DNA from: Mycobacteriales bacterium
GTDB taxonomy: Bacteria > Actinomycetota > Actinomycetes > JAFAQI01 > DASSKL01
Direction: 5' to 3'
NCBI GenBank assembly: GCA_035690485.1
Contig: DASSKL010000082.1
Span: forward strand, 1 to 64,000
DNA: 64,000 bases
The notes under the pieces are model-generated. The model did not search any database, was not told the origin of the DNA, and was given only the letters and a program-made list of their open reading frames with translations. Each line of letters starts with the position of its first letter. The stretch's first letter is position 1. This document shows positions 1 to 64,000 of this stretch, in pieces. Position numbers and translations under genes: made by a program.

Positions 1-584
<584 letters not shown>

Positions 585-668
585 GCCGCCGGATATGCGG
601 CATTCGTCCGCGGCTCGCCGGATTCCGCTGGCCGGTCAAGCGCGACGCGGTGCCGGACACTCGCAGGC

Positions 669-2675
669 GTGCGCGCCCGACGTCCCAGCTTCGCGCGGCA
701 CGTCGGGCTCACCGCGGGCGCCGGCCTGCTGCTGACCGTGGCCGCCCTCACGCGGCTGGCGCCGGCCGACCTGCGCCGGATGGGCTGGAGCCTGGTCGTG
801 CTGGCCGCGCTCGTCGCGCTGGCCGAGATCCGCCCGCTCGTGACACCGCGCACCAAGCAGGCCGGCGGGCTGCCGCTGTCCTCGGCGTTCGTCTTCGCGC
901 TGCTGATCCACTGGGGCCTGCCGACCGCGTTGCTCGTGCAGGGGGTAGCCACCGTGGCCGCCGACCTGGCCCGCCGCCGTCCGGTGTGGCGCTCAGCCTT
1001 CGATGTCGGGCAGCAGGCCCTCGCCTGGTGCTCCGCCGCCATCGTCCTCGTACTGGCCGGGAGCCTCGGCTCGCCCGCGCACCCCGAGGTGCCGGCGGGC
1101 GCCGACCTGCCGGCGATCCTGGTGGCCGGCACCTGCTGCTTCCTCGTCAGCGAGATCCTCGTCGGCCGGGCGATCGCGGCCTACGACGGGAGCGCCGTGC
1201 GTGCCGCGGTGCGTGCCGACATCCGGTCCCGCGCCGCCACCGCCGGCACGCTGCTCGGCCTGGCGCCGGTCGTCGTGGTCGTCGTCGACCACGGGCCGGC
1301 CCTGGTGCCGCTGCTCGCGCTGCCGCTCGTCGCCGTCTACACGACGGCCGCCGTCTCGGTCGATCGGGACCACCAGGCGATGCACGACGCGCTGACCGGG
1401 CTGCCCAACCGCAAGCTGCTGCTGCAGCGCGCCGACGAGCAGCTGGCCGCAGCTCTCGCCGGTCACCGCACGGCCGCCCTGCTGTTGCTGGACCTCGACC
1501 GGTTCAAGGAGGTCAACGACACCCTCGGCCACCAGGTCGGCGACGACCTGCTGCAGCAGGTGGCGAGCCGGCTGATCGCGACCGTGCGCCCGCACGACAC
1601 GGTGGCCCGGCTCGGCGGCGACGAGTTCGCCGTGCTGCTGCCGGCCATCGACCACCCGGGTCGCGCCCTCGACGTCGCGCAGCGGATGCGGCGCGCGTTG
1701 TCCGAGCCGTTCCGCCGGGGCGAGCTGACGTTCGACGTCGACGTCTCCGTCGGCATCGCGCTGTGCCCGCAGCACGGTGACGACGTGGCCGCGTTGCTGC
1801 AGCGGGCCGACGTCGCGATGTACCTCGCCAAGGAGACCGGGTCCGGTGTCGAGGTCTACGCGCCCGACCGTGACCGCCACTCGGCTGCGCGGCTGGAGAT
1901 GCTCGGCGAGCTGCGCGAGGCCTTGGCCCGCGGTGAGGTCGTCGTCCACTACCAACCGAAGATCGACCTGCGCGACGGTGCGGTCAGCGGCGTCGAGGCA
2001 CTGCTGCGCTGGCCGCACCCGACCCGCGGTCTGCTGAGCGCGGCGGAGTTCCTGCCGATGGCCGAGCAGGCCGGGCTCACTCGCGTGATCACGCCCTACG
2101 TGCTCGACGCGGCGACCGCGCAGGCGGCGCGCTGGTGGCAGACCGGTGTGCGGGTGCCGGTCGCGGTCAACGTCAGTGCGCGCGACCTCTACGACGGTCA
2201 CCTCGCCGAGGTCGTCGGGGAGTGCATCGCCCGCCACGGCGTCCCGGGCAACGCATTGGCGCTCGAGGTGACCGAGAGCGTGCTGATGAGCGACCTGGCC
2301 CGGGCGGGGGAGACCCTGCACCGGCTGGCGGCGCTCGGCGTGGGCGTGTCGCTCGACGACTTCGGCACCGGCTACTCGTCATTGGTGCACCTCACCCAGC
2401 TGCCGGTGTCGGAGATCAAGGTCGACCGGTCGTTCGTGCACCGGATGGCCGCGCACGCCGGCGACGCGGCGATCGTGCGCACGATCGTCGATCTGGGCAG
2501 CGCCCTCGGCGTACGCGTCGTCGCCGAAGGCGTCGAGGACAGCGACGCCTGGGACCGGCTGGCCGTGCTCGGCTGCGACGCGGTGCAGGGGTGGTACGTC
2601 TCCGACGCGCTGCCCGCCGACGAGGTCACCGCCTGGTTGAGCAGAGTGGCGTCTGTCGGGGCCCACCTAGACTGA
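669..2675 (+). CDS. Membrane-anchored GGDEF-EAL protein (diguanylate cyclase / c-di-GMP phosphodiesterase)
   Basis: 668 residues from a GTG. About six to eight hydrophobic segments fill residues 10-230, an MASE-like sensor of unknown ligand. A GGDEF domain follows with an intact active-site GGDEF at 316-320, preceded by the usual ALTGLPNRKLL entry motif. The EAL domain carries E443-A444-L445 and the DDFGTGYSS metal/loop-6 motif starting at residue 563. Both catalytic signatures are intact, so the protein could make and break c-di-GMP; which activity dominates cannot be read from sequence. No Shine-Dalgarno sequence is evident before the GTG. The stop lies 5 bases before the gatC start. Confidence 0.9.
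   Translation: MRARRPSFARHVGLTAGAGLLLTVAALTRLAPADLRRMGWSLVVLAALVALAEIRPLVTPRTKQAGGLPLSSAFVFALLIHWGLPTALLVQGVATVAADLARRRPVWRSAFDVGQQALAWCSAAIVLVLAGSLGSPAHPEVPAGADLPAILVAGTCCFLVSEILVGRAIAAYDGSAVRAAVRADIRSRAATAGTLLGLAPVVVVVVDHGPALVPLLALPLVAVYTTAAVSVDRDHQAMHDALTGLPNRKLLLQRADEQLAAALAGHRTAALLLLDLDRFKEVNDTLGHQVGDDLLQQVASRLIATVRPHDTVARLGGDEFAVLLPAIDHPGRALDVAQRMRRALSEPFRRGELTFDVDVSVGIALCPQHGDDVAALLQRADVAMYLAKETGSGVEVYAPDRDRHSAARLEMLGELREALARGEVVVHYQPKIDLRDGAVSGVEALLRWPHPTRGLLSAAEFLPMAEQAGLTRVITPYVLDAATAQAARWWQTGVRVPVAVNVSARDLYDGHLAEVVGECIARHGVPGNALALEVTESVLMSDLARAGETLHRLAALGVGVSLDDFGTGYSSLVHLTQLPVSEIKVDRSFVHRMAAHAGDAAIVRTIVDLGSALGVRVVAEGVEDSDAWDRLAVLGCDAVQGWYVSDALPADEVTAWLSRVASVGAHLD
2668..2673 (+). 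promoter_or_regulatory. Candidate -10 hexamer for leaderless gatC transcript
   Basis: TAGACT lies seven bases before the gatC GTG, and no Shine-Dalgarno sequence precedes that start. This spacing would place transcription initiation at the start codon. The hexamer overlaps the last codons and stop of the GGDEF-EAL gene. Inference from spacing only. Confidence 0.45.
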
Positions 2676-2680
2676 CGCGC

Positions 2681-2977
2681 GTGGCAGGCATCACCCGAGC
2701 CGAGGTCGCGCACCTGGCGGGACTAGCGCGCATCGCGATGACCGACGACGAACTCGACCGCATGCCGGCGCAGCTCGACGTGATTCTGCAGGCGGTGGCG
2801 CGGGTCGCTGAGGTCGTCGACGACGACATCCCGCCGACGTCGCACCCGGTGCCGCTCAGCAACGTCTTCCGGCCCGACGAGGTGCGGCCGTCGCTGCCGC
2901 GCGAGCAGGTGCTCGCCGGTGCGCCGGACGCCGAGCACGACCGCTTCCGGGTGCCCCGGATCCTGGAGGAAGAGTGA
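2681..2977 (+). CDS. gatC: Asp-tRNA(Asn)/Glu-tRNA(Gln) amidotransferase subunit C
   Basis: 98 residues from GTG, the usual GatC length. It begins [21 protein letters not shown], the conserved N-terminal helix of GatC, and ends with [12 protein letters not shown], the tail that wraps around GatA. GatC holds the GatA-GatB complex together, which converts Glu-tRNA(Gln) to Gln-tRNA(Gln). It is the first gene of gatC-gatA-small membrane ORF-gatB. The start has no Shine-Dalgarno sequence but a TAGACT hexamer seven bases upstream. Confidence 0.95.
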
Positions 2978-3014
2978 ACGCCGGCCGCGACGGCAGCGCC
3001 CCGGGACGGTCGAC

Positions 3015-4508
3015 GTGACGGACCTGGTCCGGCTGACCGCCGACGAGCTGAGCCGGTGGATCGCCGCCGGCGAGGTCTCCTCGGTCGAGGTCACCCAGGC
3101 GCACCTCGACCGCATCGCCGCGGTCGACGAGCGCGTCCACGCGTTCCTGCACGTCGACGCCGAGGGTGCGCTGAGCGCCGCCCGCGCGGTCGACGACCGG
3201 CGCGCCGCGGGCGACCCGCTGCCCTCGCCGCTCGCGGGCGTCCCGCTCGCCCTCAAGGACGTGCTCACCCAGAAGGGCGTCCCGACGACCTGCGGCTCGC
3301 GGATCCTCGAGGGCTGGCGACCGCCGTACGACGCCACCGTCGTGCGCCGGCTCAAGGAGGCCGGCGTCGTCATCCTCGGCAAGACCAACATGGATGAGTT
3401 CGCGATGGGCTCGTCGACGGAGCACTCGGCGTTCGGGCCCACGCGCAACCCGTGGGACCTCGAGCGGATCCCCGGTGGGTCCGGTGGCGGTTCGGCGGCT
3501 GCCGTCGCGGCCTACGAGGCACCGCTCGCGATCGGCACCGACACCGGCGGCTCCATCCGTCAGCCGGCCGCGGTGACGGGCACCGTCGGTGCCAAGCCGA
3601 CCTACGGCGGGGTCAGCCGCTACGGGCTCGTGGCGTTCTCCTCCAGCCTCGACCAGGCCGGCCCGTGCGCCCGGACGGTGCTCGACGCGGCGCTGCTGCA
3701 CGAGCTCATCGCCGGTCACGACCCGCTCGACGGCACCAGCATCGACGCGCCGGTGCCCCCCGTCGTCGAGGCGGCGCGCGCTGCCGACGTCAGCGGCATG
3801 CGGGTCGGAGTCGTTCGCGAGTTCGCCGGCGAGGGCTACCAGCCGGGGGTCGAGGCGCGGTTCGCGGAAACCGTTGCCCTGCTGGAGGAGCTGGGAGCAA
3901 GCGTTGTCGAGGTGTCGTGCCCGCACTTCGCCTACGCACTCGCCGCCTACTACCTCATCGCGCCGAGCGAGGCGTCGAGCAACCTGGCCCGCTTCGACGG
4001 CATGCGCTACGGCCTGCGCGTCGGCGACGACGGCGAGGCCAGCGCCGAGGAAGTGATGGCACGCACCCGCGACGCCGGTTTCGGCGACGAGGTCAAGCGC
4101 CGGATCATCCTCGGCACCTATGCGCTGTCCGCCGGCTACTACGACGCCTACTACGGCTCGGCGCAGAAGGTGCGCACGCTGATCAGTCGCGACTTCGCCG
4201 CGGCCTACGAGCAGGCCGACGTGCTGGTCTCGCCGACGACACCGACCACGGCGTTCCCGCTCGGTGAGCGGCTCGCCGACCCGCTCGCGATGTACCTCGC
4301 CGACCTGTGCACGATCCCGGCCAACCTCGCCGGTGGAGCGGCGATGTCGATCCCGTGCGGTCGCTCCGACGACGGGCTGCCGGTCGGGTTCCAGGTCATG
4401 GCACCCGCGCTGGCCGACGAGCGGATGTACCGCGTAGCCGCCGCCGTCGAGGCCGCGCTGCTCGACCGGTGGAGCCACCCGCTGCTCGACGAGGCGCCGG
4501 CGCTGTGA
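3015..4508 (+). CDS. gatA: Asp-tRNA(Asn)/Glu-tRNA(Gln) amidotransferase subunit A
   Basis: 497 residues from the GTG at 3015; the open frame runs upstream but that part overlaps gatC and is not GatA-like. GatA is the amidase that releases ammonia from glutamine for GatB. The amidase-signature catalytic triad is visible: Lys81 in LALKD, the cis-Ser156 in PGGSGGGS, and nucleophile Ser180 in [10 protein letters not shown]. Length and the whole core match GatA rather than a general amidase. Its stop overlaps the next GTG (GTGA), so translation of the downstream small ORF and gatB is likely coupled. Confidence 0.97.
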
Positions 4509-4705
4509 ACGTCCTCGGTCGTGGGGTCGACGCCGACCTCGTGCGGGCCGTGTCCGCCGTCCTCGCCGTCGCGCTGCTCCTGCTCGGCGTCCTCGTGGTC
4601 TCGGTGGCGGCGCTGGCGCTCGGCGCCCTCGCCGGGCTCGTCGCGCTGACACTGTTCCTGGTCCGGGCCGAGGACCGCCGCCACTCCGGGAGAGGATCCG
4701 CGTGA
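4505..4705 (+). CDS. Small two-helix membrane protein between gatA and gatB (hypothetical)
   Basis: 66 residues. The GTG start shares GTGA with the gatA stop, and the TGA stop shares GTGA with the gatB start, so it sits as a precisely coupled cistron. Residues about 14-53 are almost entirely Val/Leu/Ala/Gly, enough for one long or two short membrane helices, followed by a charged tail ([11 protein letters not shown]). No family is recognised. The tight overlaps on both sides argue for a translated gene rather than a spacer, but low-complexity GC-rich sequence could give such an ORF by chance. Confidence 0.55.
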
Positions 4706-6195
4706 CGACGACAGCCCTTCCGGCCTACGACGACGTGCTGACGCGCTGGGAGCCCGTGCTGGGCCTCGAGACCCACGTCGAGCTGGGCACCGCGTCGAAG
4801 ATGTTCTGCGGGTGCGCGACGACGTTCGGCGCGGAGCCCAACACGCAGGTGTGCCCGACCTGCCTCGGGCTGCCCGGCTCGCTGCCGGTCACCAACGAGG
4901 CGGCGATCCGCTCGACGGTCCTCATCGGCCTGGCGCTCGGCTGCGACATCGCGTCGTGGTGCCGGTTCGCGCGGAAGAACTACTTCTACCCGGACATGCC
5001 GAAGGACTTCCAGATCTCGCAGTACGACGAGCCGCTGTGCACCGACGGGCACCTCGACGTCGAGGTCGGCGGGCGCACCTGGCGGGTCGACATCGAGCGG
5101 GTGCACCTCGAGGAGGACACCGGCAAGACCCTGCACGTGGGCGGCGCGACCGGGCGCATCCACGGCGCCGACCACTCGCTGGTCGACTACAACCGGGCCG
5201 GGATCCCGCTGGTCGAGATCGTCACCCGGCCGGTCGTCGGGGCGGGCGCGGAGGTCGCGCGGGCCTACGTCGCCGAGCTGCGCGACCTGCTGCGGACGCT
5301 CGGCGTATCCGACGTACGCATGGAGCAGGGGTCGCTGCGCTGCGACGTCAACGTCTCGCTGCGACCGCGCGGCGAGCAGCGGCTCGGCACCCGCAGCGAG
5401 ACCAAGAACGTCAACTCCCTGAGGTCGGTCGAGCGGGCGGTCCGGCACGAGGTCGAGCGGCAGGCGGCGGTGCTCGAGTCGGGCGGCCGGGTGGTGCAGG
5501 AGACCCGGCACTGGCACGAGGACACCGGCATCACGACCTCCGGGCGGAGCAAGGAGACTGCGGAGGACTACCGCTACTTCCCCGAGCCCGACCTGGTGCC
5601 CCTCGCTCCTGCCCGCGAGTGGGTCGAGGAGCTGCGGGCCACGCTGCCGGAGCTGCCCGCGGCCCGGCGGGCGCGGCTGCGCTCCGAGTTCGGCTACAGC
5701 GACCTCGACATGGAGCAGATGACCAACGCGGGCGTGCTCGACCTCGTCGCGGCCACGGTGGCGGAGGGGGCGTCGGCCGACGACGCCCGTGGCTGGTGGC
5801 TCGGCTACCTGGTGGGTCAGGCCAACGAGCGCGGCATCGAGCCGGCCGATCTCGCCATCACGGCGGCGCAGGTCGCCCGCGTGGCCGGCCTGGTGGCCAC
5901 GGGCACGCTGACGGCGGCGCTGGCTCGGCAGGTCGTCGAGGGCGTGCTCGCCGGCGAGGGCGAGCCGGAGCGGGTGATCGAGGCCCGCGGCCTTCGGGTC
6001 GTGTCCGACACCGGTGCGCTCGACGCGGCCATCGACGAGGCGATCGCCGCGCAGCCGGACGTGGCCGAGAAGATCAGGGCCGGCAACGCCAAGGCGGTCG
6101 GCCCGCTGGTCGGCGCGGTCATGAAGGCGACCAAGGGCCAGGCCGACGCCGCCCGGGTGAGCCGGATGATCCTGGAGCGCCTGTCCGGCAGCTGA
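4702..6195 (+). CDS. gatB: Asp-tRNA(Asn)/Glu-tRNA(Gln) amidotransferase subunit B
   Basis: 497 residues from GTG overlapping the upstream stop. GatB phosphorylates and amidates Glu on mischarged tRNA(Gln). The N-terminal motif [18 protein letters not shown], the metal-site [13 protein letters not shown] and the [10 protein letters not shown] segment are diagnostic, and the C-terminal YqeY-like helical domain ([18 protein letters not shown]) is present. Together with gltX and tRNA-Gln at 28-30 kb it indicates that Gln-tRNA(Gln) is made by the indirect route. Confidence 0.97.
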
Positions 6196-6261
6196 GGATG
6201 GCCATGGCGTCTCCGGCCGATCGGCGGTAGGTTCCGGCGATCCGAGCACGGAGGGGGCCGT

Positions 6262-6699
6262 GTGATGAGGATGCAACGACCCTTCGCGGCGCCCGACCAC
6301 GTGCTCAGCCGCCGGGAGTGGCGCCGGTTGGGGCGCCGGGCTCAGCGGGCCCACGACGACGAGCAGCTGGCCCGGCTGCGTGAGCTGGCGCGGGTCGCGG
6401 CGCCGGTGCTGTTCGTCGAGACGTTCGACGACCGGGCCGCCGCCCGCCTGACCCTGCCCGAGGCCCTGGTGCTGATGGTCGGCGTCTCGCCCCGCGGCCT
6501 GGGCATCCTGGGCGACGTCGCGGCCCGCGGCCCCGCCCGGTTCGCGGACGCCGGTCGCTACCTGGAGCACTGGTGGGTGGAGGTCGACGCAGGTGAGCGG
6601 CAGACCGTCCTCGCGCCACGCCTGCGGCTGGTGCCGACCGGTGAGGACGACGGCGAGGTCGTGCCCTTCAGGGGAGCGGGCCTGTGGGAGGACTACTAG
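6262..6699 (+). CDS. Conserved-looking hypothetical protein
   Basis: 145 residues. Starts GTG 6262 and ATG 6265 are both possible behind GGAGG at 6250-6254; the GTG has the better 7-base spacing. A TAGGTT hexamer at 6228-6233 is a plausible -10. The sequence has a basic N-terminal helix (RREWRRLGRRAQRAH), a central LPEALVLMVGVSPRGLGILGDVA segment and an acidic C-terminus. I do not recognise a family. Its TAG stop overlaps the stop codon of the convergent MMPL gene (CTAG at 6696-6699). Confidence 0.7.
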   Translation: MMRMQRPFAAPDHVLSRREWRRLGRRAQRAHDDEQLARLRELARVAAPVLFVETFDDRAAARLTLPEALVLMVGVSPRGLGILGDVAARGPARFADAGRYLEHWWVEVDAGERQTVLAPRLRLVPTGEDDGEVVPFRGAGLWEDY

Positions 6700-8861
6700 G
6701 CAGACCGGCCGGCGGTACCGACGAGCTCGTGGGCCGGCGGGGTGGGCACCTCTCGCACGCGCAGTAGCCGGGCGAGCGGCGACGGGAACCACCAGTTCCA
6801 GCGACCGAACAGGCTGACCAGCGCCGGCAGCAGCAGCGCCCGCACGATCGTCGCGTCGAGCAGGATGCCGGCGCCGAGGCCGGTGGCCATCACCTTCAGG
6901 TCGGTCTGCGGCGCCGACGCCAGCGAGGCGAACGCCAGGAACAGGATCAGCGCGGCGCTGGTCACCAGCCGCCCGGTGCGACCCAACCCCTCGATCACGG
7001 CTTCGTCGGTCGACGCGCCGCGGTCCACCGCCTCGCGCATGCGGGCCAGGATGAAGACCTCGTAGTCCATCGAAAGGCCGAACAGGAACGCGAAGACCAT
7101 CAGCGGCACCCAGAACGTGATCGCCCCCGTGCCCGCGATGCCGAAGACGGCGTCGGACCCGTGGCCCTGCTGCCAGAACCACGTCATGAGCCCGAACGTC
7201 GCCGCCATCGAGACGAGGTTGAGCGCGATCGCCTTGAGCGGCAGCACGATCGACCGGAACGCCCGTGCCAGCAGCAGGAACGTCAGCAGCGCGATGATGG
7301 CGAACATCAGCGGGAAGTTGCCGAAGACCGCGTGCTGGTAGTCGAGCTGGACCGCACCGTCGCCGGCGATCCCCACGACGCCGGGCATCCCGTCGAGGGC
7401 GTCGCGAGCCGCCTTGACCGGGCCGATCGTGAGGTTGTTGACCGTGGCGTCGCGAGCGATGCCGAGCACGATCGTGGTGCCGTCGCGGTTGCTGCTCGCG
7501 TCGGTCGGGACCGCAACGCTCACGATGCCCGGCACCTTCGCGAGGCGGTCGGCAGCGGCCTGGGCGTGGCCGCGGTCGACGAGCACCTCGAGCGGCGTGA
7601 GGACGCCGCCGGGCACCCCGCCGTCCTGCAGGCGCTGGTAGGCCGCATGAGCCGGCCCGGTCTTGGCCAGCGCGTCCACCCCGGTCTCACCGGTGGTCAG
7701 GGAGAAGACCGGGACGATCAGCACGGCGAGGACGGCGAGCGCGGCGCCGGCGGCCACCCAGCGTCCGCGCACGACGGTCCGCGCCCAGGCGGTCCAGCCA
7801 CGGCTCGCGGCGTCCTCGTGGCGGATCCGCGGCCAGTCCACCCGCGGCCCGATGCCGCCGAGCATCGCCGGCAGCAGCGTCAGGGTGACGGCGGTCGAGA
7901 CCAGCGGGATCAGCATGCCGCCGTAGCCCACGCTGCGCAGACCGGGCGCCGGCAGCACGACGAGCGCGAGCAGGCCGATCGCGACGGTGAGTCCCGACAG
8001 CAGCACCGCGCGGCCGGCCGTCGCCATCGCCGTGCGCACGGCCGTGTGGTTGTCGGCGCCCCGTTGCCGCTCCTCCCGCCAGCGTGTCACCACGAGCAGC
8101 GAGTAGTCGATCGCGACGCCGAGCCCGATCAGCGAGACGAGGAACTGCACGATGAACGACACGTCGACGAGGTAGGTCAGCCCCAGGACGACGAGCAGCG
8201 TCGACGTGATGGCGACCGCGGCGATCAGCAGCGGTACGAACGCCAGCAGCGAGGCGAACACGAAGGCGAGCACCGCCAGCGCGCCGAGCCCGCCGAACAG
8301 CGTCTCCACCAGCACGCCCGGGCCCTCGGTGTGGCCACCGGTCGCCAGCTCGCCGAGGCCGGTCGCCCCCACCGTGTAGCCGGGCGGCAGCGCGCCGCGC
8401 ACGATCCCGGCCGCCGCCTCGGACGGCAGCTTCGCCGAGAAGCTGGCCGGCATCGGCGCGAAGACCATGGCGTACGTCGTATGCCCGCCGGTCGTGCGGA
8501 AGACCGCGTCGTGGGTGGTCGCGAAGTCGACGACACGCAGGTCGGGACGGGCGGCTCGCAGCCGGTCGAAGGCGCCGGCGACCGCCTGGTCATCGAGCCC
8601 GGCACCGGTCGGCCCGGTGACCGTCACGAGCGACGGATCGGTCAGGCCGCCGTTGCCGTAGTCGTGCACGATCTGCTTCGCCGTCTCGTAGCCGGGCTGG
8701 CCGGGCAGCGAGAAGTCGACGGTCAGCCGGTTCGAGACGTGGCTCGCGCCCGCCGCGCCCGCCAGGAAGGCGACGATCCAGAAGGCCGTGACCAGCCGGC
8801 GGTGGTGGAGGACCCAGTCGGCGACGCGCGCGAGCGTGCCGGAGGCGACGGTGTCGGACAT
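6696..8861 (-). CDS. MMPL-family RND transporter
   Basis: 721 residues from the ATG at 8861 (MSDTVASG); a longer in-frame start at 8924 is possible but adds an un-MMPL-like tail, while GGGGGA precedes the chosen ATG. The architecture is the standard 2x(1+5) membrane layout: one helix near residues 20-40, a soluble domain, a five-helix bundle, then the repeat. The two proton-relay Asp-Tyr pairs are visible in GLGVAIDYSLLVVTRWREER (about residue 250) and GLSMDYEVFILARMREA (about residue 600). Such proteins export lipids or hydrophobic compounds across the inner membrane. The substrate is unknown. Confidence 0.9.
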   Translation of the reverse strand: MSDTVASGTLARVADWVLHHRRLVTAFWIVAFLAGAAGASHVSNRLTVDFSLPGQPGYETAKQIVHDYGNGGLTDPSLVTVTGPTGAGLDDQAVAGAFDRLRAARPDLRVVDFATTHDAVFRTTGGHTTYAMVFAPMPASFSAKLPSEAAAGIVRGALPPGYTVGATGLGELATGGHTEGPGVLVETLFGGLGALAVLAFVFASLLAFVPLLIAAVAITSTLLVVLGLTYLVDVSFIVQFLVSLIGLGVAIDYSLLVVTRWREERQRGADNHTAVRTAMATAGRAVLLSGLTVAIGLLALVVLPAPGLRSVGYGGMLIPLVSTAVTLTLLPAMLGGIGPRVDWPRIRHEDAASRGWTAWARTVVRGRWVAAGAALAVLAVLIVPVFSLTTGETGVDALAKTGPAHAAYQRLQDGGVPGGVLTPLEVLVDRGHAQAAADRLAKVPGIVSVAVPTDASSNRDGTTIVLGIARDATVNNLTIGPVKAARDALDGMPGVVGIAGDGAVQLDYQHAVFGNFPLMFAIIALLTFLLLARAFRSIVLPLKAIALNLVSMAATFGLMTWFWQQGHGSDAVFGIAGTGAITFWVPLMVFAFLFGLSMDYEVFILARMREAVDRGASTDEAVIEGLGRTGRLVTSAALILFLAFASLASAPQTDLKVMATGLGAGILLDATIVRALLLPALVSLFGRWNWWFPSPLARLLRVREVPTPPAHELVGTAGRSA

Positions 8862-8901
8862 GTGGCGTTTCCCCCGGGGAGGTAGAGGCGTCGTGTAGTA
8901 G

Positions 8902-8915
8902 ACCGCACGCGCGGT
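8902..8915. repeat. Short inverted repeat upstream of the MMPL gene
   Basis: ACCGC and GCGGT flank ACGC, about 41 bases upstream of the MMPL start codon. It could be a small operator for this gene, but five-base GC arms are common in this genome and no regulator gene is adjacent. Weak. Confidence 0.2.
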
Positions 8916-8954
8916 ACGGCGCACAGCGATTTGGACGTCGCCTGGATCAGGAAC

Positions 8955-9842
8955 TCATCGCAGGTCGCTGCGGTCGGCGAGCTCGCCGACCCAGCGGGCG
9001 ATCTCGTCGGGGTACTCCAGCGGCAGGAAGTGCGAGCCCGGCAGGATCTTGATCTCCGCGTGCGGGATCTGCGCCGCCGCCTCGACCATGTCGCCGACGA
9101 ACGTGAGCACGTCGTAGCGCCCGGCCACCATCGTCACCGGCATCTCGAGCGTCGTCAGGTCGATCGGCGCGTGGTCCTGCGCGCCGAGGGCGAGCGTGAA
9201 GTACCAGCGGAAGTCGTGCGTGCGGAACTCCCGCAGGGCCGGGATCAGCCGCTCCGGTCTCGCGGCGGGCAGCAGGAAACCCGAGTGGTTGATGACGCTG
9301 GCGGTCGCCGTGTTCAGCGGGATCGTGCGGGCCAGCGCGTTGAGGGCCGGTCCGACCGCCCGCATGGCGCGGGCCGCGGCGACGCCGCTGTCGTGCCGGA
9401 TCGCGCGCGGCACCCGCATGAGCCCGAACATCGCCTGGAACATCCCGCCCGGGACCCCGGCGACCGCCATGAGGCCGGCGACCCGGTCCGGGTGTTGCCG
9501 GGCGAACTCGAAGCCGACGCTCACGCCCATCGACCAGCACGGCACGATCGCCCGCTCGATCCCTTCGTGATCCATCAGCGCGAGCAGGTCACCGACGTGG
9601 TCGTCGATGCGGACCCGGCCCGGGTCCTGCGGCCGGCCCCCGCCGCCGGTGCCGCGGTAGTACCACGTGCAGACCCGGAAGCCGCTGTCCCCGCGACAGA
9701 GGGCCGGCCACGCCTCGGGAGACGTGCCGAGGCCGTTGCTGATGACGACGGGGACGCCCGTGCCGTCGTTGCGCCACCCGCGCACCCGGGTGCCGTCGAG
9801 GCTCTCGAAGTCGAACTTCCCCATGGCGGGTGATCGTTCCAT
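8955..9842 (-). CDS. Alpha/beta hydrolase
   Basis: 295 residues from the ATG at 9842 or 289 from the ATG at 9824 (MGKFDFES); neither has a clear Shine-Dalgarno sequence. The fold is shown by the strand/oxyanion region [16 protein letters not shown], the nucleophile elbow CWSMG (Ser104 in the longer form, with Cys in place of the first Gly), an acid in AGRYDVLTF and a histidine in [10 protein letters not shown]. It could be an esterase, lipase or haloalkane-type enzyme; the substrate is unknown. It is divergent from ilvD with only 19-37 bases between the starts. Confidence 0.85.
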
Positions 9843-9848
9843 GCGCCG

Positions 9849-9854
9849 TAAAGT
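9849..9854 (+). promoter_or_regulatory. Candidate -10 hexamer for leaderless ilvD transcript
   Basis: TAAAGT lies seven bases before the ilvD ATG. No Shine-Dalgarno sequence fits between them, so the transcript probably begins at the ATG. The element lies in the very short divergent gap to the hydrolase. Confidence 0.5.
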
Positions 9855-9861
9855 CCCTTGT

Positions 9862-11544
9862 ATGAGCAAGCCGGACCGCAAGCCCCGCAGCCGCGACGTC
9901 ACCGACGGGCTGGAGAAGGCCGCCGCCCGCGGCATGTTGCGCGCGGTCGGCATGACCGACGACGACTGGGACAAGCCGCAGATCGGCATCGCGTCGTCGT
10001 GGAACGAGATCACCCCGTGCAACCTGTCCCTCGACCGGCTGGCGCAGTCGGCTAAGGAGGGCGTGCACGCGGCCGGCGGCTACCCGCTGGAGTTCGGCAC
10101 GATCTCGGTGTCCGACGGCATCTCGATGGGTCACGAGGGCATGCACTTCTCGCTGGTCTCGCGTGAGGTCATCGCCGACTCGGTCGAGACCGTCACGATG
10201 GCCGAGCGGTTCGACGGCTCGGTGCTGCTCGCCGGCTGCGACAAGTCGCTGCCGGGCATGCTGATGGCCGCGGCCAGGCTCGACCTTGCAGCCGTGTTCC
10301 TCTACGCCGGGACGACGCTGGCCGGTCACGTCGGCGACCGTGACAACATCACGATCATCGACGCGTTCGAGGCGGTCGGTGCCTGCGCCCGCGGCCTGAT
10401 CACCAGGGAGGAGGTCGACGCGGTCGAGCGGGCGTTCTGCCCCGTCGAGGGTGCCTGCGGCGGCATGTACACCGCCAACACGATGGCCAGCGCCGCCGAG
10501 GCTCTCGGCATGTCGCTGCCCGGCAGCGCGTCGCCGCCCGCGCCGGACCGACGCCGCGACGGCTTCGCCCGGCGGTCGGGAGAGGCGGTGGTCGCCCTGA
10601 TCGACCGCGGCATCACCGCGCGCCAGATCATGACCAAGCCGGCGTTCGAGAACGCCATCAGCGTCGTCATGGCGCTCGGCGGCTCGACCAACGCGGTGCT
10701 GCACCTGCTCGCGATCGCGCACGACGCCGGGGTCGACCTCACCCTCGACGACTTCAACCGCGTCGGCGACCGGGTGCCGCATCTGGCCGACATGAAGCCG
10801 TTCGGGCGTTACGTCATGGCCGACTTCGACCGCATCGGCGGCGTACCGGTCGTCATGAAGGCGCTGCTCGACGCCGGTCTGCTGCACGGTGACGCGCTCA
10901 CGGTCACCGGGCGGACCGTCGCGGAGAACCTCGCCGACATCGCCCCGCCCGACCCCGACGGCGCGATCATCCGCGCCCGCGACAAGCCGATGCACAAGAC
11001 CGGCGGGCTCACGATCCTGCGCGGGTCGCTCGCCCCCGACGGCGCGGTCGTCAAGACCGCGGGATTCGACCGGGCGGTCTTCGAGGGCCCCGCGCGGGTC
11101 TTCGACTACGAGCAGGGCGCGATGGACGCGGTCACCGGCGGGTCGCTGCAGGCCGGCGACGTCATCGTCATCCGCAACGAGGGCCCGAAGGGCGGGCCCG
11201 GCATGCGCGAGATGCTCGCGGTCACCGGGGCCATCAAGGGTGCCGGGCTCGGCAAGGACGTGCTGCTGCTCACCGACGGTCGCTTCTCCGGCGGTACGAC
11301 GGGCCTGTGCGTCGGCCACGTCGCCCCCGAGGCCGCGCACGGCGGGCCGATCGCGCTCGTGCAGGACGGCGACCGCATCCGCATCGACATCAGCGAGCGC
11401 ACCCTCGACCTGCTCGTCGACGAGGCCGAGCTCGAGCGGCGCCGGGCCGACTGGAAGCCGCTGCCGGCGCGCTACGAGACCGGCGTGCTCGCCAAGTACG
11501 CCAAGCTCGTCGGCTCGGCCGCCCAAGGCGCGGTCACCGACTGA
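9862..11544 (+). CDS. ilvD: Dihydroxy-acid dehydratase
   Basis: 560 residues from ATG ([20 protein letters not shown]). IlvD dehydrates dihydroxy-acids to the 2-oxo precursors of valine, leucine and isoleucine. Three conserved cysteines are placed as cluster ligands: Cys53 (TPCN), Cys126 (AGCDKSLPG) and Cys199 ([13 protein letters not shown]), the three-Cys pattern of the [2Fe-2S] enzymes. The C-terminal [15 protein letters not shown] motif and full length support an active enzyme. It is monocistronic or leads into the flavin protein, upstream of ilvBNC. Confidence 0.97.
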
Positions 11545-11588
11545 CCGCTCGCGGAGATCGTCAGGCCACACCGCAGCAGCAGTCGGGA

Positions 11589-11594
11589 TAGCCT
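11589..11594 (+). promoter_or_regulatory. Candidate -10 hexamer for leaderless PNPOx-family gene
   Basis: TAGCCT lies eight bases before the GTG at 11603, with no Shine-Dalgarno sequence. Spacing fits a leaderless start. Confidence 0.4.
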
Positions 11595-11602
11595 TGGTTA
11601 CC

Positions 11603-12223
11603 GTGGCCAAGACGTACGACGGCATCGACGCGCGGCTGCGTGCGTTCATCGCCGCGCAACACGTGTTCTTCGTCGCGACCGCCCCGAGCGGGGGCGACGG
11701 CCACGTCAACGTCTCGCCGAAAGGCACGCCCGGCACGTTCGTGGTGTTCGACGAGCGCAGGGTCGGCTACCTCGACCTGACCGGCAGCGGCGCCGAGACC
11801 GCCGCGCACTTGCGCGACAACGGCCGCATCACCGTGATGTTCTGCTCCTTCGACGGGCCGCCCAAGGTGCTGCGGCTGCACGGCACCGGCCGGTTGGTCG
11901 TCCCCGACGACGGCGACTGGCCAGGCCTCGCGGCTCGCTTCCCGGACCACCGGGGCGCCCGGGCCATCGTCGTCGTCGACGTGCAGCGGGTCTCCGACTC
12001 CTGCGGCTACGGCCTCCCGATCCTGGCCTTCCAGGGAGAGCGGGACCTGCTCGACCAGTGGACCGACCGCAAGGACGACGCGACACTCGTCGACTACCGG
12101 TTGCGACACAACACCCACAGCATCGACGGGCTCGACGCGCTCCCCGTCCAGACGCCGCTGCCGACAGCTCACCATGAGACGAGCGTCTCGACCGGCGAGA
12201 CGCCATCTCGCCTCGGCGGTTGA
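11603..12223 (+). CDS. Pyridoxamine 5'-phosphate oxidase-family flavoprotein
   Basis: 206 residues from GTG. It is a small split-barrel protein with FMN-binding-fold features: FIAAQHVFFVATAPSGGDGHVNVSPKG at the N-terminus, then a strand-rich core with VGYLDLTGSGAETAAHL and ITVMFCSFDGPPKVLRLHGTG. Members of this group bind FMN or F420; the substrate is unknown and it is not the true PdxH. A TTG at 11594 is an alternative start. The TGA stop overlaps the TTGACA -35 element of the ilvB promoter. Confidence 0.8.
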   Translation: MAKTYDGIDARLRAFIAAQHVFFVATAPSGGDGHVNVSPKGTPGTFVVFDERRVGYLDLTGSGAETAAHLRDNGRITVMFCSFDGPPKVLRLHGTGRLVVPDDGDWPGLAARFPDHRGARAIVVVDVQRVSDSCGYGLPILAFQGERDLLDQWTDRKDDATLVDYRLRHNTHSIDGLDALPVQTPLPTAHHETSVSTGETPSRLGG

Positions 12224-12249
12224 CAAGCCGGCCGTGTATGCGTCAACGT
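12220..12249 (+). promoter_or_regulatory. ilvB operon promoter
   Basis: A perfect TTGACA -35 lies at 12220-12225. The best -10 by position is CAACGT at 12244-12249 after an 18-base spacer, which is weak. Initiation would fall near 12256, the first base of the leader peptide GTG. The -35 is clear and the -10 uncertain. Confidence 0.5.
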
Positions 12250-12255
12250 CGAAGG

Positions 12256-12297
12256 GTGCGAACCCGCATTCTCGTAGTTATGCAGCGCGCCGGCTGA
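12256..12297 (+). CDS. ilvB leader peptide [13 protein letters not shown]
   Basis: GTG-initiated 13-residue ORF with four consecutive regulatory codons, Ile-Leu-Val-Val (ATT CTC GTA GTT at 12268-12279), the end products of the pathway. GAAGGG just upstream could serve as ribosome site, or the mRNA may start at the GTG. It closely resembles the branched-chain leader peptides known before ilvB in other actinobacteria. Ribosome stalling at these codons would control the hairpin downstream. Confidence 0.85.
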
Positions 12298-12317
12298 CCT
12301 CGTCCGCCCGCGCGCTA

Positions 12318-12347
12318 CCCCTCCGTGCTCTGCACGAGGGGTTTTTT
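12318..12347 (+). terminator. ilvB attenuator: intrinsic terminator
   Basis: The arm CCCCTCCGTGC (12318-12328), loop TCT, arm GCACGAGGGG (12332-12341) form a 10-pair stem with one bulge, followed directly by TTTTTT. It sits between the leader peptide and ilvB and is one of only two hairpins in the window with a clear T tract. Its place 35 bases before the ilvB ATG makes it the attenuator. Confidence 0.88.
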
Positions 12348-12382
12348 GTTGCCCGTATGAACCCTCGAGCAGGAAGCCAGTC

Positions 12383-14131
12383 ATGACCGACCAGATCACC
12401 GGAGCCCAGTCGTTGGTGCGTGCCCTCGAGGCAGTCGGCGTCGAGGTCGTCTTCGGCATCCCCGGAGGGGCCATCCTGCCGGCGTACGACCCGCTCTTCG
12501 ACTCCACGAAGCTGCGGCACGTGCTCGTCCGCCACGAGCAGGGGGCGGGCCACGCGGCCACCGGCTACGCGCAGGCCACCGGCCGGGTGGGCGTGTGCAT
12601 GGCGACGTCCGGCCCGGGCGCCACCAACCTCGTCACGCCGATCGCCGACGCGTGGATGGACTCCGTGCCGATCGTGGCGATCACGGGCCAGGTGCCCTCG
12701 GCAGCGATCGGGTCGGATGCCTTCCAGGAAGCCGACATCTGCGGCAGCACGATGCCGATCACCACCCACAACTGGCTGGTGCAGCGCGCCGACGACATCC
12801 CGCGGGTCATCGCCGAGGCGTTCCACGTCGCGTCGACCGGGCGGCCCGGACCGGTGCTCGTCGACATCACCAAGGACGCGCTGACGGCGTCGACGACGTT
12901 CCGCTGGCCGGTCGAGATGGACCTGCCCGGCTATCACCCGGTGACCAAGCCGCACGGCAAGCAGGTGCGCGAGGCGGCGCGGCTCATGGTCGAGGCCAAG
13001 CGCCCGGTGCTCTACGTCGGTGGGGGCATCCTCAAGGCCCACGCGTCCGACGAGCTGCGCCAGCTCGCCGAGCTGACCGGCATCCCGGTCGTCACGACGC
13101 TGATGGCCCGGGGCGCGTTCCCCGACTCGCACCCGCTGCACATGGGCATGCCCGGCATGCACGGCGGCGTGGGCGCGGTGGCCGCGCTCCAGAAGGCCGA
13201 CCTGCTGGTGGCGCTGGGCTCCCGGTTCGACGATCGGGTCACCGGCAAGCTCGACACGTTCGCGCCCGACGCGGCGATCGTGCACGTCGACATCGACCCG
13301 GCCGAGATCTCCAAGAACCGCGTCGCCGACGTGCCGATCGTGGGCGATGCGAAGGAGACGCTGACCGAGCTGATCACGGCTGTGCAGGCCGAGCACGCCA
13401 ACGGCCACACCGGCGACTACGAGGCGTGGTGGCGCCAGCTCGACGGCTGGCGCAAGACCTACCCGCTCGGCTTCGAGCAGCCGGCCGACGGTCTGCTCGC
13501 GCCGCAGTACGCGATCGAACGCATCGGCACGCTCACCGGTCCCGACGCCATCTACGTCGCGGGCGTCGGCCAGCACCAGATGTGGGCCAGCCAGTTCATC
13601 CGCTACGAGCACCCCTACACCTGGCTCAACTCCGGCGGCCTCGGCACGATGGGCTACGCCGTCCCGGCCGCGATGGGCGCCAAGCTCGGCATGCCGGACA
13701 AGATCGTGTGGTGCATCGACGGCGACGGCTGCTTCCAGATGACCAACCAGGAGCTGGCCACCTGCGTGATGGACAAGATCCCGATCAAGGTGGCGGTCAT
13801 CAACAACGGCTCGCTCGGCATGGTGCGCCAGTGGCAGACGCTGTTCTACGGCCAGCGCTACTCCAACACCGACCTCAAGCGCGGCGCCCGGCCTGTGCCC
13901 GACTTCGTCAAGCTCGCCGACGCCTACGGCTGCGTCGGCCTGCGCTGCGACAACGCCGGTGACGTCGACTCGGTCATCGAGAAGGCGCTGGCCATCAACG
14001 ACGTGCCGGTGCTCGTCGACTTCGTCGTCTCACCTGACGCGATGGTCTGGCCGATGGTGCCCGCCGGCACCAGCAACAGCGACATCCGCATCGCGCGCGA
14101 CACCGCGCCGGACTGGGACCGGGAGGACTAA
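12383..14131 (+). CDS. ilvB: Acetolactate synthase, large (catalytic) subunit
   Basis: 582 residues from ATG, with AGGA nine bases upstream. It condenses pyruvate to acetolactate, or pyruvate plus 2-oxobutyrate to acetohydroxybutyrate, using ThDP and FAD. The ThDP-activating glutamate is E52 in [14 protein letters not shown]; the Mg-ThDP motif begins [16 protein letters not shown] at residue 447. The central FAD-binding domain ([15 protein letters not shown]) is present. It is first in ilvB-ilvN-ilvC and controlled by the attenuator upstream. Confidence 0.97.
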
Positions 14132-14133
14132 CG

Positions 14134-14673
14134 ATGAGCAGGCACACGCTGTCGGTCCTGGTGGAGAACAAGCCCGGTGTGCTCGCCCGGGTGGCGGCGC
14201 TGTTCTCCCGCCGCGGGTTCAACATCGAGTCGCTCGCGGTCGGTCCCACCGAGCACCCCGACGTCTCGCGCATGACGATCGTCGTCAACGTCGAGGAGTC
14301 GCCGCTCGAGCAGGTGACGAAGCAGCTCAACAAGCTGGTCAACGTCATCAAGATCGTCGAGCTCGAGTCGTCGGCCTCGGTGCAGCGCGAGCTGCTGCTG
14401 GTCAAGGTCAAGGCGGACCTGGCGACCCGCTCGCACGTGCTCGAGACCGTGCAGCTGTTCCGCGCCAAGGTCGTCGACGTCGCGCCGGACGCCGTGACGA
14501 TCGAGGCGACCGGCAGCTCGGACAAGCTCGACGCCTTCCTGCGCGTGCTCGAGACGTTCGGGGTCCGCGAACTGGTGCAGTCGGGCATGGTCGCCGTCGG
14601 CCGCGGGCCGCGCTCGATCACCGACCGCACGCTGCGTCCGGTCGACCGGCCGCCGGCCGAGCGCACGGCCTGA
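14134..14673 (+). CDS. ilvN: Acetolactate synthase, small regulatory subunit
   Basis: 179 residues, two bases after the ilvB stop. The N-terminal ACT domain (TLSVLVENKPGVLARVAALFSRRG, then NIESLAVGPTEHPDVSRMTI) binds valine for feedback inhibition, and the C-terminal domain contacts IlvB. Length matches the standard actinobacterial small subunit. Translational coupling with ilvB is likely. Confidence 0.96.
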   Translation: MSRHTLSVLVENKPGVLARVAALFSRRGFNIESLAVGPTEHPDVSRMTIVVNVEESPLEQVTKQLNKLVNVIKIVELESSASVQRELLLVKVKADLATRSHVLETVQLFRAKVVDVAPDAVTIEATGSSDKLDAFLRVLETFGVRELVQSGMVAVGRGPRSITDRTLRPVDRPPAERTA

Positions 14674-14703
14674 CCGACAATCATTCGCGAACCCACCCAG
14701 TGA

Positions 14704-15711
<1,008 letters not shown>

Positions 15712-15738
15712 GTAGACACAACGGGGTAACAGAGGGTC

Positions 15739-17418
15739 GTGGCCCTGACCATCGACCCTCGACACCTGCGCCGCTACCGGGACATCGCCCGCCTGCTGGT
15801 CAAGTACGGCCGCAGCGACGTGGTCCAGGCGGCCGGGCTCGACGCGGTGCTGCGCGACGAGCAGGCCGCCCCCGGCGAGATGGAGACCGCCGAGCACCTC
15901 GCGGCGGACCTGGAGGCGATGGGCCCGACGTTCGTGAAGCTCGGGCAGCTGCTGTCGTCGCGGGTGGACCTCCTGCCCAGCACCTACACCGACGCGCTCA
16001 GCCGGCTCCAGGACAGCCTCGAGCCGTTCTCGTTCGACGAGGTCGAGGACGTCGTCACCAGCGAGCTCGGGGTGCGGCTCGCGCGCGCCTACGCCGACTT
16101 CGACGAGAAGCCGATGGCGGCGGCCTCGCTGGGGCAGGTGCACCGGGCGGTCCTGCGGAGCGGCGACGAGGTCGTCGTGAAGGTGCAGCGGCCAGGCGTA
16201 CGCCGCACCGTCGCCGACGACATGGACGTCCTCGGCGAGATCGCGGAGTTCCTCGACGAGCACTCCGCGGCAGCGGCGCGCTTCGCGTTGACCGGCCTGC
16301 TGGAGGAGTTCCGGCGCTCGCTGCTCGACGAGCTCGACTACCGGCGCGAGGCCTCCAACCTGGTCCGGCTCGGCGAGATCGTGGCCGACCGGCCGCGGCT
16401 CGTCGTACCCCGGCCCTACGACGGGCTGACCACCAGCCGGGTGCTGACGATGGAGCGGATGCGGGGCCACAAGGTCACCGAGCTCAACCCCGTGGTGCTC
16501 ACCGACATCGACGGGCCGACGCTCGCCGCCGACCTCGTCGCGGGCTACCTCGACCAGATCCTCGTCGCCGGCTTCTTCCACGCCGATCCGCACGCCGGCA
16601 ACCTGCTGCTGCTCGACGATGCGCGGCTGGCGCTGCTGGACCTGGGGCAGGTGGCCCGCCTCGACGAGCGGATGCGCGGCCGGCTCGTGCGCATGCTGCT
16701 CGCCGTCGCCGAGGGCAAGAGCGGCGAGGTCGCGAGCATCGCCGCGGAGATGTGCGAGCGGATGCCGTCGTACGACGACCGGCTCCTGCGCCGGCAGATT
16801 GCCGACCTCGTCGATCGCGCCACCCGCGAACAGTCGGAGATGCAGGCCGGATCCGTGGTCCTGCACCTCACCCAGGTCTGCGGCGCCGCGGGCCTGCGAC
16901 CGCCGCCTGCGCTGGCGATGGTCGGCAAGGCGTTGCTCAGCCTCGACGAGGTCGCCCGCACGCTCGACCCGCACTACCGGCCGGTCGAGGTGCTGCGCGA
17001 GCACACGGTCGCGCTCGTGCGCTCCGGGCTGCGGCCGAGCCTCGAAGGCACGTTCTCGGCGATGCTGCAGACGAAGGACCTCGTCGAGCAGCTGCCGGGC
17101 CGGGTCAACCGCGTGATGGCTGCCCTCGCCGACGGCGACCTGCGGGTGCGGGTGCAGGCCTTCGACGAGAAGGAGTTCCTCGACGGGCTGCACCGGATGG
17201 CCAACCGGGTCGCGACCGGTCTGGTGGTCGCCGCGCTGGTCGTGGGCGCGGCCGTCCTGTCACAGGTGCACTCGACCTCGACGATCCTCGGCTACCCGAG
17301 CGTCGCGTTCATCTTCTTCCTCATCGCCGCGGTCGCCGGCCTGGTGCTCGTCGTCTCGATCGTGTGGTCCGACCGCCGGATGCGCGCCCGCTACACCCGC
17401 TCGAGGGACCGCTCCTGA
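15739..17418 (+). CDS. ABC1/UbiB (AarF) atypical kinase-like membrane protein
   Basis: 559 residues from GTG behind AGAGGG. Family motifs are the KxGQ-type segment FVKLGQLLSSRVDLLP, the Ala-rich loop MAAASLGQVHRAVL, DPHAGNLLLLDDARLALLDLGQV with the metal-binding Asp residues, and two C-terminal membrane helices (about residues 495-515 and 525-545). In other bacteria UbiB proteins have ATPase/kinase-like activity linked to isoprenoid quinone synthesis. Its position between ilvC and serA gives no obvious pathway clue. Confidence 0.9.
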   Translation: MALTIDPRHLRRYRDIARLLVKYGRSDVVQAAGLDAVLRDEQAAPGEMETAEHLAADLEAMGPTFVKLGQLLSSRVDLLPSTYTDALSRLQDSLEPFSFDEVEDVVTSELGVRLARAYADFDEKPMAAASLGQVHRAVLRSGDEVVVKVQRPGVRRTVADDMDVLGEIAEFLDEHSAAAARFALTGLLEEFRRSLLDELDYRREASNLVRLGEIVADRPRLVVPRPYDGLTTSRVLTMERMRGHKVTELNPVVLTDIDGPTLAADLVAGYLDQILVAGFFHADPHAGNLLLLDDARLALLDLGQVARLDERMRGRLVRMLLAVAEGKSGEVASIAAEMCERMPSYDDRLLRRQIADLVDRATREQSEMQAGSVVLHLTQVCGAAGLRPPPALAMVGKALLSLDEVARTLDPHYRPVEVLREHTVALVRSGLRPSLEGTFSAMLQTKDLVEQLPGRVNRVMAALADGDLRVRVQAFDEKEFLDGLHRMANRVATGLVVAALVVGAAVLSQVHSTSTILGYPSVAFIFFLIAAVAGLVLVVSIVWSDRRMRARYTRSRDRS

Positions 17419-17435
17419 CCGATCCGGCGGACATC

Positions 17436-17466
17436 GTGAAAGCTTTCACAAGCGGCCGGTTAGACT
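17436..17466 (+). promoter_or_regulatory. serA promoter with perfect 14-bp operator-like palindrome
   Basis: GTGAAAGCTTTCAC (17436-17449) is a perfect palindrome ending 11 bases before a TAGACT -10 at 17461-17466, so it covers the -35 position. A repressor bound there would block RNA polymerase. Initiation is expected near 17472-17474. The regulator is not known; the IclR protein at 33.5-34.2 kb is a candidate. Confidence 0.65.
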
Positions 17467-17471
17467 CTGCG

Positions 17472-17507
17472 GTGACACTCCCGCTGCGTCCCGAGGGATC
17501 CCCGTGA
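17472..17507 (+). CDS. Possible 11-codon upstream ORF coupled to serA
   Basis: GTG at 17472, five bases after the -10, opens MTLPLRPEGSP and stops at a TGA that shares GTGA with the serA start. If the mRNA begins at or near 17472 this ORF would be translated and hand ribosomes to serA, which also has its own GAGGGA at 17493-17498. Only spacing supports it. Confidence 0.3.
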   Translation: MTLPLRPEGSP

Positions 17508-19108
17508 CCGCTCCCACTCGTCCCGTCGTGCTCGTCGCCGAGGAGCTGGCCCCGGCCGCGCTCGCGGTGCTGTCCGGAGACTTCGAGGTGCGCCACTGCG
17601 ACGGCGCCGACCGCTCGGCGTTGCTGCCGGCGATCGCCGACGTCGACGCGCTGATCGTCCGCAGCGCCACCAAGGTCGACGCCGAGGCGCTCGCCGCGGC
17701 CAAGCGCCTGCAGGTGGTGGCCCGCGCCGGCGTCGGTCTCGACAACGTCGACGTCGAGGCGGCCACCGCCCGCGGCGTACTCGTGGTCAACGCACCGACG
17801 TCCAACATCGTCTCCGCGGCCGAGCACGCCGTCGCGCTGCTGCTGGCCGCCGCGCGCCACATCCCCGACGCCAACTCCAGCCTGCACTCGGGGGAGTGGA
17901 AGCGGTCGAAGTTCACCGGGCTCGAGGTCACCGACAAGACCGTCGGCGTAGTCGGCCTCGGCCGCATCGGCGTGCTGTTCGCGCAGCGCATGAGCGCGTT
18001 CGGCACCCGGTTGCTGGCCTACGACCCCTACGTCCCCGCTGCCCGCGCCGCGCAGATCGGCGTCACGCTCGTCACCCTCGACGAGCTGTTGCGGGAGAGC
18101 GACTTCGTCTCGGTCCACCTGCCCAAGACGCCGGAGACGCTCGGCCTCATCGGCGAGCGCGAGCTGGCTCTGATGAAGCCGACGGCGATCCTCGTCAACG
18201 CTGCGCGCGGCGGCCTCGTCGACGAGCACGCACTCGCGCAGGCGCTCAAGGCCGGGGTGATCGGGGGCGCCGCGATCGACGTCTTCGCCAGCGAGCCGTG
18301 CACCGAGTCACCGCTGTTCGAGTTCGACAACGTCGTCGTGACGCCGCACCTCGGCGCCTCGACCGTCGAGGCGCAGGACAAGGCGGGGCTCGCCGTCGCG
18401 CGCAGCGTCAAGCTGGCCCTGCAGGGGGAGTTCGTCCCCGACGCGGTCAACGTGCAGGCGGGCGGCAGCGTCGCCACCGACGTGCGGCCCGGACTGCCGC
18501 TGATGGAGAAGCTGGGCCGCATCTTCACCGGCCTTGCCGGCCACGTCGCGAGCAGCATCACCGTCGAGGTGCGCGGCGAGATCGCGCGCAACGACGTCAG
18601 CGTGCTGCAGCTCGCCGCCCTCAAGGGAGTCTTCGCCGACGTCGTCGAGGAGCAGGTCTCCTACGTCAACGCGCCGTTGCTGGCCAAGGACCGCGGCGTC
18701 GAGGTCCAACTGTTCACGACCGAGGAGAGCCCCGACTACCGCAACCTGCTCACCGTCCGGGGGACGCTGCCCGATGGCAAGGAGGTCTCGGTCTCCGGCA
18801 CGCTGTCGGGCCCGCGCCAGGTCGAGAAGGTCACCGAGGTCAACGGTTTCGACGTCGAGCTGGTCCCGACCCAGCACATGCTCTTCTTCCGCTACGAGGA
18901 CCGGCCCGGGGTCGTCGGCACCGCCGGCAACGTGCTCGGCAACGCGGGCGTCAACATCGCGAGCATGCAGGTGGCCCGCACGTCGCAGGGCGGCGAGGCG
19001 CTGATGGCGCTGACCGTCGACGGCGGGGTCGACCCGGCGACGCTCGAGGAGATCGCCCGCGAGATCGGCGCCGAGCAGGTCCGCGCGGTCGACCTGGTCG
19101 ACGCGTGA
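17504..19108 (+). CDS. serA: D-3-phosphoglycerate dehydrogenase (long form with ACT domain)
   Basis: 534 residues from GTG, five bases after GAGGGA. It oxidises 3-phosphoglycerate in the first step of serine synthesis. The NAD-binding motif VGLGRIGVLFAQRM, the catalytic Arg/Glu/His segments (NAARGGLVDEHAL, TPHLGASTVEAQDKAG), an intervening ASB-type domain and a C-terminal ACT domain (LFFRYEDRPGVVGTAGNVLGNAGVNIASMQV) show the actinobacterial type subject to serine feedback. Its stop overlaps the next GTG. Confidence 0.97.
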   Translation: MTAPTRPVVLVAEELAPAALAVLSGDFEVRHCDGADRSALLPAIADVDALIVRSATKVDAEALAAAKRLQVVARAGVGLDNVDVEAATARGVLVVNAPTSNIVSAAEHAVALLLAAARHIPDANSSLHSGEWKRSKFTGLEVTDKTVGVVGLGRIGVLFAQRMSAFGTRLLAYDPYVPAARAAQIGVTLVTLDELLRESDFVSVHLPKTPETLGLIGERELALMKPTAILVNAARGGLVDEHALAQALKAGVIGGAAIDVFASEPCTESPLFEFDNVVVTPHLGASTVEAQDKAGLAVARSVKLALQGEFVPDAVNVQAGGSVATDVRPGLPLMEKLGRIFTGLAGHVASSITVEVRGEIARNDVSVLQLAALKGVFADVVEEQVSYVNAPLLAKDRGVEVQLFTTEESPDYRNLLTVRGTLPDGKEVSVSGTLSGPRQVEKVTEVNGFDVELVPTQHMLFFRYEDRPGVVGTAGNVLGNAGVNIASMQVARTSQGGEALMALTVDGGVDPATLEEIAREIGAEQVRAVDLVDA

Positions 19109-19944
19109 TCTTCAGCTCCTACGACCGGGCGCGCCTGTCGGTCGAGCTCGTCGGCGAAGGCCCGACGGTCATCTGCCTGCCCGGTGGCCCCGGGCGCGCG
19201 GCCGCCTACCTGGAGGACCTCGGAGGGCTGGGCGCGTCGCGTCGCCTCGCGCTGCTCGACGGCCGCGGCTCGGGTCGCTCGCCCTTCCCCGACGACCCGG
19301 CGACGCTCGCCTTCCCGGCGCAGGCCGGCGACGTCGAGGCGCTGCGCGCCGAGCTCGGCGTCGACAAGGTCACCGTCCTCGGGCACTCCGCCGGCACGCT
19401 CGTCGCGATGGCCTACGCCGCGGCGCACGCCGACCGGCTGGAGGCGCTGGTGCTCGTCACGCCGACCGGCCGGATGCACGGCGTCGACCACCCCGACGTC
19501 GCGGCGATCCGCGCGGCCCGCTCCGGCGAGCCGTGGTACGCCGAGGCGCACGAGGCCGAGCAGCAGATGGCCGACGCCCCGCGGGGCATGCAGGCCGAGC
19601 TGGAGAAGGCGCAGCGGCCGTTCTTCTACGGCAGCTGGGACGACCGGGTGCAGGAGCACGCGGCGTCCGCCGACCGGCAGATGTCGCCGCGCGCCACGCT
19701 CGGCTTCGCCCCGCCGCCGGGCTTCGACGCGCAGACGATCCTCAGCCCGCTCTCGCAGGTGACCGCGCCGGTCCTCGTCGTCGCCGGCTCGCGCGACGGG
19801 CTCACCGGCGTCGAGGCCGCCCACGCCGTCGCGCGCGGCTTCCCCAATGCCGAGACGGCGGTGCTCGAGGGCGCCGGTCACTTCCCCTGGGTCGACGAGC
19901 CCGACGCGTTCCGTACGGCGGTGCTCGACTTCCTCGATCGCTGA
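19105..19944 (+). CDS. Alpha/beta hydrolase (prolyl-iminopeptidase-like)
   Basis: 279 residues; the GTG shares GTGA with the serA stop, so it is translated as a second cistron. Motifs are the oxyanion HGGPG-like LPGGPGRAAAYL, the nucleophile elbow GHSAG (Ser95), an acid in AGSRDGLTG and the His in GAGHFPWVDEPDAF. The GGPG element and the general layout resemble proline iminopeptidases, but the substrate cannot be assigned. No link to serine metabolism is known. Confidence 0.85.
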   Translation: MIFSSYDRARLSVELVGEGPTVICLPGGPGRAAAYLEDLGGLGASRRLALLDGRGSGRSPFPDDPATLAFPAQAGDVEALRAELGVDKVTVLGHSAGTLVAMAYAAAHADRLEALVLVTPTGRMHGVDHPDVAAIRAARSGEPWYAEAHEAEQQMADAPRGMQAELEKAQRPFFYGSWDDRVQEHAASADRQMSPRATLGFAPPPGFDAQTILSPLSQVTAPVLVVAGSRDGLTGVEAAHAVARGFPNAETAVLEGAGHFPWVDEPDAFRTAVLDFLDR

Positions 19945-19949
19945 GCGGG

Positions 19950-20846
19950 TCAGCCCCGCGCCAGCAGCTCGTCGAGGATCTCGGGCTCGCGGTGGTAGCC
20001 GGCCAGGTGCCCGTCGTCCTCGCCGAACAGCCGCAGCTCCGCGTGTGGAAGCCGGTCGACCAGCCTCCGGGCCGCTGACAGCGGCGCGTTCACATCGCCC
20101 GGGGCGTGCCACCAGGTGATCGAGGTCTGCACCGCCTCGACGTCGACATCGGCCCAGTCGCGCTCGATGGCCAGCGCCTCGTCGACCCATCCGTCGACGC
20201 CCTGGGCGAGCGCCTCCCGGGTGGCGAGGACGATCGATGCCTGCCAACCCGGGTCGGCCATCACCCGCTTGTCCGCCTCAGGAGCGGTGGCCATCAACCC
20301 GCTCAACGCCGTGAGCGGATCGGCGCGCATCGGCTCCCGATACGACTCGAGCAGCGCGGTGAGGCCGGCCACGTCACCGCCGCGCACCAGCCGGTAGGAC
20401 TCCTGGTTGACCGGGATCATCTGGGCGACCTCGTCGTCCTGCAGCGGTGCGGCTCCCACGAGGACCGTCAGCGCCCGCACCCGGTCGGGGTGGCGGGCGG
20501 CGAACGCGAGCTCGTGCGGCGCCGCGCCGCTGCCGCCCAGCACGAAGACGCTCTCGACGCCGACCTCGTCGAGGATCGCGGCCAGGTCGTCGGCGTGCTC
20601 GGCGAACCCACGACCCGGCAGCCTCGTGGAGGCGCCGAACCCGGGTCGCTCCGTCGTGATCGCCCGCAGGTTCCGCTCCACCCAGGGGCTGCGGTCGGCG
20701 CGGATGGTGAAGCGGGAACCCGGCGTGCCCGGCACCCGCAGCAGCGGCGTGCCCGCGGCCGGTCCCCAGTCGGTCCAGGCGACGACCCGACCGTCCGGCC
20801 GCGTCAGCCGCCGGTCGCGGACACCGTCGAGCACGCTGGCCTCCAT
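19950..20846 (-). CDS. Alpha/beta hydrolase
   Basis: 298 residues from the ATG at 20846 (MEASVLDG); an upstream in-frame start at 20876 would enter the leuA promoter and is less likely. Features are TPLLRVPGTPGSRFT (oxyanion strand), ERPGFGAST, a nucleophile elbow LGGSGAAP in which the last Gly of GxSxG is Ala, and a C-terminal DDGHLAGYH histidine. The stop is 3 bases from that of the hydrolase on the other strand. Substrate unknown. Its start lies 47 bases from the divergent leuA leader peptide. Confidence 0.82.
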   Translation of the reverse strand: MEASVLDGVRDRRLTRPDGRVVAWTDWGPAAGTPLLRVPGTPGSRFTIRADRSPWVERNLRAITTERPGFGASTRLPGRGFAEHADDLAAILDEVGVESVFVLGGSGAAPHELAFAARHPDRVRALTVLVGAAPLQDDEVAQMIPVNQESYRLVRGGDVAGLTALLESYREPMRADPLTALSGLMATAPEADKRVMADPGWQASIVLATREALAQGVDGWVDEALAIERDWADVDVEAVQTSITWWHAPGDVNAPLSAARRLVDRLPHAELRLFGEDDGHLAGYHREPEILDELLARG

Positions 20847-20880
20847 GGCCGAAGCCTGGCATGCGCGTCCGGCCATGCGT

Positions 20881-20886
20881 TAGTCT
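20881..20886 (+). promoter_or_regulatory. -10 hexamer of the leuA leader transcript
   Basis: TAGTCT lies seven bases before the ATG of the leader peptide, placing initiation at the ATG (leaderless leader peptide). The -35 position holds TGGCAT, a poor match. Confidence 0.6.
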
Positions 20887-20893
20887 GATCGTG

Positions 20894-22694
<1,801 letters not shown>

Positions 22695-22758
22695 CGCAGG
22701 GGCGGCCGGTCCGCGGTGCGCACCACCACCGGCCGGCCGTCGCCCGGCGGCGGATAGG

Positions 22759-22764
22759 TACCGT
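22759..22764 (+). promoter_or_regulatory. Candidate -10 hexamer for leaderless leuB transcript
   Basis: TACCGT lies eight bases before the GTG of leuB, with no Shine-Dalgarno sequence between. Confidence 0.45.
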
Positions 22765-22772
22765 TGCCGCCC

Positions 22773-23816
22773 GTGAGCCGCACCCTCCGACTGGCAGTCA
22801 TCCCCGGCGACGGCATCGGCACCGAGGTCGTCGCCGAGGGCCTCAAAGTCCTCGACGCGGTCGCGCCCGCCCACGGCCTGACCGTCGAGACGACCGGCTA
22901 CGACCTCGGCGCCAAGCGCTGGCACGAGACCGGCGAGACGCTGCCCGACTCCGTGCTCGGCGAGCTCTCGACGGCCGACGCGATCCTGCTGGGCGCGGTG
23001 GGTGACCCCACCGTCCCGTCGGGCGTGCTCGAGCGCGGCCTGCTGTTGAAGCTGCGGTTCGCCTTCGAGCACGCGGTCAACCTGCGGCCGGTCAAGCTCT
23101 ACCCGGGTGTCACCAGCCCCGTGACGGCCGGCACGCCCGAGAGCATCGACATGGTCGTCGTACGCGAAGGGACCGAGGGGCCCTACGCCGGCGTCGGCGG
23201 CTTCCTGCGCGGCGGCACCTCGCAGGAGATCGCCACCGAGCAGAGCCTCAACACCCGCTTCGGCGTGGAGCGGGTGGTGCGTGACGCGTTCCGCCGCGCC
23301 GACGGCCGGCGCAGGAAGCTCACGCTGGTGCACAAGACCAACGTCCTCACCCACGCCGGGTCGCTGTGGTTGCGGACCGTCGACGCGGTGAAGGTCGACT
23401 TCCCCGACGTCGACGTCGACTACGTCCACGTCGACGCGGCCTGCCTCTACTTCGTCACCCAGCCCGAGCGCTTCGACGTCGTCGTCACCGACAACCTGTT
23501 CGGCGACATCGTCACCGACCTCGGTGCCGCGATCGCCGGTGGCATCGGGCTGGCGGCGAGCGGCAACCTCAACGTCGACGGCACCGCTCCGAGCATGTTC
23601 GAGCCGGTGCACGGCAGCGCCCCCGACATCGCCGGGCAGGGCAAGGCCGACCCGACCGCCACCGTGCTCTCCGTCGCACTGCTGCTCGACCACGTCGGCT
23701 GCCCGGAGGCTGCGCGCAAGGTCGAGGCCGCCGTCGCCGACGACCTCGCCACGCGCGGCACCGCGCCGCGCAGCACCGCCGAGATCGGCGACGCGCTCGC
23801 GGCCCGCGTGGGCTGA
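22773..23816 (+). CDS. leuB: 3-isopropylmalate dehydrogenase
   Basis: 347 residues from GTG. It oxidatively decarboxylates 3-isopropylmalate with NAD+ and also acts on the citramalate-derived intermediate. Motifs are [17 protein letters not shown], the substrate Arg segment [18 protein letters not shown], the catalytic [30 protein letters not shown] region with metal-binding Asp residues, and [18 protein letters not shown] (NAD site). The type matches the actinobacterial LeuB of about 345-350 residues. Confidence 0.96.
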
Positions 23817-23862
23817 CTGTCTGGGATACTCGGAGGGCTGACGCCGTCGAAGGAGACCTCCC

Positions 23863-24789
23863 ATGCCGCTCACGCCTACCCGGAAGATCTGGATGGAAGG
23901 CGAGCTGGTCGACTGGGACGACGCACGTATTCACGTGCTCAACCCGTCGCTGCACTACGGCTGGGGCGTCTTCGAGGGCATTCGCGCCTACGCCACCGAC
24001 CGCGGCCCCGCGGTCTTCCGGCTGACCGAGCACATCGAGCGGCTGTTCCGCTCGGCGCACATCTACATGATGGAGCCCCGCTGGTCGGTCGCCGACATCG
24101 TCGCGGCCACCAAAGAGACGGTGCGGGTCAACGAGATCGAGTCGTGCTACATCCGGCCGCTGCTCTACCTCGACTACGGCGAGATGGGGCTCAATCCGCT
24201 GCCCAGCCGCACGGTCGCCTCGATCGCCTGCTGGCCGTGGGGCGCCTACCTCGGCGACGAGGCGGCCAACAAGGGCGTGCGCGCGGTCGTGAGCAGCTGG
24301 CAGCGCATCGGCCACAACACGATCCCGCCCGCGGGCAAGGCGACCGGGCAGTACATCAACTCGTCCCTCGCCAAGGTCGCCGCGCTCAAGGCCGGCTACG
24401 ACGAGGCGATCATGCTGACCCCCGGCGGCAACATCGCGGAGGGCTCCGGCGAGAACATCTTCTGCGTCTACGGGCGCCGGCTCATCACCCCGCCGCTCGT
24501 CGACGGCGTGCTCGCCGGGCTGACCCGCGACGCGGTGATGACGATTGCCCGTGACGAGGGCTACGAGGTCGTCGAGGCGACGCTCACCCGGGCCGACCTC
24601 TACCTCGCCGACGAGGCGTTCTTCACCGGCACCGCCGCCGAGATGGTGCCGCTCGTCGAGGTCGACGACCGCGCGGTCGGCTCCGGCAAGCCCGGCCCGG
24701 TCACCCGGCACCTGCTCGAGCTCTTCCAGCAGGCCACCGTCGGCAAGCTGGACCGCTACAAGCTGTGGAACGAATTCGTCTCGGAGTAG
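23863..24789 (+). CDS. ilvE: Branched-chain amino acid aminotransferase (class IV)
   Basis: 308 residues from ATG behind AAGGAG; a GATACT -10 lies at 23825-23830. It transaminates the 2-oxo acids to valine, leucine and isoleucine. The PLP-binding lysine is in PPAGKATGQYINSSLAK, and GGNIAEGSGENIFCVYGRRL and FFTGTAAEMVPLVEVDDR bind the PLP phosphate and substrate. N-terminal VHYGWGVFEGIRAY-like sequence (LHYGWGVFEGIRAYATDRG) confirms the class IV fold. Confidence 0.95.
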   Translation: MPLTPTRKIWMEGELVDWDDARIHVLNPSLHYGWGVFEGIRAYATDRGPAVFRLTEHIERLFRSAHIYMMEPRWSVADIVAATKETVRVNEIESCYIRPLLYLDYGEMGLNPLPSRTVASIACWPWGAYLGDEAANKGVRAVVSSWQRIGHNTIPPAGKATGQYINSSLAKVAALKAGYDEAIMLTPGGNIAEGSGENIFCVYGRRLITPPLVDGVLAGLTRDAVMTIARDEGYEVVEATLTRADLYLADEAFFTGTAAEMVPLVEVDDRAVGSGKPGPVTRHLLELFQQATVGKLDRYKLWNEFVSE

Positions 24790-24871
24790 CAGGTCCCTGG
24801 CCTTCCCCTGGCGGCTTCCCTAAACAGCGCCGCGCTGCCTACGATCCTCGGCACGACCCGGGAGGTGGGCC

Positions 24872-25279
24872 ATGCAGGTGCGCGACGGCATGAGCACGGA
24901 CGTGGTCTCGATCGGTCCCGCGCACACGCTGCGCGAGGCCGCCAAGATCATGTCGGACCGGCGGGTGGGTTCGGCGGTCGTCCTCGACGGTGACACCGAC
25001 CATCCGGGGATCCTCACCGAGCGCGACATCCTCGCGAGCCTCGCAGCCGGCCAGGACCCCGACGCCGAGAAGGTCGGCGACCATCTCACCGAGGACATCG
25101 TCGTCGGCGCGCCCGACTGGAGCGTGCACCAGGCGGCGGAGACGCTGGTACGCCGCAGCTGGCGGCACCTCGTCGTGTGCGAGGGCGACGACGTGGTCGG
25201 GATCCTGTCGGTGCGTGACGTCGTCCAGCTCTGGGTCGAGGATCGTTTATCGGGCGGTGTCGCGGCGTCATCCGCGTAG
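24872..25279 (+). CDS. Tandem CBS-domain protein
   Basis: 135 residues from ATG behind GGGAGG, with a TACGAT -10 at 24840-24845. It consists of two CBS motifs (about residues 7-60 and 72-128) with no other domain: MSTDVVSIGPAHTLREAAKIMSD, then VVGAPDWSVHQAAETLVRR. Such proteins sense adenosine nucleotides or SAM. It sits between ilvE and cimA, but a role in that pathway is not shown. Its TAG stop is part of the TAGCAT hexamer before cimA. Confidence 0.9.
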   Translation: MQVRDGMSTDVVSIGPAHTLREAAKIMSDRRVGSAVVLDGDTDHPGILTERDILASLAAGQDPDAEKVGDHLTEDIVVGAPDWSVHQAAETLVRRSWRHLVVCEGDDVVGILSVRDVVQLWVEDRLSGGVAASSA

Positions 25280-25282
25280 CAT
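25277..25282 (+). promoter_or_regulatory. Candidate -10 hexamer for leaderless cimA transcript
   Basis: TAGCAT lies eight bases before the GTG of cimA; its first three bases are the stop codon of the CBS gene. No Shine-Dalgarno sequence is present. Confidence 0.5.
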
Positions 25283-25290
25283 GGGCAGGC

Positions 25291-26883
25291 GTGCGACCCG
25301 CCGACGACTTTCACGTTTACGACACCACGCTGCGCGACGGCGCCCAGCGTGAGGGGCTCTCCCTCACGGTCCAGGACAAGCTCGCGATCGCACGGCACCT
25401 GGACGAGCTCGGTGTGGGCTTCATCGAGGGCGGCTGGCCGGGCTCCAACCCGAAGGACGCGGAGTTCTTCCGCCGGGCCCGGACCGAGCTGCAGCTGACG
25501 ACGGCGACGCTCGCGGCGTTCGGCGCGACCCGCAAGGCCGGAGCGGTCGCTGCCGACGACCAGCAGGTCGCCGCGCTGCGCGAGTCGGGTGCCCCCGTGG
25601 TGACGATCGTGGCCAAGTCGCACGACCGGCACGTCGAGCGCGCGCTGCGCACCACGCTCGACGAGAACGTCGCGATGATCCGCGACACCGTCGCCCACCT
25701 GCGGGCCGAGGGCCAGCGGGTGTTCCTCGACGCCGAGCACTTCTTCGACGGCTACCGCGCCAACCCGCACTACGCGCTCGCGGTCGTCGAGGCCGCGGCC
25801 GAGGCCGGGGCCGACGTGGTCGCGCTGTGCGACACCAACGGCGGGATGCTCCCGCACCAGCTGGCCGACATCGTCCACGAGGTCGTGGCCCGCGGCCTCC
25901 GCGTGGGCATCCACGCGCACGACGATGCCTCCTGCGCGGTCGCCAACAGCCTGGCGGCGGTGCAGGCCGGGGCCAGCCACGTGCAGGGGACGGCCAACGG
26001 CTACGGCGAGCGGTGCGGCAACGCCAACCTGTTCAGCGTGGTCGCCGGGCTCGAGCTCAAGCTCGGCCGGCCGGTCCTGCCCGAGGGCCGGCTGCGCGAG
26101 CTCGTGCGCGTCAGCCACGTCATCGCCGAGGTCGCCAACATCGCACCCGACCCGCACCAGCCCTACGTGGGGCAGAGCGCGTTCGCGCACAAGGCGGGGC
26201 TGCACGCATCGGCGGTCAAGGTCGACCCGGACCTCTACCAGCACGTCGACCCGTCGACGGTCGGCAACGACATGCGGATGCTCGTTTCCGAGCTCGCCGG
26301 TCGGGCGAGTGTCGAGATGCGCGGCAAGGCGCTCGGCCTCGACCCCGACCGCGAGACGGTGGGCCGGGTGATCCAGCGGGTCAAGGATCTGGAGTCGATC
26401 GGCTTCACGTTCGAGGCCGCCGACGCGTCGTTCGAGCTGCTGCTGCGCGAGGAGATCGACGGGTCGCGCCGCCGCTACTTCGAGCTGGAGTCGTGGCGGG
26501 TCATCGTCGAGCGGCGCGACGGCCACGTCGTCAGCGAGGCGACGGTGAAGCTGCACGCCAAGGGTGAGCGCATCGTGGCGACGGGAGAGGGCAACGGTCC
26601 GGTCAACGCGCTCGACCGGGCGCTGCGCTCGGCGCTCGAGCAGCTCTACCCCGGGCTCGCGTCACTCGAGCTGGTCGACTACAAGGTGCGCATCCTCGAG
26701 GGCGCGCACGGCACCGGCGCGGTGACCCGCGTGCTGGTCGAGACCGGCGACGGGCGCGCCGAGTGGGACACTGTCGGGGTGCACGAGAACGTCATCGAGG
26801 CCTCGTGGCAGGCGCTCGAGGACGCCTACACCTACGGCCTGCTGCAGCAGGAGGACGGGCAGCAGCCCGCGGCCGCGTCATGA
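25291..26883 (+). CDS. cimA: (R)-citramalate synthase
   Basis: 530 residues from GTG. CimA condenses pyruvate with acetyl-CoA, giving 2-oxobutyrate through LeuCD and LeuB, so isoleucine can be made without threonine deaminase. The sequence YDTTLRDGAQREGLSLTVQDKLAIARHLDELG, GGWPGSNPKDAEFF and VGIHAHDDASCAVAN is that of the long CimA group rather than LeuA or homocitrate synthase, and a C-terminal allosteric dimer domain is present. An ATGA overlap links it to the next ORF. Confidence 0.93.
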   Translation: MRPADDFHVYDTTLRDGAQREGLSLTVQDKLAIARHLDELGVGFIEGGWPGSNPKDAEFFRRARTELQLTTATLAAFGATRKAGAVAADDQQVAALRESGAPVVTIVAKSHDRHVERALRTTLDENVAMIRDTVAHLRAEGQRVFLDAEHFFDGYRANPHYALAVVEAAAEAGADVVALCDTNGGMLPHQLADIVHEVVARGLRVGIHAHDDASCAVANSLAAVQAGASHVQGTANGYGERCGNANLFSVVAGLELKLGRPVLPEGRLRELVRVSHVIAEVANIAPDPHQPYVGQSAFAHKAGLHASAVKVDPDLYQHVDPSTVGNDMRMLVSELAGRASVEMRGKALGLDPDRETVGRVIQRVKDLESIGFTFEAADASFELLLREEIDGSRRRYFELESWRVIVERRDGHVVSEATVKLHAKGERIVATGEGNGPVNALDRALRSALEQLYPGLASLELVDYKVRILEGAHGTGAVTRVLVETGDGRAEWDTVGVHENVIEASWQALEDAYTYGLLQQEDGQQPAAAS

Positions 26884-27052
26884 CGGCGCCGGCCGTGCCG
26901 CCCGTGCACGCCGGAGTGGTCGGCGGGCACGGCGACGTGGTCGCGCTGCTGGTGGTCCTGCTGATCCTCGCCTGCACGCTGCTGGCCGTCGTGCTGCCGG
27001 GCAGCGTGCGGATCCTGCAGCTGCGGCGCACCGCGCGCCGGCACCGCCGCGG

Positions 27053-27056
<4 letters not shown>
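26880..27056 (+). CDS. Small single-span membrane protein (hypothetical)
   Basis: 58 residues; its ATG shares ATGA with the cimA stop. A membrane helix of about 20 residues (VVALLVVLLILACTLLAVVL) is followed by a basic tail (RTARRHRRG), predicting an outside-N, inside-C orientation. No family recognised. Its TAG stop overlaps the stop of the convergent HiPIP-like gene by three bases. Confidence 0.6.
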
Positions 27057-27298
<242 letters not shown>

Positions 27299-27327
27299 CG
27301 CGGGCTCCTCACCTCGTGGGCCAGATA

Positions 27328-27342
27328 TGAGAATGATTATCA
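27328..27342. promoter_or_regulatory. Fur/Zur-like box
   Basis: TGAGAATGATTATCA is a 15-base near-palindrome with six of seven arm positions symmetric, matching the TGAnAATnATTnTCA form of actinobacterial Zur and Fur-family sites. It lies 30-44 bases upstream of the HiPIP-like gene (minus strand), over its expected promoter, and 68 bases before the FAH-family start. A metal-responsive repressor is inferred. Confidence 0.55.
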
Positions 27343-27397
27343 CAACGGGCCCCGGCGGCCCCTCGGCCCGGCCCCTACCCGTGGCCGCTTCGCTGGA

Positions 27398-27403
27398 TAA
27401 CCT
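27398..27403 (+). promoter_or_regulatory. Candidate -10 hexamer for leaderless FAH-family gene
   Basis: TAACCT lies seven bases before the GTG at 27411 without a Shine-Dalgarno sequence. Confidence 0.45.
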
Positions 27404-27410
27404 CGGCGTC

Positions 27411-28196
27411 GTGCGCATCGCGAGGTTCAGCCCACCCGGAAGCGCTGAGCAGACGCCGGCTTTCGGGATCGTCGAGGGAAGCCCGGGGGAGGAGACCGTC
27501 GCCGAGATCGACGGCCATCCGTTCGCGGCGTTCACCTTCACGGGCGAGCGGCACGCTCTCGCCGACGTACGGCTGCTGGCGCCGGTGCTGCCGAGCAAGG
27601 TCGTCGCGATCGGCAAGAACTACGCGGCGCACGCGGCCGAGATGGGCTCCGACCTGCCCCCCAACCCCACCATCTTCCTGAAGCCGTCGACCGCGGTGAT
27701 CGGTCCCGGCGACCCGATCGCCTACCCCCCGTCGTCGACCCGGGTCGACTACGAGGGTGAGCTCGCGATCGTCGTCGGCCGGCTCTGCCGCGACGTGCCG
27801 GAGGGGCGGGCGGCCGACGTGATCCTCGGCTACACCTGCGCCAACGACGTGACCGCGCGCGACCAGCAGGCCGCCGACGGGCAGTGGTCGCGGGCCAAGG
27901 GCTACGACACGTTCTGCCCGCTGGGACCGTGGATCGAGACCGACCTCGACCCCTCCGACGTCGAGCTCGTCACGCGGCTGCAGGGCGAGGTGAAGCAGCA
28001 GTCCCGCACCTCGCTGCTCGTGCACCCGGTGCCGAAGCTCGTCGCCTACATCACCGCCGTGATGACGCTGCTGCCGGGCGACGTGATCCTCACCGGCACG
28101 CCGGCCGGCATCGGGCCGATGGAGGTGGGCGACGAGGTCTCGGTCACGGTCGAGGGCATCGGCACGCTGGCCAACCGCGTGGTGGCCCGTGCCTGA
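27411..28196 (+). CDS. Fumarylacetoacetate hydrolase-family protein
   Basis: 261 residues from GTG. The FAH fold is shown by VVAIGKNYAAHAAEMGSDLPPNPTIFLKPSTAVIGPGD, the metal site in VDYEGELAIVVGRL (two Glu) and GYTCANDVTARDQQ (Asp), and LPGDVILTGTPAGIGPMEVGDEV. Relatives are acylpyruvases, oxaloacetate decarboxylases or 2-hydroxyhepta-2,4-diene-1,7-dioate isomerases; the substrate is not evident. The frame overlaps gltX by 8 bases, a position common for this gene in actinobacteria. Confidence 0.88.
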   Translation: MRIARFSPPGSAEQTPAFGIVEGSPGEETVAEIDGHPFAAFTFTGERHALADVRLLAPVLPSKVVAIGKNYAAHAAEMGSDLPPNPTIFLKPSTAVIGPGDPIAYPPSSTRVDYEGELAIVVGRLCRDVPEGRAADVILGYTCANDVTARDQQAADGQWSRAKGYDTFCPLGPWIETDLDPSDVELVTRLQGEVKQQSRTSLLVHPVPKLVAYITAVMTLLPGDVILTGTPAGIGPMEVGDEVSVTVEGIGTLANRVVARA

Positions 28197-29631
28197 AACC
28201 GTGCGGGTGCGCGTCGCACCGTCGCCCACGGGTGACCCGCACGTCGGCACGGCGTACATGTCGCTGTTCAACCTGGCCTTCTCCCGCCAGCAGGGCGGGG
28301 TGTTCGTGCTGCGCATCGAGGACACCGACCGGGCGCGGTACGTCGCCGACAGCGAGCGGCAGATCTTCGAGACCTTGCACTGGCTGGGACTGGACTGGGA
28401 CGAGGGCCCCGACATCGGCGGCCCTTACGCGCCGTACCGTCAGTCGGAGCGGTTGCAGACCTACGCCGGCCCGGCCCGGCAGCTGCTCGACGACTGCCGT
28501 GCCTACCACTGCTGGTGCACGCCCGAGCGGCTCGCGCAGATGCGCAAGGAGCAGCAGCAGGCGAAGCGACCGACCGGCTACGACCGGCTGTGCTACGGCA
28601 AGAGCCGCGAGGAGCGGGCCGCGCTGCCGGGCTTCTCCGCCGCGCCGGTGCTGCGGATGCTGGTCCCCGACGACCCGCCGCTGTCGTTCCCCGACCTGAT
28701 CCGTGGCGAGGTGCACGCCCCGCACCCCGACGACCAGGTGATCGTCAAGGCCGACGGCTTCCCCACCTACCACCTCGCCAACGTCGTCGACGACCACGAG
28801 ATGGGCATCACGCACGTCGTGCGCGGCGAGGAGTGGATCTCCTCGACGCCCAAGCACCTCCTGCTCTACGACTGGCTCGGCTGGCAGCGGCCGCTCTTCG
28901 CGCACATGCCGTTGCTGCGCAACACGGACAAGTCGAAGATCAGCAAGAGGACCAACCCGGCCGCGCGGCTCACGTGGTTCCGCGAGCGGGGCTACCTTCC
29001 CGAGGCGCTGCGCAACTTCCTCGCCCTCATGGGTTACGCCCTGCCGGACGGCCGCGAGATCTTTACCTTCGACGAGATGGTCGACACCTTCGACTGGTCG
29101 CGGGTCAATCCGGTCGGGCCGGTGTTCGACCTCGACAAGCTGCAGTGGCTCAACGGCCACTACATCCGCGACCTGCCCGTCGAGGACCTGGCGACGCGGA
29201 TGGTGCCCTACCTGCAGGCGGCCGGGCTCGTCGGCGAGCCGATCGCCGACGCCGAGCTGCAGCTGCTGTACGCCGCAACCCCGCTCGTGCAGGAGCGCAT
29301 CGGCGTCCTGTCGGAGGCGCCCGACATGCTCGGATTCCTGTTCACCGAGGGCGTCGAGATCGACCCGCAGGCCGCGGAGAAGGCGCGCACCGACGCGCCC
29401 GTGCTGCCGGCCGCCATCGAGGCGCTGGAGCCGTTGCCGGCGTGGGCAACGGCCGATATCCAGGCCGCCTTGCGCGCCGCCCTCGTCGACAGGCTCGGGC
29501 TCAAGCCGCGGCAGGCTTTCGGGCCGGTGCGGGTCGCGGTCACCGGCCGCAGCGTGTCGCCGCCGCTGTTCGAGTCGATGGAGCTGCTCGGGCGCGAGCG
29601 GTCGCTCGCTCGCCTGCGTGCGGCGCTCTGA
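28189..29631 (+). CDS. gltX: Glutamyl-tRNA synthetase
   Basis: 480 residues from GTG. The class I signatures are HVGT in PSPTGDPHVGTAYMSLFNLAF (HIGH equivalent) and KSKISKR (KMSKS equivalent), with RIEDTDRARYV typical of GluRS. With gatCAB in the same genome it is expected to be non-discriminating and to charge tRNA(Gln) with Glu as well. The tRNA-Gln and tRNA-Glu genes follow directly. Confidence 0.97.
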   Translation: MPETVRVRVAPSPTGDPHVGTAYMSLFNLAFSRQQGGVFVLRIEDTDRARYVADSERQIFETLHWLGLDWDEGPDIGGPYAPYRQSERLQTYAGPARQLLDDCRAYHCWCTPERLAQMRKEQQQAKRPTGYDRLCYGKSREERAALPGFSAAPVLRMLVPDDPPLSFPDLIRGEVHAPHPDDQVIVKADGFPTYHLANVVDDHEMGITHVVRGEEWISSTPKHLLLYDWLGWQRPLFAHMPLLRNTDKSKISKRTNPAARLTWFRERGYLPEALRNFLALMGYALPDGREIFTFDEMVDTFDWSRVNPVGPVFDLDKLQWLNGHYIRDLPVEDLATRMVPYLQAAGLVGEPIADAELQLLYAATPLVQERIGVLSEAPDMLGFLFTEGVEIDPQAAEKARTDAPVLPAAIEALEPLPAWATADIQAALRAALVDRLGLKPRQAFGPVRVAVTGRSVSPPLFESMELLGRERSLARLRAAL

Positions 29632-29662
29632 CGCCGTTTTGGGCGGTCGCCCGCCCGGCGGG

Positions 29663-29696
29663 TATCATCGACGGCGAGCCTGCGGCAGCAGGCTCG
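29663..29696 (+). promoter_or_regulatory. tRNA-Gln promoter and 5' hairpin
   Basis: TATCAT at 29663-29668 is a good -10. From 29675 a perfect nine-pair hairpin forms: CGAGCCTGC, loop GGCA, GCAGGCTCG, ending two bases before the mature tRNA-Gln. No T tract follows. It may mark the 5' leader of the pre-tRNA or be a weak terminator for gltX. Confidence 0.5.
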
Positions 29697-29698
29697 AT

Positions 29699-29770
29699 TG
29701 GGGTATGGGGTAATTGGCAGCCCGGCGGATTCTGGCTCCGCTAGTCTAGGTTCGAGTCCTGGTACCCCAG
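29699..29770 (+). tRNA. tRNA-Gln (anticodon CTG)
   Basis: 72 bases. Acceptor TGGGGTA pairs with TACCCCA, D stem GGG/CCC, anticodon stem GCGGA/TCCGC with loop TTCTGGC giving anticodon CTG (29732-29734), T loop TTCGAGT. Discriminator G at 29770; CCA is not encoded. It reads CAG codons, the main Gln codon in this genome. Confidence 0.96.
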
Positions 29771-29805
29771 CGGGAGTCGGCATTTTCAGGCCGGCTTTGC
29801 TCCAA

Positions 29806-29878
29806 GCCCCCGTCGTCTAGAGGCCTAGGACGCCGCCCTCTCAAGGCGGTAACGGCGGTTCGAATCCGCTCGGGGGTA
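29806..29878 (+). tRNA. tRNA-Glu (anticodon CTC)
   Basis: 73 bases. Acceptor GCCCCCG pairs with CGGGGGT (one G.T), anticodon stem CCGCC/GGCGG with loop CTCTCAA giving anticodon CTC (29840-29842), T loop TTCGAAT, discriminator A. The full CCA is not encoded. It lies 35 bases after tRNA-Gln and probably shares its transcript. Confidence 0.96.
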
Positions 29879-30034
29879 CACAGGGACTTCCCCTTCGTCG
29901 ATCTCGGCGGATGCCGATCATGACGGCGGAGGTCGCCACCCGGTGACGCGCCTCCGCGCGCCGCGCCGCTGGTCTGCTTGAACAGCGGCGGCCGGCGGCA
30001 CAATGTCGGTGGTCGTGAGAACGGAGGACTCCCG

Positions 30035-32782
30035 TTGCGCCCGGACGAACTGCTGCTCGGTGACGAGCCGGAGGCAGTCCGTGCCGCGCGGGAGTTCGTC
30101 GCCGAAGCGCTCGCGGGCAGCGATCCGGACCTCATCGTCGATGCCCAGCTGCTCGCCACCGAGCTGGTGACCAACGCGTCCCTGCACGGCGAGCCGCCGA
30201 TCCTCGTGCGTGCCGTCCGCCTCGACGACCGGGTGCGCCTGGAGGTGGAGGACACCGGTCGCGAGCTGCCGTTGCGGGCCCGCGACAGCGTGGATGCGAT
30301 GACCGGTCGCGGCCTCACGCTGGTCAGCGCCATGGCGAGCTCCTGGGGTGTGGATCCGGGGACCCGTGGCGGCAAGGTCGTCTGGGCCGAGCTCGGACCC
30401 GGGCGCCCGCTCGGGGTCATGCCGCCAGACATCGACATCGCGGCGTTCCTCGCGGCCTGGCCCAACGACCTCGAGCACGAAGCCCGCTTCCGGGTGCGCA
30501 TCGGCGCCGTTCCCACCGAGCTGCTCCTGGCCGCCAAGGCCCACATCGACAACGTCGTTCGTGAGCTGACGCTCGTGCGCGCGGAGGAGGCTTCGAAGGG
30601 ACGCGCGGTGCCCGCGCCACTGGCCGCGCTCATCGACACGGTCACCGAGGACTTCGCCGAGGCTCGTGCAGAGATCAAGCGGCAGGCGCTCGCCGCGGCC
30701 GAGCGCGGTGACCTGTTCACCGACCTGGTGCTGGAGCTGCCCCTGTCGGCGGCCGACGCGGGGGAGCGTTACCTGCTGGCGCTCGACGACGCCGACCGGC
30801 ACGCACGGGCCGCCCGGCTGCTGACCCTCGCGCCGCCGCAGTCGCACCGCGCCTTCCGGCAGTGGTACGTCCGGGCGATCGTCGACCAGCTCCGCGCGGC
30901 GAGCCGGGGAGAGCTGGCCGACAGCCCGCCGCCCTACGCTCAGGTCCTCGCCAACCACGTCGACCAGCTGGCCGCGCTGGAGGAGAGCCACGAGCGGCTC
31001 CAGCTGCTGCAACGGGTCATGTCGCGCCTGACCGACGCCACTTCGGTCGAGGAGATCGCGTCGATCGTCGTGCGCAATGCCGGTGCCTACACCGGGGTCG
31101 AGAGCGCGCGGGTCTTCGTGCTCACCGCCGGCCGGACTCTGCGGTCCATCGCCTGGCACGGCCGCGGGCAGGACGACGACCCGTTCGACGAGTTCTCGCT
31201 CGACGCCGACCTGCCCGGAGCGGTGGTCGCGCGCACCGGGGAGCCGCTGTTCCTGCGGTCACTGGCGCATATCTACGGCCGCTTCCCGGAGATGGAGGGC
31301 TACTACCCCGGCGAACGCAGCCTGCACGTCGTGCCGCTGACCGTTGGCACCCGGCGACTCGGCCTGCTCGCGATGACCTTCCTGAGCGGTGCGGTCGACG
31401 ACGAGGCCCAGATGTCGTTCGTGGGTGCCATTGCCAGCACTCTGGCCTCCGCAATCGACCGGGCACAGGCCACGGCGCGGGCCGAGGCCGAACGCGCCCG
31501 CGAGCTCCACCTGCTCACCGCGCAGCTCGACGTGCTCACCGGCATCGTGGCCAGCGTGCCGATCCACCAGGCGCTGGAGTCACTCATCCGCGCGGTCGAG
31601 GCGGTGTCCGTCGACGGGATGCTCGGCTCCGTGCTGCTGCTCGACCGCGACGGCGTACACCTCCGGCACGGTGCCGCGCCGAGCCTGCCCGACGCCTACA
31701 ACGACGCGATCGACGGTCTGGCGATCGGACCGGCGACGGGTTCCTGCGGCACGGCGGCCTACCGCCGCGAGCAGGTCATCGTCCAGGACGTGCTCACCGA
31801 CCCCCTGTGGGCCGACTTTCGCGACGTGGCGGCGCTCGCCGGCGTGCGTGCCTGCTGGTCCACGCCGATCCTCGGCCGCGACGGCACCGTCCTCGGCACG
31901 TTCGCGATGTACTACCCGCAGCCGCGGGTGCCCAGCGCGGCCGACCTCGCCCTCATCGACGTGCTCGTCCGCACGGTCGCAATCGCTCTCGAACGCAACC
32001 GCAGCGACGAGGACCGTGAAGCCGCGCTGGCCGCGGAGAGCGCAGCCGCCCTGACCCTGCAGCACAGCCTGCTCCCCGCCGTTCCGCCCCGGCTCGGCCC
32101 CGTCATGCTGGAGGCGCGCTACCGCACCGGTGACCCGGGCGTCGAAGTCGGTGGCGACTGGTTCGACGCGATCGCGGTCGACGACGCCACCGTGCTCGTC
32201 GTCGGCGACGTGCAGGGCCACGACCTGCAGGCGGCTTCGTTGATGGGCCAGCTGCGCACGGTGGCTCGCGCCGGCGCCGGTGAGGGTCAGTCGCCCGGCG
32301 AGATCTTGGCCGGCATGAACCACTACCTGCGGCGGGTCGACACCGAGCTCATCGCCACCGCCGTCGTGGTGCGGCTCGACCGGGACGGTACGACGGCGAC
32401 GGTGGCCACCGCCGGCCACCTGGCACCGTTGCTGCTCGCGCCGTCCGCCGACGGGTGGGTCGTCGGTGACGTCGACGTCGCGGTCGGCCCGCCGCTCGCG
32501 ATCGACTACCGGTGGGGCGAGACCACGACCGTGATGCCCCGCGGTTCGGTGCTGCTTCTCTACACCGACGGCCTGGTCGAGACCCGGTCGTGGCCGCTCG
32601 ACCACGGGTTGGGGTTGCTGCGCCGGGCCATGGCGGCCCTGCCTCCCGATGCCGACCTGACCGCCGTCCTCGACGCCGCGCTCGAGCTCGTGCCGACCGG
32701 GTCGCGTGGTGACGACGTCGCCGTGCTGGCCGCCTCGGTGACGGCCGACGCGCCGGCACGTCGGCCGCCGGTCAGCGGCTGA
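30035..32782 (+). CDS. Fused anti-sigma-factor-kinase-like / GAF / SpoIIE-type PP2C phosphatase
   Basis: 915 residues from the TTG at 30035, chosen because GGAGG sits seven bases upstream; an upstream TTG at 29978 has no such site. Order: an HATPase_c domain of the RsbW/SpoIIAB kind (residues about 20-130; TELVTNASLHG N box, VEDTG and GRGLTLVSAM G boxes), a helical region to about 330, two GAF-like domains (about 330-475 and 500-655), and a C-terminal PP2C domain with VGGDWFD, VGDVQGHDLQAA and GDDVAV metal-binding Asp residues. It could both phosphorylate and dephosphorylate an anti-anti-sigma factor. No STAS or sigma gene is adjacent. Confidence 0.88.
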   Translation: MRPDELLLGDEPEAVRAAREFVAEALAGSDPDLIVDAQLLATELVTNASLHGEPPILVRAVRLDDRVRLEVEDTGRELPLRARDSVDAMTGRGLTLVSAMASSWGVDPGTRGGKVVWAELGPGRPLGVMPPDIDIAAFLAAWPNDLEHEARFRVRIGAVPTELLLAAKAHIDNVVRELTLVRAEEASKGRAVPAPLAALIDTVTEDFAEARAEIKRQALAAAERGDLFTDLVLELPLSAADAGERYLLALDDADRHARAARLLTLAPPQSHRAFRQWYVRAIVDQLRAASRGELADSPPPYAQVLANHVDQLAALEESHERLQLLQRVMSRLTDATSVEEIASIVVRNAGAYTGVESARVFVLTAGRTLRSIAWHGRGQDDDPFDEFSLDADLPGAVVARTGEPLFLRSLAHIYGRFPEMEGYYPGERSLHVVPLTVGTRRLGLLAMTFLSGAVDDEAQMSFVGAIASTLASAIDRAQATARAEAERARELHLLTAQLDVLTGIVASVPIHQALESLIRAVEAVSVDGMLGSVLLLDRDGVHLRHGAAPSLPDAYNDAIDGLAIGPATGSCGTAAYRREQVIVQDVLTDPLWADFRDVAALAGVRACWSTPILGRDGTVLGTFAMYYPQPRVPSAADLALIDVLVRTVAIALERNRSDEDREAALAAESAAALTLQHSLLPAVPPRLGPVMLEARYRTGDPGVEVGGDWFDAIAVDDATVLVVGDVQGHDLQAASLMGQLRTVARAGAGEGQSPGEILAGMNHYLRRVDTELIATAVVVRLDRDGTTATVATAGHLAPLLLAPSADGWVVGDVDVAVGPPLAIDYRWGETTTVMPRGSVLLLYTDGLVETRSWPLDHGLGLLRRAMAALPPDADLTAVLDAALELVPTGSRGDDVAVLAASVTADAPARRPPVSG

Positions 32783-33536
32783 CCGGCACCGTGCCGGCGG
32801 CGCAGGCTTCGGCGAGCCCGGCCGGCAGTGGCGCTGCGCCGACGGTGGCGAGGGCGAAGCCGGCTGCCAGCCGGTGCCAGTCGCGCGCCCGGCGCAGCAT
32901 CGCGTGGCCGGTGCCGTGCAGCTCGATGCAGCAGACACGGGCGGCCACCTGCTGCGCCTGCACCGCGAACCGGTAGGACAGCCGCGGGCTCGTCGTACGG
33001 TCGCGGTCGCCGTGCAGGATCAGCACGTCGCGGCCGGCGAGCGCCCCGACCGGTTCGTCCCGGGGCAGCCACGGTGCCAGCGCGACGACACCGCGTACGT
33101 CGGGGTCGTCGGCCACCCGCATCACGGTGCGCCCGCCCATCGAGTGCCCGACGAGCACCGTGGGCATCGCGCGTCCGACCAGCCGCCTCGCCTCGTCGAG
33201 CGCCCACCGGGCGTCGGCGACCGGGTGCTCGTGGGGCGCGTTCCAGCCGACGTAGCGGTAGCCGACGAGCCCCACGGCCAGGCCGCCGGCCGCGCCCTCG
33301 CGCCGCAGCCGGTCGACGAAGGGCCGCATGCGCACGGCGGCCGGGCTCCAGGGACGGGCGGTCAGCAGGCTGTTCTCGGCGCCGCCGGGCAGCACGAGCG
33401 CCAGGGCCCGCACGTCGCCTTCGGGCCGGTGCAGCCGTAGCCCGGGCTGCCGTTCGGGACTCAGGGAACCGACGACGGCCCCCCCTGCGACGGTTCGCCG
33501 CGCGGATGGTTCGTCGTCAGCCGTCCGAGGGTTCAC
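32772..33536 (-). CDS. Alpha/beta hydrolase, dienelactone-hydrolase-like
   Basis: 254 residues. The GTG start shares GTGA with the stop of the IclR gene, so it is the second gene of that operon. Motifs are [12 protein letters not shown], the nucleophile elbow [12 protein letters not shown], an acid in [14 protein letters not shown] and [14 protein letters not shown]. Substrate unknown. The 3' end overlaps the convergent phosphatase gene by 11 bases. Confidence 0.83.
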
Positions 33537-34249
33537 CGCCGCACCGCCGCACGCGACAGTGCATCGGCGGCCCGCATCACTGCGGCGGAGTGGCGACGCC
33601 CGGGGGAGCGGCCGAGCCGGTCGATCGGGCCGGATACCGAGACGGCGGCGACGACGCGACCGCTTCCGTCGCGGACCGGCGCGGACACCGAGGCGACGCC
33701 GGGCTCCCGCTCCGCCACGCTCGCCGCCCAGCCACGGCGGCGCACGTGCGCCAGCGTGGCGATCGAGAACGCGGCTTTGGCCAGCAGCGGCTGCGCCTCG
33801 GCGGTCGGCTCCCAGGCGAGCAGCACCTGGGCCGCGGACCCTGCCGTCAACGGCATCGCGAGCCCGACCGGCACCGTGTCGCGCAGGCCGCTCGCGCGCT
33901 CGGCCGCGACGACGCAGCGGCGGATGTCGCCCTCCCGCCGGTAGAGCTGGGCGCTCTCGCCGGTCGCGTCGCGCAGGCGCGAGAGCACCTCGGAGGCCGC
34001 GGCGAGCAAGGGGTCGTCGTTGGTCGCGGAGGCGGCGAGCTCGGTCAGCCGCGGGCCGAGCGTGAAGCGGCCGAGCTGGTCGCGCACCACCAGGCGGTGG
34101 TGCTCGAGGGCGACGGCCAGCCGGTAGGCCGTGGGCCGGGACAACCCGCTCGCCTCCACGAGGGACGTCAGCGTCTTGGCGCCGTCTTCGAGACAGTCGA
34201 GCACCACTATCGCTTTGTCGAGCACGCCGACTCCGCTATGGTTGTCCAT
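33533..34249 (-). CDS. IclR-family regulator divergent from leuCD (NdgR/LtbR-like)
   Basis: 238 residues from ATG at 34249 ([13 protein letters not shown]). A winged helix-turn-helix occupies about residues 10-65 ([38 protein letters not shown]), followed by the IclR effector-binding domain. Its place divergent from leuC is the conserved position of the actinobacterial regulator known as NdgR or LtbR, which controls leucine and other amino acid genes. Homology to those by name is inferred from synteny. The hydrolase gene is translationally coupled behind it. Confidence 0.88.
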
Positions 34250-34260
34250 GGATTGATATT

Positions 34261-34283
34261 GCCGTTTCGAAATATGAAATGGC
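34261..34283. promoter_or_regulatory. Dyad in the IclR-leuC divergent promoter
   Basis: GCCGTTTC and GAAATGGC (seven of eight positions complementary) flank GAAATAT, with a perfect TTTCGAAA inside at 34265-34272. It lies in the 57-base gap between the divergent starts and overlaps the likely leuC promoter (TTGATA at 34253-34258). This AT-rich island is probably the IclR-protein operator. Confidence 0.5.
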
Positions 34284-34306
34284 AAGCCGGCGCGAGGAGG
34301 TGGCCG

Positions 34307-35704
34307 ATGGGCCGCACGATGGTCGAGAAGGTGTGGGACGCGCACGCGGTGCGTCGGGCCGAGGGGGAGCCCGACCTCCTCTACATCGACCTGCACCTGA
34401 TCCACGAGGTGACCAGCCCGCAGGCGTTCGACGGCTTGCGGCTCGCCGGTCGCGGCGTACGCCGTCCCGACCTCACCATCGCGACCGAGGACCACAACGT
34501 GCCGACGACCGACCTCGGCCTGCCGATCGCCGACCCGGTCAGCCGCACCCAGGTCGAGACCCTGCGGCGCAACTGCGCGCAGTTCGGGATCCGGCTGCAC
34601 CCGATGGGGGATCGCGGCCAGGGCATCGTGCACGTCATCGGCCCGCAGCTCGGCCTCACCCAGCCCGGCATGACCGTCGTCTGCGGCGACAGCCACACCT
34701 CGACGCACGGCGCCTTCGGCGCGCTGGCCTTCGGCATCGGCACCAGCGAGGTCGAGCACGTGCTCGCCACGCAGACGCTGCCGCTCGCCCGGCCGAAGAC
34801 CATGGCGGTCGAGGTCGACGGCGACCTGCCCGCCGGGGTCAGCGCCAAGGACCTGATCCTCGCGATCATCACGCAGATCGGCACCAGCGGCGGCCAGGGG
34901 CACGTCCTGGAGTACCGCGGCGCGGCGGTCCGCTCGCTGTCGATGGAAGGCCGCATGACGGTCTGCAACATGTCGATCGAGGCCGGCGCGCGCGCCGGCC
35001 TGGTCGCGCCCGACGAGACGACGCTCGCCTACCTGCAAGGCCGGCCGCACGCCCCGCAGGGCGCCGACTGGGACGAGGCCGCCGCGCACTGGCGCTCGCT
35101 CGTGACCGACGACGACGCGGAGTTCGACCGGGTGGTCCGGGTCGACGCGACCGCGCTCACCCCCTGGGTGACCTGGGGGACCAACCCGGGGCAGGGCGCG
35201 CCGTTGAGCGCCGCCGTCCCCGATCCCGAGCGGATCACCGACCCGGTCCAGCGGGCGGCGACCGAGGCGGCCCTGACCTACATGGGGCTGCAGGCAGGTA
35301 CCCCGTTGCGCGAGGTGGCGGTTGACACCGTGTTCATCGGGTCCTGCACCAACAGCCGCATGGAGGACCTGCGCGCGGCAGCCGACGTGCTGCGCGGCCG
35401 CAAGGTCGCGGGCGGCGTCCGGGTCCTCGTCGTCCCCGGTTCGGTGCTGGTCAAGGAGCAGGCCGAGCAGGAGGGCCTGGACGAGGTGTTCGTCGCCGCC
35501 GGCGCGGAGTGGCGCGGTGCCGGGTGCTCGATGTGCCTGGCGATGAACCCCGACCGGCTGGCGCCGGGGGAGCGGGCCGCCTCGACGTCCAACCGCAACT
35601 TCGAGGGCCGGCAGGGCAAGGGCGGCCGCACCCACCTGGTGTCGCCGCAGGTGGCCGCGGCCACCGCCGTTACCGGCCGGCTGACCGCCCCGGCGGACCT
35701 GTAG
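34307..35704 (+). CDS. leuC: 3-isopropylmalate dehydratase, large subunit
   Basis: 465 residues from ATG, six bases after GAGGAGG. With LeuD it isomerises 2- to 3-isopropylmalate and also citramalate derivatives from CimA. The aconitase-fold [4Fe-4S] ligands are Cys347 (GSCTNSR), Cys407 and Cys410 ([11 protein letters not shown]). [30 protein letters not shown] is diagnostic. It forms an operon with leuD. Confidence 0.97.
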
Positions 35705-35714
35705 GGAGAGACCG

Positions 35715-36308
35715 ATGGAGAAGTTCGTCACCCACACCGGGCGGGCCGTGCCGCTGCGGCGCAGCAACGTCGACACCGACCAGATCATCCCGGCGGAGTA
35801 CCTCAAGCGGGTCACCCGCACCGGCTTCGCCGACGGCCTGTTCGCCGCCTGGCGCGCGCAGGGCGACTTCGTGCTCGACGACCCGGCCTACGCCGGGGCC
35901 TCGATCCTGCTCGCCGGGCCCGACTTCGGCACCGGCTCGTCGCGCGAGCACGCCGTCTGGGCCCTGCAGGACGGCGGGTTCCGCACCGTCGTGTCCGCAC
36001 GCTTCGCCGACATCTTCCGGGGCAACGCGCTGAAGGGCGGCCTGCTGCCGGTGCAGCTGCCGGCGGAGACGGTCGAGACGCTGATGGCTCTCGTCGAGGC
36101 CGGTCCGGCGACCGAGGTGACCGTCGATCTCGAGGCCCGTGAGGTCCGAGCCGGCGACCTGCGAGCGTCGTTCGACATCGACGACTACACCCGCTGGCGG
36201 CTCATGGAAGGCCTCGACGACGTCGGACTCACACTCCGGCACGAGGACGCCATCAGGGCCTTCGAACAGGCCCGACCGGGCTGGCTGCCCACGACCTTGC
36301 CTGCTTGA
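35715..36308 (+). CDS. leuD: 3-isopropylmalate dehydratase, small subunit
   Basis: 197 residues from ATG behind GGGAGAG, 10 bases after leuC. The swivel domain motif [20 protein letters not shown] and the N-terminal [22 protein letters not shown] are conserved in LeuD. Partner of LeuC. Confidence 0.97.
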
Positions 36309-36403
36309 AACCCCTGCTGCGTAAGGAAAATTCGGCTGTCGGGCGGTCCGTCTGCCAGGTTCTTGACGACTCCGGAGCCCGAACCGGTGGCTCGAAACCT
36401 GTT

Positions 36404-36463
36404 GCGACACAAGAAAAATTTGGTGCTGTGGTCGTTGTGTCGCGCCGGTAGCGGCCATACCTT
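36404..36463 (+). promoter_or_regulatory. hup promoter with 9-bp inverted repeat
   Basis: The -35 TTGTGT (36435-36440) and -10 TACCTT (36458-36463) have a 17-base spacer. GCGACACAA (36404-36412) and TTGTGTCGC (36435-36443) are perfect inverted repeats 22 bases apart; the right arm covers the -35. The spacer is AT-rich (AAGAAAAATTTGG), a possible bend or self-binding site for HU. The 204-base gap from leuD holds no gene. Confidence 0.6.
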
Positions 36464-36512
36464 GCGCTCAACGTCGAGCAAGGGGCTCGGCAAACCAGGC
36501 GGAGGGGAAGCC

Positions 36513-37073
36513 GTGAACAAAGCCGAGCTGATCGACGCAGTCACCAGGCATCTGGGCGCTGACAAGCGGACTGCGACCCATGCCGTGGAGGCGGTGGTCG
36601 ACACCATCACCCGCACGGTCGCTGCGGGAGAGAAGGTCGCCATCACCGGCTTCGGCGTCTTCGAGAAGATCGAGCGGGGCGCCCGCACCGCTCGCAACCC
36701 GGCCACCGGTGCCACGGTCCGGGTGAAGAAGACGTCGGTGCCGAAGTTCCGCCCCGGCAGCAACTTCAAGGACGTCGTCTCCGGCGCCAAGAAGATGGCG
36801 AAGGCCGCCGATGCGGCGACCAAGGCGGCCGCCAAGTCCGCGGGCAAGACCGCGGCCAAGACCGCCCGCACCGCGGCGGCCGGGCCGGGCAAGGCGGCGA
36901 GCGCCGCGAGCAAGGCGGCGTCGAAGTCGACGGCCAAGAAGGGCGCGGCGAAGAAGAGCACCGCGAAGACCAGCGCGGCCAAGAAGACGACCGCGCGCAA
37001 GACCGCGACGAAGAGCACCGCGAAGAAGGCGCCCGCCAAGAAGGGCGCGGCGAAGAAGACCGCTCGTCGCTGA
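36513..37073 (+). CDS. hup: HU histone-like protein with Lys/Ala-rich tail
   Basis: 186 residues from GTG behind GGAGGGG. Residues 1-95 are the HU/IHF domain ([42 protein letters not shown], the DNA-clasping arm). Residues about 96-186 are a histone H1-like tail of Lys-Lys, Ala and Thr-Ala-Lys repeats, as in mycobacterial HupB and Streptomyces HupS, which compacts DNA. The N-terminal extension of the open frame is not used, since the ribosome site precedes the GTG. Confidence 0.96.
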
Positions 37074-37084
37074 CACACCCTGAG

Positions 37085-37124
37085 CAACAGGGGCCGGGCT
37101 CAACGAAGCGCCCGGCCCTTGTTG
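37085..37124 (+). terminator. hup transcription terminator hairpin
   Basis: A 15-pair stem (37085-37099 with 37110-37124, one G.T pair) closes on a ten-base loop 11 bases after the hup stop. There is no long T tract, only GGCTTTC. It is the strongest hairpin in the window and sits between convergent hup and cofC, so it could act on both strands. Confidence 0.8.
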
Positions 37125-37138
37125 GCTTTCCGGGCCGG

Positions 37139-37771
37139 TCAGCTCCCGGAGAGCAAGGCCGAGGTGTGCGGGCCGAAGCCGAGCCGGCGCGTCGCCTCGA
37201 GGTCCTCCGCCGTGTCGACATCGCGGCGCAGGCGCTCCAGCGGCGACTCCAGCGCGACCGCGCCGGCGGCCGTGTGCGCGGCCAACGACTCCGCGCCGAA
37301 GGCAGGGGCGAGCGGCACTCCCGGCAGCGCGGTCAGCAGCACCGTCCCGGTGCCCGCGTGGTCGGCGACCACGCTCACGTCGTACGCCGCCGCCTGGTCC
37401 AACGCTTCCGCCAGGTCCGCCGCCTGCAGAGCCGGCAGGTCGGACGACAGCAGTGCGACGCCGCAGTCCGGTCGGGCGGCCGTTGCGACTCCTACCCCGT
37501 GCGCGAGCGCCGGGTTGAGGCCCGCGTCGGGCTCGTCCGCGACGACCTCCGCGCCCAGCGCCGCCAGACGCGGGCTGGCGACCGGGTCGTCGCAGACCGC
37601 GACGACCGTGCTGACGGCCGGGCACGCGAGCGCCGCCTGCACGGTGTCGAGCGCCATCGCGAGCGCCAGGTCCTCGCGCCGCACCGTCCCCGGCGGCCGC
37701 AGGCGCGTCTTCGCGGCCGGCAGCCGCTTGACGGGCACGACGACCGACCAGCAGATCCGGTGCGCCGTCAC
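37139..37771 (-). CDS. cofC: 2-phospho-L-lactate/phosphoenolpyruvate guanylyltransferase (coenzyme F420)
   Basis: 210 residues from GTG. It is a nucleotidyltransferase-fold enzyme with VVPVKRLPAAKTRL at the N-terminus (GTP loop), VVAVCDDP and the metal-binding LLSSDLPAL, then FGAESLAAHTAAGA. It activates phosphoenolpyruvate (FbiD in mycobacteria) or 2-phospholactate with GTP for F420 synthesis. The position between hup and plsC-gpsA is conserved in actinobacteria. Other F420 genes are outside the window. Confidence 0.9.
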   Translation of the reverse strand: MTAHRICWSVVVPVKRLPAAKTRLRPPGTVRREDLALAMALDTVQAALACPAVSTVVAVCDDPVASPRLAALGAEVVADEPDAGLNPALAHGVGVATAARPDCGVALLSSDLPALQAADLAEALDQAAAYDVSVVADHAGTGTVLLTALPGVPLAPAFGAESLAAHTAAGAVALESPLERLRRDVDTAEDLEATRRLGFGPHTSALLSGS

Positions 37772-37854
37772 CCGGTGATTGTGGCAAGTCCGCGGGCGGG
37801 GCAGACTTCAGCCGACGTCAGCGGCCGCCGGGTGCCGCGGCGGAGGAGGGCGGA

Positions 37855-38592
37855 GTGGGTCGCGGCAAGGAGCGTCCGGGGTTCTGGTTCGGCCTTGCCG
37901 TGGTCGTGCTCAAGCCGTTGCTCATGACGTTCACCCGCCGGGACTGGCGCGGCCGCGAGCACATCCCGGCGGCCGGCGCGGCGATCATCGCGGCCAACCA
38001 CATCTCGCACATCGACCCGCTGACGTTCGCGCATTTCGTCTACGACAACGGGCGCGTCCCGCGTTTCCTGGTGAAGCAGGAGCTGTTCGGCGTGCCGTTC
38101 GTCGGGCGGCTGCTCCGCGGTGCGGGCCAGGTGCCGGTCCAGCGGCGCACCCGCGACGCCGCGCAGGCCGTGCAGGCGGGTGTCGACGCGCTGGCCGCCG
38201 GCAAGTGCGTGGCCATCTATCCCGAGGGCACGATCAGCCGAGACCCGCAGCTGTGGCCGATGCTGCCCCGCACCGGGGTGGCCCGGCTCGCCCTCACCGC
38301 GGGCGTGCCGGTGATCCCCGTCGGCCAGTGGGGCGCTCAGCAGGTGCTGTGGCCCTACACGAAGAGGCCGCACCTGATCCCGCCGCGGACGGTGCACTAC
38401 GCGGCAGGGCCGCCCGTCGACCTGTCGGCCTACGCCGGCAAGGAGCTGACCGTCGAGGTCCTGCGCGCGGCGACCGACGACATCATGCGGGCCGTGCGGG
38501 CACAGGTTGCGCAGCTGCGGGGCGAGACCGCACCCGAGGAGTTCTTCGACCCGCGCGGTGCCGACGACCACGGCGAGCGGCGATCTGCGTGA
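37855..38592 (+). CDS. 1-acyl-sn-glycerol-3-phosphate acyltransferase family (PlsC-like)
   Basis: 245 residues from GTG behind GGAGGAGGG. The acyltransferase motifs are NHISHIDPL (NHx4D), [20 protein letters not shown], and [15 protein letters not shown] (motif III), with an N-terminal hydrophobic helix. It adds an acyl chain to lysophosphatidate in phospholipid synthesis. GTGA overlap with gpsA, which makes the glycerol-3-phosphate backbone, fits that role. Confidence 0.9.
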
Positions 38593-39605
38593 ACGCACCG
38601 GTGCGTGCAGCGGTGCTCGGGGCCGGCTCGTGGGGCACGGCCTTCAGCACCGTGCTCTGCGACGCGGGCACCGACGTGCGCCTTTGGGCCCGGCGCTCCG
38701 CGCTGGCCGCGCAGATCAACGAGTTCCACGAGAACCCCGACTACCTGCCGGGCGTGCCGCTGCCCGACCCTCTCTACGCGACCTCCGACCCTGCGGAGGC
38801 GCTCGACGGAGCCGACTTCGTCGTCATCGCCGTACCGTCGCAGACCTGCCGCGAGAACCTCGCCCACTGGCGGTCGCTGCTGCCTGACGACGCCGTGCTG
38901 GTGAGCCTCATGAAGGGCATCGAGCTCGGCACCAGCAAACGGATGAGCGAGGTCATCCGCGAGGTCGCCGGCGTGCCCGAGGACAGGGTGGCCGTCGTCA
39001 GCGGCCCCAACCTCGCGAAGGAGATCGTGCACCGGCAGCCGACCGCGACCGTCGTCGCGTGCACCGACGGGGCTGTCGCCCGGCGGCTGCAGCAGGCCTG
39101 CAACGCGCGCTACTTCCGGCCCTACACCAACACCGACGTCGTGGGCTGCGAGCTCGGCGGCGCGGTCAAGAACGTCATCGCACTGGCGGTCGGCATGGCT
39201 GCCGGCATGGGCTTCGGCGACAACACCCGGGCGGCGCTCATCACGCGGGGGCTGGCCGAGACGTCCCGGCTGGCCGAGGCGCTCGGTGCCGACCCGATGA
39301 CGATGGCGGGGCTGGCCGGGCTCGGCGACCTCGTCGCCACCTGCTCCAGCCCGCTGTCGCGCAACCGGACGTTCGGGGAGAACCTCGGTCGCGGCATGAC
39401 GGTCGAGCAGGTCGTCCAGGTGACCAACCAGACGGCCGAGGGTGTGAAGTCGTGCCGCTCGATCCTCGACCTCGCACGGGCGCACGGCGTCGACATGCCG
39501 ATCACCGAGTCGGTCGTGTCGGTCGTGCACGAGTGCAAGACGCCCGAGGACATGTTGCGTGCCCTGCTGTCCCGCGACCCGCGCCCCGAGCGGAGATCGC
39601 GCTGA
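38589..39605 (+). CDS. gpsA: Glycerol-3-phosphate dehydrogenase (NAD(P)+)
   Basis: 338 residues from GTG overlapping the plsC-like stop. It reduces dihydroxyacetone phosphate for phospholipid synthesis. Motifs are [12 protein letters not shown] (Rossmann), [28 protein letters not shown], the catalytic [25 protein letters not shown] and [15 protein letters not shown]. Its TGA stop forms CTGA with the probable CTG start of the next gene. Confidence 0.96.
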
Positions 39606-40834
39606 GCGACGACGGCGCCGACCCCGAGGGCTACGGCGAGCAGACCCGCGCGGTGCACCTGCCGCTGCCCGAGCCGCTCGAGCAGCGCCCGCTCGGTCTT
39701 CCGGTGCACCGCACCTCCACGTTCGCGTTCGCGACGGCTCAGGACTACGCGGACGTGCTCGGCTTCCGCAAACCCGGCTACTCCTACAGCCGCATCGAGA
39801 ACCCCACGGTGGTCGCCTTCGCGCGCGCCGTCGCGGCGCTGGAGGGGCACGGCGTCGACGGCCCCGTCGCCGCCGACGCGTTCGCCTCCGGCATGGCGGC
39901 GATCGCGACCGTGCTGCTCACCCTCTGCCGGGCGGGCGCCAACGTGGTGGCGCCGCGCGCACTGTACGGCGGGACCTACGGCGTGCTCACCGCGGATCTC
40001 GCCCGCTTCGGGGTCGAGACCCGGCTGGTCGACGGCGGCGACCTGAGTGCGGTCCGCGCCGCGGTCGATGCCGACACGGCCGTGCTCTGGGCGGAGACGC
40101 TGGCCAACCCGACGATGGCCGTCGCGGACCTGCCGGCCCTCGCCGGGGTCGCCCGCGAGTCGGGCGTGCCGCTCGTCGTCGACTCGACGTTCGCCTCGCC
40201 CGCCGTCTGCCGGCCGCTCGAGCACGGCGTCGACCTCGTCGTGCACTCGGCGACGAAGTACATCAGCGGCCACAGCGACGTGACCGGAGGCGTCGTGGTC
40301 GGCCGGCCCGAGCTCGTCGAACGCGTGCGCGGCGCCCGCATCAACCTCGGCGGGTCGCTCTCGCCCGACGACGCCTTCCTGCTCCACCGCGGGCTGGCCA
40401 CGCTTCCGCTGCGTGTCGAGCGCCAGTGCGCCAGTGCGCTCGCCTACGCCCAGGCTCTCAGCCGGCACCCGCGGGTCGCCCGGGTCGACTACCCAGGCCT
40501 GCCGGGCCACCGCGACCACGACCTGGCCCGGCGGCTGTTCGACTCCGGCCCTGCCGGCACCCGTTACGGCGCCGTGGTCACGGTCACCCCTGCAGGCGGC
40601 CGCCCGGCCGGGCTCCAGTTCTGCGACCGGCTGCGGCTGGCGACGATCGCCACCAGCCTCGGCGGCCACCACACGGTCGTCAGCCACGCCGCCTCGACGA
40701 CGCACCGCCAGTTCGACGACGCGGCCCTGGCCGCCGCCGGCATCGACCCCGGCGCGGTCCGCGTGTCGATCGGGCTCGAGGACGTCGGCGATCTCATCGC
40801 CGACGCCGTCCACGCGCTCGACGGCCTCGACTGA
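39602..40834 (+). CDS. Cys/Met-metabolism PLP enzyme (cystathionine gamma-synthase/lyase family), CTG start
   Basis: 410 residues if it starts at CTG 39602, which overlaps the gpsA TGA and has GGAG six bases upstream. No ATG, GTG or TTG lies between that point and the conserved TRAVHLP segment; the first is the GTG inside TRAV, which would remove conserved residues. PLP signatures are [26 protein letters not shown] and [16 protein letters not shown] with the Schiff-base Lys. It acts in trans-sulfuration or related gamma/beta-elimination; the exact reaction is not fixed. Confidence 0.88.
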
Positions 40835-40892
40835 GCCCGGTCGGGCGACACACCAGATCCGGAATCTCCCCGGTTCGAGTCACAACTTTCAC

Positions 40893-40898
40893 TACAGT
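40893..40898 (+). promoter_or_regulatory. Candidate -10 for the NlpC/P60 gene
   Basis: TACAGT lies 66 bases before the GTG. The predicted leader of about 60 bases carries GAGAGGAG before the start. Confidence 0.4.
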
Positions 40899-40964
40899 CA
40901 CGGCGAGGTGTGGCCGAGATGCGCGGGGGAGGCGCGCGTCGGACGTAGCGAGAGGAGCGGCAGC

Positions 40965-42212
40965 GTGCAGGTGCGGGCGGCATTTCGGGCGGCGGCGCTG
41001 GCCGTCGCCCTGACCACGCTCGCGACCCTCACCACCGTCGCCGGCCCGGCCGCCGCCGACCCACCCGGCGCGCCGAGCACGCAGGACATCCAGCGCGGCA
41101 AGGACCTCGTCGCCCAGCGGGCGCAGCAGGTCGCCGACGCCCGCGCCAAGGTCGCGGCCACCACCGCGCAGCTCGCGACCCTCGGCCAGGCCGCGGAGAT
41201 CGCGGTCGAGCACTACAACGAGGCGCAGGTCAAGCTGGCCGGGGCCCGCAAGCGCGAGCAGACCAGCCGGCTGGTGCTCGCCGCGGCGCAGAAGCGCGTC
41301 GACGAGGCGCAGCAGCGGATGAACGGCTTCGTCGCCGCGGCGTACATGTCCGGCGGCGACCTCGTGCAGCTGAACACGCTGATCAGCGCCGACGCCCCGC
41401 AGACGTTCCTGCGCAAGATGAGCTCGCTCGACGCGGTCTCCAAGCGCCAGCGTGACGCGGTCGGTGCACTCTCCGGCGCCCGGGCCTACCAGCACGTCCT
41501 GCTGCGTGAGGCGCAGAGCATCACGCAGCAGACCCAGCAGGCGGCGGCCGCCGCCGACGCGGCCCGGCACACCGCCGAGGACAAGGTCGCGAGGCAGCAG
41601 GCCGTGGTCAGCCAGCTGCAGGCGGCGCAGAACCACCTCGAGGACCTGCTCGCCGGCGCGCAGGCCAACGTCCAGCGGCTCGAGCGGGCCCGCCAGGCGG
41701 CCATCGCGCGCCAGCAGGCGCTGGAGCGTCAGCGCGCGATCGAGGCGGCCCGCCGCGCGGCGGAGGCCGCCGCCCGCCAGCCGCTCGTCATCGAGGGCGG
41801 CAACCCGGGCGCGGTCGCGGTGCGCTGGGCGATGAAGGAGCTCGGGGTCCCTTACGCCTGGGGCGGCGGGGACGCCAACGGCCCGACCTACGGCATCGGC
41901 TACGGCTCGTCGTCGTACGGCTTCGACTGCTCCGGCCTCACGCTGTTCGCCTACGCGCACGCCGGCATCTACCTCGACCACTGGACCGGGTCGCAGTGGA
42001 ACTCCGGCCGGCACGTCGACCGGAGCCAGCTGCAGCCGGGTGACCTGGTGTTCTTCGCGACCGACACGACCAATCCCGACACCATCCACCACGTCGCCAT
42101 CTACATCGGCAACGGCCGGATGATCGAGGCGCCCTACACCGGCAGCTACGTGCGCATCTCCAGCGCGTTCCGGCCCGACTACATCGGCGCGGTGCGTCCC
42201 TACGCCGGCTGA
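40965..42212 (+). CDS. Secreted NlpC/P60 peptidoglycan endopeptidase (RipA-like)
   Basis: 415 residues from GTG behind GAGAGGAG. A signal peptide (residues 1-30, ending PAAAD) is followed by a long coiled coil (about 35-260, many Gln/Ala heptads) and a C-terminal NlpC/P60 domain. Catalytic Cys322 is in FDCSGLTLF and the His in [16 protein letters not shown]. Such enzymes cleave peptidoglycan stems during cell separation; the coiled coil is probably autoinhibitory or binds FtsEX, as in related RipC/RipA-type proteins. It lies directly before ddl. Confidence 0.92.
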
Positions 42213-42223
42213 CCGGCGGCCGG

Positions 42224-42229
42224 TAGGGT
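42224..42229 (+). promoter_or_regulatory. Candidate -10 hexamer for leaderless ddl transcript
   Basis: TAGGGT lies eight bases before the GTG of ddl, without a Shine-Dalgarno sequence. Confidence 0.5.
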
Positions 42230-42237
42230 CGGCACCC

Positions 42238-43356
42238 GTGCCGGCCGCCCCTCGCAAGACGCGCGTCGCCGTCGTCTTCGGGGGCCGCAGCACCGAGCAT
42301 GCGATCTCCTGCGTCTCCGCGGGCAGCGTGCTGCGGGCCATCGACCGGGACCGCTACGACGTCGTCCCCGTCGGCATCACGCCGGAAGGTCGCTGGGTCC
42401 TGGCGCCCGACGACGCGGACGCGCTGGCGATCGCCGGCGAGCGGTTGCCCCAGGTCGATCCCGCCGGCCGCACGCTGGCCCTCCCCGGCGACCCCACCCG
42501 CAAGAGCCTCGTGGTGCTCGACGTCAGCGAGGTGCCCGGCGACCTCGGCCGGGTCGACGTGGTCTTCCCGCTCCTGCACGGCCCGCACGGCGAGGACGGC
42601 ACGATCCAGGGCCTGCTCGAGCTGGCCGGGGTGCCGTACGTCGGATCCGGCGTGCTCGCCAGCGCGGCCGCGATGGACAAGGAGTACATGAAGCTGCTGC
42701 TCGCGGCCCGCGGTCTGCCGGTGGGTGCGTGGGTGATCGTGAGCCGGCGACAGTGGGACACCGACCGGGTGCGGGTCGAGGAGAGAGTGCGCGACCTCGG
42801 CCTGCCGGTGTTCGTCAAGCCCGCCCGTGGCGGGTCGAGCATCGGCATCACCAAGGTCGACGACTGGGACCTGCTGCCCGAGGCGCTTGCGGCCGCTTTC
42901 GCCAGCGACCCCAAGGCGATCATCGAGGCGGCGGTGCCCGGGCGCGAGGTCGAGTGCGGGGTGCTCGAGGCGGCGCAGCCCGGTGGTCCCGCGGAGGCCA
43001 GCCTCCCCGCCGAGGTCCGCGTCACCGGCGGGCAGACCTTCTACGACTTCGAGGCGAAGTACCTCGACGGGGCGACCGAGTTCGACGTGCCCGCCGACCT
43101 GCCGGCAGAGGTCACCTCGCTGGTGCGCTCGACGGCGATCGAGGCGTTTCACGCGCTCGGCTGCGAGGGCCTCGCCCGGGTCGACTTCTTCGTCCAGGGC
43201 GACGGCACCCTCGTCGTCAACGAGGTCAACACGATGCCGGGCTTCACGCCGGCCTCGATGTTCCCGCGGATGTGGGCCGCGACGGGTGTCGACTACCCGG
43301 CGCTCGTCGACCGGATGCTGCAGACCGCGTTGCGCCGCACCACCGGGCTGCGCTGA
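42238..43356 (+). CDS. ddl: D-alanine--D-alanine ligase
   Basis: 372 residues from GTG. ATP-grasp enzyme for the peptidoglycan dipeptide. Motifs are [75 protein letters not shown] and [19 protein letters not shown]. Full length for the family. Confidence 0.97.
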
Positions 43357-43403
43357 GCGACACCTTCCTAGACGCCGGTTCAACAGGCGCTTTACGGTGA
43401 TTC

Positions 43404-44999
43404 GTGCCCAGCCTGGTGTCGACCGGCGTCGTCGACGCGGCCGGGCTGGCCGCCGTACTCTCGCCGCGCACCGGCGCCGTCCTCGAACGGGCCGTCGGCG
43501 ACCGGGAGTTCGCCCTCGAGCGCGGGGCGGTCACCGACTACCGCCGCCACGTCGAGGTCGAGGCCCGTGACGACGGGCGGTTCGCCGTCCGCCAGCACGT
43601 GACCTACCGGCTGCCGCTGGTCTTCTTCCGCTGGCTCTACGGGCCGCTGACCCGCCGGGAGATGCGCCGCCTCGTCGAACGTCCGGGGATGCCGTGGTGG
43701 CTTCCCGCCGAGCGGCTCGACGGCGAGGCGGCGCGCACTCTCGACACGCTGGCGGTGTTCGCGCTCGTCGTCGGCTACCTCGTCGCGCTGGTGCCGCAGA
43801 CCTTCACCTACGTCGCGCACGGGTTCGGCGTGGGGCTCGCCGACCAGGGCGTCACGCTGGCCACGTTGCGGGCCGACGCGCTGCTCTCGTTGCCGCTGGT
43901 CGCACTCGCCGACCGGCACGGGCGCCGGCGGCTGCTGGTCGTCGCCCTCATCGCGGCCTGCCTGGCCACGGCGACCGGGGCGCTCGTCCCGTCGCTCGGC
44001 GCCTACACCGCCAGCCAGCTGGTCGCCCGGGGGTTCGTCAACGCCGGCTTCGTCCTGCTGCCCGTGCTCGCGGTGGAGGCCATGCCCGCCGGCGCGCGCG
44101 CCTGGGCCATCGGCCAGCTGGTCATGGCCGGGGCGCTCGGCGGCGGGCTTGCCGTCGCGCTGCTCCCACTCACGTCGACCGGGCCGGGCTGGCGGCTGCT
44201 CTACGTGGTGCCGCTGCTGGCCCTGCCGTGCATCGGCCGGCTCGGCCGCCGGCTGCCCGAGAGCCGCGCGGAGCGGGCGGCACGGCACGGGCGCGTGTCT
44301 CTCCGCGGCCACGGCCGGCGCCTGCTGCTCCTCGCGGCCGGGGCACTGCTGGTGAACGCCTTCCTGCTGCCGGTCGCGCAGTTCCAGAACGAGTTCCTGC
44401 GGGTCGAGCGTGGTTTCGGTCCCGGAGAGATCTCGCTGTTCACGCTGCTGACCGGGGTGCCCGGCGCGATCGGTGTGCTGGTCGGCGGCCGGATCGCCGA
44501 CGTCCGAGGCCGGCGGCTGGTCCTCGCCATCTCCACGGGCGGCTTCGCGGTCTTCACGGTCGCCGCGTTCCTCAGCCCCGGGGCCGGGCTGTGGCTGTTC
44601 GCCGTGGTCGCCTCCGTCGTCGGCGGGGCGATCGCTCCCACCCTGGGCGCCTACGGCCCGGAGCTCTTCCCGGCCGCGATGCGCGGGGTCACGTCGGGAG
44701 TGCTCTCGGGTTTCGGTCGTGCCGGCAGCGTCATCGGGCTGCTGGCCATGGGGTTTCTCGGCGCCCAGCTCGGCCGGCTCTCGCTCGCGGTGACCGTGCT
44801 CGCGGTGGGCCCGCTGCTGCTGGGCGTGCTGGTGCTCGCCGCCTACCCGGAGACCGCGGGCCGCTCGCTGGAGGAGCTCAACCCCGAGGACGCCGACGCC
44901 ACCGACAACCAGGTGGTCGAACCGGCGGAGCCCGCCCCCGCCGTCGAGCTGCCCGACGTCAGCGCGGCTGCTGGGCCTGCAGCGGAAGCGACCGCTTGA
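43404..44999 (+). CDS. MFS transporter with N-terminal cytoplasmic extension
   Basis: 531 residues from GTG; TACGGT at 43393-43398 is five bases upstream. About 12 membrane helices follow residue 112, with the MFS loop motif LADRHGRRRLL between helices 2 and 3 and IADVRGRRLVL in the second half. Residues 1-110 are soluble, including YRRHVEVEARDDGRFAVRQHVTY, and are unusual for an MFS. Substrate unknown. The 3' end overlaps the convergent DUF3515 gene by 41 bases. Confidence 0.85.
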   Translation: MPSLVSTGVVDAAGLAAVLSPRTGAVLERAVGDREFALERGAVTDYRRHVEVEARDDGRFAVRQHVTYRLPLVFFRWLYGPLTRREMRRLVERPGMPWWLPAERLDGEAARTLDTLAVFALVVGYLVALVPQTFTYVAHGFGVGLADQGVTLATLRADALLSLPLVALADRHGRRRLLVVALIAACLATATGALVPSLGAYTASQLVARGFVNAGFVLLPVLAVEAMPAGARAWAIGQLVMAGALGGGLAVALLPLTSTGPGWRLLYVVPLLALPCIGRLGRRLPESRAERAARHGRVSLRGHGRRLLLLAAGALLVNAFLLPVAQFQNEFLRVERGFGPGEISLFTLLTGVPGAIGVLVGGRIADVRGRRLVLAISTGGFAVFTVAAFLSPGAGLWLFAVVASVVGGAIAPTLGAYGPELFPAAMRGVTSGVLSGFGRAGSVIGLLAMGFLGAQLGRLSLAVTVLAVGPLLLGVLVLAAYPETAGRSLEELNPEDADATDNQVVEPAEPAPAVELPDVSAAAGPAAEATA

Positions 45000-45432
45000 T
45001 CGGGTCGGCCAGGTCGACCAGGAAGGCACCTTGACCGTCGTACGACGTCGGCACCGTGAGCTCCACCTGCGTGATGCGGTCCACCGTCGTCCAGAGCACG
45101 CGGGCGTCGACGACCTGCTGGAACCACGCCACGTCGTTGACCTGCGTGAGCGACGCGCCGGTCGTGAAGCCGGCTGGTAGCCCGACGCCGCAGCGGAGCA
45201 CCACGGGCGGGTCGCCCCATGCCGCGGTGAGGCCCGACGTCGGCGTCGTCGGCCGAGCCTGCAGGTGCTCGAGCGTGCGGGGGAGCGCGCGCTCGAGAGC
45301 GCGGCAGGCCGCCCGTTGCGCTGTGCCGGCGGCCGGTGGCTGGACGTGCACCGGGCTGGACGCGGCGCTGCGACCGCCGGAGCAGCCCGCCGTGGTCAGC
45401 GCGAGCGCGAGGCAGACGAGCGCGACTCTCAG
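44959..45432 (-). CDS. DUF3515 lipoprotein, probable CTG start
   Basis: 157 residues from CTG 45432, which overlaps the TGA of the upstream Lrp-type gene. That start gives [20 protein letters not shown], a standard lipoprotein signal with lipidated Cys17. No ATG, GTG or TTG is available upstream of the lipobox; the first in-frame GTG (45351) would delete it. The mature part has two Cys and the RCGVGLPAGFTTGASLTQVNDVAWF region of DUF3515. Function unknown; neighbour of thiL in many actinobacteria. Confidence 0.83.
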   Translation of the reverse strand: MRVALVCLALALTTAGCSGGRSAASSPVHVQPPAAGTAQRAACRALERALPRTLEHLQARPTTPTSGLTAAWGDPPVVLRCGVGLPAGFTTGASLTQVNDVAWFQQVVDARVLWTTVDRITQVELTVPTSYDGQGAFLVDLADPIKRSLPLQAQQPR

Positions 45433-45665
45433 AGGTGGACCACCGGGCAGGTGAGCGTGCGGGTGATGCCGGTGACGCCCTGCACCCGGGCGACGACGAG
45501 CTTGCCGAGCTCGTCGACGTTGCGCGCCTCCGCGCGGACGATGACGTCGTAGGGACCGGTCACGTCCTCGGCGAGCGTCACGCCTTTGATCTGCCCGATC
45601 TCCTGGGCCACCTCGGCAGCCTTGCCGACCTCGGTCTGGACCAGGATGTAGGCCTGGACGGTCAC
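45429..45665 (-). CDS. Stand-alone Lrp/AsnC ligand-binding (RAM) domain protein
   Basis: 78 residues from GTG behind GGGGAGG. It consists only of the alpha/beta RAM domain ([25 protein letters not shown]...[17 protein letters not shown]) and lacks the DNA-binding helix-turn-helix. Such proteins form decamers and may bind amino acids. First gene of a two-gene unit with the DUF3515 lipoprotein; divergent from thiL. Confidence 0.9.
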
Positions 45666-45676
45666 GCGACCTCCCC

Positions 45677-46738
45677 GTGCTGTACGACGGGTGGACGCTA
45701 TCCGATCACCGCGAGGAGGCCGACATCACCGTCGGGCAGGCCGGGGAGTTCGGGCTGATCGCCCGGGTCGTCGCGCGGCTGGTCGCTGCGAGCGATGAAG
45801 ACTCTGCGGGCGCGGGCGCGGGCGCGGGCGCGGCGCCGGCCGGCGGGCTGCTGCTCGGCCCCGGCGACGACGCGGCGGTGCTCGCCGCGCCCGACGGCCG
45901 GGTCGTCGCGACGACCGACCTGCTCGTGGACGGCCGTCACTTCCGGCGCGACTGGTCGAGCGGCTACGACGTAGGTCGCAAGGCGGCCGCCCAGAACCTC
46001 GCCGACGTCGCAGCCATGGGTGCGCGGCCGACCGGCCTGCTGGTCGGGCTCGCTGCGCCGGCCGACCTCCCGGTGGCCTGGGCCGAGTCGCTGGCCGACG
46101 GGCTGCGTGACGAGTGCGCCGAGGTCGCGACAGCCGTCGCCGGTGGCGACGTGGTGGCCTCGGACCGCTTGACCATCGCGGTCACGGCACTCGGCGACCT
46201 GGAAGGTCGCGCCCCGGTGACCCGGTCGGGTGCGCGGGCCGGGGACGCCGTCGTCGTCGCGGGACGGCTCGGGTGTGCGGCGGCCGGGCTCGCCCTGCTG
46301 CGGCGTGGCGACCCGGCGCTGCTCGACCGCTTCGCCGACCTCGCCGACGCGCATCGCCGGCCCCGGCCGCCCTACACGACCGGGCCGGCGCTGGCCCGGC
46401 TCGGTGCGACCGCGATGATCGACGTGAGCGACGGGCTGGCCCAGGACCTCGGGCACCTCGCTACCGGCTCGGCCGTGCGCATCGAGGTGGATCTCGCCGC
46501 GCTGCGCTCGGCATTCGTCGACGAGTCTCTCGCGGCCGCACTGGCCGTGCTCGGCGACGACTCGCTGCTGTGGGCCGGCGGTGACGACCACGCGCTGGCG
46601 GCGACCGTGCCCGCCGACAAGCTCGCCGCTGCCGAGCGGCTCGGCGCGCGGTTCGTCGGCCGGGTCACTGCCGGGACCGGCGTCGTCGACGGGACCGGTG
46701 CCGCGCTCGTCGGCGGCCACGACCACTTCCGGTCCTAG
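45677..46738 (+). CDS. thiL: Thiamine-monophosphate kinase
   Basis: 353 residues from GTG 45677, but the true start is doubtful. GTG has no ribosome site, whereas GAGGAGG (45713-45719) stands five bases before an ATC at 45725 aligned with the usual ThiL start ([13 protein letters not shown]). ThiL phosphorylates TMP to TPP. Motifs are [37 protein letters not shown] and [15 protein letters not shown]. An Ala-Gly repeat from a (GCGGGC)4 tract (45806-45829) lies near the N-terminus. Confidence 0.92.
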
Positions 46739-46741
46739 GCT
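46736..46741 (+). promoter_or_regulatory. Candidate -10 hexamer for leaderless thiD transcript
   Basis: TAGGCT lies seven bases before the GTG of thiD; its first three bases are the thiL stop codon. No Shine-Dalgarno sequence. Confidence 0.45.
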
Positions 46742-46748
46742 GGACCGC

Positions 46749-47537
46749 GTGCGTCCGCCCGTGACCGTGCTCACCGTGGCCGGGTCCGACTCGGGCGGGG
46801 GAGCCGGGATCCAGGCCGACCTCAAGACGATGCTCGCCCTCGGCGTGCACGGCATGTCGGTGATCACGGCCGTCACCGCGCAGAACTCCGTCGGTGTCCA
46901 GGGGGTCTGGCCGCTGCCGGCAGAGGCGGTCCGCGCCCAGCTCGACAGCGTGCTCTCGGACATCGGCGCTCAGGCGGTGAAGACCGGCATGCTCGCCGAC
47001 GCGGCGATCGTCTCGACGGTCGCCGACTCGCTGCACGCGGTCTCGACCCCGGTCGTCGTCGACCCGGTCTGCGCCTCCAAGCACGGCGACCCGCTGATCG
47101 ACGACGCCGCGCTCGCCGTGCTGCGCGACGCCTTGCTTCCGGTCGCGACGGTGGTGACGCCCAACCTGCCCGAGGTGGCGCGGCTGACCGGCGTACACAC
47201 TGAGACCCGAGAGCAGATGCGAGCGGCCGCCGACGCGGTGCTGGCGCTGGGTCCACGCTGGGTGCTCGTCAAGGGCGGCCACCTCGGCGGTGACGCCGAC
47301 GACCTGCTCACCGACGGCGACGAGGTGGTGTGGCTCCGCGGTCCCCGACTCGACAACCGGCACACGCACGGCACCGGGTGCACGCTGGCCGCCGCGCTCG
47401 CGTCGTACCTCGCGCTCGGCCGCGACGTCGCCACCGCTGCGCGCGAGGCGAAGGACTACGTGACCGGCGCCATCGCGCACGGCTTCCGGCTCGGCGCCGG
47501 CATCGGCCCGGTCGACCACGGGTGGCGGTGGCGGTGA
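46749..47537 (+). CDS. thiD: Hydroxymethylpyrimidine/phosphomethylpyrimidine kinase
   Basis: 262 residues from GTG. It phosphorylates HMP and HMP-P for thiamine synthesis. Ribokinase-fold motifs are [42 protein letters not shown] and the C-terminal [19 protein letters not shown] with the catalytic Asp-like anion hole. It pairs with thiL. No thiamine riboswitch is visible upstream. The stop overlaps the next GTG. Confidence 0.95.
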
Positions 47538-48031
47538 GCGACCTGGAGCTGCGCGACGAGTCGTACGACGGGCCGGTCGGGCGGCTTCTCGTCGAGCGGG
47601 TGCAGCAGGAGTACGTCGCCCGCTACGGCGGGCGCGACGAGACCCCGGTCGATCCGGCGGAGTTCGCGGTGCCCGGCGGGCGGTTCCTGGTCGGTTTCCT
47701 CGACGGCGAACCGGTCGCCTGTGGGGGTATCCGGGTGACCGGGCCCGACGTCGCCGAGCTCAAGCGGATGTACGTCGACCCCGCACAGCGCGGCCGGGGA
47801 TTCGCCCGGCTCCTGCTGGCGGCTCTGGAGGAGGCCGCGCGAGGGCTCGGCTGCACTCGGGTGCAGCTGGAGACCGGCGACCGGCAGCCGGAGGCGATCC
47901 GTCTCTACCAGACGTCGGGCTACCTCCCGGTCGAGCCGTTCGGCCACTACCGCTGCACGCCCGGCAGCCACCACTTCGGCAAGGACCTCGGAACGCCGGC
48001 CCCGGCGATGTCGATCTGGTCGGATGCCTAG
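47534..48031 (+). CDS. GNAT-family N-acetyltransferase
   Basis: 165 residues; the GTG shares GTGA with the thiD stop. Motif A for acetyl-CoA binding is [26 protein letters not shown], followed by [19 protein letters not shown]. Substrate unknown. Translational coupling to thiD suggests co-expression, not necessarily a thiamine role. Confidence 0.88.
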
Positions 48032-48066
48032 AGCTGGCCGAGCATCGCCAGGCCGAGGGAGCGGCC

Positions 48067-48086
48067 GCGTGCCCGGGAGGGCACGC
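48067..48086. terminator. Bidirectional hairpin between GNAT gene and rpmB
   Basis: GCGTGCCC, loop GGGA, GGGCACGC: a perfect eight-pair stem in the 96-base gap between convergent genes. No T tract on either side. Confidence 0.6.
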
Positions 48087-48127
48087 AACGCGACCGAGAA
48101 CGCCGCGAGGCGACGGCCAGGGACCGT

Positions 48128-48316
48128 CTAGCGGGAGACCTTGCCGGCCTTGATGCAGCTCGTGCAGACGTTGAGCTTCTTGCGGGTGCCCCGGCCGACG
48201 ACCGCGCGGACGGTCTGGATGTTGGGTCGCCACATCCGGTTGGTCCGGCGGTGGGAGTGGGACACGCTCATGCCGAATCCCGGCCCCTTGCCGCAGATGT
48301 CGCACACGGAGGCCAC
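48128..48316 (-). CDS. rpmB: 50S ribosomal protein L28 (zinc-binding form)
   Basis: 62 residues from GTG at 48316 behind [29 protein letters not shown] and [15 protein letters not shown] are standard L28; the four Cys (CDIC and CTSC) mark the zinc-containing C+ paralogue. Longer in-frame starts do not fit the family. Confidence 0.95.
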
Positions 48317-48344
48317 AGGGATCTCTCCAGCTCGATCGAAAGAG

Positions 48345-48359
48345 GTTGCGCCCCGCAAC
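48345..48359. repeat. Inverted repeat in rpmB 5' leader
   Basis: GTTGCG, CCC, CGCAAC: six-base perfect arms 29 bases upstream of the rpmB start. It may be a small RNA hairpin in the leader or an operator. Function unknown. Confidence 0.4.
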
Positions 48360-48383
48360 GGGTAGGCGCACGAATGTCCTGAC

Positions 48384-48411
48384 TAGGGTAGCCGACATGC
48401 ACCGGTCGTGA
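48384..48411 (+). promoter_or_regulatory. Promoter -10 and four-codon leaderless mini-ORF before the DAK2 gene
   Basis: TAGGGT (48384-48389) is seven bases before ATG 48397, which opens MHRS and stops at TGA 48409-48411. The stop overlaps GAGGAGG (48410-48416), the ribosome site of the DAK2 gene. Terminating ribosomes would land on that site. Inferred from spacing. Confidence 0.4.
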
Positions 48412-48421
48412 GGAGGCACGG

Positions 48422-50011
48422 GTGCGCGACGTCATCGACGCCACGCTCGTACGCCGCTGGTGCACGGCCGGTCTCGACGCGCTGCGCAACGCGCGCGAGG
48501 AGATCGACGCGCTCAACGTCTACCCGGTGCCCGACGGCGACACCGGCACCAACCTCGTGCTCACGATGCAGGCCGTCGCGGAGTCGCTGCCGGCCGACGA
48601 GCTGGCCGACCTCGAGGCGACGATGACGGCCGTCGCGCGGGGCGCGCTGATGGGCGCGCGGGGGAACTCGGGCGTCATTCTCAGCCAGATCCTGCGCGGC
48701 CTGTCCGAGGTGTTCTGCGACCTGCCCCGGGTCAGCGGCACCGAGCTGCAACGCGCGTTGCGGCGCGCGGCCGACCTCGGCTACGCCGCGGTGGCGGAGC
48801 CCGTCGAGGGCACCGTCCTCACCGTTGCCCGGGCCGCCGCCGACGCGGCCGAGCGCTGCCCGACCGCCGACCTGGCGGCGGTGGCCACGGCGGCGGCCGC
48901 CGGCGCGGCCGAGGCGCTGGCCCGCACCCCGGAGCAGCTGGAGGCGCTCGCCCGGGCCGGGGTCGTCGACGCCGGCGGCCGCGGGCTCGTCGTGCTGCTC
49001 GAGTCGCTTGCGCTGGTCGTCTCCGGAGAGTCCGTGGCGGTCGGCCCGGCGCCGGCCGTCGTACGCACCGCGCTCGAGGGAGTGCGGGAGGGCGGCAGCT
49101 CGGCGTACGGCTACGAGGTGCAGTACCTGCTCGACGCCGACGAGCGGGCCGTCGACGCCTTGCGGGAGCGGCTGTCCGGGCTCGGCGACTCGTTGCTCGT
49201 CGCCGGCGGCGACGAGCTGTGGAACGTCCACGTGCACGTCAACGACGTCGGCGCCGCGATCGAGGCGGGTGTCGAGGCCGGGCGCCCGCACCGCATCCAG
49301 GTAACCCGGTTCGCCGACCAGATCGCTGCTCGACCGGCCGGTGACCGCCGCGAGCCGTGCTTGATCGTCACGACGGTCACCGGTGCCGGGCTGCGCCGCC
49401 TGTTCGAGGAGGAAGGCGCCGTCGTGGTCGGCTCGCCCGCGGCCCGGCCGTCCACGCAGGAGATCGTGGAAGCGATCGAGTCCTGCACCGGCGACCGGGT
49501 CGTCGTGCTGCCCAACGACCCGGACATTCACGCCGTCGCCGCGGCCGCCGCCGACCTGACCCGTGGGGAGGGCCGCCTGGTCGCGGTGGTGCCGACGCGT
49601 TCACCGGTGCAGGGCCTCGCCGCCCTGGCCGTGCACGACCCGGAGCGGCCCTTCGGCGACGACGTCATCGCGATGACCGCCGCCGCCGGCGCCACCCGCT
49701 ACGGCGCGCTCACCCTCGCGGCCCGCGAGGCGCAGACGACGGTCGGCGTGTGCCGCGCCGGCGACGTCCTCGGGCTGGCCGGCGACGACGTTACCCTGAT
49801 CGGCACCGACCTCTTCGACGTCGCGGTCGGGTTGCTCGACCGCATGCTCATCGGTGGCGGCGAGCTCGTGACGCTGGTCGTCGGCAGCGGGGCGCCGGCC
49901 GGCCTCGGCGACCGGGTCGTCGACTACCTGTCCGCCGTGCGGCCGACGGTCGAGGTCGTGGTCTACGACGGGGGGCAGCCGCACTACCCCCTGCTGCTCG
50001 GCGTGGAGTAG
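48422..50011 (+). CDS. DAK2/DegV-partner protein (FakA/YloV-like kinase)
   Basis: 529 residues from GTG, five bases after GAGGAGG. The N-terminal DhaL/DAK2 domain has LNVYPVPDGDTGTNLVLTM with the metal-binding Asp residues and GARGNSGVILSQILRG. The C-terminal half matches the YloV/FakA group (DELWNVHVHVNDVGAAIEAG). In other bacteria FakA phosphorylates fatty acids bound to FakB (DegV); no DegV gene is beside it here. Its position before recG is conserved. Confidence 0.9.
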   Translation: MRDVIDATLVRRWCTAGLDALRNAREEIDALNVYPVPDGDTGTNLVLTMQAVAESLPADELADLEATMTAVARGALMGARGNSGVILSQILRGLSEVFCDLPRVSGTELQRALRRAADLGYAAVAEPVEGTVLTVARAAADAAERCPTADLAAVATAAAAGAAEALARTPEQLEALARAGVVDAGGRGLVVLLESLALVVSGESVAVGPAPAVVRTALEGVREGGSSAYGYEVQYLLDADERAVDALRERLSGLGDSLLVAGGDELWNVHVHVNDVGAAIEAGVEAGRPHRIQVTRFADQIAARPAGDRREPCLIVTTVTGAGLRRLFEEEGAVVVGSPAARPSTQEIVEAIESCTGDRVVVLPNDPDIHAVAAAAADLTRGEGRLVAVVPTRSPVQGLAALAVHDPERPFGDDVIAMTAAAGATRYGALTLAAREAQTTVGVCRAGDVLGLAGDDVTLIGTDLFDVAVGLLDRMLIGGGELVTLVVGSGAPAGLGDRVVDYLSAVRPTVEVVVYDGGQPHYPLLLGVE

Positions 50012-50014
50012 CGG

Positions 50015-52189
50015 GTGACGGACCTCGCCACCCCGTTGCGCAGCGCCGTCGGCGGCCGGACGGCCACCCCGCTCGAGAAGCACCTCGGCCTGCGGTCGGT
50101 GGGGGACCTCGTGCACCACTACCCGCGGCGCTACGCCCGGCGCGGCGAGCTGACCTCGCTCGCGGACCTGCGCGTCGGTGAGCACGTGACGGTCATGGCC
50201 GAGGTCCGCAAGGTCAGCGGTCGCAACATGAAGGAGCGCAAGGGGCACGTGCTCGAGGTCGAGGTCACCGACGGCACCGGTCGCCTCTACCTGACCTTCT
50301 TCAACCAGAAGTGGCGCGCCGACCGCGACCTCTTCGTGGGCCGGCGCGGCCTGTTCGCCGGGCAGGTCTCGGTCTTCAAGGGCAAGCGGCAGCTGACCCA
50401 CCCCGACTACGAGATGATCGGCGAGGCCGCTGACGCGGACGCCTACGCCGGTGCCCTGATTCCGATCTATCCCGCGGCCACCAAGTACGCCTCCTGGCAG
50501 ATCGCCAACGCGGTGCGGATGGTGCTGCCGACGTTGCAACCGCCGCCCGACCCGATCCCGACCGACGTCCGCCGTCGCCACGACCTGCTTCCCCTCGACG
50601 ACGCGTTGCACAAGATCCACCAGCCCGCGTCGTACGACGACGTCCGGCAGGCGACCAGCCGGCTCAAGTGGGACGAGGCGTTCACCCTGCAGGTGTCCCT
50701 CGCCCGGCGCCGCGCCGCCAGCCGGCAGCAGCAGGCCGCCTCCTGGGAGGTCCGCGACGACGGGTTGCTCGCGGCGTTCGACGCCCGGCTGCCGTTCGCG
50801 CTGACCGAGGGGCAGCAGCAGGTCGGCGACGAGATACTCGCCGACCTGGCGCAGCCGCACCCGATGCACCGGCTGCTCCAGGGCGAGGTCGGCGCGGGCA
50901 AGACCGTCGTCGCGCTGCGCGCGATGCTCGCGGTGGTCGACGGCGGTGGGCAGACCGCGCTGCTCGCGCCGACCGAGGTGCTCGCGCAGCAGCACGCCCG
51001 GTCCATCCGCGACCTCCTGGGGCCGCTCGCGATGGCGGGCGAGCTGGGCGGTGCCGAGGTCGCGACGCGGGTCGCGCTGCTCACCGGCTCGCAGGGCGCG
51101 GCGGCCCGACGCGCCGCGCTCGACGAGGTGGCCGACGGTACGGCGGGCATCGTCGTCGGCACCCACGCGCTCCTGCAGGAGGGCGTCGAGTTCCGCGACC
51201 TGGGACTGCTCGTCGTCGACGAGCAGCACCGGTTCGGCGTCGAGCAGCGTGACGCGCTGCGGGCCAAGAGCACGACCCCGCCGCACGTGCTGGTCATGAC
51301 CGCGACGCCGATTCCGCGGACCGTCGCGATGACCGTCTACGGCGACCTGGAGACCAGCGCCCTGACCCAGCTTCCCCAGGGCCGCTCCGAGATCCAGACC
51401 ACCGTCGTCCCGGTCGCCGAGAAGCCGGCCTGGCTCGACCGGGTCTGGCAGCGGGTGCGCGAGGAGGCCGAGGCCGGCCGGCAGGTGTTCGTCGTCTGCC
51501 CGCGGATCGGCGACGCCCCGTCCACCGACGACGCCGACGCGCCGGCCGGTCCGGAGGACGACGAGGGGCCGCAGCGCCCGACCGCAGCGGTGACCGACGT
51601 GCTGCCCATGCTCGTCGACGGGCCACTGGCAGGGCTGCGCGTCGACGCGCTGCACGGGCGGCTGGCGCCCGATGCAAAGGACGACGTCATGCGCCGGTTC
51701 GCCGGCGGCGACCTCGACGTGCTGGTCGCCACCACCGTCATCGAGGTCGGCGTCGACGTGCCCAACGCCACCGTCATGGTGGTGCTCGACGCCGAGCGCT
51801 TCGGCGTCTCCCAGCTGCACCAGCTGCGCGGGCGTGTCGGGCGCGGCAGCCATCCGGGCCTGTGCCTGCTCGTCACCGGCTCGGTGCAGGCCTCGCCCGC
51901 CCGCACCCGGCTGGAGCACGTGGCCGCGACGACCGACGGGTTCGAGCTCGCCCGGCTCGACCTGCAGGAGCGCCGGGAGGGCGACGTGCTCGGCGCCGTC
52001 CAGCACGGTCGCCGTTCCAGCCTCAAGCTGCTGGCGCTGCTCGAGGACGAGGATCTGATCCGGGCGGCCCGCGACGAGGCGTCCGCGCTCGTCGATGCCG
52101 ACCCGGACCTGGCCGACCACCCGGTGCTCGCCGCGGCGGTCGAGCGGCTCGTCGACGACGAGCGCGCCGAGTACCTGGAGAAGACGTGA
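50015..52189 (+). CDS. recG: ATP-dependent DNA helicase RecG
   Basis: 724 residues from GTG, three bases after the DAK2 stop. RecG remodels stalled replication forks. An N-terminal wedge/OB region (LRVGEHVTVMAEVRKVSGRNMKERKG) is followed by Walker A GEVGAGKTVVALRAM, motif II DEQHRFGVEQR (DExH form), MTATPIPRT, and the C-terminal helicase motifs VATTVIEVGVDVPNATVMV and QLHQLRGRVGRG. Full length. Confidence 0.96.
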   Translation: MTDLATPLRSAVGGRTATPLEKHLGLRSVGDLVHHYPRRYARRGELTSLADLRVGEHVTVMAEVRKVSGRNMKERKGHVLEVEVTDGTGRLYLTFFNQKWRADRDLFVGRRGLFAGQVSVFKGKRQLTHPDYEMIGEAADADAYAGALIPIYPAATKYASWQIANAVRMVLPTLQPPPDPIPTDVRRRHDLLPLDDALHKIHQPASYDDVRQATSRLKWDEAFTLQVSLARRRAASRQQQAASWEVRDDGLLAAFDARLPFALTEGQQQVGDEILADLAQPHPMHRLLQGEVGAGKTVVALRAMLAVVDGGGQTALLAPTEVLAQQHARSIRDLLGPLAMAGELGGAEVATRVALLTGSQGAAARRAALDEVADGTAGIVVGTHALLQEGVEFRDLGLLVVDEQHRFGVEQRDALRAKSTTPPHVLVMTATPIPRTVAMTVYGDLETSALTQLPQGRSEIQTTVVPVAEKPAWLDRVWQRVREEAEAGRQVFVVCPRIGDAPSTDDADAPAGPEDDEGPQRPTAAVTDVLPMLVDGPLAGLRVDALHGRLAPDAKDDVMRRFAGGDLDVLVATTVIEVGVDVPNATVMVVLDAERFGVSQLHQLRGRVGRGSHPGLCLLVTGSVQASPARTRLEHVAATTDGFELARLDLQERREGDVLGAVQHGRRSSLKLLALLEDEDLIRAARDEASALVDADPDLADHPVLAAAVERLVDDERAEYLEKT

Positions 52190-52733
52190 CCCGCGTCATC
52201 GGCGGCGTCGCCGGAGGCCGCCGGCTGCGCGTGCCGCCCGGCGTGCGCACCCGGCCCACCTCCGACCGGGCCCGCGAGGGGTTGTTCTCCACGCTCGAGT
52301 CGTTGCTCGGCACTCTCGACGGCATTCGGTTCGCCGACCTGTACGCCGGCTCCGGTGCGGTGGGCCTCGAGGCGTTGTCGCGAGGCGCCGTTCACGCGCT
52401 GCTCGTCGAGTCCGACGTCCGCGCCGCTGCCGTGCTCCACGACAACGTGCGCAGCCTCGGCGTCACCGGTGCGCAGGTGCGCCAGGAGTCAGTCGCCCGA
52501 GTGATCGCGGAGCCACCGCCCGCGGCGTACGACGTCGTCTTCCTCGACCCGCCCTACGCCGATCCCGTCGACGCCGTGCTGGCCGCGGTCGCGACGAACG
52601 GCTGGCTGCGGCCGGGCGGCGTGCTCGCCGTCGAGCGGGCCAGCCGCGACCCGGAGCCGGCCTGGCCCGCCGGCGTCGAGGGCCTGCGCTCCCGCCGCTA
52701 CGGCGAGGGGACCCTCTGGTACGGTCGGCGATC

Positions 52734-52737
<4 letters not shown>
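52186..52737 (+). CDS. rsmD: 16S rRNA (guanine966-N2)-methyltransferase
   Basis: 183 residues; GTG shares GTGA with the recG stop. Rossmann methyltransferase motif DLYAGSGAVGLEALSRGA (SAM site) and catalytic DPPYAD. N-terminal RVIGGVAGGRRLRVPPG, RPTSDRAREGLF are typical. Next to coaD in nearly all actinobacteria. Confidence 0.95.
52720..52725 (+). promoter_or_regulatory. Candidate internal -10 hexamer for coaD
   Basis: TACGGT lies eight bases before the coaD ATG, inside the last codons of rsmD. It could allow independent leaderless expression in addition to ATGA coupling. Confidence 0.35.
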
Positions 52738-53216
<479 letters not shown>

Positions 53217-53248
53217 CCACCGTTCGTCCGTTCGGAGAGGCCGTCATC

Positions 53249-53737
53249 GTGGACGTGCAGGCCAAGCTCGACGAGATCGAGGCTCTCGTCGAGGGCGCAC
53301 GGGCGATGCCGATGTCCGCCTCGTGCATCGTCAACCGCGGCGAGATGCTCGCCCACCTGGAAGAGCTGCGGGCGCTGGTGCCGTCGGAGGTGCAGCAGGC
53401 CCGCAACGTGCTGCGCGACCGCGAGGGGGTCGTCGAGGACGGCCGGCGGGAGGCCGAGGACATCGTCGAGGCCGCGCGGGCCGAGCAGCGACGCATGCTG
53501 TCGAAGACGGAGATCGTGCAGGAGGCGCGCCGCGAGGCCGAGCGGGTGATCGACGACGCGCGGGGCGACGTGGCCCGGATGCGCGCGGAGGTCGACGACT
53601 ACGTCGACTCCAAGCTGGCGAACTTCGAGGTCGTGTTGCACAAGACGCTGCGCGCGGTCGAGCGGGGCCGCAGCAAGCTCCGCGGCCAGAACGAGATCGA
53701 CGTCGACGGCGAGGACGTCGAGCCGCTGCCCGGCTGA
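53249..53737 (+). CDS. Coiled-coil DivIVA-like protein (position of Rv2927c/SepIVA)
   Basis: 162 residues from GTG behind GGAGAGG. It starts VQAKLDEIEALVEGARAMPMSASCIVNRGEMLAHLEELR and continues as a long Glu/Arg/Ala-rich coiled coil to about residue 150. Its place between coaD and the DUF177-rpmF pair is that of the mycobacterial septum protein SepIVA, which is longer. A cell division or polar growth role is inferred from synteny and coil. Confidence 0.75.
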   Translation: MDVQAKLDEIEALVEGARAMPMSASCIVNRGEMLAHLEELRALVPSEVQQARNVLRDREGVVEDGRREAEDIVEAARAEQRRMLSKTEIVQEARREAERVIDDARGDVARMRAEVDDYVDSKLANFEVVLHKTLRAVERGRSKLRGQNEIDVDGEDVEPLPG

Positions 53738-53774
53738 GCTGCCGGCGCCGTCGAGCGCAGGCCGGCAACCGCCG

Positions 53775-54557
53775 TCAGCCGCGGCGCACCCGGGCGAGGT
53801 AGTCGGCGGCGGCCGCGCGCGACTGCGGGTCGATCAGGGCGGTCACCAGCGAGTCGGCGTCGTTCCACGCTCGGGCCGGCGCGACCATCCCGTCGGTCAC
53901 CGCGTTGGTGTGCCGCTTCGTCGCCGTGAGCGTCAACGCCGACTTGCGCTCGAGCACGCCGACCAGCTCCTCGACGGCCGCGTCGAGGTCGGGGTCCGGC
54001 ACCACCCGGTTGAGGAACCCGGCCGCCCGCGCTTCCTCCGCCGAGAACGGCCGGCAGGTCATGACCAGCTCCTTGGTGAGCGCGGGCCCGATCTCGCGCA
54101 CCAGCCGCGGGATGCCGCCCCACGCCAACGGGATCCCCAGGTCGACCTCCGGGATGGCGAACCGCGTGGTCTCCGCGGCGACCCGCAAGTCGCAGGCCGC
54201 GGCCAGCACCAGGCCGCCGCCGACGCAGTGCCCCTGGATCCGGGCCACCGTGACCGCGCGCATGGCCTCCACGGCCTCGGCCATCTGCCGCCCGGCATCC
54301 GCGGCCTCCCTGCGACCGGCCGCGTCCACCCGACCGCCGCCGCCGTCGAACGCAGCCAGGTCGGCACCCGCCGAGAACGCGCGGCCGTGCCCGCCCACGA
54401 CCACGACCTTCACGCCGGGCTGCGCGTCGAACCAGCGCGCGGCCGCGGCCAGCTCCTGCAGCGTCGTCGTGCTCAGCGGGTTGAGCTTCTCGGGCCGGTT
54501 GAGCGTGAGGCGCCCGCGGGGTGGCGCCGCTTCGACCTCGAGCGTGGTGAACTCCAT
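53775..54557 (-). CDS. Enoyl-CoA hydratase/isomerase (crotonase) family protein
   Basis: 260 residues from ATG. The oxyanion holes are in GRAFSAGADLAAFD and QGHCVGGGLVLAAACDLR. The first catalytic Glu of true hydratases, next to the second oxyanion loop, is replaced (GGGLVLA instead of GGGxELA); the second (IPEVDLG) is kept. It may therefore catalyse a different acyl-CoA reaction. It lies on the opposite strand inside an otherwise conserved cell-division/fatty-acid cluster, suggesting an insertion. Confidence 0.85.
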   Translation of the reverse strand: MEFTTLEVEAAPPRGRLTLNRPEKLNPLSTTTLQELAAAARWFDAQPGVKVVVVGGHGRAFSAGADLAAFDGGGGRVDAAGRREAADAGRQMAEAVEAMRAVTVARIQGHCVGGGLVLAAACDLRVAAETTRFAIPEVDLGIPLAWGGIPRLVREIGPALTKELVMTCRPFSAEEARAAGFLNRVVPDPDLDAAVEELVGVLERKSALTLTATKRHTNAVTDGMVAPARAWNDADSLVTALIDPQSRAAAADYLARVRRG

Positions 54558-54641
54558 GGGTCAGCCTGGCACGCCCCGCCGGCCGCACCGCGGGCCGTTC
54601 GGCGCCCGGTCGCCGGCTGGCCGGGGTCGCGCCCGACCGCG

Positions 54642-54647
54642 TACCAT
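54642..54647 (+). promoter_or_regulatory. Candidate -10 for the DUF177-rpmF operon
   Basis: TACCAT lies 49-69 bases before the possible DUF177 starts. It is the only TANNNT in the short gap between the divergent crotonase and DUF177 genes. Confidence 0.35.
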
Positions 54648-54710
54648 GACGGGTCGGTCTTCGAGCCGCCCGGCTCGCCGCCCCGACCACTCACTGTGTT
54701 GCGCACCCTC

Positions 54711-55298
54711 ATGAAGCCGTCCACGAAGCCGCCCACCGCGCCTCTCGATGCGCGCGCGCCCTTCGTCCTCGACACCCGCGAGCTCGGCCGCCGCCCCGGG
54801 TCGATGACCCGTGTCCACCGCGAGGTGCCGGCCCCGGACGACTTCCGGCTCGAGCTCGTCGGCGTGCCCGCCGGCGCGACGGTCGAGCTGGACCTGCGCA
54901 TGGAGGCGGTCGTCGACGGCGTGCTGGTCAGCGGCACCGTGACCGCTCCGGTCGCGGGGGAGTGCGGCCGCTGCCTCGAACCGGTCAGCGACGAGGTCGA
55001 CGCCGAGGTGCAGGAGCTCTTCGTCTACGAGCCGGTCGAGGGCGACGACGACGACGTGAGCCTGCTGCAGGGCGACCTCATCGACCTCGAGCCGGCCGCC
55101 CGCGACGCGATCGTGCTCGCGCTGCCGCTCGCACCGCTGTGCTCCGACGACTGCCCGGGGCTCTGCCCCGAGTGCGGTGCCCGCCTCGCCGAGGCCGGCC
55201 CGCAGCACCACCACGAGCTGGCGGACCCTCGGTGGGCCGCCCTGGGTTCGCTGCTGCCGCAGGGCGATCCCGCCGACGAGACGAACCAGGAGATTTGA
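54711..55298 (+). CDS. DUF177/YceD-family protein
   Basis: 195 residues from ATG 54711; GTG 54696 and TTG 54699 are alternatives and none has a ribosome site. DUF177 motifs are [23 protein letters not shown] and a C-terminal Cys cluster [13 protein letters not shown] that probably binds zinc. In E. coli and plants it is linked to 23S rRNA processing. It is always adjacent to rpmF, as here. Confidence 0.88.
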
Positions 55299-55299
55299 C

Positions 55300-55473
55300 G
55301 TGGCCGTCCCCAAGCGCCGGATGTCGCGCAGCAACACCCGCTCGCGCCGCTCGCAGTGGAAGGCCACCGCGCCGTCCCTCGTCGCGTGCAAGCGTTGCCG
55401 CCAGCCGAAGCTGCCGCACGTCGCGTGCAGCGTCTGCGGCACCTACAACGACCGCCAGGTCCTCTCGGTCTGA
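55300..55473 (+). CDS. rpmF: 50S ribosomal protein L32 (zinc-binding form)
   Basis: 57 residues from GTG, one base after the DUF177 stop. [21 protein letters not shown] is the conserved L32 start; CKRC and CSVC form the zinc ribbon of the C+ form. Confidence 0.97.
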
Positions 55474-55480
55474 TCGGCGC

Positions 55481-56455
55481 GTGACCAGCGCGAGCGGACA
55501 CCCGCCGGTGCGGGTCGCGCTCGACCTGCTCGGCGGCGACCACGCCCCCGAGGCCGTGCTCGACGGCGCCCTGCTCGCATGCGGGCGCCGCCCCGACCTG
55601 GCGATCACGCTCGTCGGGCCCCCCGAGCAGGCCGCGGCGATGCTCGACGCCCGCGGCAGGTCCGGCGCGCTGACCGTCGCCGCCGCCCGCGAGGTGGTCG
55701 GCATGGCGGAGGACCCGGCCCGCGGCGTACGACGCAAGCGCGACGCCACCGTGCGCGTCGCCGCGCGCCTCGTCCGCGACGGCGCCGCCGATGCCATGGT
55801 CTCCGTCGGCTCCACCGGCGCCGCGATGGCGGCGGCCGTCTTCACCCTCGGCCGGCTCCCCGGGCTGACCCGCCCGCCGCTCGCCGCCGTCGTCCCCGCC
55901 GCCGCAGGGCCGCTCGTCCTCCTCGACGTCGGCTCGACCGTCGACAGCACCGCCGACGGGCTCGCGCAGTTCGCGCTCGCCGGGGCCGCCTACGCCGAAG
56001 TGCGGCTCGGCCTGCAACGCCCGCGCGTGGGGCTGCTGTCCAACGGCGGCGAGCCGGGGAAGGGCGACGCCCTGCGCCGCGCCGCCCACGACCTGATCGC
56101 CGCGCTTCCCGTCGACTTCGTGGGCAACGTCGAAGGTCACGACGTCGCGCGCGGCGGGGTCGCCGACGTCGTCGTCACCGATGGCTTCACCGGCAACGTC
56201 GTCATCAAGGTGCTCGAGGCCGCCACAGCACCCGGCGCGGCACGCACCGGCGCGGGCGCCGTGCTCCTGGGCGTCGACGGGGTCGTCGTCGTCGGGCATG
56301 GGGCGGCCGACGCCGCCGAGGTCGCCTCCTGCATCGAGGTGGCGGAGCAGGCCGTCACCGAGCGCCTGGTGGCCCGCACCGCGGGCGCGCTGGCCGCGCT
56401 CGTCGCGCGTCGCCGCGAGACGGCCGGGCTGCCGGTCGCCGTGGCGCGTGCATAG
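55481..56455 (+). CDS. plsX: Phosphate acyltransferase PlsX
   Basis: 324 residues from GTG, seven bases after rpmF. PlsX converts acyl-ACP to acyl-phosphate for phospholipid synthesis. [54 protein letters not shown] and [16 protein letters not shown] are family motifs. It clusters with acpP and rnc as usual. Confidence 0.93.
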
Positions 56456-56473
56456 CTGCGGGTCGAAGGCGGC

Positions 56474-56752
56474 ATGATCGTTGCCATGGCCGTGGAGGAG
56501 CAAGACGTGCTCGCGGTCGTCCGCCGTGCCGTCGCCGACGTCCTCGAGATCGATCCGGCCGACGTCCTGCCGGTCACGGCACTCGTCGCCGACCTGCACG
56601 CCGACTCCCTCGCCCTCGTCGAGCTGGTCGAGATCCTCGAGGAGCGCTACGGCCCCGGGCTGCACATCCCCGACGAGGACATCGACCGCCTGGTCACCGT
56701 GGCGGACGTCGTCGACTACGTGCTCCTGCGACGTGCCGAGGCACGCCGGTGA
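56474..56752 (+). CDS. acpP: Acyl carrier protein
   Basis: 92 residues from ATG 56474 (ATG 56486 is an alternative). The phosphopantetheine serine is in [20 protein letters not shown]. Acidic four-helix protein. It stands between plsX and rnc, the usual position of the primary fatty-acid ACP. The stop overlaps the rnc GTG. Confidence 0.93.
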
Positions 56753-57474
56753 GCGACGATGCCCCGGTTGCCGACCTGGCCGCCGCACTCGGTGTCGACC
56801 TCGACCCGGCGGTGCTCGAGCCGGCGCTGGTGCACCGCTCCTACGCCTACGAGAACGGCGGGCTGCCCACCAACGAACGGCTGGAGTTCCTCGGTGACGC
56901 CGTCCTCGGCGTGATCGTCACCGACAGCCTCTACCGCCGCCACCCCGACCTGCCCGAGGGCCAGCTGGCCAAGCTGCGGGCGGCCGTCGTCAACTCCCGT
57001 GCCCTCGCCGGCGTCGCCCGCGAGCTCCATCTCGGCCGGCACGTCCGGCTCGGTCGCGGCGAGGAGTCGAGCGGCGGCCGGGACAAGTCCTCGATCCTCG
57101 CCGACACCCTGGAGGCGCTCATCGGGGCGATCTACCTCGATCGGGGCATGGAGGCCGCGGCCACCGTCGTACGACGCCTCTTCGAGCGTCTCATCGAGGA
57201 CTCCGCCTCCCGCGGCGCCGGCCTCGACTGGAAGACGTCCTTGCAGGAGATCGCGGCCGCGGGCTCGCTCGGGGTGCCGGAGTACCTCATCGCCGAGAGC
57301 GGGCCCGACCACGCGAAGACGTTCGCGGCCACGGTCCGGGTCGGCGGGCGGGAGCTCGGCGCCGGCCAGGGCCGCAGCAAGAAGGAGGCCGAGCAGCGGG
57401 CGGCGGAAGTCGCCTGGGCCGCGCTGCGCAGCCGGGCCGCCGACGAGGCCGTCGCCGACCCACCCGCGGTCTGA
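56749..57474 (+). CDS. rnc: Ribonuclease III
   Basis: 241 residues; GTG shares GTGA with acpP. The endonuclease signature is [13 protein letters not shown] with metal-binding Glu/Asp, plus [18 protein letters not shown] double-stranded RNA-binding domain covers about residues 160-230 ([21 protein letters not shown]). It processes rRNA and regulatory duplexes. Confidence 0.97.
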
Positions 57475-57476
57475 CC

Positions 57477-58331
57477 GTGCCCGAGCTGCCGGAGGTCGAG
57501 ACCGTCCGGGCCGGGCTCGAGCGCTGGGTCACCGGGCGCACGATTGCCGCCGTCGACGTGCTGCACCCGCGCGCGATCAGACGCCATCCCGCCGGGGAGC
57601 GTGACTTCGTCGCCCTGCTCGTGGGTCGCCGCGTCGAGGGGGCCCGCCGGCGCGGGAAGTACCTGTGGCTGCCGCTCGACTCGGGCGACGCGCTGCAGGC
57701 CCACCTCGGCATGAGCGGGCAGCTGCTCGTGCAACCGGCGGCCGCGCTCGACGAGACCCACCTGAGGGTGCGGGTGCGCTTCGCCGACGGGGACCCCGAG
57801 CTGCGGTTCGTCGACCAGCGCACGTTCGGCGGCCTGGCCGTCGTCGCGGGCGGCGCGGCCCTGCCCGGCACGATCGCCCACATCGCCCGCGACCCGCTCG
57901 ACCCGGCGTTCGACGACGAGGCGTTCCGGATCGCGCTGCGCAGCCGGCGCACCGGCATCAAGCGGGCGCTGCTCGACCAGTCGCTGGTGAGCGGCATCGG
58001 CAACATCTACGCCGACGAGTCGCTCTGGCGGGCCCGCCTGCACTACGCGCGGCCGACCGAGACGTTGACCCGGAGCGAGGTCGACCGGCTGCTCGCCGCC
58101 GTCCGCGACGTGCTGCGCGACGCGCTGGCGGCGGGGGGCACGTCGTTCGACAGCCTCTACGTCGCGGTCAACGGGGAGAGCGGCTACTTCGCCCGCGACC
58201 TCGCCGTCTACGGCCGGCGCGACGAGCCGTGCCCGCGCTGCGGCACCCCGATCCGCCGGGACGCCTTCATGAACCGCTCGTCCTACACCTGCCCCCGCTG
58301 CCAACCGCGGCCGCGCCGCGCGCGCTGGTGA
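57477..58331 (+). CDS. mutM: Formamidopyrimidine-DNA glycosylase
   Basis: 284 residues from GTG, two bases after rnc. The mature N-terminus [13 protein letters not shown] carries catalytic Pro1 and Glu2; Lys in RRRGKYLWL and the H2TH region ([19 protein letters not shown]) bind DNA; the C-terminal zinc finger is [25 protein letters not shown]. It removes 8-oxoguanine. Confidence 0.96.
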
Positions 58332-58348
58332 CTGGACGAGATCGGGGC

Positions 58349-58642
58349 TCAGTGGGTGCCGACGTTGTCGCCGCGCTCCAGGCTCGCTGACGACGAGGGG
58401 TAGGGCGTCACGGTGATCGGCGGGTTCACGGCGGCCGAGGGCAGCACCGTCTGGATCACCGGGAGCTGCTGCACGTCGGGCCGCTGCGTGTCGCCGTTCT
58501 TGTCGTGGCGCGCGCCGCAGCCGGCAAGTGCCCCACCGAGCAGCACGGCGAGCGCCGCGGTGCCGGCGAGCCCGGCGCGGCGACGCCGGTAGCGCGCGTG
58601 ACCCGGCTGCGGGCGGTGGACGTGCTCAAGCGTGGCGGTCAC
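58349..58642 (-). CDS. Small putative lipoprotein
   Basis: 97 residues from GTG at 58642, chosen for GAGGAGG seven bases upstream. A long basic N-region (HARYRRRRAGL) precedes a hydrophobic stretch and lipobox LAGC (Cys about 47). The mature part is short, polar and rich in Thr/Pro/Ser. No family recognised. Convergent with mutM, 17 bases apart. Confidence 0.7.
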   Translation of the reverse strand: MTATLEHVHRPQPGHARYRRRRAGLAGTAALAVLLGGALAGCGARHDKNGDTQRPDVQQLPVIQTVLPSAAVNPPITVTPYPSSSASLERGDNVGTH

Positions 58643-58966
58643 TGTCCGGCCTCCTCGATCGTGCGCGGCCCCGCGGTCGTCGTAGGCGCTCGGCGGGCCC
58701 GAGTTGCGGCGTACCCACGTCCTCGCCGGAGGAGTCTGCACCGCGGCGCCGCGGGACCGGTCAACTTGCGCCCGGTCGGCTCAATTCGTGGCTTCGGCGT
58801 AACCTGGCCGTGATCGGCGCGTGATCAGGCCTCTTGACCACCCCTGGTGGCCGTGCGATTCTTGGATCATCCACTCCGGCAGTTGCGCTGCCCGCGCGTC
58901 TTACCCCGGCGTGCCTCGCGTGCCGTCACGGCAGGCACCCCCGCGTCTCCTCACGAAGGACGTCTC
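58643..58966. other. 324-base intergenic region between lipoprotein and small coiled-coil gene
   Basis: No gene is seen. It holds the ribosome site of the minus-strand lipoprotein, a palindrome CCGCGGCGCCGCGG (58741-58754), a TAACCT hexamer (58800-58805), an inverted repeat TGATC/GATCA (58811-58827), and a plus-strand promoter with TTGACC (58834-58839), 17-base spacer and GATTCT (58857-58862). CCACC/GGTGG (58838-58850) lies within that spacer. AAGGA precedes the downstream ATG. Confidence 0.5.
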
Positions 58967-59185
58967 ATGGCGAAGGCTCTGTTCGGACACGTCGGACTCG
59001 GGCCCGACTACCGCCTGACCGCCGAGGTCGCCCGGTTGCGCCAGCGGGTCAACGACCTCGAGGACGAGGTAGTCCGCCTGCGCAAGGCCAACGTAGCGCT
59101 CGCGTCGGCCGTCCAGGTCCACGACGACGTCCTCTCCCTCACCGTCCCCGACGGTGTTCCGGAGCCCGCGGAGGCACTCGCGTAA
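58967..59185 (+). CDS. Small coiled-coil protein upstream of smc
   Basis: 72 residues from ATG behind AAGGA. MAKALFGHVGLGPDYRL is followed by a leucine-zipper-like heptad run (about residues 18-50). Similar short proteins occur at this position in other actinobacteria; function unknown. It has its own promoter and a strong terminator. Confidence 0.78.
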   Translation: MAKALFGHVGLGPDYRLTAEVARLRQRVNDLEDEVVRLRKANVALASAVQVHDDVLSLTVPDGVPEPAEALA

Positions 59186-59206
59186 CGAGTGTCTTCTTTC
59201 ATGTCA

Positions 59207-59229
59207 GGGGCGCTTCGGCGCCCCTTTTT
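59207..59229 (+). terminator. Intrinsic terminator before smc
   Basis: GGGGCGC, loop TTCG, GCGCCCC, then TTTTT: a perfect seven-pair stem with a stable UUCG tetraloop and T tract, 21 bases after the small coiled-coil gene. Confidence 0.93.
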
Positions 59230-59276
59230 CGTGTCCGGCGACGGCGCTTCGCCGACGACTCGGCGGTTTCGGCCGG

Positions 59277-59282
59277 TAGGCT
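59277..59282 (+). promoter_or_regulatory. Candidate -10 for smc
   Basis: TAGGCT lies after the terminator and 49 bases before the smc TTG, predicting a leader of about 40 bases with AGGAG at 59318-59322. Confidence 0.4.
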
Positions 59283-59331
59283 TCGCCGCGGCCTTCCCCG
59301 CCGCTTGGTCTGCGCACAGGAGCGCCCCGCG

Positions 59332-62300
59332 TTGCACCTGAAGAGCCTCACCCTGCGCGGCTTCAAGTCGTTCGCGTCGTCCACGACGCTGCGCTTCGAG
59401 CCGGGCATCACGTGCGTCGTCGGGCCCAACGGTTCCGGCAAGTCCAACGTCGTCGACGCCCTCGCCTGGGTCATGGGCGAGCAGGGCGCCAAGTCGCTGC
59501 GCGGCGGCAAGATGGAAGACGTCATCTTCGCCGGCACCGCCGGCCGCCCGCCCCTCGGCCGCGCCGAGGTGCTGCTGACGATCGACAACGTCGACGGCGC
59601 CCTGCCGATCGACTACACCGAGGTCACGATCAGCCGGTTGATGTACCGCTCGGGGGAGAGCGAGTACGCCATCAACGGCAATCCGTGCCGGCTGCTCGAC
59701 GTGCAGGAGCTGTTGTCCGACTCCGGCATCGGCCGTGAGATGCACGTCATCGTCGGGCAGGGCCAGCTCGACGCCGTGCTGCAGGCCCGGCCGGAGGATC
59801 GGCGGGCGTTCGTCGAGGAGGCGGCCGGCGTCCTCAAGCACCGCAAGCGCAAGGAGAAGGCGCTGCGCAAGCTCGACGCGATGCAGGCCAACCTCACCAG
59901 GTTGCAGGACCTGACGGCCGAGCTGCACCGCCAGCTCAAGCCGCTGGGCCGGCAGGCCGAGGTCGCCCGCCGCGCCGCGGTGATCCAGGCCGACCTGCGC
60001 GACGCCCGGCTGCGGCTGCTCGCCGACGACCTGGTCGTGCTGCGCACCGCGCTCGACCAGGAGGTCGCCGACGAGACCGCTGCCCGTACCCGCCGCGCCG
60101 AGGTGGAGACGGCGCTGGCCGCGGCCCAGGAGCAGGAGCGCGACCTGGAGGCCGCTTCCGTCGCCGAGGCGCCTCGGCTCGGTGCGGCCCAGGACACGTG
60201 GTTCCGTCTGTCCAGCCTGCGCGAGCGGCTGCTCGGCACGGCCTCGCTCGCGGCCGAACGCGCCCGTCATCTCGGGCGTGAGGCGGAGGAAGCCCGCCCG
60301 GGGCCGGACCCCGACGAGCTCGAGGCCGAGGCGCGATCCGCGCGCGAGCAGGAGGCCGAGCTCACCGCGCGGCTGGAGCGCGACCGGGCGGTGCTCGTCG
60401 ACGCGAGTGCGGCGCGGGCCTCGGCCGAGTCGGCTCTCGCCGAGGAGCAGCGCCGGCTGGTGGCCGTGCACCGGGCGATCGCCGACCGCCGCGAGGGCCT
60501 GGCCAAGCTCACCGGCGAGGCCGACGCCCTGCGCTCGCGGGCCGCGGCCGCCGATGCCGAGCGCGGTCGGCTCAGCGATGCGGCGCAGGAGGCACGCGCC
60601 CGGGCGTCTCGCGCGCAGGCCGACTTCACCACGCTCGAGTCGCAGGTCGCCGGCCTCGACGAGGGCGAGGTCGGCCTCGACGAGCGGTACGAGCGGGCCG
60701 CTGCCGCTCTCGGCGCCGTCGACGAGCGGCTCGCCGAGCTGCGGGAGCAGGACCGCGAGACCGAGCGCGAGCGCACCGCGCTGACCGCCCGCCGCGACGC
60801 GCTGGCCGGCGGTCTCGCCCGCAAGGACGGCACCGGCGTGTTGCTCGCGGCCGGTGACCGGGTGGCCGGGCTCCAGGGCTCCCTGGCCGATCTCCTCGAG
60901 GTCGAGCCGGGATTCGAGACCGCGGTCGCCGCAGCACTCGGCGCCGCCGCCGACGCGGTAGCCGTGGCCTCCCTCGACGCCGTGACCGACGCGATCACTC
61001 TGCTGAAGGCCGACGACGCCGGCCGCGCCGCCATGGTCGTCGGCGGGGCGCCCGACCCCGCCGGGGAGCCGTGGCCGGAGCTGCCCCCAGGGGTGCGCTA
61101 CGCGGTCGACGTCGTCACCGTGCCGGCCGACCTGCACCCGGCGATCACCAGGTTGCTGCAGCGGGTGGCCGTGGTCGCCACCCTCGACGAGGGGCGGCGG
61201 CTGGTCGAGTCGCTGCCCGCCGTGCGCACGGTCACCCGCGACGGCGACGTCCTCGACGTGCACTGGGCAGTCGGTGGCTCGGGCGCGACGCCGTCCCTGC
61301 TGGAGGTGCAGGCGGCGGTCGACGATGCCGAGGCCCGGCTCGTCGAGACCGGTCACCGCGCCGACCGGCTGCGCTTCGCGCTCGCGGCCGCCGAGCAGGA
61401 GCGGGTGGCGGCCCAGGTCGAGGCCGACGCCGCGCTCGCGCAGCTGCACGACTCCGACGCGCGGCTGGCCGCCGTCGCCGAGCGGCTGGGGCAGCACGCC
61501 GGGGAGATGCGGGCCGCCGCCGCCGAGGCCGACCGGCTCGAGGCCGCCCGGCAACGCGCCGAGCAGACCCGCGACGAGCTCCTGACCCAACTCGCCGCGC
61601 TCGACGCGCGGCTCGCCGCGGCGACCGGTGCACCGGAGGAGGCCGAGCCCACCACCGAGGACCGCGACCGTCTCGCCGCGCAGAGCGAGGCCGCCAGGGC
61701 CGCCGAGGTCGAGGCGCGCCTCGCCGTGCGCACGGGCGAGGAGCGCGTCCGCGCTCTCGCCGGGCGCGCCGACTCCCTCGAGCGGGCCGCCGCCGCCGAG
61801 CGCGCCGCCCGGGAGCGGGCCGCCGCGCTTCGCGAGCAGCGGGCCCGCCAGGCCGTCGTCGCGACCGCCGTCGTGGCCGGCGCCCGGGCCGCGTTGAGCC
61901 GGATCGACGCGTCGATCGAGGTGGCCGCCGCCGAGCGTGCCGCCGCCGAGCAGGCCCGCGTGGCGCGGGAGACCGCGCTCGCCGCTGTCCGCGGCCGGTC
62001 GCGGGAGCTTGCTGCCGACCTCGAACGCCTCACCGACACCGTCCACCGCGACGAGGTCGCCCGGGCCGAGCAGCGGCTGCGCGTCGAGGCGCTGGAGGCG
62101 AAGGCGCTCGAGGACTACGGCGTCGCGGCCGATGCGCTCGTCACCGACTACGGACCCGAGCAGCCGGTCCCGCCGCCGGCCGACGCCCCCGACGCGGCGC
62201 CCACCCGCTACGAGCGGGCGGTGCAGGAGAAGCGCGCCCGCGCCGCCGAGCGCGATCTCGCCGTGCTGGGCAAGGTCAACCCGCTGGCCCTGGAGGAGTT

Positions 62301-62874
62301 CGCGGCGCTGGAGGAGCGGCACCGGTTCCTCTCCGAGCAGCTCGAGGACCTGAAGGCGACCCGGCGCGACCTGCTCACCGTCGTCAAGGAGGTCGACGAC
62401 CGGGTCGAGGAGGTCTTCCGCGCGGCCTACGAGGACACCGCCCGGGAGTTCGAGAAGGTCTTCGCCACGTTGTTCCCGGGTGGCGAGGGCCGGCTCGTGC
62501 TCACCGACCCGCACGACATGCTGACGACCGGCATCGAGGTCGAGGCGCGCCCGCCCGGGAAGAAGGTCAAGCGCCTGTCGCTGCTGTCCGGCGGCGAGCG
62601 GTCGCTGACCGCCATCGCGCTGCTCGTCGCGATCTTCCGCGCCCGCCCGAGCCCCTTCTACGTCCTCGACGAGGTCGAGGCTGCACTCGACGACCGCAAC
62701 CTCGGGCGCCTCGTCGACCTGCTCGCCGAGCTGCGGTCGACCTCGCAGCTGCTGATCATCACGCACCAGAAGCGGACGATGGAGGTCGCCGACGCGCTGT
62801 ACGGCGTGAGCATGCGCGGCGACGGCATCACCGAGGTCATCTCCCAGCGGCTGCGCGAGGCCGAGCCCGCCTGA
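59332..62874 (+). CDS. smc: Chromosome segregation protein SMC
   Basis: 1180 residues from the TTG at 59332, nine bases after AGGAG; this start gives the exact N-terminus LHLKSLTLRGFKSFASS. The frame is open far upstream but not SMC-like. ATP-binding: Walker A GPNGSGKS (31-38), ABC signature LSGGERSL (about 1085), Walker B VLDEVEAALDD (Asp1113, Glu1114). Two coiled-coil arms flank a hinge at about residues 500-650. It condenses and segregates the chromosome. Confidence 0.97.
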   Translation: MHLKSLTLRGFKSFASSTTLRFEPGITCVVGPNGSGKSNVVDALAWVMGEQGAKSLRGGKMEDVIFAGTAGRPPLGRAEVLLTIDNVDGALPIDYTEVTISRLMYRSGESEYAINGNPCRLLDVQELLSDSGIGREMHVIVGQGQLDAVLQARPEDRRAFVEEAAGVLKHRKRKEKALRKLDAMQANLTRLQDLTAELHRQLKPLGRQAEVARRAAVIQADLRDARLRLLADDLVVLRTALDQEVADETAARTRRAEVETALAAAQEQERDLEAASVAEAPRLGAAQDTWFRLSSLRERLLGTASLAAERARHLGREAEEARPGPDPDELEAEARSAREQEAELTARLERDRAVLVDASAARASAESALAEEQRRLVAVHRAIADRREGLAKLTGEADALRSRAAAADAERGRLSDAAQEARARASRAQADFTTLESQVAGLDEGEVGLDERYERAAAALGAVDERLAELREQDRETERERTALTARRDALAGGLARKDGTGVLLAAGDRVAGLQGSLADLLEVEPGFETAVAAALGAAADAVAVASLDAVTDAITLLKADDAGRAAMVVGGAPDPAGEPWPELPPGVRYAVDVVTVPADLHPAITRLLQRVAVVATLDEGRRLVESLPAVRTVTRDGDVLDVHWAVGGSGATPSLLEVQAAVDDAEARLVETGHRADRLRFALAAAEQERVAAQVEADAALAQLHDSDARLAAVAERLGQHAGEMRAAAAEADRLEAARQRAEQTRDELLTQLAALDARLAAATGAPEEAEPTTEDRDRLAAQSEAARAAEVEARLAVRTGEERVRALAGRADSLERAAAAERAARERAAALREQRARQAVVATAVVAGARAALSRIDASIEVAAAERAAAEQARVARETALAAVRGRSRELAADLERLTDTVHRDEVARAEQRLRVEALEAKALEDYGVAADALVTDYGPEQPVPPPADAPDAAPTRYERAVQEKRARAAERDLAVLGKVNPLALEEFAALEERHRFLSEQLEDLKATRRDLLTVVKEVDDRVEEVFRAAYEDTAREFEKVFATLFPGGEGRLVLTDPHDMLTTGIEVEARPPGKKVKRLSLLSGGERSLTAIALLVAIFRARPSPFYVLDEVEAALDDRNLGRLVDLLAELRSTSQLLIITHQKRTMEVADALYGVSMRGDGITEVISQRLREAEPA

Positions 62875-62912
62875 CCTGATCGTCCCGGCCGGCCCTGGGG
62901 GAGGATGGCGGC

Positions 62913-64000
62913 GTGGAGTACGCCGCCATAGCCGCTGCCATCTTCGTCGTCGCGCTCATCGCGGTGGCCGGGCTGCTCATCGTGCCCCGCCGCCGCCAGC
63001 TGCCGCGCACCGGCGAGCCACCCACGCCCGTCCCGGCCGAGGAGCAGGCTTCCGGGGCGGTCACCACGCTCCCGCCGCCGGAGACCGCCGCCCCACCGGC
63101 GGAACCCGTCGCGCCCGAGGCGCCTGTCGCAGCGGCTCCGGTCGAGGCGCCCGCCGCCCTGGAGGTGCCGGAGCCCACCTCCGGCCGGCTGGTGCGGCTG
63201 CGCACCCGGCTGTCGCGCTCCCAGTCCGCGCTCGGCCGCGGGCTGCTCACCCTGCTGTCCCGCGACACACTCGACGACGAGGTCTGGGAGGAGGTGGAGG
63301 ACACCCTCCTCACCGCCGACATCGGCGTCGGCGCGACCCAGCAGATCGTGGCCAACCTGCGCGAGCAGGTGCGGGTGCTCGGCACCCGCAGCGCGGCCGA
63401 CCTGCGGGCGCTGCTGCGCAAGGAGCTGGTCTCGGCCATCGGCGCGGACACCGACCGGTCGCTGCACACGCTTCCCCACACCGACCGCCCCGCTGTCGTC
63501 CTCGTCGTCGGAGTCAACGGCACCGGAAAGACGACGACGTGCGGCAAGCTCGCCCGGGTGCTCGTCGCCGACGGCCGCAGCGTGCTGCTCGGGGCCGCCG
63601 ACACCTTCCGCGCCGCGGCCGCCGACCAGCTGCAGACGTGGGGGTCGCGGGTCGGCGCCGACACGGTCCGCGGGCCGGAGGGTTCCGACCCGGCCAGCGT
63701 TGCCTTCGACGCCGTACAAGCCGGCACGGACCGCCGGGTCGACACGGTCCTCGTCGACACCGCCGGCCGGCTGCACACCAAGCAGGGGTTGATGGACGAG
63801 CTGCAGAAGGTCAAGCGGGTCGTCGAGAAGCACGGTCCGGTCGACGAGGTGCTGCTCGTGCTCGACGCCACCACCGGCCAGAACGGCGTGGTGCAGGCCC
63901 GGGTCTTCACCGAGGCGGTGGAGGTCACCGGCATCGCCCTGACCAAGCTCGACGGCACCGCGAAGGGCGGCATCGTGATCGCCGTGCAGCGCGAGCTGGG
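62913..64000 (+). CDS. ftsY: Signal recognition particle receptor FtsY (3' end outside window)
   Basis: Open from GTG 62913, behind GGGGGAGG, to the window edge (about 362 codons). An N-terminal membrane anchor (residues about 4-24) is followed by a Pro/Ala/Glu-rich linker, the N domain (residues about 90-180) and the G domain with GVNGTGKTTT (G1, about 200), DTFRAAAADQLQTW and DTAGRLHTKQGLMDELQKVK, TKLDGTAKGG. It receives ribosome-SRP complexes at the membrane. Confidence 0.95.
   Translation, partial: MEYAAIAAAIFVVALIAVAGLLIVPRRRQLPRTGEPPTPVPAEEQASGAVTTLPPPETAAPPAEPVAPEAPVAAAPVEAPAALEVPEPTSGRLVRLRTRLSRSQSALGRGLLTLLSRDTLDDEVWEEVEDTLLTADIGVGATQQIVANLREQVRVLGTRSAADLRALLRKELVSAIGADTDRSLHTLPHTDRPAVVLVVGVNGTGKTTTCGKLARVLVADGRSVLLGAADTFRAAAADQLQTWGSRVGADTVRGPEGSDPASVAFDAVQAGTDRRVDTVLVDTAGRLHTKQGLMDELQKVKRVVEKHGPVDEVLLVLDATTGQNGVVQARVFTEAVEVTGIALTKLDGTAKGGIVIAVQREL

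Follow-up and report, generated by a model that had tools for sequence, protein, structure and literature searches.

In Desulfovibrio vulgaris the PerR regulon includes the perR-rbr-rdl operon (PMC545781), and in Frankia PerR is encoded in an operon with rubrerythrin (PMC4531530). Rubrerythrin of the aerobic type co-occurs with DUF3501 and the Fe-S oxidoreductase RFO; 185 genomes were listed with all three genes versus 25 with rubrerythrin and DUF3501 only, and in the portions of that account used here neither RFO nor DUF3501 has a proven role (PMC5114695). Ferriperoxin was driven in vitro by ferredoxin:NADPH oxidoreductase (PMC3317640). Rubredoxin-less rubrerythrins of this kind are widespread in aerobes, and the source of their electrons is unsettled.

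The locus described here lies in a window of 64,000 nucleotides, the whole stretch of DNA that was analysed, and comprises a palindromic box upstream of a gene for a small four-cysteine protein, Cys4 (Table 1). Our reading of the comparative sequence data, to which we give a probability of about two in three, is that Cys4 is under PerR control within the rubrerythrin system. As far as the available parts of the D. vulgaris account go, the likeness to perR-rbr-rdl consists of a PerR-type gene, a rubrerythrin, a small redox protein as the presumed donor and a palindromic PerR box. The D. vulgaris operon, however, has a classical rubrerythrin and a rubredoxin-like small protein, whereas the present genome has a rubredoxin-less rubrerythrin and a HiPIP-like protein, and the box sequences differ. 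By analogy, the Cys4 system would work like perR-rbr-rdl with another carrier, without being a member of that operon family. Frankia has the same PerR-rubrerythrin pair, and the set of 21 orthologs described below includes those of Frankia; the Frankia account, in the sections drawn on here, names neither an operator nor a Cys4 gene (PMC4531530), and the Frankia Cys4 promoters, unlike that in the window, lack the box. A rubredoxin-less rubrerythrin adjoining DUF3501 is shared with the aerobic-type systems (PMC5114695), ferriperoxin (PMC3317640) and sulerythrin, in so far as these are covered by the parts of the sources used, but in contrast to the system of PMC5114695 the window's genome has Cys4 and no match to RFO at E 1e-30.

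Table 1. Features at and around the palindromic box, in window coordinates
Feature	Position	Strand	Basis
Predicted operator of the Fur-family type, most plausibly a PerR box, TGAGAATGATTATCA	27328..27342		Sole site at ≤1 mismatch in the assembly; score with perR-site matrix
Cys4 gene, starting with GTG and encoding 81 aa; cysteine pattern CX2C-X12-C-X14-C; HiPIP-like, with a proposed role as redox partner to aerobic rubrerythrin	27053..27298	-	PF01355 16.4 bits; four invariant Cys; co-occurrence
Intergenic region separating the divergent Cys4 and FAH-family genes, contains the box	27299..27410		Sequence, ORFs
Gene of the FAH family (Rv2993c-like), divergent from Cys4; an improbable target of the box	27411..28196	+	PF01557, PF10370

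A pattern scan of the window showed that TGAGAATGATTATCA matches the Fur-family pattern TGANAATNATTNTCA with no mismatch, and six of its seven symmetric pairs hold, the broken one being G at position 4 against A at position 12. The gap between the box and the GTG at 27298 (minus strand) is 29 bases, which places the box at −30 to −44 of Cys4; the GC content is 73% in the window and 69% in the divergent intergenic stretch of about 115 bases. A first-pass annotation of this DNA had reported the same pattern fit, the same distance of 30–44 bases before the Cys4 start and surroundings of about 70% GC, all of which are borne out. From base composition, an exact match is expected 1.7e-5 times in 64 kb and 8e-4 times in 3.13 Mb, and simulated genomes (second-order Markov, n = 20) contained a mean of 0 sites with at most one mismatch to TGANAATNATTNTCA. 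The same annotation had proposed a genome scan with Zur and Fur matrices; a genome-wide scan for the pattern returned the box as the sole site at ≤1 mismatch in the 3.13-Mb assembly (3,132,725 bases in 102 contigs, 96.73% complete, with about 3% of the genome possibly missing). The box is a predicted operator of the Fur-family type. No sigma-70-like promoter was detected by consensus scan between 27250 and 27450 of the window.

The HiPIP model PF01355 scored 16.4 bits on the window's Cys4, under its cut-off of 22, and matched 36 of 43 Cys4 homologs at E ≤0.1 (best 8e-4). When these 43 homologs (55 are in hand) were aligned, 18 residues were invariant, including the four cysteines. Among solved chains the closest match is to a HiPIP, 8z82_a (E 0.006; 0.036 with a profile), and the AlphaFold model of Cys4 is poor (mean pLDDT 57.2, pTM 0.32). 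Cys4 resembles HiPIP in having four cysteines at similar spacing and a W-C-x-x-W ending; it differs from PF01355 proteins in its short length, its score below the cut-off, the lack of an export signal as judged by eye, and a core of its own that its homologs possess, YCWH...R...G.(.)WWCQWWE. Cys4 is best understood as a small Fe-S protein akin to HiPIP, for which we infer the cluster type. A search of plasmid records gave no match to Cys4.

The rubrerythrin of the window's genome matched PF02915 above the cut-off and no rubredoxin model; the gene next to it encodes DUF3501 (PF12007), and its best solved chains are 9onm, 4di0 and sulerythrin 1j30. Among the 393 genomes of the window's class, Cys4 was present in 43 and a rubredoxin-less rubrerythrin (E ≤1e-20) in 43, with 41 genomes carrying both. 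Cys4 occurred without rubrerythrin in G052 (85% complete) and G231 (a partial match), and rubrerythrin without Cys4 in G021 and G104. These counts are dominated by family f18, which supplies 34 of the genomes having either gene, and the corresponding Fisher values ignore kinship; outside f18, both genes were found in 8 genomes, Cys4 alone in 1 and rubrerythrin alone in 2. Family f2, of the window's order, includes 12 genomes, and the only one with either gene, G006, has both. In a second class, that of G067, which we take to belong to the phylum Myxococcota, 37 of 192 genomes have Cys4 and 92 have rubrerythrin at E ≤1e-36, a cut picked after a gap had been seen (the next match is at 6.4e-32); 34 have both, and Cys4 is absent from 58 of the 92. 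At the looser E 1e-20, rubrerythrin was found in 127 of the 192 genomes. Three Cys4 genomes (G082, G498 and G537) lack rubrerythrin at both cuts.

The rubrerythrin neighbourhoods of 20 of the 34 Cys4-positive and 20 of the 58 Cys4-negative rubrerythrin genomes of the myxobacterial class were compared for an RFO-like frame, defined as at least 200 codons with at least 9 cysteines and a CxxCxxCxxxC motif. Such a frame was found in none of the 20 Cys4-positive neighbourhoods, several of which are on short contigs and three of which have no visible DUF3501, and in 18 of the 20 Cys4-negative ones, where it lies between rubrerythrin and DUF3501. A whole-genome search of 80 chosen genomes with one RFO query (CCG and Fer4 domains, E ≤1e-30) hit none of 37 Cys4-positive and 23 of 26 Cys4-negative genomes of the myxobacterial class, and none of 17 from actinobacteria, of which 15 have Cys4; the 23 matches fall into two grades, of 66–85% and 36–39% identity. 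With both approaches combined, which cover 44 of the 58 Cys4-negative rubrerythrin genomes, RFO was present in 41 of the 44. The three without it are G463, G479 and G544, and the last two fall within the main Cys4 clade of the rubrerythrin tree, indicating that Cys4 may have been missed or lost there. On this tree a single change suffices for RFO, its genomes lying on one side of a branch with 78% support from 200 bootstrap replicates; for the Cys4 label among the myxobacteria four are needed, at least three of them on starred branches. The exclusion of Cys4 and RFO is sharp as read from these genomes, but it is built on few independent swaps, and its Fisher value overstates the pattern. Rubrerythrin without either Cys4 or RFO was seen in G021, G104, G463, G479 and G544, which might reflect yet another kind of partner, divergence or gaps in the assemblies.

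The two-way exclusion and the position of RFO together argue that Cys4 and RFO belong at one place in the pathway. The balance of these data leans slightly towards Cys4 being the electron donor to the rubredoxin-less rubrerythrin. A broader proposal is favoured to the same small degree: in actinobacteria and myxobacteria a whole family of HiPIP-like proteins, small, cytosolic and defined by Cys4, would have taken over from RFO as dedicated donor to aerobic rubrerythrin, with PerR co-inducing donor and rubrerythrin in some lineages. One could also envisage that Cys4 and rubrerythrin are merely co-inherited in a peroxide-defence set and make no direct contact, Cys4 serving DUF3501, cluster repair or another enzyme. 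The two genes are indeed mostly unlinked (they are on contigs 82 and 37 in the window's genome), and G021 and G104 do with a rubrerythrin and neither Cys4 nor RFO, as this alternative would allow; we nevertheless consider it rather unlikely in view of the reciprocal exclusion with RFO, which in 18 of the 20 Cys4-negative neighbourhoods is flanked by rubrerythrin and DUF3501. If Cys4 is the donor, it would be the missing redox partner for the rubredoxin-less rubrerythrins of actinobacteria and myxobacteria, and an 81-residue protein alternating with the 464-residue RFO would be a compact candidate, convenient for purification and assay, whose comparison with RFO could show the job of the latter. 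Search listings of the open-access (PMC) literature gave no link between a HiPIP-like protein and rubrerythrin, and the available portions of PMC5114695 do not mention Cys4 or HiPIP.

A Pfam FUR search of the window's assembly detected two Fur-family proteins, L002 on contig 37 and L003 on contig 54. L003 has Pro and Glu in place of the two Asp of PerR, and we take it to resemble Streptomyces Nur. L002 has the five PerR metal ligands (His37, Asp85, His91, His93 and Asp104) along with two CxxC pairs; among solved structures, its closest relative is Bacillus subtilis PerR (2fe3). The same five residues are the ligands given for PerR, with Glu at the place of Asp104 in Fur and with Cys used instead of the His37 ligand in Zur, according to the parts of the source drawn on (PMC4866751). 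The NCBIfam PerR models, which judged by their names were built for other phyla, scored below cut-off on L002 (the best, NF047406, reached 108.1 bits against a cut-off of 200), and we therefore limit the claim to a PerR-type protein.

On contig 37 perR is followed by rubrerythrin and then by DUF3501, and the promoter of perR itself carries TGAGAACGGTTCTCA, which has no mismatch to TGAGAANNNTTCTCA, the perR-promoter form of the box; the window box has one. TGAGAACGGTTCTCA adjoins the −10 element of a sigma-70-like promoter, TTGCCT-18-CATAAT. When the assembly was scanned with TGAGAANNNTTCTCA, these were the only two sites at ≤1 mismatch, against 0.2 expected by simulation. A further seven sites had 2 mismatches; because the reversed-pattern control gave 4 and the simulation mean at ≤2 mismatches was 7.45, they are regarded as background and were rejected as additional members of the regulon in this genome.

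The PerR search was extended to 49 Cys4-bearing genomes, 7 of them from relatives and the others the source genomes for 42 of the 54 named loci. By their top match these genomes split into 20 genomes at E ≤1.6e-45 and 29 at 1.8e-29 or weaker; the former, together with the perR of the window's genome, make up a set of 21 orthologs. All 21 have the box upstream of perR at ≤2 mismatches (5 with none, 13 with one and 3 with two), of which only 20 are independent because the consensus was derived from the window genome's own site, and the HDHHD ligands and the CCCC set are kept in all 21. In contrast, no box was found at ≤3 mismatches upstream of any of the 10 weaker Fur matches that were fetched. 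A matrix built from the 21 perR-linked sites scored the window box at 25.2, within the range of the sites themselves (15.4–27.0). We conclude from these comparisons that the box is very probably bound by the PerR of the window's genome.

Five genomes have a box at ≤2 mismatches in front of Cys4: the window's, G006 (locus L005), G033 (L008), G069 (L021) and G052 (L009; L022 is the same DNA and the two were counted once). None of 1889 random 400-base stretches taken from the 54 named loci contained it. In G006 and G069 the order is box, Cys4, perR and rubrerythrin, followed by DUF3501, and in G069 the frames overlap by stop and start codons, Cys4 with perR and perR with rubrerythrin. It is this run in two relatives, together with the box at the perR promoter, that argues for placing Cys4 under PerR and peroxide. 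The box is absent, at ≤2 mismatches, from 52 of the 54 named Cys4 loci and all 23 further loci of the class, and it was not found upstream of Cys4 at L006 and L007; since most Cys4 loci lack it, PerR control of Cys4 appears to be confined to a few lineages. In the Frankia loci a box is retained upstream of perR and missing upstream of Cys4; the incomplete genome G052 (85%) shows the box in front of Cys4, yet its PerR match is weak (E 3.1e-21). Ahead of the Cys4-perR-rubrerythrin run the boxes are paired, 17 bases apart, in G006 (contig 112, 7265 and 7282) and in G069 (contig 246, 4282 and 4299), unlike the single box in the window. The DUF3501 match after rubrerythrin in L021 (5538–6109) is split over three frames, which points to a frameshift in this gene or to its misassembly. 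A loose linkage was also observed beyond the window's class, in L061, an Acidimicrobiales MAG: there DUF3501, rubrerythrin and a weaker Fur-family gene (2920–6117) are no more than 3 kb away from Cys4, on the opposite strand.

In the mechanism that we propose, the box would be the operator for the PerR-type repressor encoded with rubrerythrin and DUF3501 on contig 37, and like boxes would join Cys4 and perR-rubrerythrin-DUF3501 in one small regulon. Metal-loaded PerR would occupy the box and block the Cys4 promoter; inactivation of PerR by H2O2 would then allow Cys4 and the perR-rubrerythrin genes to be expressed together, and Cys4 would pass electrons to the rubredoxin-less rubrerythrin for the reduction of peroxide, taking the place that RFO has in other lineages. 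The operator could also serve as a handle for finding the rest of the PerR regulon in actinobacteria.

The first-pass annotation had described a Fur/Zur-like box in front of a HiPIP-like gene and had suggested that zinc or cluster supply is the signal. The Fur-family type of the operator and the HiPIP-like gene stand, but the member of the family that acts here is probably neither Zur nor Fur, and peroxide, acting through a PerR, would be a better signal than zinc or cluster supply, given the near-identical box at a PerR-type gene and the lack of a detectable ZnuA-family gene in the 96.73% complete assembly. The annotation's version, in which zinc-loaded Zur represses Cys4, has some points in its favour. 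The consensus of actinobacterial Zur boxes has a 7-1-7 form, which the present box suits. Boxes of that form have been described (PMC6103462, from the parts at hand). Moreover, in G069, at positions 7805–7819 of contig 5 (L157), a ZnuA gene (PF01297, E 2.6e-74) is closely preceded by TGACAATCATTCTCA, which is likely to be a Zur box of nearly the form of the PerR boxes; Zur-like and PerR-like boxes are for this reason hard to separate by sequence. We consider control by Zur improbable at the window locus, however, as neither of the only two Fur-family proteins is Zur-like by its ligands, the genome has no second Zur-like site at ≤1 mismatch, and the run headed by the box in G006 and G069 includes perR and rubrerythrin. 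No Zur gene with a boxed zinc-uptake target was found in the window's genome, and both Zur and Fur were rejected as the regulator in favour of PerR.

That the box serves the divergent FAH-family gene instead of, or in addition to, Cys4 is highly improbable. In its favour, the FAH start is 68 bases from the box in the window, and many loci of actinobacteria have FAH as the gene divergent from Cys4. Against it, the box precedes Cys4 at L005 and L021, two loci with no FAH gene detected, and is missing from Frankia loci in which FAH adjoins Cys4. The FAH-family gene and then gltX both point away from the box on the side opposite to Cys4, and control of either by the box was rejected on the same grounds. 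An open frame of 58 aa with no family over cut-off is present at 26880–27056 of the window, following the citramalate-synthase-like gene.
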